34,591 nt of DNA from a virus. Position 1 is the stretch's first letter. Each line of letters opens with the position of its first letter. The position numbers and the translations under genes are program-made. Below the pieces are notes generated by a model. It searched no databases and was not told the origin of the DNA. It was given only the letters and a program-made list of their open reading frames with translations. Where the stretch lies: the IMG/VR virus record IMGVR_UViG_3300017759_000026, positions 1 through 34,591 of that record. The stretch is one strand, 5' to 3'. This document shows positions 1 through 34,591 of this stretch, one piece after another.

Positions 1-44
1 AGTCTGTCAAATAAATGTGTATTCTTAAATTCAGGTATTTTCAT
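1..44 (-). CDS. Start of an unidentified gene, cut by the window edge
   Basis: Only the first 14 codons are present (MKIPEFKNTHLFDR), reading off the left edge. The ATG at 44-42 shares its A with the TAA stop of the gene upstream (TAATG). That gene's GDLA end supplies the ribosome site GGGAGA about nine bases before the ATG. The same coupling is used throughout this array, which is why this open end is called a gene. Too little sequence is left to assign a family. The N-terminus does not look like the GDLA proteins next to it. Confidence 0.6.
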   Translation of the reverse strand, partial: MKIPEFKNTHLFDR

Positions 45-427
45 TATGCTAAGTCTCCCATACAAATAGAGGTGCCAATATCCCAATCAGCATCGCCGCC
101 CTCAGAGCCATTTCTTCCCATGATACGATGTTCGCTAGTAGTCGCTGTGCTATCTGCTTGTAATTCAGCAAATAAAACATCACCAGATTTGCCGACAGAA
201 ATAACAACAGTATAATCTGCCGCTGCAAAATTAGTTGTAAATTGTGGTTTACCCGATCCTGTATAATTATCAACAAGAGAACTTACTCCAAAACTACCAG
301 TTATAGCTGGTGTCGTTAAGTTTGCTCTTATATGTACCTTCGCACTACCATTTACGACAAACTGTGTATTGACGGTTCCTTGTGAACTGTGCTGAATCTC
401 ATCTGCTACTATTTTACCGTTTGCCAT
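44..427 (-). CDS. Short tail-fibre/adhesin-like protein, GDLA family (127 aa)
   Basis: This belongs to a family of about 130-residue proteins repeated in the window. Shared marks are a central F-G-V-S-S-L-V-D segment near residue 47, an F-T-T-N-F segment about 15 residues later, and the terminal M-G-D-L-A. It has no signal peptide or membrane segment. Similar short proteins occur near fibre genes of marine T4-like phages, so a virion surface or fibre-tip role is inferred, not shown. The start overlaps the stop of the C1q-like gene (TAATG), and the end provides the ribosome site of the next gene. The N-terminus (MANGKIVADEIQ) departs from the usual pattern of an x-L-x-V-x-T-L/I-Q stretch, so it is one of the more diverged members. 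Confidence 0.72.
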   Translation of the reverse strand: MANGKIVADEIQHSSQGTVNTQFVVNGSAKVHIRANLTTPAITGSFGVSSLVDNYTGSGKPQFTTNFAAADYTVVISVGKSGDVLFAELQADSTATTSEHRIMGRNGSEGGDADWDIGTSICMGDLA

Positions 428-903
428 TATCCTATTAACCTTCCATTAAAAAAAGAATAAGATCCCGCATCAATAAATGCATTACTTCCACCATCAGCCC
501 TACCGTAAACTGATACATAATCTCCCTTTGCTAAGGTTTGATATATCTTCATACTGCCATTTAGATAATCAGCATTCGTAGTATCTCCAGTATCAAGTCT
601 TAGCTCTTTTCCAGCTGATGCACCATTTACATATATTTGAAATCTAAATACATCATTTGCATTGCCGCTAATCATGTAATTTTCAAACTCATATACTCCG
701 GCAACTGGCGCAGTAAATCTTCCTGTACTAGTGTTGAAGTGGTTTCCTCTATTTACTCGTTCATTTGTGAAAACAGTTAATTCAGCAAAGCTGCTAGTAA
801 GTGCTAAATTTGTACCCGCCGTACCGACCGCATCAACATGAAATATAGGTAACTCTGGATATAATAATTGACCACCTAAACTTTGTATTCTTGCTGCGGT
901 CAT
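427..903 (-). CDS. C1q/TNF-like adhesin protein (158 aa)
   Basis: Residues ~50-158 have the signature of a C1q-like jelly roll: N-R-G-N-H-F-N-T-S-T-G-R-F-T-A-P-V-A-G-V-Y-E-F near residues 51-73 and an aromatic C-terminal strand (S-Y-S-F-F-N-G-R-L-I). C1q-type domains are trimeric binding modules, found in some phage and bacterial surface proteins. Here the context, between two short fibre-like genes, suggests a trimeric receptor-binding tip. About 25 N-terminal residues precede the domain and may dock it. The start ATG at 903 overlaps the upstream stop as ATGA, and the stop overlaps the next start as TAATG. Unlike its neighbours it ends in R-L-I-G, so it sits inside the GDLA array without belonging to that family. 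The domain call is by pattern only. Confidence 0.78.
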   Translation of the reverse strand: MTAARIQSLGGQLLYPELPIFHVDAVGTAGTNLALTSSFAELTVFTNERVNRGNHFNTSTGRFTAPVAGVYEFENYMISGNANDVFRFQIYVNGASAGKELRLDTGDTTNADYLNGSMKIYQTLAKGDYVSVYGRADGGSNAFIDAGSYSFFNGRLIG

Positions 904-1298
904 GCGAGGTCTCCTACTAATATAGCACGACTTCTTATATCGCCATTAGTTCTATGATTAGATGCATTCCACCATACTGTTTCGAAATGATAGTTACTTG
1001 CTGCTTGCGTTCCATGTGACACATCATGTTGATACATAACAGATGTAGTTGAAGCATGATCATTGCACGCACTCGCAATAGCATAAGATGTTCCATCAAA
1101 GTTGTTAGTAAAATTAACAGCTCCGTCACCAGCACCAGTATCTGTTAACGTACTGACATTAAAACTTTTATTAATTGATGCTTGTCCATCTGCTATATCA
1201 ATGTATGCCTTGACGGTACCTTTCGATACATACTGCATAGCGATTGCATTATTTCCGGCAGTATCTTGTAGTGTTTCTACTTTAACTATGCTAGCCAT
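900..1298 (-). CDS. Short tail-fibre/adhesin-like protein, GDLA family (132 aa)
   Basis: This is a typical family member: N-terminal V-K-V-E-T-L-Q-D-T-A-G, then F-N-V-S-T-L-T-D-T-G-A-G near residue 50, F-T-N-N-F, and the end I-L-V-G-D-L-A. A longer reading from 1328 is possible. I chose the ATG at 1298 because it forms the TAATG overlap with the upstream gene, follows a GGAGA ribosome site, and gives the family N-terminus MASIVKVETLQD. The last codons supply the ribosome site for the C1q-like gene through an ATGA overlap. The function is inferred as an accessory fibre or surface protein; no enzymatic motif is visible. Confidence 0.74.
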   Translation of the reverse strand: MASIVKVETLQDTAGNNAIAMQYVSKGTVKAYIDIADGQASINKSFNVSTLTDTGAGDGAVNFTNNFDGTSYAIASACNDHASTTSVMYQHDVSHGTQAASNYHFETVWWNASNHRTNGDIRSRAILVGDLA

Positions 1299-1708
1299 TA
1301 TGCTAAATCTCCATGTACAGTAGAACACATGAGGTCGTAGTCTGCAATAGATCCGGCATCACTTGTTGTGTTAATTCTATAATGATTTGTGGCTTGCAAA
1401 GAATTGTTTCCAAGATGTGCAAAAAAAGCATCTCCATTCAAAGAACATGATGCAGTTATTGAATATCTTACAGCATTCATATTATTTGTAAAGACCATGT
1501 CGGTTCTACCTGCTCCGTCGTCGGTTAATGAAGATGTGTTAAAACTATCCTGTAAGGTGTGTGTATTACTATCGATAGTGTTATTAGTCCATTGTTTCGC
1601 TAAGCCTTGTTGAAGATTAGTTGTAGTACTGTTACCTTCACCAGTTACAACTACAGAACCTGCAGTAGATCTGCCTTCAAGTTTATTTACTCTTACAACA
1701 CCAGTCAC
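1298..1708 (-). CDS. Short tail-fibre/adhesin-like protein, GDLA family, GTG start (136 aa)
   Basis: The N-terminal V-R-V-N-K-L-E-G-R-S-T-A-G, central F-N-T-S-S-L-T-D-D-G-A-G, F-T-N-N-M and terminal V-H-G-D-L-A place it in the family. The start is a GTG at 1708-1706, overlapping the upstream TGA stop as GTGA, with GGAGA seven bases before it inside the upstream gene's last codons. This is the one array member with a GTG start; the junction geometry is otherwise unchanged. The region between the N-terminal motif and the central motif is longer than in its neighbours, which accounts for the extra residues. The role is inferred from the family and its location. Confidence 0.74.
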   Translation of the reverse strand: MTGVVRVNKLEGRSTAGSVVVTGEGNSTTTNLQQGLAKQWTNNTIDSNTHTLQDSFNTSSLTDDGAGRTDMVFTNNMNAVRYSITASCSLNGDAFFAHLGNNSLQATNHYRINTTSDAGSIADYDLMCSTVHGDLA

Positions 1709-2085
1709 GCGAGATCTCCCAAAATTGCTATACCTGCTTGCGCGTCATCCACAGCAGTTGAAGTTGCATAAGCATATCTCATATCAGCAGCAGTTGTGGT
1801 ATAGGCGGCATCTGGCATCACCGCTCGTACAGTACCAGTCGTAGAACCCCTGTTTCCACAAGCGCCTTGCAGACACAAATAAACTATATCAGAAAATGCG
1901 TTTGTAAAATTATGGATTTTATGACCAGCCGAACTGTCTGTGATTGAGCTGTGGTTCAAAGATTTATTAGGCGGATTTGGACCGTCATTGTCTTGTTCTG
2001 AAAAAGCCTTAATTCCTGCCTGCTTAGTCAGTGTAACTGGACCGCCTGATATATTCTGAATGGTATTTATATTAAGTTGACTCAT
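1705..2085 (-). CDS. Short tail-fibre/adhesin-like protein, GDLA family (126 aa)
   Basis: The protein starts MSQLNINTIQNISGG, has L-N-H-S-S-I-T-D at about residue 50, F-T-N-A-F after it, and ends I-A-I-L-G-D-L-A. A TTG codon four codons upstream (2097) could start a longer form. The ATG at 2085 is preferred because GGAG lies six bases before it and it makes the ATGA overlap with the upstream stop. It is the first GDLA gene of the left array and follows a short AGP-type protein, the same order as at 22900-22685 in the right array. Function unproven; accessory fibre protein by context. Confidence 0.73.
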   Translation of the reverse strand: MSQLNINTIQNISGGPVTLTKQAGIKAFSEQDNDGPNPPNKSLNHSSITDSSAGHKIHNFTNAFSDIVYLCLQGACGNRGSTTGTVRAVMPDAAYTTTAADMRYAYATSTAVDDAQAGIAILGDLA

Positions 2086-2360
2086 ACTACACTCCAATAT
2101 CCATTCACTGTTATTGTAACGCCACTATCAATAGAAACTGGACCAGCAGACATTGCACGATCTGCTGAATCAATTGTGTGATTAGAAGAAACGTTATCGT
2201 TGTTTACTCTAAAAACATCTTTTTCAAAACCGACTAATGATAACGTACTGGCAGAATCAACTCCTCCGCCACCACCACTGCCTGTAGCTCCAGTAACATT
2301 TCTTGGCCGGCCATTAGCGTTAAAATTAGCTGCAATAAATCTTGCTTTTGATTCTGCCAT
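2082..2360 (-). CDS. Short fibre-like protein with AGP/DSG C-terminal motif (92 aa)
   Basis: Three parts are visible: an N-terminal S-K-A-R-F-I-A-A-N-F stretch like the S-R-N-x-x-I-A peptide of other fibres here, a poly-glycine hinge (residues ~28-33) followed by V-D-S-A-S-T-L-S-L-V, and a C-terminal β-rich unit with A-G-P-V-S-I-D-S-G-V-T-I-T-V. The C-terminal unit recurs in the 71-aa protein at 22685 and at the end of the 542-aa fibre at 24224. Units of this type are common at the ends of marine phage fibre proteins. It starts one base downstream of nothing else on this side: the gp19-like gene stops at 2361, directly before its ATG. It heads the left GDLA array. Confidence 0.68.
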   Translation of the reverse strand: MAESKARFIAANFNANGRPRNVTGATGSGGGGGVDSASTLSLVGFEKDVFRVNNDNVSSNHTIDSADRAMSAGPVSIDSGVTITVNGYWSVV

Positions 2361-2861
2361 TTATACCAACTTAAAGTAATTAAATCTAAACGATGCTGCG
2401 AATGTAATAAAAGTCTGACCGCCATCAGTGGATTCGAATTGTATATCGCCAAGAGATGTTGGAATACAATCTAAATATCTTACTTGCTTTGTAAGGTTAT
2501 TATGACTAGAAAGAATTGACAATGTTATATCCGCATATGAAGGTGCACTTGTATTGCTGGAAGGTGTTGCCTTCGACATATTGTTATTTATAAGCCTTAA
2601 TATCCAGTTATACATTTCCGAATAACCTTCTAAGTTTTCGTCTAATATAATATTTGTTGACAACTCATTGAAAGTAAGCGATTCACCAGGAATCGGTAAC
2701 CCAGCGAGTCGAGGTATTCCCAACTCAACCGGATTTAGTATCATACCAGGATGTGTTACACTTTGACAGAAAAATTCTAAGTTAGGATAGTTTCTTCTAT
2801 CAATAACTAACTTAAAACTTGTAGGTTGTAAGTAGTTAAAATTCTGTGTTAGATTTGCCAT
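2361..2861 (-). CDS. Tail-tube-fold protein, gp19/gp54-like (166 aa)
   Basis: The sequence follows the layout of the T4 tail-tube family and of gp19 in this window (8285-8812). It has an N-terminal P-T-S-F-K-L-V-I-D strand, an F-F-C-Q-S-V-T-H-P-G segment, a loop with P-I-P-G-E-S-L-T-F-N-E-L followed by a strand, and a C-terminal strand ending F-R-F-N-Y-F. It is therefore read as a second tube-fold protein, for example a baseplate-tube junction or initiator like gp54. A tail terminator such as gp3 is possible, since gp3 often follows gp23 in related phages. The gene lies behind its own late promoter just after the gp23 terminator. The ATG at 2861 has no Shine-Dalgarno and is only four bases past the promoter element. 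Confidence 0.6.
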   Translation of the reverse strand: MANLTQNFNYLQPTSFKLVIDRRNYPNLEFFCQSVTHPGMILNPVELGIPRLAGLPIPGESLTFNELSTNIILDENLEGYSEMYNWILRLINNNMSKATPSSNTSAPSYADITLSILSSHNNLTKQVRYLDCIPTSLGDIQFESTDGGQTFITFAASFRFNYFKLV

Positions 2862-2865
2862 GTAC

Positions 2866-2873
2866 TATTTATA
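2866..2873 (-). promoter_or_regulatory. T4-type late promoter element TATAAATA
   Basis: Exact TATAAATA on the minus strand between the gp23 terminator and the gp19-like gene. With T4 late-promoter spacing (element at about -13 to -6), transcription would start at 2860-2861, on the start codon itself, giving a leaderless message. Confidence 0.7.
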
Positions 2874-2887
2874 CGTTTTTTAAGCTT

Positions 2888-2913
2888 AAAAAAGAGGCAG
2901 CCGAAGCTGCCTC
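2888..2913 (-). terminator. Intrinsic terminator after gp23
   Basis: On the minus strand a perfect 8-bp stem (GAGGCAGC / GCTGCCTC) closes a TTCG tetraloop and is followed directly by six T. It lies 28 bases after the gp23 stop codon and should end the head-gene transcript before the next late promoter. Confidence 0.93.
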
Positions 2914-2940
2914 AGTTTATATTTTATTTTATTATTGACC

Positions 2941-4272
2941 TTAAGCGAGGATATTGTCCACGCGGAAGATACGGTAGTATTGGTTTGTGCGGCTAGCTGC
3001 CAGACCGCTTGATGGAGAAGCTCCGACGAATGGGTTTGAAACCATACCGTAACGAGTCTTAAATCCAATTTTCGGCTGGAAGGTGTCCTCACCGACCGCA
3101 CGTACCATTGTGAGTGGAACGTATGGGCAATAGAAGAGACCGGCGTCATATGGGTTAGTACCCTTATAACCGACGTTGACATAGTCTGCGACTGCATACG
3201 GGTCAATGTAGACACGCATACGACCGTTGAGTACACCAGCGAAGGTATTACCGGTATCGTCAACATTTAATGTTGTTGACATTGCAGGAGAGTAATCAAG
3301 CATGCCTGATGCTGACAAAGCAGAAGCTACGTCAGAAGAACAGATCATGAAGTTACCTTTACCACGACGTGTTTCTTTAGCGATTACGTTTGATTCACGC
3401 TCAAGCTGTACAATCAGACCCTTGAACTTCTCAACTGACCAACGACCATCGGAATCTGATGTTAAGTTAAAGATACCATTGATTGCTGTGTTTGAAGTCA
3501 AAGCACCAATCTTTGCTTGGCCGTTAACAGTACGGACAACTTCACGGTTGATTTCAGCCATGATCTCAGTTGAGAGAATGTTTGCCAGTTCTGTTTCAGC
3601 ATCCAAGCCGTGGATTGCTTTTAGATCTTGAGCGAGTTCGAGTGAGTATTCAGCTTTCAGTGCACGGCTTTTCGCTGTGACTGTTGCTTTCTCGATGGTG
3701 AATCCCATTTCTGCAAAAGACTCAGTGGCATCGCCAAGAGCTTCAGCTTCTGCTGTTGTATATGGATCACCTGCGTAAGGAACTTCAGCAGAGTCGGCGA
3801 TTGTTGAGTCACCGTCTGTGTCTGTAAATCCAGACAATCCTGATGGGCTTGTGCCGTTACCAGTTGTTGCTGAATCGCCTGAGAAACCGACTGGAGCTTC
3901 GCTAAAGAGAGCTTCGTCGCCGACTGCTACACCAGCTTTTGACTTTTGGAAGGTTGACTTCATTGCGAAGATCAAGCCTGTTGGTCCAGACATTGGCTGA
4001 ACACCACACATATCGTATGCCATTAGATTTGGCATAGCGCGACGTACCAATGCAATCAAAACTGGATTCCAGTTAGCTACATTAGCTGTGCTGTTTGTTG
4101 GAACAGCTTCTGCGAGCATACCTTGCTCTTCTCGCATTGCCTGTTCTTGGTTTTCCAGAATAGCAGCAGTGACTGCTTTCCTGTGATGATCTTGAATGGT
4201 GCCCGCTGACTCTTCGTTCAGTACCGGTGCCCATTTCTCGATCAGCTTATCGTATGATACTTGCTGTTGCAT
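2941..4272 (-). CDS. gp23: Major capsid protein gp23
   Basis: This is the HK97-fold shell protein of T4-like heads, 443 residues (T4 gp23 is about 520 and has an extra insertion domain). Recognisable stretches are N-W-N-P-V-L-I-A-L-V-R-R-A-M-P near residue 66, the following A-Y-D-M-C-G-V-Q-P-M-S-G-P-T-G-L, and the R-T-N-Q-Y-Y-R-I-F-R-V-D end. The prohead protease of T4 cuts after L/I-x-E. The matching site here is L53-A54-E55 before A56, so a mature chain starting near residue 56 is predicted. It sits last in the gp20 to gp23 block, 17 bases after gp22, with GGGAG before the ATG. No separate late promoter is visible upstream, so it probably depends on read-through from the gp22 side. Confidence 0.97.
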   Translation of the reverse strand: MQQQVSYDKLIEKWAPVLNEESAGTIQDHHRKAVTAAILENQEQAMREEQGMLAEAVPTNSTANVANWNPVLIALVRRAMPNLMAYDMCGVQPMSGPTGLIFAMKSTFQKSKAGVAVGDEALFSEAPVGFSGDSATTGNGTSPSGLSGFTDTDGDSTIADSAEVPYAGDPYTTAEAEALGDATESFAEMGFTIEKATVTAKSRALKAEYSLELAQDLKAIHGLDAETELANILSTEIMAEINREVVRTVNGQAKIGALTSNTAINGIFNLTSDSDGRWSVEKFKGLIVQLERESNVIAKETRRGKGNFMICSSDVASALSASGMLDYSPAMSTTLNVDDTGNTFAGVLNGRMRVYIDPYAVADYVNVGYKGTNPYDAGLFYCPYVPLTMVRAVGEDTFQPKIGFKTRYGMVSNPFVGASPSSGLAASRTNQYYRIFRVDNILA

Positions 4273-4289
4273 TTTTATTGGACTCCCAA

Positions 4290-5360
4290 TTAATTTTTAT
4301 TAGTTTTTTGGATTGCGGAGAGATACTGAGCCATTGTATCTGAAGAGACTACAGGTGCATCACCATCATCTTCTTCTTCAATATCAGCGGACTCGGTAAC
4401 TTTTTTGGTAAAGTATGATTCTTTGACTGTAGCTACCTTCTTAGCGAAAGTCTCATCGTCTTCGAATTCTACATCTTCAACCAAATCTTTGAGTTTTTCC
4501 ACCTGAGTTTCTGCTAGATCAGCTGAAGCTTCACGAATAATCTTATCGCGTGATAGAACTTCTACTTTCTCTTGCATTTCAAGTGAATTAGCTACTGCAG
4601 TATTGTGTGCTTCTTCAAGCTCAGCAATTTCAGCAGCCATTTCGTCAACTAGGTCAACCTTTGATTCTGGAACCTCGATGTAAGACTCAGTAAACAGATC
4701 TTTCAAGCTGTTCATGAACTTTTCTGCGATTTCAGTACGAAGGCCAGTTTGGACGGCAAGCTTATTATCTTCCATCCAGTTCTCAACTACGTAGTTAAGA
4801 TAGCTGTCGACTTTTTCAACGAGTTCAGCTTTAGTAGATTCAACTTCTTCAGCCAATTCTTCGTTGTACTTCTCTTCGAGACGGTCAATTTCTTCGCTAA
4901 GCTTTGATTTAATAGCTGCTTCGAAAATGACTTCTGCTTTTTCTTTGAACTCTTCAGACAATGTAGCTTCTTCAGCGACCAATGCATTGAGGTCGTCTTT
5001 AAAGTCTGCCTGATATTCAATTTGCTCTTCAGCAACCAGTTCGCCATCAAGATCGTCTTCAGATGTACCATTATAGTGCATCATAGCTTGCAGAGATTTC
5101 TTATCCATCTTCTGCATTTTTCCAACCATAGCGGTAATCATACCAGCTTTAGTCTTGATCATCGGATCTTGTTTGGTGTTATCGCCAGCGGTACCGCCAG
5201 CCATTTTACGTTTGGGTGCCGAACCTGTAGCGTCGCCAGCTTGATCAACAGATGCTACTGACTGTGCTTCAGCATTCTTAGGATCGTGACCCATTGCTTC
5301 CACGATATCGTCGTCATCATGGAGGTCAACTTCCTGATCTTCGATTTGATCTTCAGTCAT
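4290..5360 (-). CDS. gp22: Prohead core scaffolding protein gp22
   Basis: A highly charged, Glu/Lys-rich, mostly helical 356-residue protein with long coiled-coil stretches (about residues 110-320), as expected for the internal scaffold that is degraded during head maturation. The N-terminus is acidic (D-D-D-D near residues 15-18). L-x-E sequences, the T4 prohead protease recognition pattern, occur repeatedly, for example L-V-A-E at about residues 107-110 and 127-130. It lies between the protease gene gp21 and the capsid gene gp23, the standard T4 order. AAAGGAG precedes the start by eight bases. Confidence 0.92.
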   Translation of the reverse strand: MTEDQIEDQEVDLHDDDDIVEAMGHDPKNAEAQSVASVDQAGDATGSAPKRKMAGGTAGDNTKQDPMIKTKAGMITAMVGKMQKMDKKSLQAMMHYNGTSEDDLDGELVAEEQIEYQADFKDDLNALVAEEATLSEEFKEKAEVIFEAAIKSKLSEEIDRLEEKYNEELAEEVESTKAELVEKVDSYLNYVVENWMEDNKLAVQTGLRTEIAEKFMNSLKDLFTESYIEVPESKVDLVDEMAAEIAELEEAHNTAVANSLEMQEKVEVLSRDKIIREASADLAETQVEKLKDLVEDVEFEDDETFAKKVATVKESYFTKKVTESADIEEEDDGDAPVVSSDTMAQYLSAIQKTNKN

Positions 5361-5371
5361 TATTGACTCCT

Positions 5372-6031
5372 TTATTTAGATTTGACTAACGAGAGGAAAT
5401 TTTTGAACTCACGAACCTGTGTCTCATAGAGATCAGCTCTTGGAGCTTTCTTTATTTCAGTCTCAATCTTTTCAATAGCCTGAGCTTCAATCATACCGTT
5501 GTTCCATATCCATTCAACACCTTCCATAACCCCATTAACAAAAGCACTAGGTGCAGATGGATCTTGAACAATATCTACTGCATTAAGTAGAAAGTCTGGT
5601 TTAACAACCATAGCGGTACCACGATTTTCGAGGCTTCCCATTCCACGAGTTGATACGCCTAGTTTGACTCCTCCATCCAACAAACCTTTTACAATTTGCC
5701 CCATAGGAGTTTCCAAAATAGTCGCCTTACCCACAACATCGTTACCTTTCATTTCAAGGCTTTCGATCTTGTGAGAAACTTTATCTAAGTTAACGGTCGG
5801 TCCTTCAGGATGGTTTAATTCACCAACTGCTCTGCCTTTTGATACTTGATCACCGACATATTTGCCAACAGCAGATTCCATAACCTCAGTTGGATATATA
5901 CGACCGTTACGATTCTTTGTATTTGCCTGCGCAAATATACCTTCAATAATATACTTCTTACCTTTGCCATCTTTTGCGGCTTCAACAATAACTTCAATAT
6001 TACTTTCAGTATATTCAGAAATAAGTTTCAT
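5372..6031 (-). CDS. gp21: Prohead maturation protease gp21
   Basis: A serine protease of the T4 gp21 family, which cuts scaffold and capsid proteins inside the prohead. The catalytic candidates are H74 in G-E-L-N-H-P-E-G and S127 in G-V-S-T-R-G-M-G-S, both in the contexts seen across the family. Length is 219 residues, near the T4 protein. The ATG at 6031 overlaps the stop of the small upstream gene as ATGA, so the two are translationally coupled. Its targets here would be gp22, the gp67-like protein and the gp23 N-terminus. Confidence 0.95.
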   Translation of the reverse strand: MKLISEYTESNIEVIVEAAKDGKGKKYIIEGIFAQANTKNRNGRIYPTEVMESAVGKYVGDQVSKGRAVGELNHPEGPTVNLDKVSHKIESLEMKGNDVVGKATILETPMGQIVKGLLDGGVKLGVSTRGMGSLENRGTAMVVKPDFLLNAVDIVQDPSAPSAFVNGVMEGVEWIWNNGMIEAQAIEKIETEIKKAPRADLYETQVREFKNFLSLVKSK

Positions 6032-6240
6032 TTCTTCAGCGCCTTAATAATTGCATCTGAAGCTTTTTCAGCTTCATTCTTTGTTTTATAACGATCTAGT
6101 CTATCACCATCAATGTAAGCGACAAAACCGTTACGTTCTTTGTAGATCATAACCTGTATTCTACCTAGCTTTTTATTGACCACAAGTTGGCCAGCTGGTT
6201 TTCTACCGGTTAGTTCTCTTAATTTTGTAAAAGTTTTCAT
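6028..6240 (-). CDS. Small basic protein in the gp68 position (70 aa)
   Basis: A Lys/Arg-rich 70-residue protein without a known domain that I can identify. By position, between the acidic gp67-like protein and gp21, it corresponds to T4 gp68, a prohead core component, though it is shorter. Sequence alone does not prove this. A late promoter element ends 10 bases before its ATG. The predicted message has only about a five-base leader and no Shine-Dalgarno. The stop overlaps the gp21 start as ATGA. Confidence 0.65.
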   Translation of the reverse strand: MKTFTKLRELTGRKPAGQLVVNKKLGRIQVMIYKERNGFVAYIDGDRLDRYKTKNEAEKASDAIIKALKK

Positions 6241-6250
6241 TTTACTATGT

Positions 6251-6258
6251 TATTTATA
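6251..6258 (-). promoter_or_regulatory. T4-type late promoter element TATAAATA
   Basis: Exact element in the 31-base gap before the gp68-position gene. It would drive the gp68-like, gp21, gp22, gp23 block. With T4 spacing, transcription begins near 6245, five bases before the ATG. Confidence 0.78.
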
Positions 6259-6271
6259 CTTTTGTTACTTT

Positions 6272-6676
6272 TTACTTAGAAGAATATTCATCATTTTCTT
6301 CATCATCTTCTAACTCGAGTCCTTCGTCATCGGCATAATCGTCCTCGTCGATGTGATCTTCGATTTCGTCATCTTCCTCATCATCCTGTTCTTCGGATTC
6401 AAGCTCGCCTTCTGCTTCAAGGTCAAGTTCGAGTTGTTCGTCGTCAGGATCAACATCTTCTTCATCTTCGACTCCGTTATAGATCTGATCCGCCATACGG
6501 ATTTTTTCTTGATCGAGCACATCATTTAATTTAACTGTCATTAGTTCACCAAATACGTTATTAGCTTGACTGTACTCTTGATTCATTGCGTACTGAATCA
6601 TATCTTGAATTTCAGGTGCCGGCCGCTCTCTTGCTTCTGGTTCAGGTGCCGGTACTTGTGCTTCTGCTTCACTCAT
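6272..6676 (-). CDS. Acidic prohead core protein, gp67-like (134 aa)
   Basis: Extremely acidic: the second half (residues ~70-130) is mostly Asp and Glu. The first half has a Pro/Glu/Ala-rich leader and a helical middle (I-Q-D-M-I-Q-Y-A-M-N). It follows the portal gene directly, where T4 encodes the acidic core protein gp67. That gives the assignment, since low-complexity acidic proteins cannot be matched by sequence. A start two codons earlier (6682) would abut the AGGAG ribosome site. The ATG at 6676 has six-base spacing from it and is preferred. The gene overlaps the end of the portal gene by eight bases. Confidence 0.75.
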   Translation of the reverse strand: MSEAEAQVPAPEPEARERPAPEIQDMIQYAMNQEYSQANNVFGELMTVKLNDVLDQEKIRMADQIYNGVEDEEDVDPDDEQLELDLEAEGELESEEQDDEEDDEIEDHIDEDDYADDEGLELEDDEENDEYSSK

Positions 6677-8228
6677 TGTCATCTCCTACTGGTTTCAATT
6701 CAAATTTTTGTCCTGGTGCTTGCTGTTCCGGTCCCTCTTCAGGTTCTTCTTCAGTTTCACCATCTATTTCTTTCTTCATATTATCCACATCCTCATCAGA
6801 TAACATGAGAATATGCTTTTGTACCCATTCTTTAGAGTAATATTCACCTACATAATTTTGTACCATGTCGAGTGTTTGGATTCTTTCACGTAATACTTCA
6901 ATATCACGCAGTTCTGTAAAGTGATTATCTTTTACAAAGTCAACCGTAATATCATTCTTCCATGATTCCCAATCTTCTTCTGTACAAATTCCCTTAAGAA
7001 TTAACTGCTTCTTAAGAATTCCATAGAAGAGATGTGCGAACCGCATACGAAGTCTATCGATAAACTTCTGGAACTTTAATTCATCTCTGTTTATTTCTGT
7101 AGATCTACCAAGAGAGAATTGTGATTCTTGTTCTAATCTATTAATAGGTACATTTAAAGAACGATATACTTTCTTTTGGAAATAGATTATGTCTTCTATT
7201 TGACCAAGGTTTTCACCGCCTGGTAATGTAGTAATCTCTGTGCCTCTACCACCTTCACGACGTGGTAGCCAAAAATCTTCAAGCATTGACATGTGTTTAC
7301 GATCATCTCGTATTTCACCAGTCTTTGCATCGTATACAAGTTTGTTACGATACTTAGCCATAATGTCTTTCATATATTGTTCTGACTTACCACGTGGCAA
7401 GTTACCGACATCAATATAGAAAATACGACGTTCAGGTGCACGAGCCAAACGATAGATAACAAGTGCGTCTTCCATCATACGAAGCTGATTAATAGGCTTC
7501 AATGCTTTATGTAAAAATGAAATAATCTTTCTTCGATCTTCTGACAAGAGACCTGATGTAACATAACTAACAGAATCAGTTGTCATCTTTACACCGTTTG
7601 TTGAAGAACCAGGTTTTTCTTGGTAAATAAAGAACTCTTCAGTTTTTTCAATTATATCTGCACCAGTAATTGGATCTTTCTTTTTCTTTACTTTCTTAAC
7701 CTTGCGCATTTTTGCTGCATCGATAGGTCGTACTTCAACAATACCTTCTTTCGGATTTTTTTCGTTGATTACAAGATGATGATACATACGACCATCAATA
7801 TACCAACGTCTGTAAATATCATGACCTAACTCTTTAAAGTTAAGCATACCATATATAGTATCGAATTCTTCTTTAATTACTTTTTTAATTCTATCTGGAG
7901 CATCAACATCTTCCATGTTAAGGTCAAGTGTTTGCTCTAATTCAGATCCTGTAATCGATTCGTTCACGATATCTTCGATAGCCATATCAACTTCAGGATG
8001 CATCGCATTACCACGATACTTCATTATGAGTTGATAGTTATCTTTTGAGTCATCATCACCAAGATTGAGATACTGACCATAGTGGGAACCAGATGCAGTT
8101 GCATAACTACCACCTTCGTCATCTCTCGGCGGAACTATCGAAGGAGCTTTTTCTTCTTCCTTCTTCTTGGCGCGTTTAATTTCAAATCCAAATAATTTAA
8201 CGCCATCTTGTCCTGCGTATTCAGCCAT
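6669..8228 (-). CDS. gp20: Portal vertex protein gp20
   Basis: This protein forms the dodecameric portal ring through which DNA enters the head and to which the neck attaches. At 519 residues it is close to T4 gp20 (524). Family stretches include A-I-E-D-I-V-N-E-S-I near residue 82, the R-R-W-Y-I-D-G-R segment near residue 140, A-R-A-P-E-R-R-I-F-Y-I-D-V-G-N-L-P near residue 263, and L-P-G-G-E-N-L-G near residue 337. The C-terminus is acidic. It is followed by the gp67-like gene with an eight-base overlap, as at the gp16 junction. The leader contains a hairpin (8251-8274). Confidence 0.97.
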   Translation of the reverse strand: MAEYAGQDGVKLFGFEIKRAKKKEEEKAPSIVPPRDDEGGSYATASGSHYGQYLNLGDDDSKDNYQLIMKYRGNAMHPEVDMAIEDIVNESITGSELEQTLDLNMEDVDAPDRIKKVIKEEFDTIYGMLNFKELGHDIYRRWYIDGRMYHHLVINEKNPKEGIVEVRPIDAAKMRKVKKVKKKKDPITGADIIEKTEEFFIYQEKPGSSTNGVKMTTDSVSYVTSGLLSEDRRKIISFLHKALKPINQLRMMEDALVIYRLARAPERRIFYIDVGNLPRGKSEQYMKDIMAKYRNKLVYDAKTGEIRDDRKHMSMLEDFWLPRREGGRGTEITTLPGGENLGQIEDIIYFQKKVYRSLNVPINRLEQESQFSLGRSTEINRDELKFQKFIDRLRMRFAHLFYGILKKQLILKGICTEEDWESWKNDITVDFVKDNHFTELRDIEVLRERIQTLDMVQNYVGEYYSKEWVQKHILMLSDEDVDNMKKEIDGETEEEPEEGPEQQAPGQKFELKPVGDDNE

Positions 8229-8250
8229 ATTAATTCCTTAAACTAGAGAT

Positions 8251-8274
8251 AGGAGCCGAGAGAACCCGGCTCCT
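8251..8274 (-). other. Hairpin in the gp19-gp20 gap
   Basis: A perfect 8-bp inverted repeat (AGGAGCCG / CGGCTCCT) with an 8-base loop lies between the gp19 stop and the gp20 start. No T-run follows it on the minus strand, so it is not a standard terminator. It could attenuate, be processed, or stabilise the gp19 message end. Confidence 0.6.
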
Positions 8275-8277
8275 TAC

Positions 8278-8285
8278 TATTTATT
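8278..8285 (-). promoter_or_regulatory. Possible degenerate late promoter (AATAAATA)
   Basis: Seven of eight bases match TATAAATA, overlapping the gp19 stop codon, in front of the hairpin and portal gene. It is weaker than the seven exact elements and may be chance. Confidence 0.3.
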
Positions 8286-8812
8286 TAGTCTGTGGTATTT
8301 GACTCAAAGTACTGGTATGCCCAAGTACAGGTGAATCTTTCAATATTGTCATTGTCTGCGTACGACAATGCAATTTCTGAAAGGTCTTGAGGATATGCAC
8401 CACGGAAGGTGTATGTCTTCAATATGTCACCATTTCGGTCAAGTTGATCAACTTTCAGATCTGCTTCGTAAGCAATCGGTGTTGTAAGACCAGTATTTGC
8501 TGAGTGTGCATTAATACCATTCATCCATCTTTCAATTGGATCTCTGACTGCGAAGTCAGTATCGTTGATAATGGTTGTGGTCCATTCAGCAAATGTACGG
8601 TCACCAGCCATTTTTAAGATTCTTCCACGGAAGAAGACTGGAATAATACCGAATGTTGATCCAGGTAATGCTGCAGCTTCACATAAGAAAGATGTGAGTT
8701 CTGCATCACCATTTGCAAATCCTGGAAAGTTAATTGTTACCTTAAAGAGGTTGGGACGTGCACCGCCACCTCTCAGTTTTGACTTAAAATCGTCTACTCC
8801 GAGAACAGCCAT
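8285..8812 (-). CDS. gp19: Tail tube protein gp19
   Basis: The inner tube subunit of the contractile tail, 175 residues (T4 gp19 is 163). Key stretches are A-R-P-N-L-F-K-V-T-I-N-F-P at residues ~18-30, C-E-A-A-A-L-P-G-S near residue 44, and M-A-G-D-R-T-F-A-E-W-T-T-T-I-I-N-D near residue 68. The C-terminal segment Y-P-Q-D-L-S-E-I-A-L-S-Y is followed by the F-T-C-T-W-A-Y-Q-Y-F strand. It comes 11 bases after gp18. A full AAGGAGGT ribosome site overlaps the end of gp18, which fits high expression. Confidence 0.97.
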   Translation of the reverse strand: MAVLGVDDFKSKLRGGGARPNLFKVTINFPGFANGDAELTSFLCEAAALPGSTFGIIPVFFRGRILKMAGDRTFAEWTTTIINDTDFAVRDPIERWMNGINAHSANTGLTTPIAYEADLKVDQLDRNGDILKTYTFRGAYPQDLSEIALSYADNDNIERFTCTWAYQYFESNTTD

Positions 8813-8823
8813 TTCCTACCTCC

Positions 8824-10578
8824 TTACACTGTGCCTACAACTTCTTCGAAGTCAACACCTGTTCTAACTGCCACAAAATTCAGTGTGACGAAGTTAATTG
8901 AACGTGCTGGCTTGATGAAGATGTTTGCGATGAATTCATTGCGATCGACAATTGCAGGAGTGTTGTTTGTTTCATCACACACAACTCTAAAGTCTGTGAT
9001 TCCACGTCTACCTTGTACTTCACGAAGTACAGGCTCTACAATATTAACGAATTCTGCACGAGTAAACTCATCATTGAATTCGAATAACACTTGTTGTGCA
9101 GCTCTACCAATTGCTCTTTCAAGGATAAGGAATAGGCGACGTACATTGACTCGATCAAATGCAGACGGACGTCCAAGCATTGTCTTATCGCCGTATAGAA
9201 GCGTACCTTGTCCAGGAATGTTAGCGATCGGATTTACATCAGCTTTGTACAATTGATCTCTTTGTGACTTGTTTGGTGTATATGCCAAACCAGTAATTCC
9301 GAGATACTGACCGCGCCTTGAACCTGCTGGTGAGAACCATGGAGCCCTATTGAGATCAGTGAATGCACAAATACCTGCAGTTGATGATGCTGCCGGAATA
9401 AAAATAAAACCATCGTTGTACTTATCGTACGTCTTAAGATAGTTGCCGTCCATAACCAGATACGATGAATTTGTAAACGTGTTTGCAGTAGCTATAACAT
9501 TTGTTGTAATATCTGCTGCACTTGTTAAGTTAACCACATCATCTCTTGCTGGTGATGCAACTACGATACAATCTTTACGAAGTGATTGAGCTGTTGCAAC
9601 CAGATCATTAACAACAGTTGTTTGATCTGTAGTTGTTGTCATGCCAGGTGCGATTAAGAAGTCAACTTCTACCTGATTTTCGTCTTCAAAAAGATCAAAG
9701 CCGTTAAGGAATTGAGCTGTACCTAAAGCTGCAGAGTTAGCACCTTGTAGTAAGCTATGATTAATGATTGCTGGAGTTCCCATTGAGAAATCATCACCAC
9801 TATCTACTTCTGTTGATGCTCCTGCAACTCTATAATCTGAATCCCAACCGACCATGAAAATATGCTCTGAACGTTCGTTAACGATGTCCAGCGCATAGTT
9901 GGTAGTTCCATCTGGATTTTTTGCATCGGATGCAATTGATACAAAAGGATATGTTTCTAGAACTGTACCTTTAGTTCCGGTAAACTTACCATCCTGATCA
10001 ACGACGACGATGTGAATTTCATCGTCTTGTGCGTTACGATCTGATGCATAATCAGATGTTGATGGTGCTTTATCAAATTCGTCTTTATATGCCCAGCTAT
10101 TAAACACTGTTGCATCCGATGGACAAATTTGAACTTGAAGTGAGTTTCCTAATACGCCTGGATATCTTCCTATGATTGTATGAGAATCTGAGTCCAGTGC
10201 GGATCTTTGTGCGTCAAAATCCTCCTCGTTCTTGACAAACTCGGTCGGTAGTGAGCCATCACTATCTACAGCGAGTTGTCCAATTGGTGAACGAGAATTT
10301 TTGGCGGCACTTGTTGCTTCCCTCACTACCTGTAAGCTACTTGAGTAACTTAGAAAGTATCGAGCTGAATGGAAGTCAACAGTTGATGCTGAGTCTGGTG
10401 TTGCGAAGGTATCGACAAGAGTTGCCTCATTGTCTACTAATACCCTTTTTGCAACAGGTCCCCAGCGGAAGTTACCTACAATTGCGCCAGTAGTAGACTG
10501 GACGTTTGGAACGCCACCCGTCAGGTCTATTTCCTTGACAACAACCGCAGGACTTGCTGACGGTGTACCTAATGCCAT
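8824..10578 (-). CDS. gp18: Tail sheath protein gp18
   Basis: The contractile sheath subunit. At 584 residues it is somewhat shorter than T4 gp18 (659), mainly in the variable outer domains. The N-terminus (S-P-A-V-V-V-K-E-I-D-L-T) and the conserved C-terminal domain (residues ~480-580, with F-E-F-N-D-E-F-T-R-A-E-F, V-Q-G-R-R-G-I-T-D-F and N-F-V-T-L-N-F-V-A-V) are typical. The start ATG follows AGAAGGAAG. It has its own late promoter, with a leader of about 58 bases, the longest of the late messages here. It is transcribed ahead of gp19 and gp20. Confidence 0.97.
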   Translation of the reverse strand: MALGTPSASPAVVVKEIDLTGGVPNVQSTTGAIVGNFRWGPVAKRVLVDNEATLVDTFATPDSASTVDFHSARYFLSYSSSLQVVREATSAAKNSRSPIGQLAVDSDGSLPTEFVKNEEDFDAQRSALDSDSHTIIGRYPGVLGNSLQVQICPSDATVFNSWAYKDEFDKAPSTSDYASDRNAQDDEIHIVVVDQDGKFTGTKGTVLETYPFVSIASDAKNPDGTTNYALDIVNERSEHIFMVGWDSDYRVAGASTEVDSGDDFSMGTPAIINHSLLQGANSAALGTAQFLNGFDLFEDENQVEVDFLIAPGMTTTTDQTTVVNDLVATAQSLRKDCIVVASPARDDVVNLTSAADITTNVIATANTFTNSSYLVMDGNYLKTYDKYNDGFIFIPAASSTAGICAFTDLNRAPWFSPAGSRRGQYLGITGLAYTPNKSQRDQLYKADVNPIANIPGQGTLLYGDKTMLGRPSAFDRVNVRRLFLILERAIGRAAQQVLFEFNDEFTRAEFVNIVEPVLREVQGRRGITDFRVVCDETNNTPAIVDRNEFIANIFIKPARSINFVTLNFVAVRTGVDFEEVVGTV

Positions 10579-10641
10579 TTTGGTTCTTCCTTCTTTTTAA
10601 TGATATGTGAACATAATACGGTTGTTTTCAATATTTGCTAT

Positions 10642-10649
10642 TATTTATA
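10642..10649 (-). promoter_or_regulatory. T4-type late promoter element TATAAATA for gp18
   Basis: Exact element 63 bases before the gp18 start and just after the gp17 stop. It separates the packaging genes from the tail sheath and tube block. Confidence 0.82.
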
Positions 10650-10655
10650 ATATTA

Positions 10656-12287
10656 TTAATCTCTGTCGAACACACCTTCAAGACCTTCTAAATCAGGATT
10701 GAAGTCTTTAATTTGCCACGTATCACCTTCTCTACCTTCAAGTACTTCTATATGTGCTTGACCATCGTCAATAAATCCGAATGGTACCATATCATCTTCA
10801 ATCTGTTTCATTTTATTTTTAAATAACATTTCTTTTAAATTAATATCTGTCATGTCTGAGAAATACTGAGTCGAAACAAAATAACCGAACATGACAAGAT
10901 TCATCATAAGATCGTCATGATTTCCATCTGACGCTTCGTATGACTGACCTCTTGCTTCGAATGTAGAAATTTCTAATATAGTATCTTCATCAACAATTTT
11001 AAGTTTATTATTTTCTAGAATGTCTTTAATTGCAGAACAGCCGAGTCTTTTTGTCTTTCTTGTTATCTCAATACCAATAGCATTTGCTTTGACTGCAGAT
11101 TCAACATGCACATTCTCATATTCGAGATCATGATATAAACCATTACATACCACAGAACCTTGATCATTTGATTCTATTACTACATAAGCATTGTTGTAGG
11201 ACTTTGCATACTTATATATAATATTAGGGAAGAGTATTGGAGAGATAGTATTATTCCGATATACAGCTACCTGTGTAAACGGGCGATCGCTAATATCGAT
11301 TAAAGTAAAAGTAGAATAGTCCTGCCCTCTTCCTTTACTAACGTCAACAGTCATGATATATTCATGATTTTTGACAGGCTTATTATAAACCTTGAGATCA
11401 CCATTCTCAAGCGTTTCAATATACGGTAATGCTCTGAGACTTAGTAAGGTATCGGCATTTACTAGTGTGTCACCTGTTCCAAAGAACGTGTTACCAAATT
11501 CCTGGTCAAACTGCAGTTGACTTGTATTTGATATTGTCTGTTTTCTCCAGTCTTCATCTCGACCAGGTACATCCCACCAATCAACACGAAATGAATTAAA
11601 CTCATTTACTTTTTGTACTGCCCCTTCCCATATTTTGTGGAACTGATTACCTATACCATTAGCAGTAGATGTTACAATGATTTTTGTACCTGTTCCAGAC
11701 GAAATAACCGGATATGTTGACGTATAAAACTCTGCAGCTCTTTCGACAAATGCAAACTCATCCAGGTAAAGCAAGCTAACAGATAAACCGCGAATAGAGC
11801 TACCAGAAGTCGCCGCGGCGATGACACGACTATTATTAGAGAATTCCAAAGATCCTTTGTTAAGTGCCTTTGTACCCGGTTGTAAAAAGAACGGAATGTT
11901 CTCCAACATAAGCGTAACACGAGATAGCATTTCCCGAGCAGTTGCCCCTTTATTCGCAAGAATCGCAACTGTTTTTTCCGAATGAAAGAGTGCGAACCAG
12001 AGAAGGTACGCACAGGCCGATACCGATTTTCCCGATTGTCGACAAGCCAAGACAATATTAAACCGATGTTCATTAAATGCCTCAAACATTTTCTCTTGAT
12101 AAGGATATAGTATAAAAGGCACTAAACCTTGATCCATAGAAATAATCTTACAATAGCTTGAAGCGAAATATGCAGGATCCTTCATACATAATGCATATTC
12201 TCTAACAAGTTTCTCGTCCCATGCCTGTATAACGCCGTCGCGTTTGACATTAGGATTTCCGAGATAACTCTCTGTCTGGTGTAACAT
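10656..12287 (-). CDS. gp17: Terminase large subunit gp17
   Basis: The packaging motor ATPase and headful nuclease. Numbered from the ATG at 12287 (543 residues), the ATPase has Walker A C-R-Q-S-G-K-S at 82-88, Walker B L-L-Y-L-D-E with D176 and E177, and the coupling motif T-S-T-A-N-G at 206-211. The RNase H-like nuclease has D315 (T-V-D-V-S-K-G-R-G), E372 (V-V-I-E-S-N-D-Q-G) and D458/D459 (G-N-H-D-D). A TTG one codon upstream is possible but less likely. The gene starts inside the end of gp16 (38-base overlap) with no good Shine-Dalgarno, so it is probably coupled to gp16 translation. Confidence 0.98.
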   Translation of the reverse strand: MLHQTESYLGNPNVKRDGVIQAWDEKLVREYALCMKDPAYFASSYCKIISMDQGLVPFILYPYQEKMFEAFNEHRFNIVLACRQSGKSVSACAYLLWFALFHSEKTVAILANKGATAREMLSRVTLMLENIPFFLQPGTKALNKGSLEFSNNSRVIAAATSGSSIRGLSVSLLYLDEFAFVERAAEFYTSTYPVISSGTGTKIIVTSTANGIGNQFHKIWEGAVQKVNEFNSFRVDWWDVPGRDEDWRKQTISNTSQLQFDQEFGNTFFGTGDTLVNADTLLSLRALPYIETLENGDLKVYNKPVKNHEYIMTVDVSKGRGQDYSTFTLIDISDRPFTQVAVYRNNTISPILFPNIIYKYAKSYNNAYVVIESNDQGSVVCNGLYHDLEYENVHVESAVKANAIGIEITRKTKRLGCSAIKDILENNKLKIVDEDTILEISTFEARGQSYEASDGNHDDLMMNLVMFGYFVSTQYFSDMTDINLKEMLFKNKMKQIEDDMVPFGFIDDGQAHIEVLEGREGDTWQIKDFNPDLEGLEGVFDRD

Positions 12288-12612
12288 CAATTATATTTTC
12301 ATCCTGTTGTAAAAGCTTTTGTAGATCTGAAGTAGATCCAAGAAAAACATTATTTGTTGTATTACCTATTTGCTTCGGTTCTTCTTCTCTATTAATGTCT
12401 TTTTGTTTCTTATTGAGATCCATTAACTTATCATTCACGTCTGATATATTCTTAATCATACCAGATAAAACTTCATATGCTCGCGGATGCTCAGAAGCAC
12501 GAGCAACTTCAATCATATCTTCTAATGACTCACGACCTTTTTCTATTAGTTCGTAATATGTTTGTCGTGAGTAGTCATAGTCTGATTGAATATTTTTGTT
12601 ATCATCACTCAT
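12250..12612 (-). CDS. gp16: Terminase small subunit gp16
   Basis: A 120-residue helical protein, as expected for the ring-forming DNA-recognition subunit of T4-like terminases. The central helical pair D-Y-S-R-Q-T-Y-Y-E-L-I-E-K-G and A-R-A-S-E-H-P-R-A-Y-E-V-L is the family pattern, followed by a Lys-rich linker and a C-terminal tail. It is shorter than T4 gp16 (164). It overlaps gp17 by 38 bases. Its own start overlaps the preceding 71-aa gene by eight bases (ATGAGTGA), the same overlap as at gp20/gp67. Confidence 0.9.
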   Translation of the reverse strand: MSDDNKNIQSDYDYSRQTYYELIEKGRESLEDMIEVARASEHPRAYEVLSGMIKNISDVNDKLMDLNKKQKDINREEEPKQIGNTTNNVFLGSTSDLQKLLQQDENIIDVTPDRELSRKS

Positions 12613-12820
12613 TGTCTACATAAGGACCGATTGGGCCATAAGCTCCCATTTTAGCTTGATCAAGTATCAATCTACCATGTGGCTCAGGATCATCATCTGT
12701 GGCATGAAACGATACCCACTCTTCATTTAAATGTTCAAAATTTACGTCTAATACTACGCTAGTGCGCTCTGCATTCGCCCAAACAGGATTTTTAGCTTCT
12801 AATACTTTAATAATAACCAT
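12605..12820 (-). CDS. Small fibre-associated protein with EPHG motif, copy 2 (71 aa)
   Basis: This is a paralogue of the 70-aa protein at 13791-14003. Both share a V-x-F-x-H-x-x-x-E-W-x-x-F segment, then D-x-E/P-x-P-H-G, then A-K/R-x-G-A/E-x-G. Short proteins of this pattern, with a Trp-x-x-Phe strand and a Gly-rich end, often follow phage fibre genes. A fibre tip, chaperone or assembly role is plausible but unproven. It is the second gene of the duplicated cassette. Its start shares a base with the fibre stop (TAATG), with AAGGA encoded by the fibre's last codons as ribosome site. Confidence 0.7.
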   Translation of the reverse strand: MVIIKVLEAKNPVWANAERTSVVLDVNFEHLNEEWVSFHATDDDPEPHGRLILDQAKMGAYGPIGPYVDNE

Positions 12821-13788
12821 TATGATATCCTTACAAATAATGTGGTTACTGATCTAACACTTCCTACTGTTGCATTACCCATACAACGCCAGGTTCCACT
12901 TAAAGTGCCGCCTCCAACACCATCAGCATTTGACTTAGTTAATAGTCCACCCGACGTAGTACTACCAAATCCAACAGCGCCTGACGCTTTAGCAAAACAA
13001 TATGTGCCTACGGCTCCAGCTGTAGTTGATACACTTACTGTAGAACTAATTACACCGCTGCCTGAAATACTGATACCTGTTCCGGCTGTAGGAGGCTTAC
13101 TGAGTGATACAACTCCTGATGATACACTAAAGTCAGATGAATTAAATGATGCAATACCTTTTGTACTAGTTGATGCATCCGGCGCACCGGTATAGATAAA
13201 TGTTCCTATTGTTTCGTTATACGCAAATGAACCTGCCCCGCCATTATCGATTGCACTTAATCTTGTACGGACTGCAGAATCAGTAAGAGTTACATGTCCG
13301 TTTATATTTACATTAAAATCATCAGAATCAAAGGATGCCACACCCGTTGAATCTATTTCTATTTTTCCTGCCACTCTTCCAGCAGCGCTGTTAGGATTGA
13401 TTGTAACATGACCGTTAGTTACTACAAAGTTTGAAGAATCAAATGATGCTGTACCATCACTATCTTTTGTAGCAAGTCTTTCAATCCAAGATACATGACC
13501 ACTATCAGTGACAGTGAATCGTGCAGAATCAAATGAAGCAAGACCTACACTATCGTTACTAGCAAAGAAGTCACCACCTCTTTGTCCTCCCCATATAGAA
13601 TCCAACATAACCATAACATCATCAGAGTCAAAATAGATCGGTGTACCAGCTGCTTCTAGATGCGTTACACGACTATTGAGGTCATGACCTTCTATTACAT
13701 CAACACGGCCATCTAAATCTGTAAAGTTACCATCTAATTCTGCAAAGGTGAGTTCACTTCCTTTTGTCAGCCGTAATACGATAGGCAT
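12820..13788 (-). CDS. Fibre protein, duplicated cassette copy 2 (322 aa)
   Basis: The N-terminal ~65 residues (MPIVLRLTKGSELTFAELDG, then N-F-T-D-L-D-G-R-V) are a conserved attachment-type segment of marine phage fibres. Next comes a run of degenerate ~22-30-residue repeats with the core A-S-F-D-S-x-x-F-x-V-x-x-G-H-V (about four copies, residues ~75-180). The end is a Gly/Ser/Thr-rich distal part (residues ~200-322) unlike copy 1, with two cysteines. There is no signal or membrane segment. The N-terminus matches copy 1 closely and the C-terminus does not, as expected if only the tip is under diversifying selection. It lies between gp15 and gp16, so a neck or collar fibre is possible. Attachment to the baseplate is equally open. 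Confidence 0.78.
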   Translation of the reverse strand: MPIVLRLTKGSELTFAELDGNFTDLDGRVDVIEGHDLNSRVTHLEAAGTPIYFDSDDVMVMLDSIWGGQRGGDFFASNDSVGLASFDSARFTVTDSGHVSWIERLATKDSDGTASFDSSNFVVTNGHVTINPNSAAGRVAGKIEIDSTGVASFDSDDFNVNINGHVTLTDSAVRTRLSAIDNGGAGSFAYNETIGTFIYTGAPDASTSTKGIASFNSSDFSVSSGVVSLSKPPTAGTGISISGSGVISSTVSVSTTAGAVGTYCFAKASGAVGFGSTTSGGLLTKSNADGVGGGTLSGTWRCMGNATVGSVRSVTTLFVRIS

Positions 13789-13790
13789 TT

Positions 13791-14003
13791 TTAACTCCCT
13801 TCAGGTGGTGGAGATACAGCGCCGAATTCTCCATTCATAGCTCTTGCATGTAAATCTTTACCATGTGGTTCAGTATCGCTTGCGCTAGCTGTGAATGGAA
13901 ACCATTCATCGCCTATATGAGTAAACTTAACTTCCATATCAATATCTGTATATGATCCATTAGACCACTGTAAATTTCTAACTTCTGTCCATGTAATTGT
14001 CAT
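13791..14003 (-). CDS. Small fibre-associated protein with EPHG motif, copy 1 (70 aa)
   Basis: It shares with the copy at 12605 the K-F-T-H-I-G-D-E-W-F-P-F strand, the D-T-E-P-H-G motif and the G-E-F-G-A-V end. Here these are closer to the pattern usual in phage fibre-associated proteins (W-x-P-F-T-A followed by D-x-E and G-E-F-G). The start overlaps the stop of the 369-aa fibre (TAATG), and AAAGGA in the fibre's final codons is the ribosome site. Strict pairing with a fibre gene, twice, suggests that each acts on its own fibre. The biochemical role is not known. Confidence 0.72.
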   Translation of the reverse strand: MTITWTEVRNLQWSNGSYTDIDMEVKFTHIGDEWFPFTASASDTEPHGKDLHARAMNGEFGAVSPPPEGS

Positions 14004-15112
14004 TATAAAATCCTTTGTGCTAAACAGTATGATGATGAACCACTACCATTAATATATCCTATAACACCTGGACCACAATTTCTCCAAGTACCAGATAAAG
14101 TTTGACTGGAATTATTACTGCTATTATAAAACGGCGCGTCTAGACGAGTTGCACTAAAATTATTTGCCTCTAATCCACCTGTTCCAGTTCTAATAATACT
14201 TGCATTTGCTGCGGTAAACTGACCGTTTGCAAGTTTACCGATTCTTAATCTACTTCCAGGTATAGATGCTCCAGGCGCATATTTAGTACCATTCGGTATT
14301 CCATTAGATTGTACAAACATGAATGAACCAACATCTGTAACAGCACTAGGGATTGGTATACCACTGCCACCGGCAAGAGATACAACACCCGAGCTTACAC
14401 TAAAATCTGATGAACTAAATGACGCAATACCTTTGTTTGTCGTCGTTGCATCTTCGCCACTTATAACACCAGTTGCACTATCGTAATCAATACCTTCTCC
14501 CTCAACAAATTTTGATCTTACACCAGAAATATCTAAAGTGACATGACCATTTGCATTTATATCAAAGTCTGATGAATCAAATGAAGCAACACCAGTAGAA
14601 TCAATTTGTGTAATACCAGCCACTCTACCAGCTGCGCTATTTGGATTAATAGTCACATGACCACTAGTGACTACAAAGTTTGAAGAATCAAATGATGCAA
14701 CTCCTGTAGAATCGAGTGAAGTACCAGCGTTTAATAATGTGATGTGACCATTAGTTACTACAAAATCTTCTGAATCAAAAGATGAAATACCGACAGAATC
14801 ATTTGTTGCTAATCTGATACTGACATGACCAGAATCAACAAGAAAGTGAGCAGAATCAAATGATGCAAGTCCTACTGAGTCGACAGTAGCTAAAAATGAA
14901 TCTACGCCACCTGCCCATATAGAATCCAACATAACCATGACGTCATCAGAATCAAAATAGATAGGAGTACCAGCGGCTTCTAATCTTGTTACACGATTAT
15001 TAAGGTCATGACCTTCAACAATATCGAGTCGATCATCTAGATGAGTAAAATTACCATCAAGCTCTGCAAAAGTAAGTTCTGCACCTTTTGTTAATCTTAA
15101 TACTATCGGCAT
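14003..15112 (-). CDS. Fibre protein, duplicated cassette copy 1 (369 aa)
   Basis: It begins with the same MPIVLRLTKG attachment-type segment as copy 2, up to about residue 65 (P-I-Y-F-D-S-D-D-V-M-V-M-L-D-S-I-W). Five A/S-S-F-D-S-x-x-F repeats with G-H-V/I follow (residues ~75-190). After residue ~215 the sequence diverges from copy 2. The distal part is Gly/Ser/Asn-rich and presumably forms the tip. It overlaps the gp15 stop at 15112. It is rich in Asp-Ser (about 13 in 369 residues). By analogy with phage fibres it is expected to be trimeric, but that is inference. Confidence 0.78.
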   Translation of the reverse strand: MPIVLRLTKGAELTFAELDGNFTHLDDRLDIVEGHDLNNRVTRLEAAGTPIYFDSDDVMVMLDSIWAGGVDSFLATVDSVGLASFDSAHFLVDSGHVSIRLATNDSVGISSFDSEDFVVTNGHITLLNAGTSLDSTGVASFDSSNFVVTSGHVTINPNSAAGRVAGITQIDSTGVASFDSSDFDINANGHVTLDISGVRSKFVEGEGIDYDSATGVISGEDATTTNKGIASFSSSDFSVSSGVVSLAGGSGIPIPSAVTDVGSFMFVQSNGIPNGTKYAPGASIPGSRLRIGKLANGQFTAANASIIRTGTGGLEANNFSATRLDAPFYNSSNNSSQTLSGTWRNCGPGVIGYINGSGSSSYCLAQRIL

Positions 15113-15903
15113 TATAAACTATCTCCTGCTGAAACTATTGCTGTGTTGAATCCGAAGTCACTATCAGACATGCCGAATACAGTTGTAGGATTTGGTGTTA
15201 CAGTAACCCTTTCTAAATATATATCTGAATCATTTAGTCCAGCATTCATATTAAATAATTTTGCGTTTGATGTACGAATAACATCTTTATTTTCAATATC
15301 ACCGTAAAATTGTACTTTCATTTCAAAGGTAAGATTATAAACAATTGTCCTACGTTGTTCTAGTGTGCTTTGATAATCATCTTCAAATGTTACGCTTGTA
15401 ATTACAATCGGTACATCTTCTACAAAATCCGGATATATGTCTTTAAAAGGAAATATTGACAGTGTATACTGTGGATTAAATGTAGGTAGTATTTGTTCTA
15501 CCAATTGTAATGCATCATCTTGATTCTTTGCATATATGCTTAAAGAAAAACCGATGTTGTATGGTACAGGCGAAAAGAACTTTTGTCTTTTGGCTACACT
15601 TGAACCTTTTGTATTAAAGTTACTGACTTTTGTTAACTGTCTTGTAAGATCATACGATATATCTACAATCTCAAATGACATACGAGGTAATTTAATTGCA
15701 ACTCTCGTATCATTCTCGAGACTTGGATTCTCTCGTATTCTTTCTAAGTACTTCTGTTTTGGTGCATATGAAAGTGGTACTTTTAATTGATTCAGTACCC
15801 CGCCGCTGGCATTCTTACGTATCACATACAAGTTATTAAAAAGCCGACCGAATATCGAAACGGACTTTCTAATTCTTTCGTGATAGTAATGTCCACCAAA
15901 CAT
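15112..15903 (-). CDS. gp15: Tail sheath stabiliser / tail completion protein gp15
   Basis: This protein caps the tail sheath and joins the tail to the neck. Its length (263 residues) is close to T4 gp15 (272). The start MFGGHYYHERIRKSVSIFGR is the classic family opening, and the core includes L-P-R-M-S-F-E-I and F-F-S-P-V-P-Y-N-I-G-F-S-L-S-I-Y. It follows the gp14-like genes with a one-base overlap. In T4, gp16 would come next; here the duplicated fibre cassette intervenes. The C-terminal tail (residues ~225-263) is variable. Confidence 0.93.
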   Translation of the reverse strand: MFGGHYYHERIRKSVSIFGRLFNNLYVIRKNASGGVLNQLKVPLSYAPKQKYLERIRENPSLENDTRVAIKLPRMSFEIVDISYDLTRQLTKVSNFNTKGSSVAKRQKFFSPVPYNIGFSLSIYAKNQDDALQLVEQILPTFNPQYTLSIFPFKDIYPDFVEDVPIVITSVTFEDDYQSTLEQRRTIVYNLTFEMKVQFYGDIENKDVIRTSNAKLFNMNAGLNDSDIYLERVTVTPNPTTVFGMSDSDFGFNTAIVSAGDSL

Positions 15904-17141
15904 TATTGATTCTCCGGATCGCCGAATGGATTGGCTTCACTAAAGTCTAGGAAGTCATCTACAGCAGGTAATGTAAATATTTCGTTCTGTTCTGTTTCAC
16001 TTATATTATTTATTTCTTCTAGACCTGTTACTTGTAGTCCTATAGATCCAGAAGGAGAAGTTTTATTAAGACTAATACCATTTACAAATTCTCTAAACTC
16101 ACCATCATCAGCACCTACATGCGCTAGAAATAAGTAACGACTACCGTCACTATCTGAATCTAATTGGTATTTTTGTACCTCACCTTTTATTTTGACACCT
16201 GATGATAGTGTCTGTGTAATATCATCACCTATAGCATATTGACTGTCGAGTGATGCAGATCTACCGCCTGTTATAACTACGTTAGGTATAGATGAATAAC
16301 CAAATCCTGAATCTGTAATTACCAATAAGTTAACTTCGCCTGTTGCAGAATCAATAAACGCGGAAGCTGTTGCTCTTTTATAATCAAATGTCTCAATAAT
16401 CTCAGGTGTTTGACCGTAATAGTAAGATCCCGCAGAATCAGGATATCTATTCGATTGATTATTATCAAAGATAGGCTGAGAGCTTTTCTTTGTAAATGTA
16501 AAGTGATCTACATAACCAGTAAATCCTTTTGATGGTATCTTTCCTACTCCTGTTGATGTAGCAATAGGAGATGAGTCATTAAGATCTGCGCCGAATCTAA
16601 TAATATCTCCGCTATCATATGGATAATTACTAGCAATATTAAGAGTAAAGTCTGTACCCAGTATACTATCAACATTTGGCCTAAATGTAGTATTTAAGAG
16701 TTCAAAGTGTACAAAATTCCATTGATTCGAATCAAGAGCATGATTAGCATATCTTGTCTGTGTAAGACCGACTGCATGAGAATCAGCATTACCTGCAGAA
16801 TCGATAGTAAAAGCCATACCTGGCAATCCATTACTATCCATTACAATTCTAAAGTCATCAGACCATGCAATTGTACATGCATGAACAGAAGTAGGTTTAA
16901 TCCAAAAAGCTAACTCTGCGATCTGCTGATTAATACCACCATAAGAATCGGCTAATGTTGCTACAATCGTAGTATCTGCTGAATCATGTACAAGCGAACT
17001 AAATCCAAAATATGGATTAGCACTATCTATTTTTCCTTGAAAGCTGCTATCAGAAGGTATAGGAAAATCAATTGTAACTATAGGACTAGAAGTATAATAG
17101 TTTCCAGAATCTGTAATTGTTAAACTTGAAACTTTTGCCAT
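15903..17141 (-). CDS. gp14 C-terminal-like neck protein with LamG-like insertion (412 aa)
   Basis: The last ~45 residues (E-T-E-Q-N-E-I-F, then D-D-F-L-D-F-S-E-A-N-P-F-G-D-P) look like the conserved C-terminus of marine T4-like gp14. Upstream are two T-D-S-G-x-x-Y-x-x-x-P-x-V-x-I units (residues ~10-23 and ~276-290). Between them is a LamG/concanavalin-like domain (residues ~50-225, with L-A-F-W-I-K-P-T, Q-W-N-F-V-H-F-E-L and G-F-T-G-Y-V-D-H-F-T-F). The preceding gene carries the gp14 N-terminal part, so gp14 seems to be split into two coupled proteins, with a carbohydrate-binding-type module added to the second. It starts in a TAATG overlap. The LamG call is pattern-based. About 15 Asp-Ser pairs are present. 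Confidence 0.68.
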   Translation of the reverse strand: MAKVSSLTITDSGNYYTSSPIVTIDFPIPSDSSFQGKIDSANPYFGFSSLVHDSADTTIVATLADSYGGINQQIAELAFWIKPTSVHACTIAWSDDFRIVMDSNGLPGMAFTIDSAGNADSHAVGLTQTRYANHALDSNQWNFVHFELLNTTFRPNVDSILGTDFTLNIASNYPYDSGDIIRFGADLNDSSPIATSTGVGKIPSKGFTGYVDHFTFTKKSSQPIFDNNQSNRYPDSAGSYYYGQTPEIIETFDYKRATASAFIDSATGEVNLLVITDSGFGYSSIPNVVITGGRSASLDSQYAIGDDITQTLSSGVKIKGEVQKYQLDSDSDGSRYLFLAHVGADDGEFREFVNGISLNKTSPSGSIGLQVTGLEEINNISETEQNEIFTLPAVDDFLDFSEANPFGDPENQ

Positions 17142-17737
17142 TATGTAATACTCGCTGTCGCTGTAGCCACCTTAGGTGTCAATAGTTTTACTTTATACTG
17201 ATATGCATAATCTCTTTCAATAGAATCGATAGTTGCCGTACCAGTATCGAAGTCTTCATTTGAGTACTCAAAGAGAGTACAACGCATCTTATAGACTGGT
17301 ACATTTTCTATTTGATAGAAAGGCTGCTCATGTTCTACATGACGTATTTCAAACATAGATCTTGTAAGAGGAAGATAGATAAGATCGCCCTCTGTAGGTC
17401 TGTCACCTTGTAATGCATTGTCTGCTCTATTAACCTGTGTAGACCATCTAGATTTTGAAACAACAAACGTAGCTTCGTCTCTTATTTCTACACCAAATCT
17501 TGTATAGAGATCTCCTTCACCGTCAAAGCCTTCAACATTCTCAATATACATTTCAATTTTTTGTGAATCAGAAAATGACGATGACGGATCATCACCAAGC
17601 AATGTATCTTCATTCACTATAGTTCTCGGAAGATAATAGACATCTTGTCCATATATCTTAAGTGCCTCTATCATGAGGTCTTCGTACAGGTTTATTTCAG
17701 ACCTGACTTTTTCCGAGAAATAAAAATTACGTGCCAT
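17141..17737 (-). CDS. gp14: Neck protein gp14, N-terminal part (198 aa)
   Basis: The opening R-N-F-Y-F-S-E-K-V-R-S-E followed by L-Y-E-D-L-M-I-E-A-L-K-I-Y-G-Q-D-V-Y-Y-L-P-R is diagnostic of T4-like gp14, which joins the portal-gp13 neck to the tail. Further family stretches are F-G-V-E-I-R-D-E-A-T-F-V-V-S near residue 82, E-G-D-L-I-Y-L-P near residue 117 and E-H-E-Q-P-F-Y-Q near residue 135. The chain stops after a Thr/Ala-rich end (T-A-T-A-S-I-T). The usual D-F-S-E-x-N-P-F-G end is instead on the next ORF. The two overlap as TAATG. No slippery heptamer is evident at the junction. Confidence 0.88.
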   Translation of the reverse strand: MARNFYFSEKVRSEINLYEDLMIEALKIYGQDVYYLPRTIVNEDTLLGDDPSSSFSDSQKIEMYIENVEGFDGEGDLYTRFGVEIRDEATFVVSKSRWSTQVNRADNALQGDRPTEGDLIYLPLTRSMFEIRHVEHEQPFYQIENVPVYKMRCTLFEYSNEDFDTGTATIDSIERDYAYQYKVKLLTPKVATATASIT

Positions 17738-17738
17738 A

Positions 17739-18494
17739 TTAACCTACAAAAAAGTCAGCCGGAAATTCGAATTCTTCTCTGATTCTCTGCCTTAAGTTTT
17801 CTATTTCTGTTGTTGCATCATCATAGAGTTGCCGACCGTTTAATATGACTCCACCAGGTAATTGTACGCCTTCAAACTTAATAAGATTCATACCCCATTG
17901 TTGTTTAATCAGTGATGTAGCATATTCTTTTAACCACATATCATTGTATACTGACGTATGTGTATCCGGATCGATAAGCGTATAGACTTCAGCTACAACA
18001 TATTCTCCTGCTTTAATGTCATCATCATTAAAATCACCGAAGATATGTAATCTATCTTGATGACGAGACCATTGTGTTTGTGGATGTCCATTGAGTTTCA
18101 TATCGAGAAGAGAAAGATACTGTTGCATCTGTTCGTAATATGCAAGACCGCCTGCAAAGTGTGCAAGATCTGCAATATCATTTAACATCATTTGGTATTT
18201 AATATCGAAGAAATTAAATGAACTGTTAAATGAACTTGACAGAGGAAATACTTTTGAGACGTATAAAATATTTGAAGCTATCGGAATGTATTCATTAGTG
18301 ACATCAGTTGTGGTGACTAAATGCTTAAGATATGTACGCACAGTCGCATCTGAATGATACTCTTGATAATACTGTAGAGCTTCGTCTATACGATCTTCAA
18401 TCTGGTCCTCATCAACGTTGATTTCCAGTACTGGATCACCAAGACGACGCTTACAATAATCTATCAGCGTAGTTCTGGAATTAGGTGGTGCCAT
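17739..18494 (-). CDS. gp13: Neck protein gp13
   Basis: The head-completion protein that binds the portal and recruits gp14. It is 251 residues. Family marks are the start with T-L-I-D-Y-C-K-R-R-L-G-D-P-V-L-E-I-N-V and D-Q-I-E-D-R-I-D-E-A-L-Q-Y-Y-Q-E-Y-H near residue 31. Also present are L-A-Y-Y-E-Q-M-Q-Q-Y-L near residue 115 and W-L-K-E-Y-A-T-S-L-I-K-Q-Q-W-G near residue 187. It is the first gene behind a late promoter (leader ~25 bases, CGGAGA ribosome site) and starts the neck/packaging transcript. The gp14 start is one base after its stop. Confidence 0.95.
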   Translation of the reverse strand: MAPPNSRTTLIDYCKRRLGDPVLEINVDEDQIEDRIDEALQYYQEYHSDATVRTYLKHLVTTTDVTNEYIPIASNILYVSKVFPLSSSFNSSFNFFDIKYQMMLNDIADLAHFAGGLAYYEQMQQYLSLLDMKLNGHPQTQWSRHQDRLHIFGDFNDDDIKAGEYVVAEVYTLIDPDTHTSVYNDMWLKEYATSLIKQQWGMNLIKFEGVQLPGGVILNGRQLYDDATTEIENLRQRIREEFEFPADFFVG

Positions 18495-18524
18495 AAAATA
18501 GTCTCCGATAAAAAATCTTTTGAC

Positions 18525-18532
18525 TATTTATA
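18525..18532 (-). promoter_or_regulatory. T4-type late promoter element TATAAATA for gp13 block
   Basis: Exact element in the gap between the LamG fibre stop (18557) and gp13 (18494). It separates adhesin genes from neck and packaging genes. Confidence 0.8.
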
Positions 18533-18556
18533 TGTTTTTGAGATTAAACTTAAAAC

Positions 18557-20974
18557 TTAACCGTCAAAACCAGCAGTAGGAGCAGTAAAGTTACCGGTAT
18601 ATCGGCAAAATCCCCAAGTGATTCTCATATTTTGCATGTATCCTATATAATCTCCACCTAGATTTCCTGCATAATTACCCCAATATGCCGATCTTGCAAC
18701 ACTATCTCTTATATAATTAGTGCTGTCAGAATATGTTGATCCTACTTGTGTTCCATTTACAAACATTTTTGTAGAAGTGCCAGTTCTCGCGACTGCAATG
18801 TGATACCAGGTATCTGCCGAAAGTGAACCGCCAGTAATTCTATTACTACCAGCTGTATAATAATACAATGTGCTGCTTGACACATAAAGTGTAGGAATAT
18901 TTTGTGTTCCGCTACCTCTACCATCGTATATGTTTCGAGAACCAGTTACGGAGTTCATGTATACCCAAGCCTCAATAGTAAAATCACGTGTTCCAAATGT
19001 TGTAAGAACATCACTTACCTGTAGATAAGAATTACTTCCATTAAAATAAAAAGAATCTGTCGTGGTAAATTTACGCTGTCCTGTCGAAGCTGAAACACCA
19101 GATGATAAAATTGTAGGACCATCAAAATGAGCAGACGTATACATAGAATTTTTATTTGTAAATGTAAGAACTTCAGTATTTGTTACATCTGTTAAAGGTG
19201 AAGTTGGTGGTGTGAAGTTTGTAGTATAAACTGCTGATCCTTTAACTGATCTTAGATCTGAATAAAAGCCATCTACCTGTGATGTTGCTCCATATCCATT
19301 TCTTCCTACTAAAGGTCGACTTGATCCGGCAATGTAGTTAATACTATCTGAATAGGTTCCGATACTTTTACCGTTTACATAGAATGTAGACGTACCTGAT
19401 ACTCTAGATAATGCTATATGAGTCCAGACATTTGGTTTAAGAACGTTCGATTGAATTCTCCAGCCAGTATTAGCATAAAGTCCTATACCGTCTGATGAAT
19501 TATGTGCGATAGTAATATAGGCACCGTTTCCATTTGTTGGCCTAGCATCAAACAATGTCACGTTAGAACTCGTTGTTTCAGCCCAAAACCAAAATTCAAG
19601 TGTAAAATCATTGGTACCATAGGCAGCGATGCCATCAAGTCGATATGAATTATTAACATCGTTATTAAAGTCTATAGAACCGCCGTGACCTGCTACGGTA
19701 TAAGGTTCGTAGTCATATGGACCAAAACGATATACCCGTGTATTCCCGGCAAGAGTAATAGTGTTGTTATCAGTAGATCCATCAGCAAAATACGAAAGAT
19801 GACATGCCAATAATTTAGTATTTGCTATCGCAGTTAAACGTTTAGTTGGCGCTGTGAAATTTGAAGTATAAACCGCAGTTCCTTTTACAAATCTCACATC
19901 AGTTAAATATCCAGTATACGGATTGGATTGATTTCCAGCAGCACCGATATAAAGAGTAGATGTACCGCTGTAATCTGTACTATCACTTGCATTCGTATGA
20001 ATTGCAGTACCGTTAATAAAAATTTTAGTCGTTGTACCGCTTCTAGAAACAGCTAGATGATTCCAAGTATATGAACTAAATTGCCCACCAGAGGATTGGT
20101 TTGTGAGTGTATTACCTTTATACGTTGTTACTGTACCTCCAGAACTATAATTTAATATTATACCAAATCCAGTTGTTGAAGTATAACTCGAATATGGATC
20201 CATACGAGTACTAGCATTAGTAGTATAAAACCAAAATTCTACTGTAAAGTCACCAGCTTCTGGCACCATCTGTTCGCTGCCATTAGCAACTGTTAACCAA
20301 TCCCCGGTACCATCAAAATATACACTATATCCACCAGGATGATAAGGTGTAAATGGAGTAGAAGGTACACTACCGACTTCAGTAAGAGTTGTGCCTGTTG
20401 ATGACGCATCAACCTGAGTATCTGTTCCATCACTATCTGCCACTAATAACATCGATGTATATCTGGAATATTGAACTGAAAATTGCAATGAAAGCACTCG
20501 AGTGTCGGAACCAAAGCTAATACCATCAGACGCTTTAAAGGTTAATGTAGATGATGTTGTTGTAGCGGAATCTTCACTTCGTGGAGTGATTGTAAATACA
20601 GAACTATCTTGACTTAGTGTGGCAAATCCGTTGAAACTACCGTCTGACTCTACACTGAACGTTAATCCAGCAACAGCATTGTCTGAATCTGTACCAGTTA
20701 ATGTAATAGTAGTGGTTGAACCATCAGTGCTTAATACTATTTCACCGGTAGGACTGATCGTAAGAGCAGGCGTTGCATTTACTAATGCTACATTATACCA
20801 TCCGGATCCATTTGAAATATAAAATCTACTTGTATTCGAAACATATGCCTGGTCACCAGACGTAAGTCCAGTAGTCGGTAAATTTTCTTTTGTTGCATAC
20901 ACTGCCAGACTTGAAGCGCCGGCGCCTGTTCCGTCAATGAGTTCAGCAAGATTTCGATTTCGGCTTTTACTCAT
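18557..20974 (-). CDS. Large fibre/adhesin with three LamG-like domains (805 aa)
   Basis: Domains in order: an N-terminal peptide S-R-N-R-N-L-A-E-L-I shared with other fibres here, then a short Y-A-T-K-E-N-L-P / Y-I-S-N-G-S-G-W-Y unit (residues ~26-65). An Ig/cadherin-like stretch follows (~70-170), then three LamG/concanavalin-like domains at about 213-378, 428-593 and 640-805. Each LamG unit repeats the pattern D-F-T-x-E-x-W, then W-x-H-x-A-x-x-R with F-V/I-N-G, then G-Y/F-x-x-x-x-R. Such domains bind glycans in many proteins, so receptor binding is the likely role. The ATG overlaps the stop of a 54-aa gene (ATGA). The gene is followed by the gp13 promoter. Confidence 0.85.
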   Translation of the reverse strand: MSKSRNRNLAELIDGTGAGASSLAVYATKENLPTTGLTSGDQAYVSNTSRFYISNGSGWYNVALVNATPALTISPTGEIVLSTDGSTTTITLTGTDSDNAVAGLTFSVESDGSFNGFATLSQDSSVFTITPRSEDSATTTSSTLTFKASDGISFGSDTRVLSLQFSVQYSRYTSMLLVADSDGTDTQVDASSTGTTLTEVGSVPSTPFTPYHPGGYSVYFDGTGDWLTVANGSEQMVPEAGDFTVEFWFYTTNASTRMDPYSSYTSTTGFGIILNYSSGGTVTTYKGNTLTNQSSGGQFSSYTWNHLAVSRSGTTTKIFINGTAIHTNASDSTDYSGTSTLYIGAAGNQSNPYTGYLTDVRFVKGTAVYTSNFTAPTKRLTAIANTKLLACHLSYFADGSTDNNTITLAGNTRVYRFGPYDYEPYTVAGHGGSIDFNNDVNNSYRLDGIAAYGTNDFTLEFWFWAETTSSNVTLFDARPTNGNGAYITIAHNSSDGIGLYANTGWRIQSNVLKPNVWTHIALSRVSGTSTFYVNGKSIGTYSDSINYIAGSSRPLVGRNGYGATSQVDGFYSDLRSVKGSAVYTTNFTPPTSPLTDVTNTEVLTFTNKNSMYTSAHFDGPTILSSGVSASTGQRKFTTTDSFYFNGSNSYLQVSDVLTTFGTRDFTIEAWVYMNSVTGSRNIYDGRGSGTQNIPTLYVSSSTLYYYTAGSNRITGGSLSADTWYHIAVARTGTSTKMFVNGTQVGSTYSDSTNYIRDSVARSAYWGNYAGNLGGDYIGYMQNMRITWGFCRYTGNFTAPTAGFDG

Positions 20975-21135
20975 GTGAGGTCTCCAAATACAGCCATAGT
21001 AATTACTTCAAAATCATCAGCGTTTCCAGTACTTAAACCATAAGTATGTATTCTCATTGAACCTGCGGCTTGCGTGCTGGTGTCGACACCAAAGTTGTGA
21101 ATGAGACTTGAGCTAATTTTTTGTTGATCAGGCAT
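20971..21135 (-). CDS. Minimal GDLA-family-like protein ending GDLT (54 aa)
   Basis: A short ORF, MPDQQKISSSLIHNFGVDTS onward, ending A-V-F-G-D-L-T. It fills exactly the space between the preceding GDLA gene and the LamG fibre. Its ATG shares a base with the upstream stop (TAATG, with GGAGGAG before it). Its stop overlaps the fibre start (ATGA), and its own end GGAGACCTCACATGA gives the fibre a ribosome site. About 75 residues of the usual family length are missing, including the F-T-N-N-F segment. It may be a shrunken family member kept for coupling, or a small protein in its own right. Confidence 0.62.
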   Translation of the reverse strand: MPDQQKISSSLIHNFGVDTSTQAAGSMRIHTYGLSTGNADDFEVITMAVFGDLT

Positions 21136-21512
21136 TACGCTAAAACTCCTCCAGGTATGGAGAACGAGTTGTTTGCTCTGTCAATTACACCAGCATTTTC
21201 AACTGTTGTAACAAGTGTAGAACTCGTTGCCTCTTGTTCTGAATAATTACAGTTATGATTATAATTAGCTTCTGCTTGCCCTGTCACAGCAGTTGCGTAA
21301 TTAGTTGTAGAATTCATATTATTCGTGAAATTTGGCCTGTATTTTCCAGTAGCCGCATCATCCACCGAACTTATATTAAAACTGTCCAGTACCGCTGGTG
21401 TGTCATGGTTGTAACGTAGCCAAGCCTTTGCAACCCCACCTGTCACAAAAGTAGAGGCGATCGTAGTTCCTGCAGTATCTTGTATAGTTCCTACTGTAAG
21501 TTTTCCGGTCAT
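21135..21512 (-). CDS. Short tail-fibre/adhesin-like protein, GDLA family, GGVLA end (125 aa)
   Basis: N-terminal L-T-V-G-T-I-Q-D-T-A-G, central F-N-I-S-S-V-D-D-A-A-T-G, F-T-N-N-M, and a divergent end S-I-P-G-G-V-L-A. A longer reading from 21536 exists, but the ATG at 21512 makes the array's ATGA overlap and is preceded by GGAGACC. The altered end is informative: the codons GGA GGA GTT TTA GCG still encode a strong ribosome site (GGAGGAG) for the 54-aa gene. The DNA function is kept while the peptide motif changes. The role is accessory fibre protein by family. Confidence 0.73.
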   Translation of the reverse strand: MTGKLTVGTIQDTAGTTIASTFVTGGVAKAWLRYNHDTPAVLDSFNISSVDDAATGKYRPNFTNNMNSTTNYATAVTGQAEANYNHNCNYSEQEATSSTLVTTVENAGVIDRANNSFSIPGGVLA

Positions 21513-21907
21513 GCTAGGTCTCCCATTGCGTGACACTGCGATAGTCCAACGTCTATCAAAGACCCATCATTCATTACGTAAGAATTTAAAAATATTTCTG
21601 AGACGCTATCTCCACGTAGAGCGTCACAAGTTCTGTTGACATTTCCTGAACCGTTATTCGTTGTAACATTTCTACCAGAAGCCGTACAACAAATTGTAGT
21701 CGTTGACGCAAATGCATTAGTTATAGCGACTTTTTGTCTTCCTGCTGCCGTATCTGCTGTAGAACTTACGTTAAGACTATCACTTATACTTGTACCATTA
21801 GCTAAGCTTGTTATCCAAGATTTTACAACACCATTTACAACCGAAGTAGTAGTCGTTCCATCCGATATGTGTATCGCACCGCCGCTATTTGAAAGTGTTG
21901 CACTCAT
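21509..21907 (-). CDS. Short tail-fibre/adhesin-like protein, GDLA family (132 aa)
   Basis: The central L-N-V-S-S-T-A-D-T-A-A-G, then I-T-N-A-F and the end C-H-A-M-G-D-L-A mark the family. The N-terminus (MSATLSNSGGAIHISDGTTT) lacks the usual L-x-V-x-T-L-Q pattern. There is a run of cysteines (T-I-C-C-T, T-C-D-A, Q-C-H), unusual for the array. The start overlaps the upstream stop as ATGA with GGAGACC before it, and its end does the same for the following gene. Function inferred from family and location only. Confidence 0.73.
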   Translation of the reverse strand: MSATLSNSGGAIHISDGTTTTSVVNGVVKSWITSLANGTSISDSLNVSSTADTAAGRQKVAITNAFASTTTICCTASGRNVTTNNGSGNVNRTCDALRGDSVSEIFLNSYVMNDGSLIDVGLSQCHAMGDLA

Positions 21908-22293
21908 GCTAGGTCTCCGTGTCCTATTGCATATACAAACGCCGGATCTATATACGCAGTTGAACCTTCATTGTACAACATCATCTCTGAATTAGAGGTT
22001 GTTGGATCTGTCTGGCCGGCACCACCAGCAGTTACGAATGTTCTTCCGGTCGTTCCATTTTTTTGACCGTGACTTAGTGCATAATTTACATTAGCAAAAT
22101 TTGTTGTATAGTTTAGACGATAATCGCCTGCACCATTATCTGTAAGAGTAGATACATTCAAAGTATCTCTAATCGCCGGAGTTCCAGTTCCATTAAAGTT
22201 TACAAATAACCTCGCCGCACTTTGCTGAGTCATTGTAACTGGTCCATTACCAGTTGCATTCGATAATGTAGTTACTCTTAGTTCGCTGGTCAT
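21904..22293 (-). CDS. Short tail-fibre/adhesin-like protein, GDLA family (129 aa)
   Basis: This is a close match to the family consensus: L-R-V-T-T-L-S-N-A-T-G, L-N-V-S-T-L-T-D-N-G-A-G-D-Y-R, Y-T-T-N-F and A-I-G-H-G-D-L-A. Its central motif is nearest to the form common in marine phage fibre proteins. The middle-to-end segment (residues ~70-115) is unlike its neighbours and is where specificity would be expected to vary. It is coupled on both sides by ATGA overlaps. Its upstream ribosome site is the variant GGGGAC of the 22290 gene's end. Confidence 0.75.
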   Translation of the reverse strand: MTSELRVTTLSNATGNGPVTMTQQSAARLFVNFNGTGTPAIRDTLNVSTLTDNGAGDYRLNYTTNFANVNYALSHGQKNGTTGRTFVTAGGAGQTDPTTSNSEMMLYNEGSTAYIDPAFVYAIGHGDLA

Positions 22294-22688
22294 GCTAAGT
22301 CCCCTACAATCCTAGCAGTGTTTAGATAAACATCTTGAACAGTGCTTGCCTCATCACCAACATAATAACCAAATTGAGATGTTGACAATATACCATAATC
22401 ATTAGGTGTACCACCAAAGTTACCATCCATTTGTGCCCATAATCTTTGTGTTCTATCATTCGAAGCAAAGGCAAATGGTGCATAAGTTGTGTCTGCAAAA
22501 TTATTTGTAAATGTTACAGTGGACGCACCATTTGTGTTATCGGTGACCGATGATTGATTTAACGAACTATTTACGCTGTACGTGGAACTGCCATCCCATC
22601 TACCATAATATCTATCAGCAACTTGACTAGTCAGGGTAACTGCACCACCTGTTGATGTCTCTACTGTATTTGCACGTAGTGTACTCAT
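22290..22688 (-). CDS. Short tail-fibre/adhesin-like protein, GDLA family (132 aa)
   Basis: First GDLA gene of the right array. Marks are L-R-A-N-T-V-E-T-S-T-G-G-A-V-T-L near the start, L-N-Q-S-S-V-T-D-N-T-N-G, F-T-N-N-F, and the end R-I-V-G-D-L-A. Its N-terminus and that of the 1705 gene are alike, and both follow an AGP-type short gene, so the left and right arrays start in the same way. Aromatic residues are frequent in the first half (R-Y-Y-G-R-W). The ATG overlaps the upstream stop as ATGA. Confidence 0.75.
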   Translation of the reverse strand: MSTLRANTVETSTGGAVTLTSQVADRYYGRWDGSSTYSVNSSLNQSSVTDNTNGASTVTFTNNFADTTYAPFAFASNDRTQRLWAQMDGNFGGTPNDYGILSTSQFGYYVGDEASTVQDVYLNTARIVGDLA

Positions 22689-22900
22689 GCTATCACCAAT
22701 GTTGCGCTATCGTTTAGTGTTACAGTGACACCGCTGTCTATGAAGATTGGCCCCGCAACTAATCCATTGTTAGCAGAATCAAGGGTATAGTTTGAACTGA
22801 ATGTATGACTGTGTTCTCTAACTATATTATCAGCTCTTTGGACATCAGTTCCCATACCACGTATATTTTTTGCAACGTTGAAGTTTCTACTTACTGCCAT
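22685..22900 (-). CDS. Short fibre-like protein with AGP/DSG C-terminal motif (71 aa)
   Basis: It has an N-terminal S-R-N-F-N-V-A-K-N-I peptide, matching the S-R-N-x-x-I/V-A-x-x-I start of three long fibres here, joined to the A-G-P-I-F-I-D-S-G-V-T-V-T-L unit found at 2082 and at the end of the 542-aa fibre. It looks like a minimal fibre: a docking peptide plus a terminal β-unit, without shaft. It stands at the head of the right GDLA array. The role is inferred. Similar AGP-type segments are widespread in marine phage fibres. Confidence 0.7.
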   Translation of the reverse strand: MAVSRNFNVAKNIRGMGTDVQRADNIVREHSHTFSSNYTLDSANNGLVAGPIFIDSGVTVTLNDSATLVIA

Positions 22901-22901
22901 T

Positions 22902-23087
22902 TTAGCCTACACTATCTGCTGCCTCAGGCGTATTACCTGCTGCTATCCATTTTTGATATTCAATATAATCAGTGTTTGCTGAATCAAATGGGAAACTATA
23001 GTTTTCACCAATCACTTCAGCTCCACCAATTACACCACCTCTTACCTTATAGAGTTTATATTTTCTGTTATTTTCTTCTTCTATCAT
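22902..23087 (-). CDS. Small fibre-associated protein (61 aa)
   Basis: A 61-residue protein ending Y-I-E-Y-Q-K-W-I-A-A-G-N-T-P-E-A-A-D. The pattern Y-x-x-Y/W-x-x-W-x-A-x-G-N-T-P-x-x-A-D is frequent in short phage proteins and domains linked to tail fibres. It directly follows the 378-aa fibre (stop TAG, then ATG), whose last codons TCGGAGCTATAG provide the ribosome site. A tip or assembly partner of that fibre is the simplest guess. No enzymatic residues are evident. Confidence 0.7.
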   Translation of the reverse strand: MIEEENNRKYKLYKVRGGVIGGAEVIGENYSFPFDSANTDYIEYQKWIAAGNTPEAADSVG

Positions 23088-24224
23088 CTATAGCTCCGAA
23101 TTAAAAGCTAACCAGGAAACACCGGCTGTACTGTTAACAAATTCTAGTAGATATATACTAGTTACTGCCATGCCACCACTTGATCTAACATATCCTAAAT
23201 CTAAGTTATTACCACCAGAATAACCATCATTATGCAAACCTGTTGGTGCACCACTGTTAGCAGCATTAAACCTACCACCTAAACTAAAATGTGCTAAGTT
23301 AGAATACTCTATTCCTGGAGGAGTTCTCATTGTTGACTCTAAAAAGAATGGACAGTTACCGTTTGTTGCAGACCAATTACTACCCAATGCCAAACCAGCA
23401 TAATTTGCAAAGTTAGAATATCTCTGATAATATCTTTGGCAGCTTTGTCTTTCTTCACCGAATGTTCGATGTTGAAATGCTGTAGCCTGTGTTCCAACTT
23501 GTAATTGCACTCCGGTAATATATAATGTTGCTGCATTTGTAGAGCACACATTGATATGTCCAGGAACTGCATAATCATATGATGTATTCCAACCACCATC
23601 AGTACTTGTACCACCATCAGAATGATCGGGTCCAAGTCCTGTGTACCATTGTACTTTCAATCCAATTGCAGTGCTACCTGCACCGTTCCATGTTCCTGTC
23701 GTTCTTGCAGGAACTGATATAGTTTTATATTCCCAAGTATTTGCAGTATTGATTGTACAATTTGCTGTAAATATTTGTGTATCATCATGATTCATAAGTG
23801 TAAATGGTATTGAACCAGTAACACTACACTTAATATAAAATGAACAAACTAAAGGTTGAGCAGCTGCAGTACCAAATCCAACATGAGCAATATTCTTTGC
23901 TTCAACTCTTTGACCGATCATAGCATATTGTGTGCCGGTAAATGTAGTTGCAGCTTTTGATGTCATTAATAATGAATACCCAAATGCACCTCCTGGTGTA
24001 TCTGTTGATTGTGATATTCTCATTGTGTCGGTCGGATTACCAGAAAAATTAAATCTATCAATTGCATACAATGAAGCAGTTGTACTATCGACATAGGTTG
24101 TACCTTGTGTCAATCTTTGTGCAACATGCATCGCGCCATTGATAATCATATTCTGATTATCAGATTGCGTATGACCACTATTCTTGCGACCTATCATTTT
24201 AGCAATTTGCTGATTTCTGCTCAT
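23088..24224 (-). CDS. Tail fibre / receptor-binding-type protein (378 aa)
   Basis: After an S-R-N-Q-Q-I-A-K-M-I docking-type peptide comes the hallmark N-Q-N-M-I-I-N-G-A-M-H-V-A-Q-R (residues ~23-37). It opens a widespread phage fibre domain of about 250 residues. Within it are a Y-A-I-D-R-F segment, Q-S-T-D-T-P-G-G, T-W-E-Y-K-T-I-S-V-P, and the closing I-T-G-V-Q-L-Q-V-G plus F-G-E-E-R-Q-S-C-Q-R-Y-Y-Q-R-Y (~250-275). The remaining ~100 residues are variable. It shares a TAATG junction with the 542-aa fibre upstream. The exact receptor type is unknown. Confidence 0.82.
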   Translation of the reverse strand: MSRNQQIAKMIGRKNSGHTQSDNQNMIINGAMHVAQRLTQGTTYVDSTTASLYAIDRFNFSGNPTDTMRISQSTDTPGGAFGYSLLMTSKAATTFTGTQYAMIGQRVEAKNIAHVGFGTAAAQPLVCSFYIKCSVTGSIPFTLMNHDDTQIFTANCTINTANTWEYKTISVPARTTGTWNGAGSTAIGLKVQWYTGLGPDHSDGGTSTDGGWNTSYDYAVPGHINVCSTNAATLYITGVQLQVGTQATAFQHRTFGEERQSCQRYYQRYSNFANYAGLALGSNWSATNGNCPFFLESTMRTPPGIEYSNLAHFSLGGRFNAANSGAPTGLHNDGYSGGNNLDLGYVRSSGGMAVTSIYLLEFVNSTAGVSWLAFNSEL

Positions 24225-25852
24225 TAACTTATCACCAAGTTACCGTTGATTGTTAGTGTTATACCACTATCGAATGATATAGGTCCAGCACAATGTGCAT
24301 TTAAACTACTGTCTATTGTGGTATTTATAGTAAGTGTTTGAGGATTAGTTCTGAACATACCACCTAATAATGCGTTACTACTTCCACCGCCGAATTTACT
24401 AACTACCACTACATCGTTTGAATCTGTAGTTTGTGCAAGAACAATTGATGTGCCACTTGTTGCAGTATAATCTTGAGAATCAACAAGTAGGATACCATTT
24501 AAGAAAACCTGTACATTTCCGACATCGTATGATAATGTACCACCGTGTGTCGCAAGTCCACTAAATGTTGTTTGTGGTGATGCAGATACAAATTTATATT
24601 GTGCGTGGTCAGTACCACCTGCTCCAGTAAATTTAGTAATACTTACAATATCGCCAGAATCTGTGGCAACACCTAATACAACAGAATTTCCAGTCGTTGC
24701 TGTATAATCTGCGGAATCTACTAATAAAATACCATTTTGAAATACTATAATGTTTCCAGAATTATATACTAGTGCAGCACCATTATCGTCATTGCCTGAA
24801 ATAGTTGTAGTAGGATGAGCAGTTGTGTATGTAAACGTAGTTTGTTTTGCTTGTGAGTTTACTAAATTCAATGTAGTTGCAGAATCTAGACCACCACCGC
24901 CTCCACCTCCGCCTGAAACAGTAATTGTCTTTGTTGCACCAGAACCAGTTGCAGTTACTCCTGATCCTACAAAATTAAGAGTCGTGGCAGATGTTGAAAG
25001 AGAGGAACCTTCTTCTTGTACAGTAATCGCACCGCCGGATTGTCTTAATTGAATGTATGCACTATCGACAATTGCTGAAATACCAGATGAATCTTGGAAT
25101 CTATCTCTTAATTGAACATATGCGCTGTCAATCAATTGTGTTGTAAGTGCAGAATCTAATGCAGTACCAACAATTGCACTAACCATGGCAGAATCAAAAG
25201 ATAATTGATGAAATGTTGTAAGAGGTGCAATATTGACATACATATATTGATTATCAAACGGAGGTGCATAACCAGCCATAGATGGAGTAAAATCAATATA
25301 ACCTAAATTTGGTGCGCCTCCATACATCGCTCCTGTGTCAGACACAGCAGTGATAGTTCTTGCATCAGCACCACCTGAATTTCGCGCAACCGCCATGCCA
25401 ATACCAAAGTTTTCAGAAGGTAATTGACCTGCCGGAACAATATCAAAGTATGCTCTTGTTATCGTTCCGTTATTTGTTTGCACACGAAAGTTAGTATTGG
25501 TATATCCAGCTCCTGGACCCGCTATATTTGTAAGTACATAAGCATCTCCTCGACCAGCACCACCAGCAAGATATGCTATATCGCCGACTCTAACTTGACC
25601 GATTTCAGCTCCTAAGCCATTATGTTGACTAAGTACGTTAAGTGCACCTATAGAGTCCATTCTGAAAACACGAGGATCTGTACCAGCTGTCCTATCCGAA
25701 TCTGAAGCGGTACTAATAAGTGTGTTTATGCTAGCTGAATCAACTGATAGATCAGTTATAACAATGTTCTTTGAACTTTGAACGAGTGCAGCTATGGCTC
25801 TATTTCTGGAGCGGTAGGTTTTTTCTGATGAACTACCTTTACGTTCAGACAT
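24224..25852 (-). CDS. Modular tail fibre with DSAY and FLNG repeats (542 aa)
   Basis: The N-terminus holds the S-R-N-R-A-I-A-A-L-V docking-type peptide (residues ~15-24). Then come a globular part (~25-210) and two D-S-A-Y-V/I-Q-L-R repeats (~240-272). Next are a segment T-V-Q-E-E-G-S-S-L-S-T ending T-K-T-I-T-V and an eight-glycine hinge (~318). Two ~75-residue F-L/Q-N-G-I-L-L-V-D-S-x-D-Y-T-A repeats follow (~335-490), and the chain ends in the A-G-P-I-S-F-D-S-G-I-T-L-T-I unit. Several modules recur in the 1479-aa fibre with recognisable DNA similarity. It has its own late promoter and an AAGGA ribosome site, with a leader of only ~11 bases. Confidence 0.83.
   Translation of the reverse strand: MSERKGSSSEKTYRSRNRAIAALVQSSKNIVITDLSVDSASINTLISTASDSDRTAGTDPRVFRMDSIGALNVLSQHNGLGAEIGQVRVGDIAYLAGGAGRGDAYVLTNIAGPGAGYTNTNFRVQTNNGTITRAYFDIVPAGQLPSENFGIGMAVARNSGGADARTITAVSDTGAMYGGAPNLGYIDFTPSMAGYAPPFDNQYMYVNIAPLTTFHQLSFDSAMVSAIVGTALDSALTTQLIDSAYVQLRDRFQDSSGISAIVDSAYIQLRQSGGAITVQEEGSSLSTSATTLNFVGSGVTATGSGATKTITVSGGGGGGGGLDSATTLNLVNSQAKQTTFTYTTAHPTTTISGNDDNGAALVYNSGNIIVFQNGILLVDSADYTATTGNSVVLGVATDSGDIVSITKFTGAGGTDHAQYKFVSASPQTTFSGLATHGGTLSYDVGNVQVFLNGILLVDSQDYTATSGTSIVLAQTTDSNDVVVVSKFGGGSSNALLGGMFRTNPQTLTINTTIDSSLNAHCAGPISFDSGITLTINGNLVIS
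24376..24845 (-). repeat. Two tandem ~75-codon FLNG-type repeats in the 542-aa fibre
   Basis: Each unit encodes a stretch ending T-F/I-S-G, then L-x-Y-x-x-G-N-I/V-x-V-F-x-N-G-I-L-L-V-D-S-x-D-Y-T-A-T and a strand V-V-L-x-x-x-T-D-S-x-D-I/V-V. Five more copies lie in the 1479-aa fibre. Confidence 0.8.
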
Positions 25853-25861
25853 ATTACTTCC

Positions 25862-25885
25862 TTATCGGTATTTATAAGTAGTCAT
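25862..25885 (-). other. Seven-codon mini-ORF at a GDLA junction
   Basis: The end of the 25882 gene (GGAGACCTTGCATGA) creates the usual ribosome site and ATGA start, but the frame (M-T-T-Y-K-Y-R) stops after seven codons. The late promoter element lies inside it. It looks like a relic of a former cassette or a spacer; expression is unproven. Confidence 0.45.
25869..25876 (-). promoter_or_regulatory. T4-type late promoter element TATAAATA for the 542-aa fibre
   Basis: Exact element between the 25882 and 25852 genes. Predicted start is at ~25863, giving a short leader that carries AAGGA before the ATG. Confidence 0.78.
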
Positions 25886-26226
25886 GCAAGGTCTCCTATC
25901 ACTGCAACATGATTTTGGCATACTGAATGTGCATTGTCAGCTGTAAAGACTTCAGTATCAACTTTTGCAGTTGTCATGACAATAACTGCAAGACTTCTGT
26001 TAGAAGGATTGGTATTAATACCATTAGATGCACCACCACCACCGGCTACTGGACAATAATATAAATTAGTCATGACAATACTTAAATTTACTTCAACCTC
26101 ATCAGAGTTATCTGTTAAACTAGACACTGCAAAGCTGCCATTTGGATTCGGTGGGTTATCTACAGTGCTAAAATAAACCCATGCCTTTACAGTGTCATAT
26201 CCTCTTATAACATTTATATTTGCCAT
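25882..26226 (-). CDS. Short tail-fibre/adhesin-like protein, GDLA family, isolated copy (114 aa)
   Basis: A shorter, isolated family member between the two long fibres. It keeps F-A-V-S-S-L-T-D-N near residue 32 and the end V-A-V-I-G-D-L-A. The F-T-N-N-F segment is replaced by I-V-M-T-N-L, and the N-terminal motif is reduced (MANINVIRGYDTVKAW). It begins one base after the stop of the 1479-aa fibre. Its end still carries GGAGACCTTGCATGA, although no paralogue follows. It may serve as a tip partner of the long fibre ahead of it; that is a guess from position. Confidence 0.7.
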   Translation of the reverse strand: MANINVIRGYDTVKAWVYFSTVDNPPNPNGSFAVSSLTDNSDEVEVNLSIVMTNLYYCPVAGGGGASNGINTNPSNRSLAVIVMTTAKVDTEVFTADNAHSVCQNHVAVIGDLA

Positions 26227-26227
26227 A

Positions 26228-29200
26228 TTAGTTCTCTATCAATATCCAACCTTGAGTAGTGTTATAATACACTAATCCTAAACCGGCTCTGTTTACGTTA
26301 ATTGTTACATCTGAATCGGCACCTATAATTTTATGACCATTTCTTGCGACTGTAATATTATTTGTCGATGCACTACCAGTCGCATCAATAATTCTAATTT
26401 CATCACCTAAAGCTGCAGACGATGGAAGTGTTATTGTTTTTGCTGCTGATGTATCAATAAAGAGTTTATCACCAGCCACTGCAGTTACGGATGAATCAGT
26501 AGGAGCAGACCACGCATTTGTTCTTAAAGTGTTGTTGTTACTCACAAAAGATGTAATTTTCAGTTCATCATTAGCAAGTGCACCAGACAGAAGTCTAACC
26601 GACATACCGTTGTTTGCTACATAATCATCTGAATCATTCAATAACAAACCATTTAAATGTACTTGAATATTATCTGGGTTGTATGCAAGACTTTTACCTG
26701 TTATATCATTACCATTGAAGATTGTTTGTGCAGAGTCTGCAGTAAACTTGTACATCTCCATATTTTGACCAGGATTACTGAATGCAGATATAATTAACTC
26801 ATCGTTAACTGTTGCTCCACTTGCAAGAACAACCGAAGTGCCATTTACTGCAGTGAAATCTGTATTTCTTAGTATAATACCATTCAAATGAACTTGTATA
26901 GCACCTGAACTATATGCTAATGTGTCACCATTAATATCAGCACCAGTAAATGTTGTCTGACTTGCAGTTGCAGTATATTCATAATTCTTTACTGTAGGCG
27001 ATTGAATTATACCTTTACGATTAACCAAAGTAACAAGATCACCTGAATCCGTAGCACTTGCAAGAGTTACGGTAGTACCAGCATTTGTAGAATAATCGTC
27101 TGAATCCTTCAGTAATATACCGTTTAGGAACACATCAAGAGTACCACTTGAATAATCTAGTGTAACACTATTATCATCTGTACCTGTTATTGAGGTAGTA
27201 GGTGTCGCTGTAGTATAGTAATAATTCTGTTGTGCTAATCCTCTTTGGGTAGCGACACGTCCACGCCTTTCAACAATCGAGACGCTGTGTCCACTGTCGA
27301 CTCCTGTTGTGAAGGTGACTGCTGTTGTAGAGGCATTGTAATCTGTACCGACCACTTGCAAGACACCATTAAGGTAGACATCAAGATGAGTAGCATCGAT
27401 TGAACTATGACTAAATGCAGTTTGTGATGCTGTAGCCGTATACTGTGATCTTTGTGTAGTAAATTCGCCACGAGTAAAGTCCACCTTTGTGCCAATATAA
27501 GCCGAATCAACAGTCGATTGAATAAGTGATATTGTTTGTGCAGAATCAACTGTACCAGATCCTCCTCCACCACCAGCACCTTCTCTAAGTTGTACATAAT
27601 CACTGTCAATTAACTGTGTAATAAGAGCAGAATCCAGACCAGCACTTGTTAATTCACTGTAATTTGCTAATCTTAACCATGCACCTGCATGTGCATAATA
27701 TGCAGCACCAGTAGCATGAACATGTGCAAACATACCGTGATAAGTACTTGCACTTGGTAATGCTCCTAATGAGTCGTATAAGTTACCAAAGAGAACTTTA
27801 TTCCCTTCCATATCTAAATCAGATTTTGTAACTCTTAATCTTACATAAGCAGAATCAATAAGGCTAATTGTTCTTTCAGAATCAAGTGAAACTGATTCCA
27901 CATAAGCTGAATCAACAAAGTCAGTTCCAAACGTAGGTAAGAGCTTTATAACTTCTGCAGAATCAATTCCAGTTGTATTACCACCAAATTTTAGTACTGT
28001 AAGTTTATCACCACCTTCTGCTGCTGCTGAATCAAGTAAAGTAATCGATGTACCATTTGTTGCAGTATAATCAACAGAATCAAGGAGAAGTATACCATTT
28101 AGATAAACAGCAACTGCACCTGCGGTGTATGATAACGAATTGCCGTTATCATCATTTCCAGAATAAACCAGTGCGCCTGAATCTAAGGTTTTAGTAAAGA
28201 ATGTTTGTGTAAATGGACTTGCGGCTACAGAACCGGCTTCTCTAAGTTGTATGTATGAACTATCAATTAATTGAGTAACAAGGGCCGAGTCTAATCCACC
28301 ACCACCGCCTCCACCGCCAGTGGCATCTGACGCTAAAATAAATTTCTGTGTGCCGGAATCAAATTTTAATATTTGGTTATTTGTTGCACCGATAGAATTA
28401 ACGTTACTAAGTGCACCAATACTATCAATTGTTGCATTTATTAGAGCTATTGTTGCGGCTGAATCTGTACCTGCTGTTGTTCTAGCTTGTACGTAGGCAG
28501 AATCAATAAGATTTATAACTGCAGCTGAGTCTGTACCACCAGAAGCCTGCGATATTGTAATTGTTTTTGTAGCTCCAGAACCGGTTGCAGTAACTGCAGA
28601 ACCTACAAAATTAAGCGTTGTTGCTCCTGTAGAAAGACTTGATCCTTCTTCTTGTACTGTAAGCGAATAAGCTGATGGTGTATTCGTGAAGTTGTTATAG
28701 TCAAGATAGAAAGTACCAGTTTGACCATCTAAATTATCAGCATCAATATTTAAAGCATTAGCAAAAGCTTGATCTACATCTGCGGTAATAATTGAAGATA
28801 CAACGGCAGAGTCGGCAAATGAGTTATGATCAAATATTCGAATAGCGCCATGCATTTGTGCATGATATTGACATTGATAATATAGAAGATCTGGCGCATT
28901 CATCGGTACTTCGAAGAATATATCACCTACGGCTGCGCCGTTATTCGTTACACCGGTATTGTATGCACTACCAGTACCAATTACATTATTGGTCTTAATG
29001 TAAAATGGATGACCGGATGCATTAACACTAAACTTATACTTTAATCCTCTTTGTAAGTACAATGTAGGATTTGATGTATTGCCTGAGAAACCGTCGCCAT
29101 CAAAATCATATGCTCCAGAACCATTATTAACTACAGCAAAGGCTGCCGCAGCAGGTCTACGTATCTGAATATACGATGAATCAACAGTGCTTGTTACAAG

Positions 29201-30667
29201 TGATGAATCTTGGAAACGATCTCTTAACTGAATATATGCAGAGTCAACAAGTTGTTTTACTAAATCAGACTCAAGACCTTGCGAATTAATAATATCTAAT
29301 ACAGTACCAGAATCAACGAAGTCAGTACCAAATGCTGGTATAGTCGGCTTGTTTGTAAAGTTAGTGTAGTCTAGATAATACGCACCATGTTGACCATCTA
29401 ATAAATCAGCATTAATATTTAACGCATCAACAAAAGATTTAGTAACATCGTTAGTAATTCTACTTGATACATCTGTAAGATCTAAAACTGTAGGTGTGTT
29501 ACTTAAATTATTGTAGTTTGTATAAAAGCTACCATGTTGACCGTCTAATGTATCAGCATCAATACCACCGACTGTTTTAATATAAGCTGAATCGACAAGC
29601 GCAAGTACAGCAGCAGAGTCAACTGTACCTGATCCACCACCACTCTGTCTTAACTGAATATATGCAGAATCAATAATGTTAGTAACAAATGCAGAGTCTC
29701 TTTGTGTATCTACAATATCGGTAAGCAGCGCTATTGTGCCACTTGAGTCAGGCAAGTTAATCGTATTGTCTTTTGTAGGATTAACTGCTTGAACTTTTGT
29801 CTCATTCGCATTCGCCGAATCACCTTCAAAGGCAATACTCGTAATACTATTAATATTCTGATCAAGTTCTAATGTGACATTGTTTGCAGCAATACCTGCA
29901 TTAATTTGACCAGTAGTTCCTAGGAACGTTAGTGTTTCTGTAGAAGGATCAAGCGTATGTGAACCAGTATTACCTGCTAAACCAATCGTTGTACCAGACT
30001 GTCTTAACTGAATATAAGCTGAGTCGACAATATCGGTAACAAATGCGGAGTCTCTCTGTAAATCAGCCTGTCTTGCTTGTATGTAAGCACTGTCAATAAG
30101 ATTAACTGCATCTGCAGAATTAAGGAATGGAGCTTCAGCAACACGAGCAAGAACGTATGCAGAATCGACAGTATCAGTAATTGTATTATTAATTGTGACA
30201 TTGACAGTATTACCTGAATCACTGAGTGAAGAGGCAATATCCGAATCTGCTCTTGCTTTTGTATAATATAGGTTTGACCCTTCAGTAAGATCGCTCGTAG
30301 ATTTAGAAGCAAAGTCGGTATTAAAATTTGATGTAGTGTAATGATCTGCACGTAGGTTAACGTAAGCAGAATCAATTAGTGTAGCTAAGTACGATTCTGG
30401 TATACGAGTCTGAATATATGAGGAATCAATAAGATTTGTAACTTCACCAGAATCTAATTGTGCAAGCGCAATAACCTCAACAGCATTTGCAATTGCTTCT
30501 ACTCTTGCAGAATCAACAAATGCTTTGATTTGGTTACTACTATTCTTATAATAGATTTTACCGTCAGCAAAGTTAACGGCAAGTTCACCGTGACTGAGAT
30601 CACTGGTGGTTGGTACCTTACCCGCAACGGAAGACCGTTTAAGTAAAACTTTTGGTGTTACTGCCAT
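26228..30667 (-). CDS. Giant modular tail fibre with cupredoxin-like domain (1479 aa)
   Basis: The N-terminus (V-L-L-K-R-S-S-V-A-G-K-V-P-T-T-S-D-L, then G-E-L-A-V-N) is a common marine phage fibre start. Degenerate I-D-S-A-Y-I-Q-L-R repeats dominate residues ~50-500 and recur later, about 16 in all. A cupredoxin-like domain spans ~509-614 with ligand candidates H553, C599, H602 and M605. A V-Q-E-E-G-S-S-L-S-T segment lies near 675, poly-Gly hinges near 795 and 1040, and F-L-N-G-type repeats at ~814-897 and ~1072-1379. The C-terminal domain (~1380-1479) has A-K-T-I-T-L-P and G-L-V-Y-Y-N-T-T-Q-G-W. It is a long trimeric fibre by analogy. AGGA lies seven bases before the ATG. Confidence 0.87.
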   Translation of the reverse strand: MAVTPKVLLKRSSVAGKVPTTSDLSHGELAVNFADGKIYYKNSSNQIKAFVDSARVEAIANAVEVIALAQLDSGEVTNLIDSSYIQTRIPESYLATLIDSAYVNLRADHYTTSNFNTDFASKSTSDLTEGSNLYYTKARADSDIASSLSDSGNTVNVTINNTITDTVDSAYVLARVAEAPFLNSADAVNLIDSAYIQARQADLQRDSAFVTDIVDSAYIQLRQSGTTIGLAGNTGSHTLDPSTETLTFLGTTGQINAGIAANNVTLELDQNINSITSIAFEGDSANANETKVQAVNPTKDNTINLPDSSGTIALLTDIVDTQRDSAFVTNIIDSAYIQLRQSGGGSGTVDSAAVLALVDSAYIKTVGGIDADTLDGQHGSFYTNYNNLSNTPTVLDLTDVSSRITNDVTKSFVDALNINADLLDGQHGAYYLDYTNFTNKPTIPAFGTDFVDSGTVLDIINSQGLESDLVKQLVDSAYIQLRDRFQDSSLVTSTVDSSYIQIRRPAAAAFAVVNNGSGAYDFDGDGFSGNTSNPTLYLQRGLKYKFSVNASGHPFYIKTNNVIGTGSAYNTGVTNNGAAVGDIFFEVPMNAPDLLYYQCQYHAQMHGAIRIFDHNSFADSAVVSSIITADVDQAFANALNIDADNLDGQTGTFYLDYNNFTNTPSAYSLTVQEEGSSLSTGATTLNFVGSAVTATGSGATKTITISQASGGTDSAAVINLIDSAYVQARTTAGTDSAATIALINATIDSIGALSNVNSIGATNNQILKFDSGTQKFILASDATGGGGGGGGLDSALVTQLIDSSYIQLREAGSVAASPFTQTFFTKTLDSGALVYSGNDDNGNSLSYTAGAVAVYLNGILLLDSVDYTATNGTSITLLDSAAAEGGDKLTVLKFGGNTTGIDSAEVIKLLPTFGTDFVDSAYVESVSLDSERTISLIDSAYVRLRVTKSDLDMEGNKVLFGNLYDSLGALPSASTYHGMFAHVHATGAAYYAHAGAWLRLANYSELTSAGLDSALITQLIDSDYVQLREGAGGGGGSGTVDSAQTISLIQSTVDSAYIGTKVDFTRGEFTTQRSQYTATASQTAFSHSSIDATHLDVYLNGVLQVVGTDYNASTTAVTFTTGVDSGHSVSIVERRGRVATQRGLAQQNYYYTTATPTTSITGTDDNSVTLDYSSGTLDVFLNGILLKDSDDYSTNAGTTVTLASATDSGDLVTLVNRKGIIQSPTVKNYEYTATASQTTFTGADINGDTLAYSSGAIQVHLNGIILRNTDFTAVNGTSVVLASGATVNDELIISAFSNPGQNMEMYKFTADSAQTIFNGNDITGKSLAYNPDNIQVHLNGLLLNDSDDYVANNGMSVRLLSGALANDELKITSFVSNNNTLRTNAWSAPTDSSVTAVAGDKLFIDTSAAKTITLPSSAALGDEIRIIDATGSASTNNITVARNGHKIIGADSDVTINVNRAGLGLVYYNTTQGWILIEN
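26530..27455 (-). repeat. Four tandem ~75-codon FLNG-type repeats in the 1479-aa fibre
   Basis: Four consecutive units (residues ~1072-1379) each encode Y-x-Y/F-T-A/T-x-x-x-Q/P-T, x-V-x/F-L-N-G-x-x-L and a final V-x-L-x-S-G/T strand. A fifth unit lies apart at ~27975-28225. Spacing is regular, and the copies are diverged rather than identical. Confidence 0.8.
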
Positions 30668-30695
30668 TTTAATTCCTAAAAAGGATGGTTTGTGC

Positions 30696-30703
30696 TATTT
30701 ATA
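30696..30703 (-). promoter_or_regulatory. T4-type late promoter element TATAAATA for the giant fibre
   Basis: Exact element immediately after the stop codon of the 415-aa gene and 28 bases before the giant fibre start. Predicted leader is ~23 bases. Confidence 0.8.
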
Positions 30704-31951
30704 TCAATATATTCCACAATCAATAGTTTGTATTTCGACATTACCAGCTGTGACTAAGAAGTCAACCGAATCAAATTTAGCGGCACCAATATTTGTTGTT
30801 GATGCCAACTCTGTACTGAGTGTAAGAACACCAGTTGAATCGTTGTAAGATGCATCCATACCTTCGGCCATAGCCAAAAGTGCTGCGACTCTATCATCGA
30901 CTCTTTCATTTGTATAATATAAGTTAGTAGAACCTTCAGGCAATCTATCTGTTGTAGTATTCTGAAGATCAGAATCAAATCCTAAATATGCGCCAGAAAA
31001 TGATGTTGTACTGATTGTACCAGTAACATCGATATTATCTGCGATAACTTTTTTGTTAAAGTTCCACGTATCTGTGGCTGACTTATAGAAGATAAATGCG
31101 TTAGCACCATCTACTGAGATACCTGCTGAATCTGCAGCGGCAGCATTAACTGCGCCAGATGCAAGTGTAAGATTTTTATCATCAACGTCTACAGTTGTAG
31201 AATTATTTGTAGTTGTTGTACCATCAACTTGTAAATTACCTGAAATGATAACTGTACCTGTCACTCCAGGTGCATGAGGATCAAGTGTAAGGTTACCGCT
31301 TGTCGTGGCAATAGTATTACCGTTTATATCAACATTATCAACAGTTAGACGAGAAAGACCGAGCACATCAGAATCAAGATGTGCCTCTATACGAGCTCCG
31401 CCGGCAAGTTCTACTCTTTTTGTGTTTGTATTGAAACCGCCGTTTATTGTAACAGTTTCTCCAAAACCTAATACACCATCACCAACATTTACATCGCCGT
31501 TAAGTTCAATCAGAGATTTTGTGTCGACATAATTTTTAGTTGCAGCATCTTGTGCAGAAACCGGATCTACGACATTACTGATAAGTGAAGTTGATACGTT
31601 AACAAATCCTGCACCATTAGGATTAAGTACAACATTACCGTTAGTATCTGTTGATGTAATAGAATTGCCATCAATATTAATGTTATCAACGTCAAGCTTA
31701 TTAATTTTACCGCTAGCGTCTGTAAGAATAGCACTTGAAGGATGAACTTGACCAAGTGGATGATCCATCATGTCGATGTAATATTTACCACCAATAATAT
31801 CAACTTTACCAGAATCATTACCTATGCCGAGTCTCTCACCACCACTGCTATCACCGCTTACAAAACTATAAGCTAGTTCACCTTGTGATACTGCGGAATC
31901 AGGAATAACCTTAGTAGTACTACTATTCTTTATTTGAATAACAACAGCCAC
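30704..31951 (-). CDS. Structural/fibre-like protein (415 aa), GTG start
   Basis: A β-rich, Asn/Thr/Asp-rich protein with repeating L-x-V-D-N-V/I-x-I-x-G-N-x-I units (residues ~85-100 and ~205-220) and a D-A-A-T-K-N-Y-V-D-T-K segment (~140). A T-N-L-Y-Y-T-N-E-R-V-D-D-R-V stretch (~342) is frequent in marine phage fibre and baseplate-associated proteins. The start is GTG at 1951 of the 31-kb line (31951-31949), overlapping the upstream TAG as TAGTG. A strong GGAGGA is encoded in the last codons of the preceding gene. It lies directly ahead of the giant fibre and may form its proximal or connector part. The exact role is unknown. Confidence 0.75.
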   Translation of the reverse strand: MAVVIQIKNSSTTKVIPDSAVSQGELAYSFVSGDSSGGERLGIGNDSGKVDIIGGKYYIDMMDHPLGQVHPSSAILTDASGKINKLDVDNINIDGNSITSTDTNGNVVLNPNGAGFVNVSTSLISNVVDPVSAQDAATKNYVDTKSLIELNGDVNVGDGVLGFGETVTINGGFNTNTKRVELAGGARIEAHLDSDVLGLSRLTVDNVDINGNTIATTSGNLTLDPHAPGVTGTVIISGNLQVDGTTTTNNSTTVDVDDKNLTLASGAVNAAAADSAGISVDGANAFIFYKSATDTWNFNKKVIADNIDVTGTISTTSFSGAYLGFDSDLQNTTTDRLPEGSTNLYYTNERVDDRVAALLAMAEGMDASYNDSTGVLTLSTELASTTNIGAAKFDSVDFLVTAGNVEIQTIDCGIY

Positions 31952-32148
31952 TAGAACGTTCCTCCAGTTACTAGACCGACATTTTTAAACAGTCCACTAG
32001 TGGCTTCATATTGTAAGATATGATCGTCTTCTAAATTTCTAATTTGTACATCTAATAGGTCATCAAGTCGCTGTGCCTGTGCACCAACAACTCTACGAAC
32101 AGGAGTTCCTATCGTAATTTTTCTTACAAGAGTTTTTGTTTCAGACAT
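31951..32148 (-). CDS. Small structural protein with LDDLLDV motif (65 aa)
   Basis: The middle part, R-L-D-D-L-L-D-V-Q-I-R-N-L-E-D-D-H-I-L-Q-Y, fits a short L-x-D-L-x-D-V ... D-G-x-x-L-x-Y motif that is often embedded in marine phage fibre proteins. Here it stands alone with a basic N-terminus. Its last residues G-G-T-F encode the GGAGGA ribosome site of the 415-aa gene. It starts directly after the stop of the 117-aa gene (TAA then ATG). It is probably a virion accessory or linker protein; no firm function. Confidence 0.65.
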   Translation of the reverse strand: MSETKTLVRKITIGTPVRRVVGAQAQRLDDLLDVQIRNLEDDHILQYEATSGLFKNVGLVTGGTF

Positions 32149-32502
32149 TTATGCATCCGTGACATTAGGGTTAACACGTATCTTTCCTTCAAGAACTCGT
32201 TCAATGATTGTATTTGCTGAATCATCGACATAAGAGATCTCTACATCATACACATAGTTACCGACTTTTAAAGCTGTCGTTTGTGCGTTTGTCAAAGAGA
32301 GTGTTAGTATACCACCTGTCGCGTCTGCTATTGCTGCCGAAAAGGAATGAGTGTCGGATGAATCGCTATTGAAGTTGCGTTTCATCTGCGCAGCGGCTGA
32401 GAAGTTTGTTAGATTTTTTGCATTTCCGTTGACATCAACCAATTCTAGTTGAATCGCTATGTCCGATCCTTGGTCGATCGCAAATCTTTCGTATTCTGCC
32501 AT
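32149..32502 (-). CDS. Ig-like / BppU-N-type structural protein (117 aa)
   Basis: First gene of the late minus-strand region. The pattern F-A-I-D-Q-G-S-D-I-A-I-Q-L-E-L, then D-V-N-G-N-A-K-N-L-T, and a G-N-Y-V-Y-D-V-E-I ... V-L-E-G-K-I-R-V-N-P-N-V end resembles the small β-sandwich proteins of phage baseplates and fibres. The nearest described type is the N-terminal domain of BppU. The assignment is by pattern only. It is preceded by a late promoter with a ~37-base leader and a GAGTGG ribosome site. Confidence 0.65.
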   Translation of the reverse strand: MAEYERFAIDQGSDIAIQLELVDVNGNAKNLTNFSAAAQMKRNFNSDSSDTHSFSAAIADATGGILTLSLTNAQTTALKVGNYVYDVEISYVDDSANTIIERVLEGKIRVNPNVTDA

Positions 32503-32544
32503 TTTACCACTCGATACTAAGTAACTCGAATCATATTCTAATCT

Positions 32545-32552
32545 TATTTATA
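32545..32552 (-). promoter_or_regulatory. T4-type late promoter element TATAAATA for 32502 block
   Basis: Exact element in the divergent intergenic region, 42 bases before the 117-aa gene. It is the outermost late promoter, facing away from the plus-strand operon. Confidence 0.8.
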
Positions 32553-32562
32553 AAAAAAGTTG

Positions 32563-32591
32563 TTTACAAATGCACATAAATAGATTATAAT
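32563..32591 (+). promoter_or_regulatory. Host sigma70-type promoter for the plus-strand operon
   Basis: TTTACA (32563-32568) and a consensus TATAAT (32586-32591) are separated by 17 bases. Predicted start is near 32598, 18 bases before the ATG, with AGAGG between. This suggests early or middle expression by host polymerase, in contrast to the TATAAATA late genes. Confidence 0.75.
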
Positions 32592-32605
32592 AAACTATAG
32601 TTTAT
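32590..32605 (+). promoter_or_regulatory. 16-bp perfect palindrome at the predicted start point
   Basis: ATAAACTATAGTTTAT is a perfect inverted repeat covering the end of the -10 box and the predicted start point. Its position is that of a repressor operator. The sequence is AT-rich, so chance is not excluded. Confidence 0.45.
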
Positions 32606-32615
32606 AGAGGAATAG

Positions 32616-33479
32616 ATGATAAAAGGTAATACCGAGACTGGTATCAAGCATATGTTTTATAACCGAGATCAAGAGATGGAGGTTATAAGAGAAACGCAGA
32701 AGTGTCAGAGAAATTATGATCGTACTCGAAGAGTACATCCTGAAGATAGGGATTATCTTTTATGGGTAGCGCAGAATGCGCCATCAAAGCAATACGAAGC
32801 TTATTACGATATTTATTATGCTGAAAAACCAGAAGTAATTGAAGAGTTGTCACATTATACATGGGGCTGTACTCATAGTAGAAATCCACCATCCACATGG
32901 CAAAACTCTCAGATGAATGCCAGTTTGTATATGTTATTTGTAGCAAAAGAACCAGAGACACAATTAAACTGCCATGCTGATGGTACATTAAAATCTAATA
33001 AAGATCCTGCAAGATGGGAAAACGCATATGTCAGTATCGGTATTGCAATGGGTCTTGTAATGAGAACGGCAGTAGCCGAAGGATTTGTGTGTGGTGCAAA
33101 TAAAAGTCATGGTGACATTAACGGCAATAAATTCTGGGAAAAAAGACTGGGCATCTTAGATGAAGTTAAGGCAGGCACAAAGAAGATTGCATATGGTATT
33201 GGTATAGGTTATCCATTAGAAGATAAACCACGTTGGTATTCTGATCAAAAATATCTCGCAATCGGTGCAGGTAATGGAAGTAATCTTGCTACCGATACTG
33301 AATTAAAATTAGATGAAAATGGTAAACCATACCGATATATAAAAATAATTAATATTGATAAACATGCAGGTGAAGAAGTTGAAGATCATTACGGTAATAG
33401 ACATCTTATTCCTGATATAGCAAATATTAAAATAAACACAATGCGAAATAGAATTATTAATGCAACTGAAATTATATGA
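32616..33479 (+). CDS. Nitroreductase-like flavoprotein (287 aa)
   Basis: The pattern fits the nitroreductase fold, whose members use FMN for NAD(P)H-dependent reductions. An N-terminal helix with W-V-A-Q-N-A-P-S-K-Q near residue 45 is followed by Q-M-N-A-S-L-Y-M-L-F near residue 98. A helix E-N-A-Y-V-S-I-G-I-A-M-G-L-V-M-R-T-A near residue 133 leads into G-F-V-C-G-A. A G-I-G-I-G-Y-P strand lies near residue 195. The substrate cannot be read from the sequence. Phages and bacteria sometimes carry such proteins in sugar-modification clusters, and the next two genes fit that. It is first in the operon, with AGAGG five bases before the ATG and an ATGA overlap with the next gene. Confidence 0.68.
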   Translation: MIKGNTETGIKHMFYNRDQEMEVIRETQKCQRNYDRTRRVHPEDRDYLLWVAQNAPSKQYEAYYDIYYAEKPEVIEELSHYTWGCTHSRNPPSTWQNSQMNASLYMLFVAKEPETQLNCHADGTLKSNKDPARWENAYVSIGIAMGLVMRTAVAEGFVCGANKSHGDINGNKFWEKRLGILDEVKAGTKKIAYGIGIGYPLEDKPRWYSDQKYLAIGAGNGSNLATDTELKLDENGKPYRYIKIINIDKHAGEEVEDHYGNRHLIPDIANIKINTMRNRIINATEII

Positions 33480-34300
33480 TCAATATAGTATGTACAAGCA
33501 AACCGTGTGACGGTCTATTTTATTATAGTTATGAATACACTCAGTATCTAAATCATGTCGGTGTAAAGACTGATATGATTATTGTCACACATCCTCGTTT
33601 TACGACTGAAGATTACTTTAATGCTATCATACAAAAATACAATACATTTGAAAATGTAATATTCGATGACTTCGAAGAAATAGGCCAAACACTTATCATG
33701 GGCAGAAGCATGATGACTTTACCGTATCTTGATAGAGAACTATACGGCATGGATCAATTGCTTTTACTTCACTTATTGTTTAAATATAGAGTCACTGCAG
33801 TCTATTCAGAAAATCATCCAGTAAAATATCAAGATGCATTAAATTATTTTATGCCAGCTTTCATAACAGACTTGTGTGATTATGACGTGTTTCCAAAAGG
33901 TGAAGGTGCACACTTTGAAAAAAAAATATATTTTGATATACACAAACCAATAGAACGAGATCCTAAATTTAAATACCTATTTAACGGTACAAACAAAACT
34001 TATTATGCTGCCGCTAAAAAGGTTATAAGTAAGTATAAGAATCATGGAATTATGATATATGATATTGGTGATTATGATTCACGAATGAACAATTTAATTG
34101 TGCCTGTTGAGAATATAATGGGAATATTTAATAAGTATGTTTATACAAAACATATAAACGATCCTGCACCAAGAATAATACAAGAATGTTTATATCACAA
34201 TAAAGAAATTATATTCGAGGCCACAAACAGAGGTGCCGAAGTTTATATGAAGCGAAAGATTGAAAAGCCAAATGTGGAGGCAATTATAGATGCAATATGA
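33476..34300 (+). CDS. Putative glycosyltransferase-like protein (274 aa)
   Basis: The start M-I-N-I-V-C-T-S-K-P followed by L-F-Y-Y-S-Y-E-Y-T-Q-Y-L-N and V-K-T-D-M-I-I-V suggests a nucleotide-binding-type fold with an N-terminal Rossmann half. Near residue 240 the segment N-D-P-A-P-R-I-I-Q-E-C-L-Y-H-N-K-E-I-I-F-E resembles the sugar-nucleotide-binding helix of GT-B glycosyltransferases (P-x-x-x-x-E with a following strand). No clear donor motif is otherwise seen, so the family is not certain. It overlaps the upstream stop (ATGA) and the following aminotransferase start (11 bases), so the three genes form one translationally coupled unit. Confidence 0.52.
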   Translation: MINIVCTSKPCDGLFYYSYEYTQYLNHVGVKTDMIIVTHPRFTTEDYFNAIIQKYNTFENVIFDDFEEIGQTLIMGRSMMTLPYLDRELYGMDQLLLLHLLFKYRVTAVYSENHPVKYQDALNYFMPAFITDLCDYDVFPKGEGAHFEKKIYFDIHKPIERDPKFKYLFNGTNKTYYAAAKKVISKYKNHGIMIYDIGDYDSRMNNLIVPVENIMGIFNKYVYTKHINDPAPRIIQECLYHNKEIIFEATNRGAEVYMKRKIEKPNVEAIIDAI

Positions 34301-34591
34301 AGGATGGGATAGAGATTATATTTACAATAAAGGTTTATATGTAAACTTGTTTGATAAAGTTATGCAAGAAGATAATGAGCAAAGTGTAGAGTTTCTCGAG
34401 AAAAAAATTGCAAAGTATGTAGGTCGTAAACATGGCATCACCTGCAATAGTGCAACAGACGCACTCTACTATTCTCTTCTCTGTTACGATATTGGTTACG
34501 GAGATGAAGTACTAGTCAGTGATTTTTCATGGATCTCTTCTGCATCTTGTATCAAAATGACAGGTGCAACACCGGTGTTTTGTGATATCGA
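34290..34591 (+). CDS. DegT/DnrJ/EryC1-type sugar aminotransferase, 5' part
   Basis: The first 100 codons of a PLP-dependent aminotransferase of the kind that makes amino-sugar nucleotides. Visible family stretches are L-E-K-K-I-A-K-Y-V-G near residue 36, the cofactor-phosphate loop N-S-A-T-D-A-L near residue 53, and G-Y-G-D-E-V-L-V near residue 69. These are followed by F-S-W-I-S-S-A-S and G-A-T-P-V-F-C-D-I up to the edge. The PLP lysine lies beyond the window. The ATG at 34290 has a strong GGAGG nine bases upstream inside the previous gene, which ends 11 bases later. It is probably part of a larger glycan cluster extending to the right. Confidence 0.88.
   Translation, partial: MQYEGWDRDYIYNKGLYVNLFDKVMQEDNEQSVEFLEKKIAKYVGRKHGITCNSATDALYYSLLCYDIGYGDEVLVSDFSWISSASCIKMTGATPVFCDI

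Follow-up and report, generated by a model that had tools for sequence, protein, structure and literature searches.

Sets of three small tail-fibre tip genes with position-specific N-termini and exchanged heads in a T4-like marine phage and its relatives

As a rule, the tip of a phage fibre is regarded as a homotrimer of a single protein. The tail of the virophage DSLV2 is tripartite, and its three proteins were reported to co-purify as a 1:1:1 heterotrimer (PMC12724248). As in that virus, the tail genes described here are consecutive and share one orientation (this holds for most arrays headed by a short AGP protein and, in the window, for sets I and III, whereas set II is split), and a protein resembles its positional counterparts in other viruses more than its neighbours in the same virus, although here this applies to the N-terminus and not to the head. 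The DSLV2 proteins have 196-247 aa, carry the collar domain PF07484 and resemble T4 gp37, whereas the tip proteins studied here have 114-136 aa, and the copies scanned against Pfam gave no match to PF07484 up to an E-value of 10. By length and domain, the DSLV2 proteins look like another family; unlike them, the genes described here are preceded by an AGP stub and their heads are exchanged between positions. The Ackermannviridae (PMC11414711) also have conserved N-terminal assembly regions, exchanged receptor-binding parts and several receptor-binding proteins per virion; however, up to four large tail spikes are joined there by XD domains, whereas here the N-termini are short, the genes come in sets of three and the heads are small and non-enzymatic. 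Gp10-like XD domains occur in some members of that family; in the N-termini studied here, of only ~27-36 residues, the general Pfam scan gave no match. The genes for AGP, chain A, a C1q-type chain B and chain C are also found in the cultured Puniceispirillum phage HMO-2011 (SAR116), but this is a 55-kb phage that is not T4-like, with a small gene between B and C and further B- and C-type genes nearby. The PHROG entry phrog_11355 corresponds to the family of the copies described below, and neither grouping in threes nor a position code is part of that entry.

The sequence analysed here (the window) is a 34,591-base virus record from a T4-like marine phage whose structural genes lie on the − strand; by its portal protein, the nearest named relatives are Phage C48C1 (67% identity) and then pelagiphage HTVC008M (53%). 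The initial annotation had described nine copies of a short adhesin plus a 54-aa remnant, and all of these open frames are present on the − strand, distributed over two operons and a solitary site. A scan of seven copies against PHROGs matched each of them to phrog_11355 ('tail fiber protein', E = 2e-4 to 4e-16), and a family HMM built from the copies recovered all nine, including the two that were not scanned. The aligned copies are 16-30% identical to the first one. Among the motifs proposed as shared, S49, D53 and a C-terminal G-D-L-A are common to the aligned copies, with the exceptions of 21135, which ends in GGVLA, and of the remnant, which ends in GDLT. As had been noticed, the stretch that follows F-T-N-N-F is the most variable (mean column entropy of 3.35 bits for residues 79-115, versus 1.96-2.30 elsewhere), and a short AGP protein heads both arrays. 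The listed open frames of three copies begin further upstream than their likely true extents, which are 900-1295, 1705-2085 and 21135-21512. One gene in the middle of array 1 (427-903) had been left out; it is outside the phrog_11355 family, yet it belongs to the same operon and matches the Pfam C1q domain (PF00386, E = 1.3e-10, 42.1 bits against a curated cut-off of 23.7). Most adjacent tip genes share a 4-base overlap, so that their translation may be coupled. As to a possible diversity-generating retroelement, the open reading frames of the window included none that was noticed to encode a reverse transcriptase. The genes are listed below with their putative set and chain, as read from the N-terminal class models and the comparisons described further on.

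2082..2360, − strand: AGP stub of array 1 (type I), with the anchor MAESKARFIA and an AGP cap (phrog_34255, E = 1.1e-8, at the C-terminal end of the profile)
1705..2085, − strand: putative set I, chain A (phrog_11355, E = 9e-7; class A 43.2 bits versus 11.8 for B and 13.9 for C)
1298..1708, − strand: putative set I, chain B (phrog_11355, E = 9.4e-14; class B 64.6 bits)
900..1295, − strand: putative set I, chain C (phrog_11355, E = 3.3e-6; class C 41.9 bits)
427..903, − strand: C1q-domain tip protein, putative set II, chain B (C1q match; position B in relatives; no N-terminal class match)
44..427, − strand: putative set II, chain C (phrog_11355, E = 2.9e-5; class C 33.5 bits; best relatives are third genes of A-C1q-C triads)
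22685..22900, − strand: AGP stub of array 2 (type II, by likeness to the AGP proteins that precede A-C1q-C triads)
22290..22688, − strand: putative chain A of set II, located away from the B and C of that set (class A 29.9 bits; N-terminus STLRANTVETSTGG)
21904..22293, − strand: putative set III, chain A, the copy that was modelled (phrog_11355, E = 3.9e-16; class A 33.3 bits versus 24.0 for C)
21509..21907, − strand: putative set III, chain B, a weak call (family HMM, 4e-17; class B 16.6 bits versus 9.3 for C and 0.3 for A)
21135..21512, − strand: putative set III, chain C (phrog_11355, E = 3e-13; class C 32.0 bits)
20971..21135, − strand: C-terminal head remnant of 54 aa, fifth member of array 2 by a refined family HMM, with no BLAST match in the locus set
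25882..26226, − strand: solitary tip gene after a 1479-aa fibre (phrog_11355, E = 2.1e-4; no N-terminal class)
24224..25852, − strand: 542-aa fibre with a C-terminal AGP cap (its C-terminus, ...CAGPISFDSGITLTINGNLVIS, aligns with AGP caps)

To place these genes among their relatives, 431 related loci from viral contigs and bacterial genomes, most of them metagenomic contigs, were searched with profiles of the tip family, the AGP cap and the C1q protein, and near-duplicates were removed before the arrays were counted. Exactly three tip genes were present in 86 of 118 complete AGP-headed arrays versus 1 of 109 arrays without an AGP head, counts that are not corrected for ancestry. By source, the share of arrays with exactly three was 54/64 in the B-seeded scan, 11/16 in the A-seeded scan and 13/27 in the FR-type scan. 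In several of the arrays counted as having one or two genes, the next gene has another type of head, or small genes or homing endonucleases interrupt the series; a few arrays really seem to hold just two family genes. Five FR-type arrays (L430, L404, L421, L393 and L416) have two family genes after the AGP protein, and these may be two-chain systems or may include a third head that was not recognised. Longer arrays outside the window add to A, B and C one further gene whose start is unrelated, located after C or between B and C. The expectation that related phages carry one or a few such genes thus gave way to a different rule, sets of three after an AGP protein, with at least two arrays in 26 loci. 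The alignment of the ten copies offered no stretch of sufficient conservation for a search. When the single copies 900 and 427 were used as queries, no relatives were obtained in viral contigs, and the stretches fetched from C48C1, the closest named T4-like phage by portal protein, contained no complete tip array. Genes resembling homing endonucleases (GIY-YIG/NUMOD3, or HNH with NUMOD4) were observed between tip genes at L119:10317-10877, L373:734-1228 and L425:5393-6004; the one in L119 looks inserted at the boundary between N-terminus and head, because its start nearly equals the N-terminus of the next tip gene.

The position of a gene within an array can be read from the first ~27-36 residues of its product. 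Each protein of 75 GDLA-type arrays was divided at a conserved K-A-W into an N-terminus and a head, and the best match in another locus was at the same gene position (A, B or C) for 96.9% of the N-termini but only for 39.6% of the heads, without correction for ancestry; when positions were shuffled within arrays, the same-position match averaged 33% and reached 46% at most. In the 15 arrays that were not found by the B-type query, the corresponding values were 91% and 47%. Cross-validated class models assigned the order A-B-C to 70 of the 75 arrays, and one, L325, had the order B-C-A, a cyclic permutation. By unsupervised clustering, 70 of 75 arrays likewise comprised three distinct classes, against 17 expected by chance. 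The position signal was weaker in the smaller FR-type set (12 arrays). When arrays are compared, the distances for the N-termini of A, B and C are correlated with one another (r = 0.46-0.55; 0.51-0.66 within subtypes) and with those of the AGP cap, whereas the N-terminus and the head of the same gene do not co-vary (r = 0.00-0.05) and neither do the heads of adjacent genes; these figures ignore shared ancestry and include some near-duplicate loci, so that they look stronger than independent data would. At identical residues of the conserved N-termini, 39-48% of the four-fold sites differ, from which it follows that the constraint acts on the protein; the idea that the N-termini are conserved as recombination arms was set aside for the same reason. 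Two subtypes, I and II, agree across A, B and C. In 23 of the 26 loci with two arrays, a subtype I array is paired with a subtype II array by pattern, and inspection added two more, in which the second array begins with PSQLNVDT or PSVLNVDT and had been missed by the pattern. Such pairing would be needed if one virion had to keep two complexes separate.

The heads, which barely follow position, are exchanged between positions and between phages. The head of 22290 is 83-87% identical to those of set-I A genes (L173 and L187) that bear another N-terminus; in other phages, genes at positions A, A and C share 74%, 62% and 52% identity, respectively, with the head of 1298 (position B); and the head of the solitary gene 25882 is 56% identical to that of a third-position (C) gene in L312. 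An AlphaFold2 model of 21904 (pLDDT 87.2) shows seven strands from residue 29 onwards, preceded by an N-terminus without regular structure. Among solved folds, it comes closest to the C-terminal domains of phage tailspikes and fibres (Z = 8.1 for the phiAB6 tailspike and 5.8 for AP22 gp53), with H-type lectins lower (4.9 for Helix pomatia agglutinin), although such Z values may reflect no more than a common arrangement. Over the wider group, which includes Pam1 and the R-type pyocins, a similar beta-sandwich arrangement was found with Z from 8.1 down to 4.6 and identities to the head of 3-16%; the phiAB6, Pam1, AP22 and pyocin domains are the ends of one long homotrimeric protein and the H-type lectins are free, which distinguishes them from the small tip proteins. 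Many predicted phage proteins, several of them named tail fibre, have the same fold as 21904. Foldseek against the PDB returned nothing at E = 0.001 or better for the head model, which does not show that the fold is new, and a profile search of solved structures gave a chance match alone (E = 4).

Read with the N-terminal code, and counting the C1q gene, the window holds three A-B-C sets and one solitary head; sets I and III are complete and consecutive, while set II would be divided, with a part in each array. In relatives, C1q genes that begin like 427-903 (MTAAR.QSLGG) occupy position B of A-C1q-C triads, and the N-terminus of 22290, STLRANTVETSTGG, is that of chain A in those triads. The AGP protein 22685 scores 216-217 against the AGP proteins that precede A-C1q-C triads (L011, L173 and L008) versus 96-110 against AGP type I, and its junction with the next gene is nearly identical to that of L011; 22685 and 22290 thus match the AGP and A of these triads. 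Since 22685, 22290 and the C1q-type B all match A-C1q-C triads, set II would consist of AGP and A in array 2 and of B and C in array 1. Two triads in direct succession are found in L011 and L173, and the arrangement in the window may also reflect a join error in its sequence. The type of AGP protein is not strictly tied to the type of set, as L180 has a type-I AGP protein before an A-C1q-C triad. The 542-aa fibre is a possible stub for set III, and with it there would be three AGP caps for three sets.

As for the origin of the AGP protein, close relatives without an array have at the same site, after the tail-tube paralogue, a gene that begins with MAESKAR... or MAETKAR... and continues as a long single fibre of up to 842 aa. 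Since a similarly anchored long fibre occupies this site, the AGP protein looks like a fibre cut to its anchor and cap.

From these observations we infer, leaning only slightly towards this reading, that the arrays encode modular receptor-binding tips in which chains A, B and C are mounted on an AGP stub; the formation of a heterotrimer, its presence in the virion and its binding to a receptor are part of this inference. Three different chains probably build one tail-fibre tip. The short AGP protein would retain two parts of a longer fibre, its virion anchor and its capping domain, and the small chains would be attached to it. The first ~27-36 residues would be an assembly code that fixes both the place of a chain and the set to which it belongs, and the C-terminal head (a small beta-sandwich or, at one B position, a C1q fold) would be the variable, receptor-facing part, swapped between positions and between phages. 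The most likely product would be one A:B:C heterotrimer on a three-fold stub. Two features favour it: the chains are three in number, and their N-termini follow one another rather than the heads. Against it stands the mixture of C1q with beta-sandwich heads within triads, since heads of such different kinds could not be packed into a single three-fold one. Both C1q folds and the knob domains of phages usually self-trimerise, and the C1q heads of A-C1q-C triads adjoin beta-sandwich heads; both facts would fit a branched complex of three homotrimers, in which each N-terminus would direct docking to its own site, either on the AGP stub or on another of the chains. The Ackermannviridae, with conserved N-terminal assembly regions and exchanged receptor-binding domains, follow this same logic (PMC11414711). 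However, the N-termini of just ~27-36 residues include no docking domain found by Pfam, a branched complex does not explain why there are three chains, and a three-fold stub offers identical and not three different sites; we regard this complex, the main rival, as unlikely, though worth serious consideration.

The initial annotation had viewed the copies as a duplicated adhesin repertoire, that is, a pool of equivalent alternative tips that arose by tandem duplication and decorate fibres. Tandem paralogues with variable heads are what this would produce, and the PHROG family, the beta-sandwich head model and the tail-gene context bear out the part of the proposal that concerns tail-fibre tips with variable heads. 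The interchangeability of the copies did not hold, given that in many phages the genes come in threes, with three N-terminal classes and a fixed A-B-C order. If the copies were equivalent, one member of each class would not be retained per array in an unchanging order, nor would the N-termini co-vary between genes, and a redundant pool is accordingly improbable. Unrelated folds among the copies had been named as evidence against the repertoire, and this applies to one array gene alone, the C1q-fold chain B of the putative set II, which was not among the genes listed there. Even less probable is a chain in which homotrimers of A, B and C are stacked end to end on the stub. The gene order is fixed, and the Anabaena myophage A-1(L) provides a precedent, with a bead-chain fibre made of small trimeric proteins (PMC10966104); but such a chain needs each N-terminus to recognise the previous head, and the N-termini do not follow heads, nor do neighbouring heads co-vary. 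A single-chain prediction of a three-gene array read through in frame, with ten such arrays as the alignment, reached a pLDDT of 37.4 and was not used. No proteomic or virion data for a carrier phage were found in open-licence papers.

A natural comparison for the A:B:C reading is provided by Nostoc phage Nsp-JY18 and Microcystis phage Mel-JY33, which are ~96% identical in nucleotide sequence over the aligned part and differ in their recorded hosts. Both encode an AGP-ended protein and, after it, three tip proteins. The AGP proteins are 96% identical and the products of two downstream genes 84% and 99%; the N-termini are 75-81% identical by position, and all three heads only 33-36%. In this pair the heads are linked to the host, as a correlation only. 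More broadly, and more tentatively, with a chance that we would place a little below even, many marine and freshwater tailed phages could build obligate A:B:C heterotrimeric tips, with codes that separate two or three tips per virion, each able to carry three different heads, even of different folds; one fibre could then contact three ligands, and heads could be reshuffled without breaking assembly. If such three-gene tips, with their position code and freely exchanged heads, are indeed widespread, genomes would have to be read differently for host range, as it would be set by three small, easily overlooked genes. The position code offers a testable rule for which genes work together, and the Nostoc and Microcystis phages are ready for such a comparison.

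Other genes of the window were noted as well. A second tandem duplication is located at 12605-15112, where two fibre-like proteins of 322 and 369 aa both begin with MPIVLRLTKG.ELTFAELDGNF, and each of them is followed by a partner gene of 70-71 aa. The gene directly after array 2 (18557-20974) encodes a protein of 805 aa in which Pfam recognises three laminin-G/concanavalin-like domains (E = 2.4e-45); homologues of this protein come after the arrays in several relatives. A type of fibre with an unrelated start (MSRNQQIA... or MSKAAELA...) is found after many triads, for example at 23088-24224 in the window, at L124:4278-5354 and at L101:1441-2586; a start of the same kind is also present on the extra fourth gene of some arrays, where it precedes the same family of heads.

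What the first reader, a model, noticed from the sequence alone, without database searches (positions are those of the whole stretch)
20971..22688. Coding-embedded junctions: the conserved GDLA end is also the ribosome site and start of the next gene
At five array junctions the last codons of one gene read GGA GAC/GAT CTA/CTC GCA/GCG (or GGG GAC TTA) then TGA, and the stop overlaps the next start as ATGA or GTGA. Thus GGAGACCTAGCATGA is at once G-D-L-A-stop and Shine-Dalgarno plus start codon. TAATG versions occur at 44 and 1298. Where the peptide changes (S-I-P-G-G-V-L-A at 21135), the DNA still gives GGAGGAG. The GDLA motif may therefore persist because of translational coupling, turning each gene into a cassette that can be inserted or lost without disturbing its neighbours.
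Basis: partly seen in the sequence, partly recalled or inferred. Interest (0 to 1): 0.82.

Follow-up and report, generated by a model that had tools for sequence, protein, structure and literature searches.

The report
Phage fibre genes with dual-use endings
In a row of small phage tail-fibre genes, the last few letters of each gene also act as the "start reading here" signal for the next gene, and this shared joint is one of the two borders at which the presumed receptor-binding tips have been swapped between phages.

Summary
The window is the structural module of a T4-like myovirus; its ~130-aa genes are tail-fibre tips (phrog_11355) packed with 4-nt or 1-nt overlaps. I collected 240 records, mostly with queries lacking the C-terminus. 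GDLA-type ends are followed by an overlap in 497 of 506 copies, other ends in 9 of 91. In 437 non-redundant GDLA copies Gly is GGA (96.6%) or GGG, never GGC/GGT, which make up 65% elsewhere in those genes. When Asp is replaced, GGAG survives in 16 of 22 cases against a 3% background. Distant relatives repeat the rule with other peptides (FGD, GDQ, GAQ, GRLA); most fibres with a distant next gene end in VAIFR-like peptides. So selection for an embedded Shine-Dalgarno is well supported. It is not the whole story: Leu varies only synonymously (0 Phe, 67 expected), so the protein matters too, and Asp and Ala codon biases exceed what GGAG needs. The cassette idea gains direct support: tips 85-99% identical in DNA sit between different heads and different next genes, with similarity ending at an AKAW head/tip border and at the GDLA box. 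Translational coupling itself is inferred. New variant of known mechanisms.

The parts
22290..22688 (-). fibre-tip gene, 132 aa, ends GDLA; GGGGACTTAGCATGA at 22290-22304 overlaps next ATG
21904..22293 (-). fibre-tip gene, 129 aa, ends GDLA; GGAGACCTAGCATGA at 21904-21918; AF2 model made of this one
21509..21907 (-). fibre-tip gene, 132 aa, ends GDLA; GGAGACCTAGCATGA at 21509-21523
21135..21512 (-). fibre-tip gene ending GVLA with GGAGGAG at 21146-21152, TAATG junction; start taken as the ATG overlapping the previous stop
20971..21135 (-). 54-aa gene ending GDLT; GGAGACCTCACATGA at 20971-20985 overlaps the start of the 805-aa protein (18557-20974)
   Evidence: no family match
1705..2085 (-). 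second array: tip gene ending GDLA, GGAGATCTCGCGTGA at 1705-1719, GTG start of the next gene
1298..1708 (-). tip gene ending GDLA, TAATG junction
900..1298 (-). tip gene ending GDLA, GGAGACCTCGCATGA at 900-914
44..427 (-). tip gene ending GDLA, TAATG junction to a gene running off the window
25882..26226 (-). tip gene ending GDLA (GGAGACCTTGCATGA, 25882-25896) WITHOUT an overlapping next gene: natural control
   Evidence: next ATG 29 nt downstream behind TATAAATA at 25869-25876
22685..22900 (-). 71-aa gene of another family ending TLVIA; TTG GTG ATA GCA TGA gives GGTGAT before the ATGA overlap
2082..2360 (-). 92-aa gene of another family ending NGYWSVV; TGG AGT GTA GTA TGA gives GGAG 6 nt before the overlapping ATG
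   Evidence: 86 relatives, TGG followed by AGY in 84

Best explanation
The genes encode small tail-fibre tip proteins: a short N-terminal head, of which the same few types recur across phages, joined at an A-K-A-W motif to a variable beta-rich tip. The last four codons (GDLA) extend just past the final strand and do two jobs. At RNA level GGAGAC supplies the Shine-Dalgarno of the next gene, whose start overlaps the stop (ATGA, about 7 nt spacing; TAATG, about 10 nt). At protein level Leu, and probably Asp and Ala, are also kept. Shown: the overlap, the codon constraint, GGAG kept through peptide change, and exchange of the AKAW-to-GDLA tip between different heads and different next genes. Inferred: that ribosomes reinitiate there, that the tips bind receptors, and that the shared joint is why such exchange is tolerated.
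For: GDLA-type ends coupled 497/506 versus 9/91 for other ends. Gly codon GGA 96.6%, GGC/GGT 0 of 437, versus 65% elsewhere in the same genes; bias confined to the last five codons and stronger than in the adjacent, equally conserved head. GGAG retained in 16/22 boxes with Asp replaced versus 3.2% background. Independent lineages: FGD, FGG, GDQ, GAQ ends when coupled; 11/22 coupled versus 1/68 uncoupled non-GxLA ends carry GGAG. Other array families embed a Shine-Dalgarno in other peptides. Tip cassettes 85-99% identical between different heads and next genes. Leu: 0 Phe versus 66.7 expected.
Against: Uncoupled copies are few and most still carry GDLA, including the one in the window. GAC over GAT (91% versus 36%) and GCA in TAATG junctions (87% versus 37%) are not needed for GGAG. 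About 4% of GDLA-type coupled copies lack GGAG (GGGGAC and the like). No expression data.
Confidence: 0.8

Rival explanations
1. Protein-level reason only: GDLA is a C-terminal peptide needed for folding, trimer packing or docking of the mini-fibre, and the Shine-Dalgarno match is incidental.
For: Leu conserved with synonymous variation only; uncoupled copies mostly keep GDLA; L247 keeps G-x-L-A after losing GGAG.
Against: GGC/GGT never used for Gly; GGAG kept when Asp becomes Ser, Arg, Gly or Ala; the same domain at the end of long fibres ends in VAIFR-like peptides and lacks GDLA.
Confidence: 0.07
2. DNA-level recombination linker first: the box is kept as a short homology at which tips cross over, and the ribosome site is secondary.
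For: Similarity between copies ends at the box and at AKAW; both borders show codon uniformity beyond the protein, across head types; GAC and GCA biases exceed the Shine-Dalgarno need.
Against: The Leu codon inside the box varies freely among four codons, which breaks the homology; heads are codon-conserved by descent anyway, and conserved heads give much longer homology; coupled relatives outside this array type keep only GGAG.
Confidence: 0.1
3. Shared ancestry only: one ancestral array carried GDLA and overlaps, and neither is under selection.
For: GDLA copies are largely one array type; heads show codon conservation by descent.
Against: Tips are diverged (about 27% mean column identity); box Gly, Asp and Ala codons are more conserved than the adjacent head in the same pairs; the rule recurs with other peptides in contigs from unrelated hosts.
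Confidence: 0.03

Closest known systems
Translational coupling by termination-reinitiation at 4-nt/1-nt overlaps with an intragenic Shine-Dalgarno (Huber et al. 2019, PMC6728339; 2023, PMC10666635)
   Same: ATGA and TAATG overlaps; Shine-Dalgarno inside the upstream gene; reinitiation shown by reporters in other organisms, with strong dependence on distance
   Different: Here one peptide (GDLA) is fixed by the site in hundreds of diverged paralogues of a serial array, and the joint is also an exchange border; coupling not measured here
Modular exchange of phage adhesins at short conserved motifs (T-even gp37/gp38; recalled from general knowledge, not read here)
   Same: Variable receptor-binding segments swapped between conserved motifs
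   Different: Borders are a head/tip motif and a gene-end/ribosome-site box, in arrays of separate small genes
phrog_11355 tail fiber protein; Puniceispirillum phage HMO-2011 tail array
   Same: Same domain, same GGAGAC-GDLA-TAATG/ATGA joints, similar gene sizes
   Different: HMO-2011 is a podovirus (general knowledge); the window is a T4-like myovirus
Metaviromic islands of marine phages (PMC3909814)
   Same: Host-recognition genes, and the C-terminal parts of tail fibres, are highly variable regions
   Different: No junction motif or cassette border in the passages read

Membership tests
phrog_11355 tail fiber protein | profile match over most of the protein | tested here: met
   9 of 10 window copies, E 2e-4 to 4e-16; the 54-aa copy has no match
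Translational coupling by termination-reinitiation | start codon overlapping the upstream stop by 4 or 1 nt | tested here: met
   8 GDLA/GDLT and 1 GVLA junctions in the window; 493 of 502 collected GDLA-like copies
Translational coupling by termination-reinitiation | Shine-Dalgarno inside the upstream gene at usable spacing | tested here: met
   4 nt or longer match in 95.5% of family junctions versus 26% of internal ATGs
Translational coupling by termination-reinitiation | downstream translation depends on translation of the upstream gene | not testable with these tools
   needs reporters or ribosome profiling
Motif-bounded exchange of phage adhesin segments | same variable segment found between different flanks, borders at conserved motifs | tested here: met
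   about 20 pairs, 85-99% DNA identity, borders at AKAW and the GDLA box
Motif-bounded exchange of phage adhesin segments | segment determines receptor specificity | not testable with these tools
   inferred from tail-fibre annotation only
C1q/TNF-like trimeric jelly-roll tip | fold match to solved structures | tested here: inconclusive
   best Z 6.5 (rmsd 3.2, 88 residues) to phiAB6 tailspike end domain, then EDA, PRD1 P5 and C1q at 4.6-4.8; all under 8
T4-like myovirus (the window) | T4-type major head protein, portal, sheath and terminase | tested here: met
   phrog_138, 213, 23 and 2; that these are T4-type is general knowledge; TATAAATA 10 times, all on the coding strand, 4.2 expected on both

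The most novel reading that the evidence does not exclude
Marine phages keep a shared plug-in format for receptor-binding tips: two short borders (AKAW-coding DNA on the left, the GDLA/ribosome-site box on the right) held nearly constant at DNA level across heads, array positions and phage types, so that a tip can be dropped into almost any slot and still be translated in step with its neighbours.
Probability: 0.35. Interest if true: 0.78.

Novelty: new variant of a known kind. Interest (0 to 1): 0.62.

Why it matters
A C-terminal motif that looks like a conserved functional peptide turns out to be shaped in large part by the ribosome site of the next gene, so motif-based annotation would misread it. 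It also gives a concrete anatomy for how abundant marine phages could exchange host-recognition tips without breaking expression of the rest of the array, and a simple sequence handle (AKAW to GDLA) for counting tips and swaps in metagenomes.

Tried and rejected
A profile from all nine window copies had no stretch conserved enough for a collection scan, so single trimmed proteins were used. Scans with window 903-1298 and 25909-26226 found two and no relatives. Pfam gave nothing above its cut-offs; no solved structure matched by sequence; Foldseek against PDB had nothing below E 0.25. A paper search for GDLA and phage found nothing relevant. I looked for the tip domain inside longer proteins, followed by other domains, as a further test of GDLA: one weak, uninformative case. 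I considered that the box belongs to the downstream head only: its Leu codon is linked to both sides, so this was dropped. The GAC preference was not explained by any idea tried; a lucky type IIS site (GAGACC) was dismissed as a by-product of GGA GAC C. No tree of the tips was built: they are too diverged, so independence rests on the distant lineages and on the within-pair comparisons.

Full report
WHAT IS THERE. The window is a T4-like myovirus structural module: major head protein, portal, sheath and terminase match phrog_138, 213, 23 and 2, and all ten TATAAATA late-promoter-like boxes lie on the coding (minus) strand. The finding covers one of two arrays of ~130-aa genes (20971-22688; the other is 44-2085). 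Nine of ten copies match phrog_11355, 'tail fiber protein'.

COLLECTING RELATIVES WITHOUT BIAS. Four scans of viral contigs used queries with the C-terminus removed, giving, with three phage records and the window, 240 records and 605 unique copies with a stop codon. GDLA-type ends are followed by a 4-nt or 1-nt overlap in 497 of 506 cases; all other ends in 9 of 91 (Fisher p = 2e-79). Copies with other ends typically finish in V-A-I-F-R or similar, and many have a separate Shine-Dalgarno in the gap. All 24 ORFs over 250 aa that carry this domain at their end lack GDLA, so the domain as such does not require it. The raw p value ignores shared ancestry; the tests below do not rest on it.

NUCLEOTIDE-LEVEL CONSTRAINT. 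In 437 non-redundant GDLA copies Gly is GGA 96.6%, GGG 3.4%, GGC and GGT 0%; in the same genes elsewhere GGA is 23% and GGC+GGT 65%. Synonymous bias is below 0.17 bits from codon -14 to -8, about 0.2 at -7, 0.5 for His at -5, and then 1.90, 0.97, 1.43 and 0.98 bits at G, D, L and A. Because the heads are also codon-conserved by descent (mean 0.8-1.2 bits), I compared pairs sharing a next-head type: at 50-90% head identity, codon identity is 0.42-0.58 in the head but 0.86-0.95 at box Gly, 0.76-0.91 at Asp and 0.85-0.93 at Ala. When Asp is replaced, GGAG is still present in 16 of 22 boxes, against 3.2% of comparable Gly dicodons elsewhere. These include G-S-L-A as GGG AGT and, in a Cohaesibacteraceae MAG contig (L267), G-R-L-A as GGG AGG. 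A further copy, S-E-L-A as TCG GAG, keeps GGAG in another register.

INDEPENDENT LINEAGES. In contigs of bacterial and archaeal MAGs and genomes, distant tips end F-G-D, F-G-G, G-D-Q or G-A-Q, all giving GGAG, when the next ATG is at -1 to +1; ends such as IFR, VIR and VFC go with gaps of 7 or more; one GDQ copy (L272) is uncoupled. Among copies that are not GxLA-type, 11 of 22 coupled ones have GGAG in the last 15 coding bases, against 1 of 68 clearly uncoupled ones (p = 2e-7). Other families in the same arrays solve the problem with other strings: N-G-Y-W-S-I-V (TGG AGY), T-L-V-I-A (TTG GTG ATA) and M-E-I-T (GGAGAT). Family junctions have a 4-nt or longer Shine-Dalgarno match in 95.5% of cases, other overlaps 74-84%, internal ATGs 26%.

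PROTEIN-LEVEL CONSTRAINT AS WELL. At the Leu codon the first base is C or T and the third A, C or T, yet Phe never appears where 66.7 would be expected if positions varied freely. Asp is most often replaced by Glu. The few uncoupled copies mostly keep GDLA. In L247, a relative of the window, the tip in front of the same TATAAATA promoter ends G-T-L-A with GGAACG: the ribosome site is gone but G-x-L-A remains. That single case fits both constraints. In the AF2 model (mean pLDDT 85.6) the last strand is 119-125 and GDLA follows it; fold matches are weak, best Z 6.5 to the end domain of phiAB6 tailspike, then C1q/TNF-like jelly rolls.

CASSETTE EXCHANGE. All-against-all DNA comparison shows similarity between copies ending at the head/tip border (260-330 nt before the stop), at the stop codon, or at the head/tip border of the next gene, and rarely inside a tip. 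About 20 pairs, not all independent, have near-identical tips (85-99% DNA identity) between different heads and different next genes, from around A-K-A-W to the box: for example L045/L076, 98.1% from -315 to +4, and L190/L222, 99.3% from -282 to 0. Since every copy shares the box, similarity will always run through it, so the exact crossover point cannot be placed inside it. The Leu codon of the box matches the tip partner in 52%, the next-head partner in 63% and random pairs in 33%, so crossovers lie on both sides of, or within, the box. L247 carries several of the window's modules in another order, and its 378-aa fibre gene follows a GDLA-ATGA junction whereas in the window it follows LVIS-TAATG. 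The A-K-A-W codons are also fairly uniform across head types (GCG AAG), but descent may explain that.

MECHANISM AND LIMITS. Published reporter work shows that such overlaps are tightly coupled, that an intragenic Shine-Dalgarno raises reinitiation in most but not all pairs (PMC6728339), and that about 20 nt of spacing almost abolishes it (PMC10666635). No expression was measured here, so coupling in these phages is inferred. The GAC bias (91% versus 36%) and GCA in TAATG junctions (87% versus 37%) remain unexplained by GGAG alone.

VERDICT. It works like known termination-reinitiation joints and like known adhesin module exchange; the combination, in arrays shared by a T4-like myovirus and HMO-2011-type phages, is what I found no description of in the held papers (seven full-text searches, so absence is weak evidence).

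Noticed in passing
25861-25896: After the uncoupled GDLA copy, the overlapping ATG opens a 7-codon frame (M-T-T-Y-K-Y-R) running through the TATAAATA box; L247 has M-I-N-Y-K-Y-R at the same place. Possibly just the promoter's constraint.
   Followed up: partly
box Asp and Ala codons, all GDLA loci: GAC is used 91% (36% elsewhere in the genes) and GCA 87% even in TAATG junctions; neither is needed for GGAG. Leu avoids CTG and TTG.
   Followed up: partly
His codon before the box (position -5): CAC is preferred 86% versus 45% background; CAT GGA would create an out-of-frame ATG on top of the ribosome site.
   Followed up: no
window arrays versus L008 (HMO-2011): The same fibre-tip array with the same joints occurs in a T4-like myovirus and in HMO-2011, suggesting transfer between phage types.
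   Followed up: partly
L247 versus window 22906-27722: A related phage contig carries several of the same fibre modules in a different order, about 76-92% DNA identity, with breaks at gene junctions.
   Followed up: partly
A-K-A-W motif, tip genes: Codons at the head/tip border are uniform across head types (GCG 70%, AAG 77%) and the bias stops abruptly after Trp.
   Followed up: partly
L009 2998-3375: A fibre tip of this family in Microcystis phage Mel-JY33 is annotated 'putative alpha amylase', probably a misannotation.
   Followed up: no
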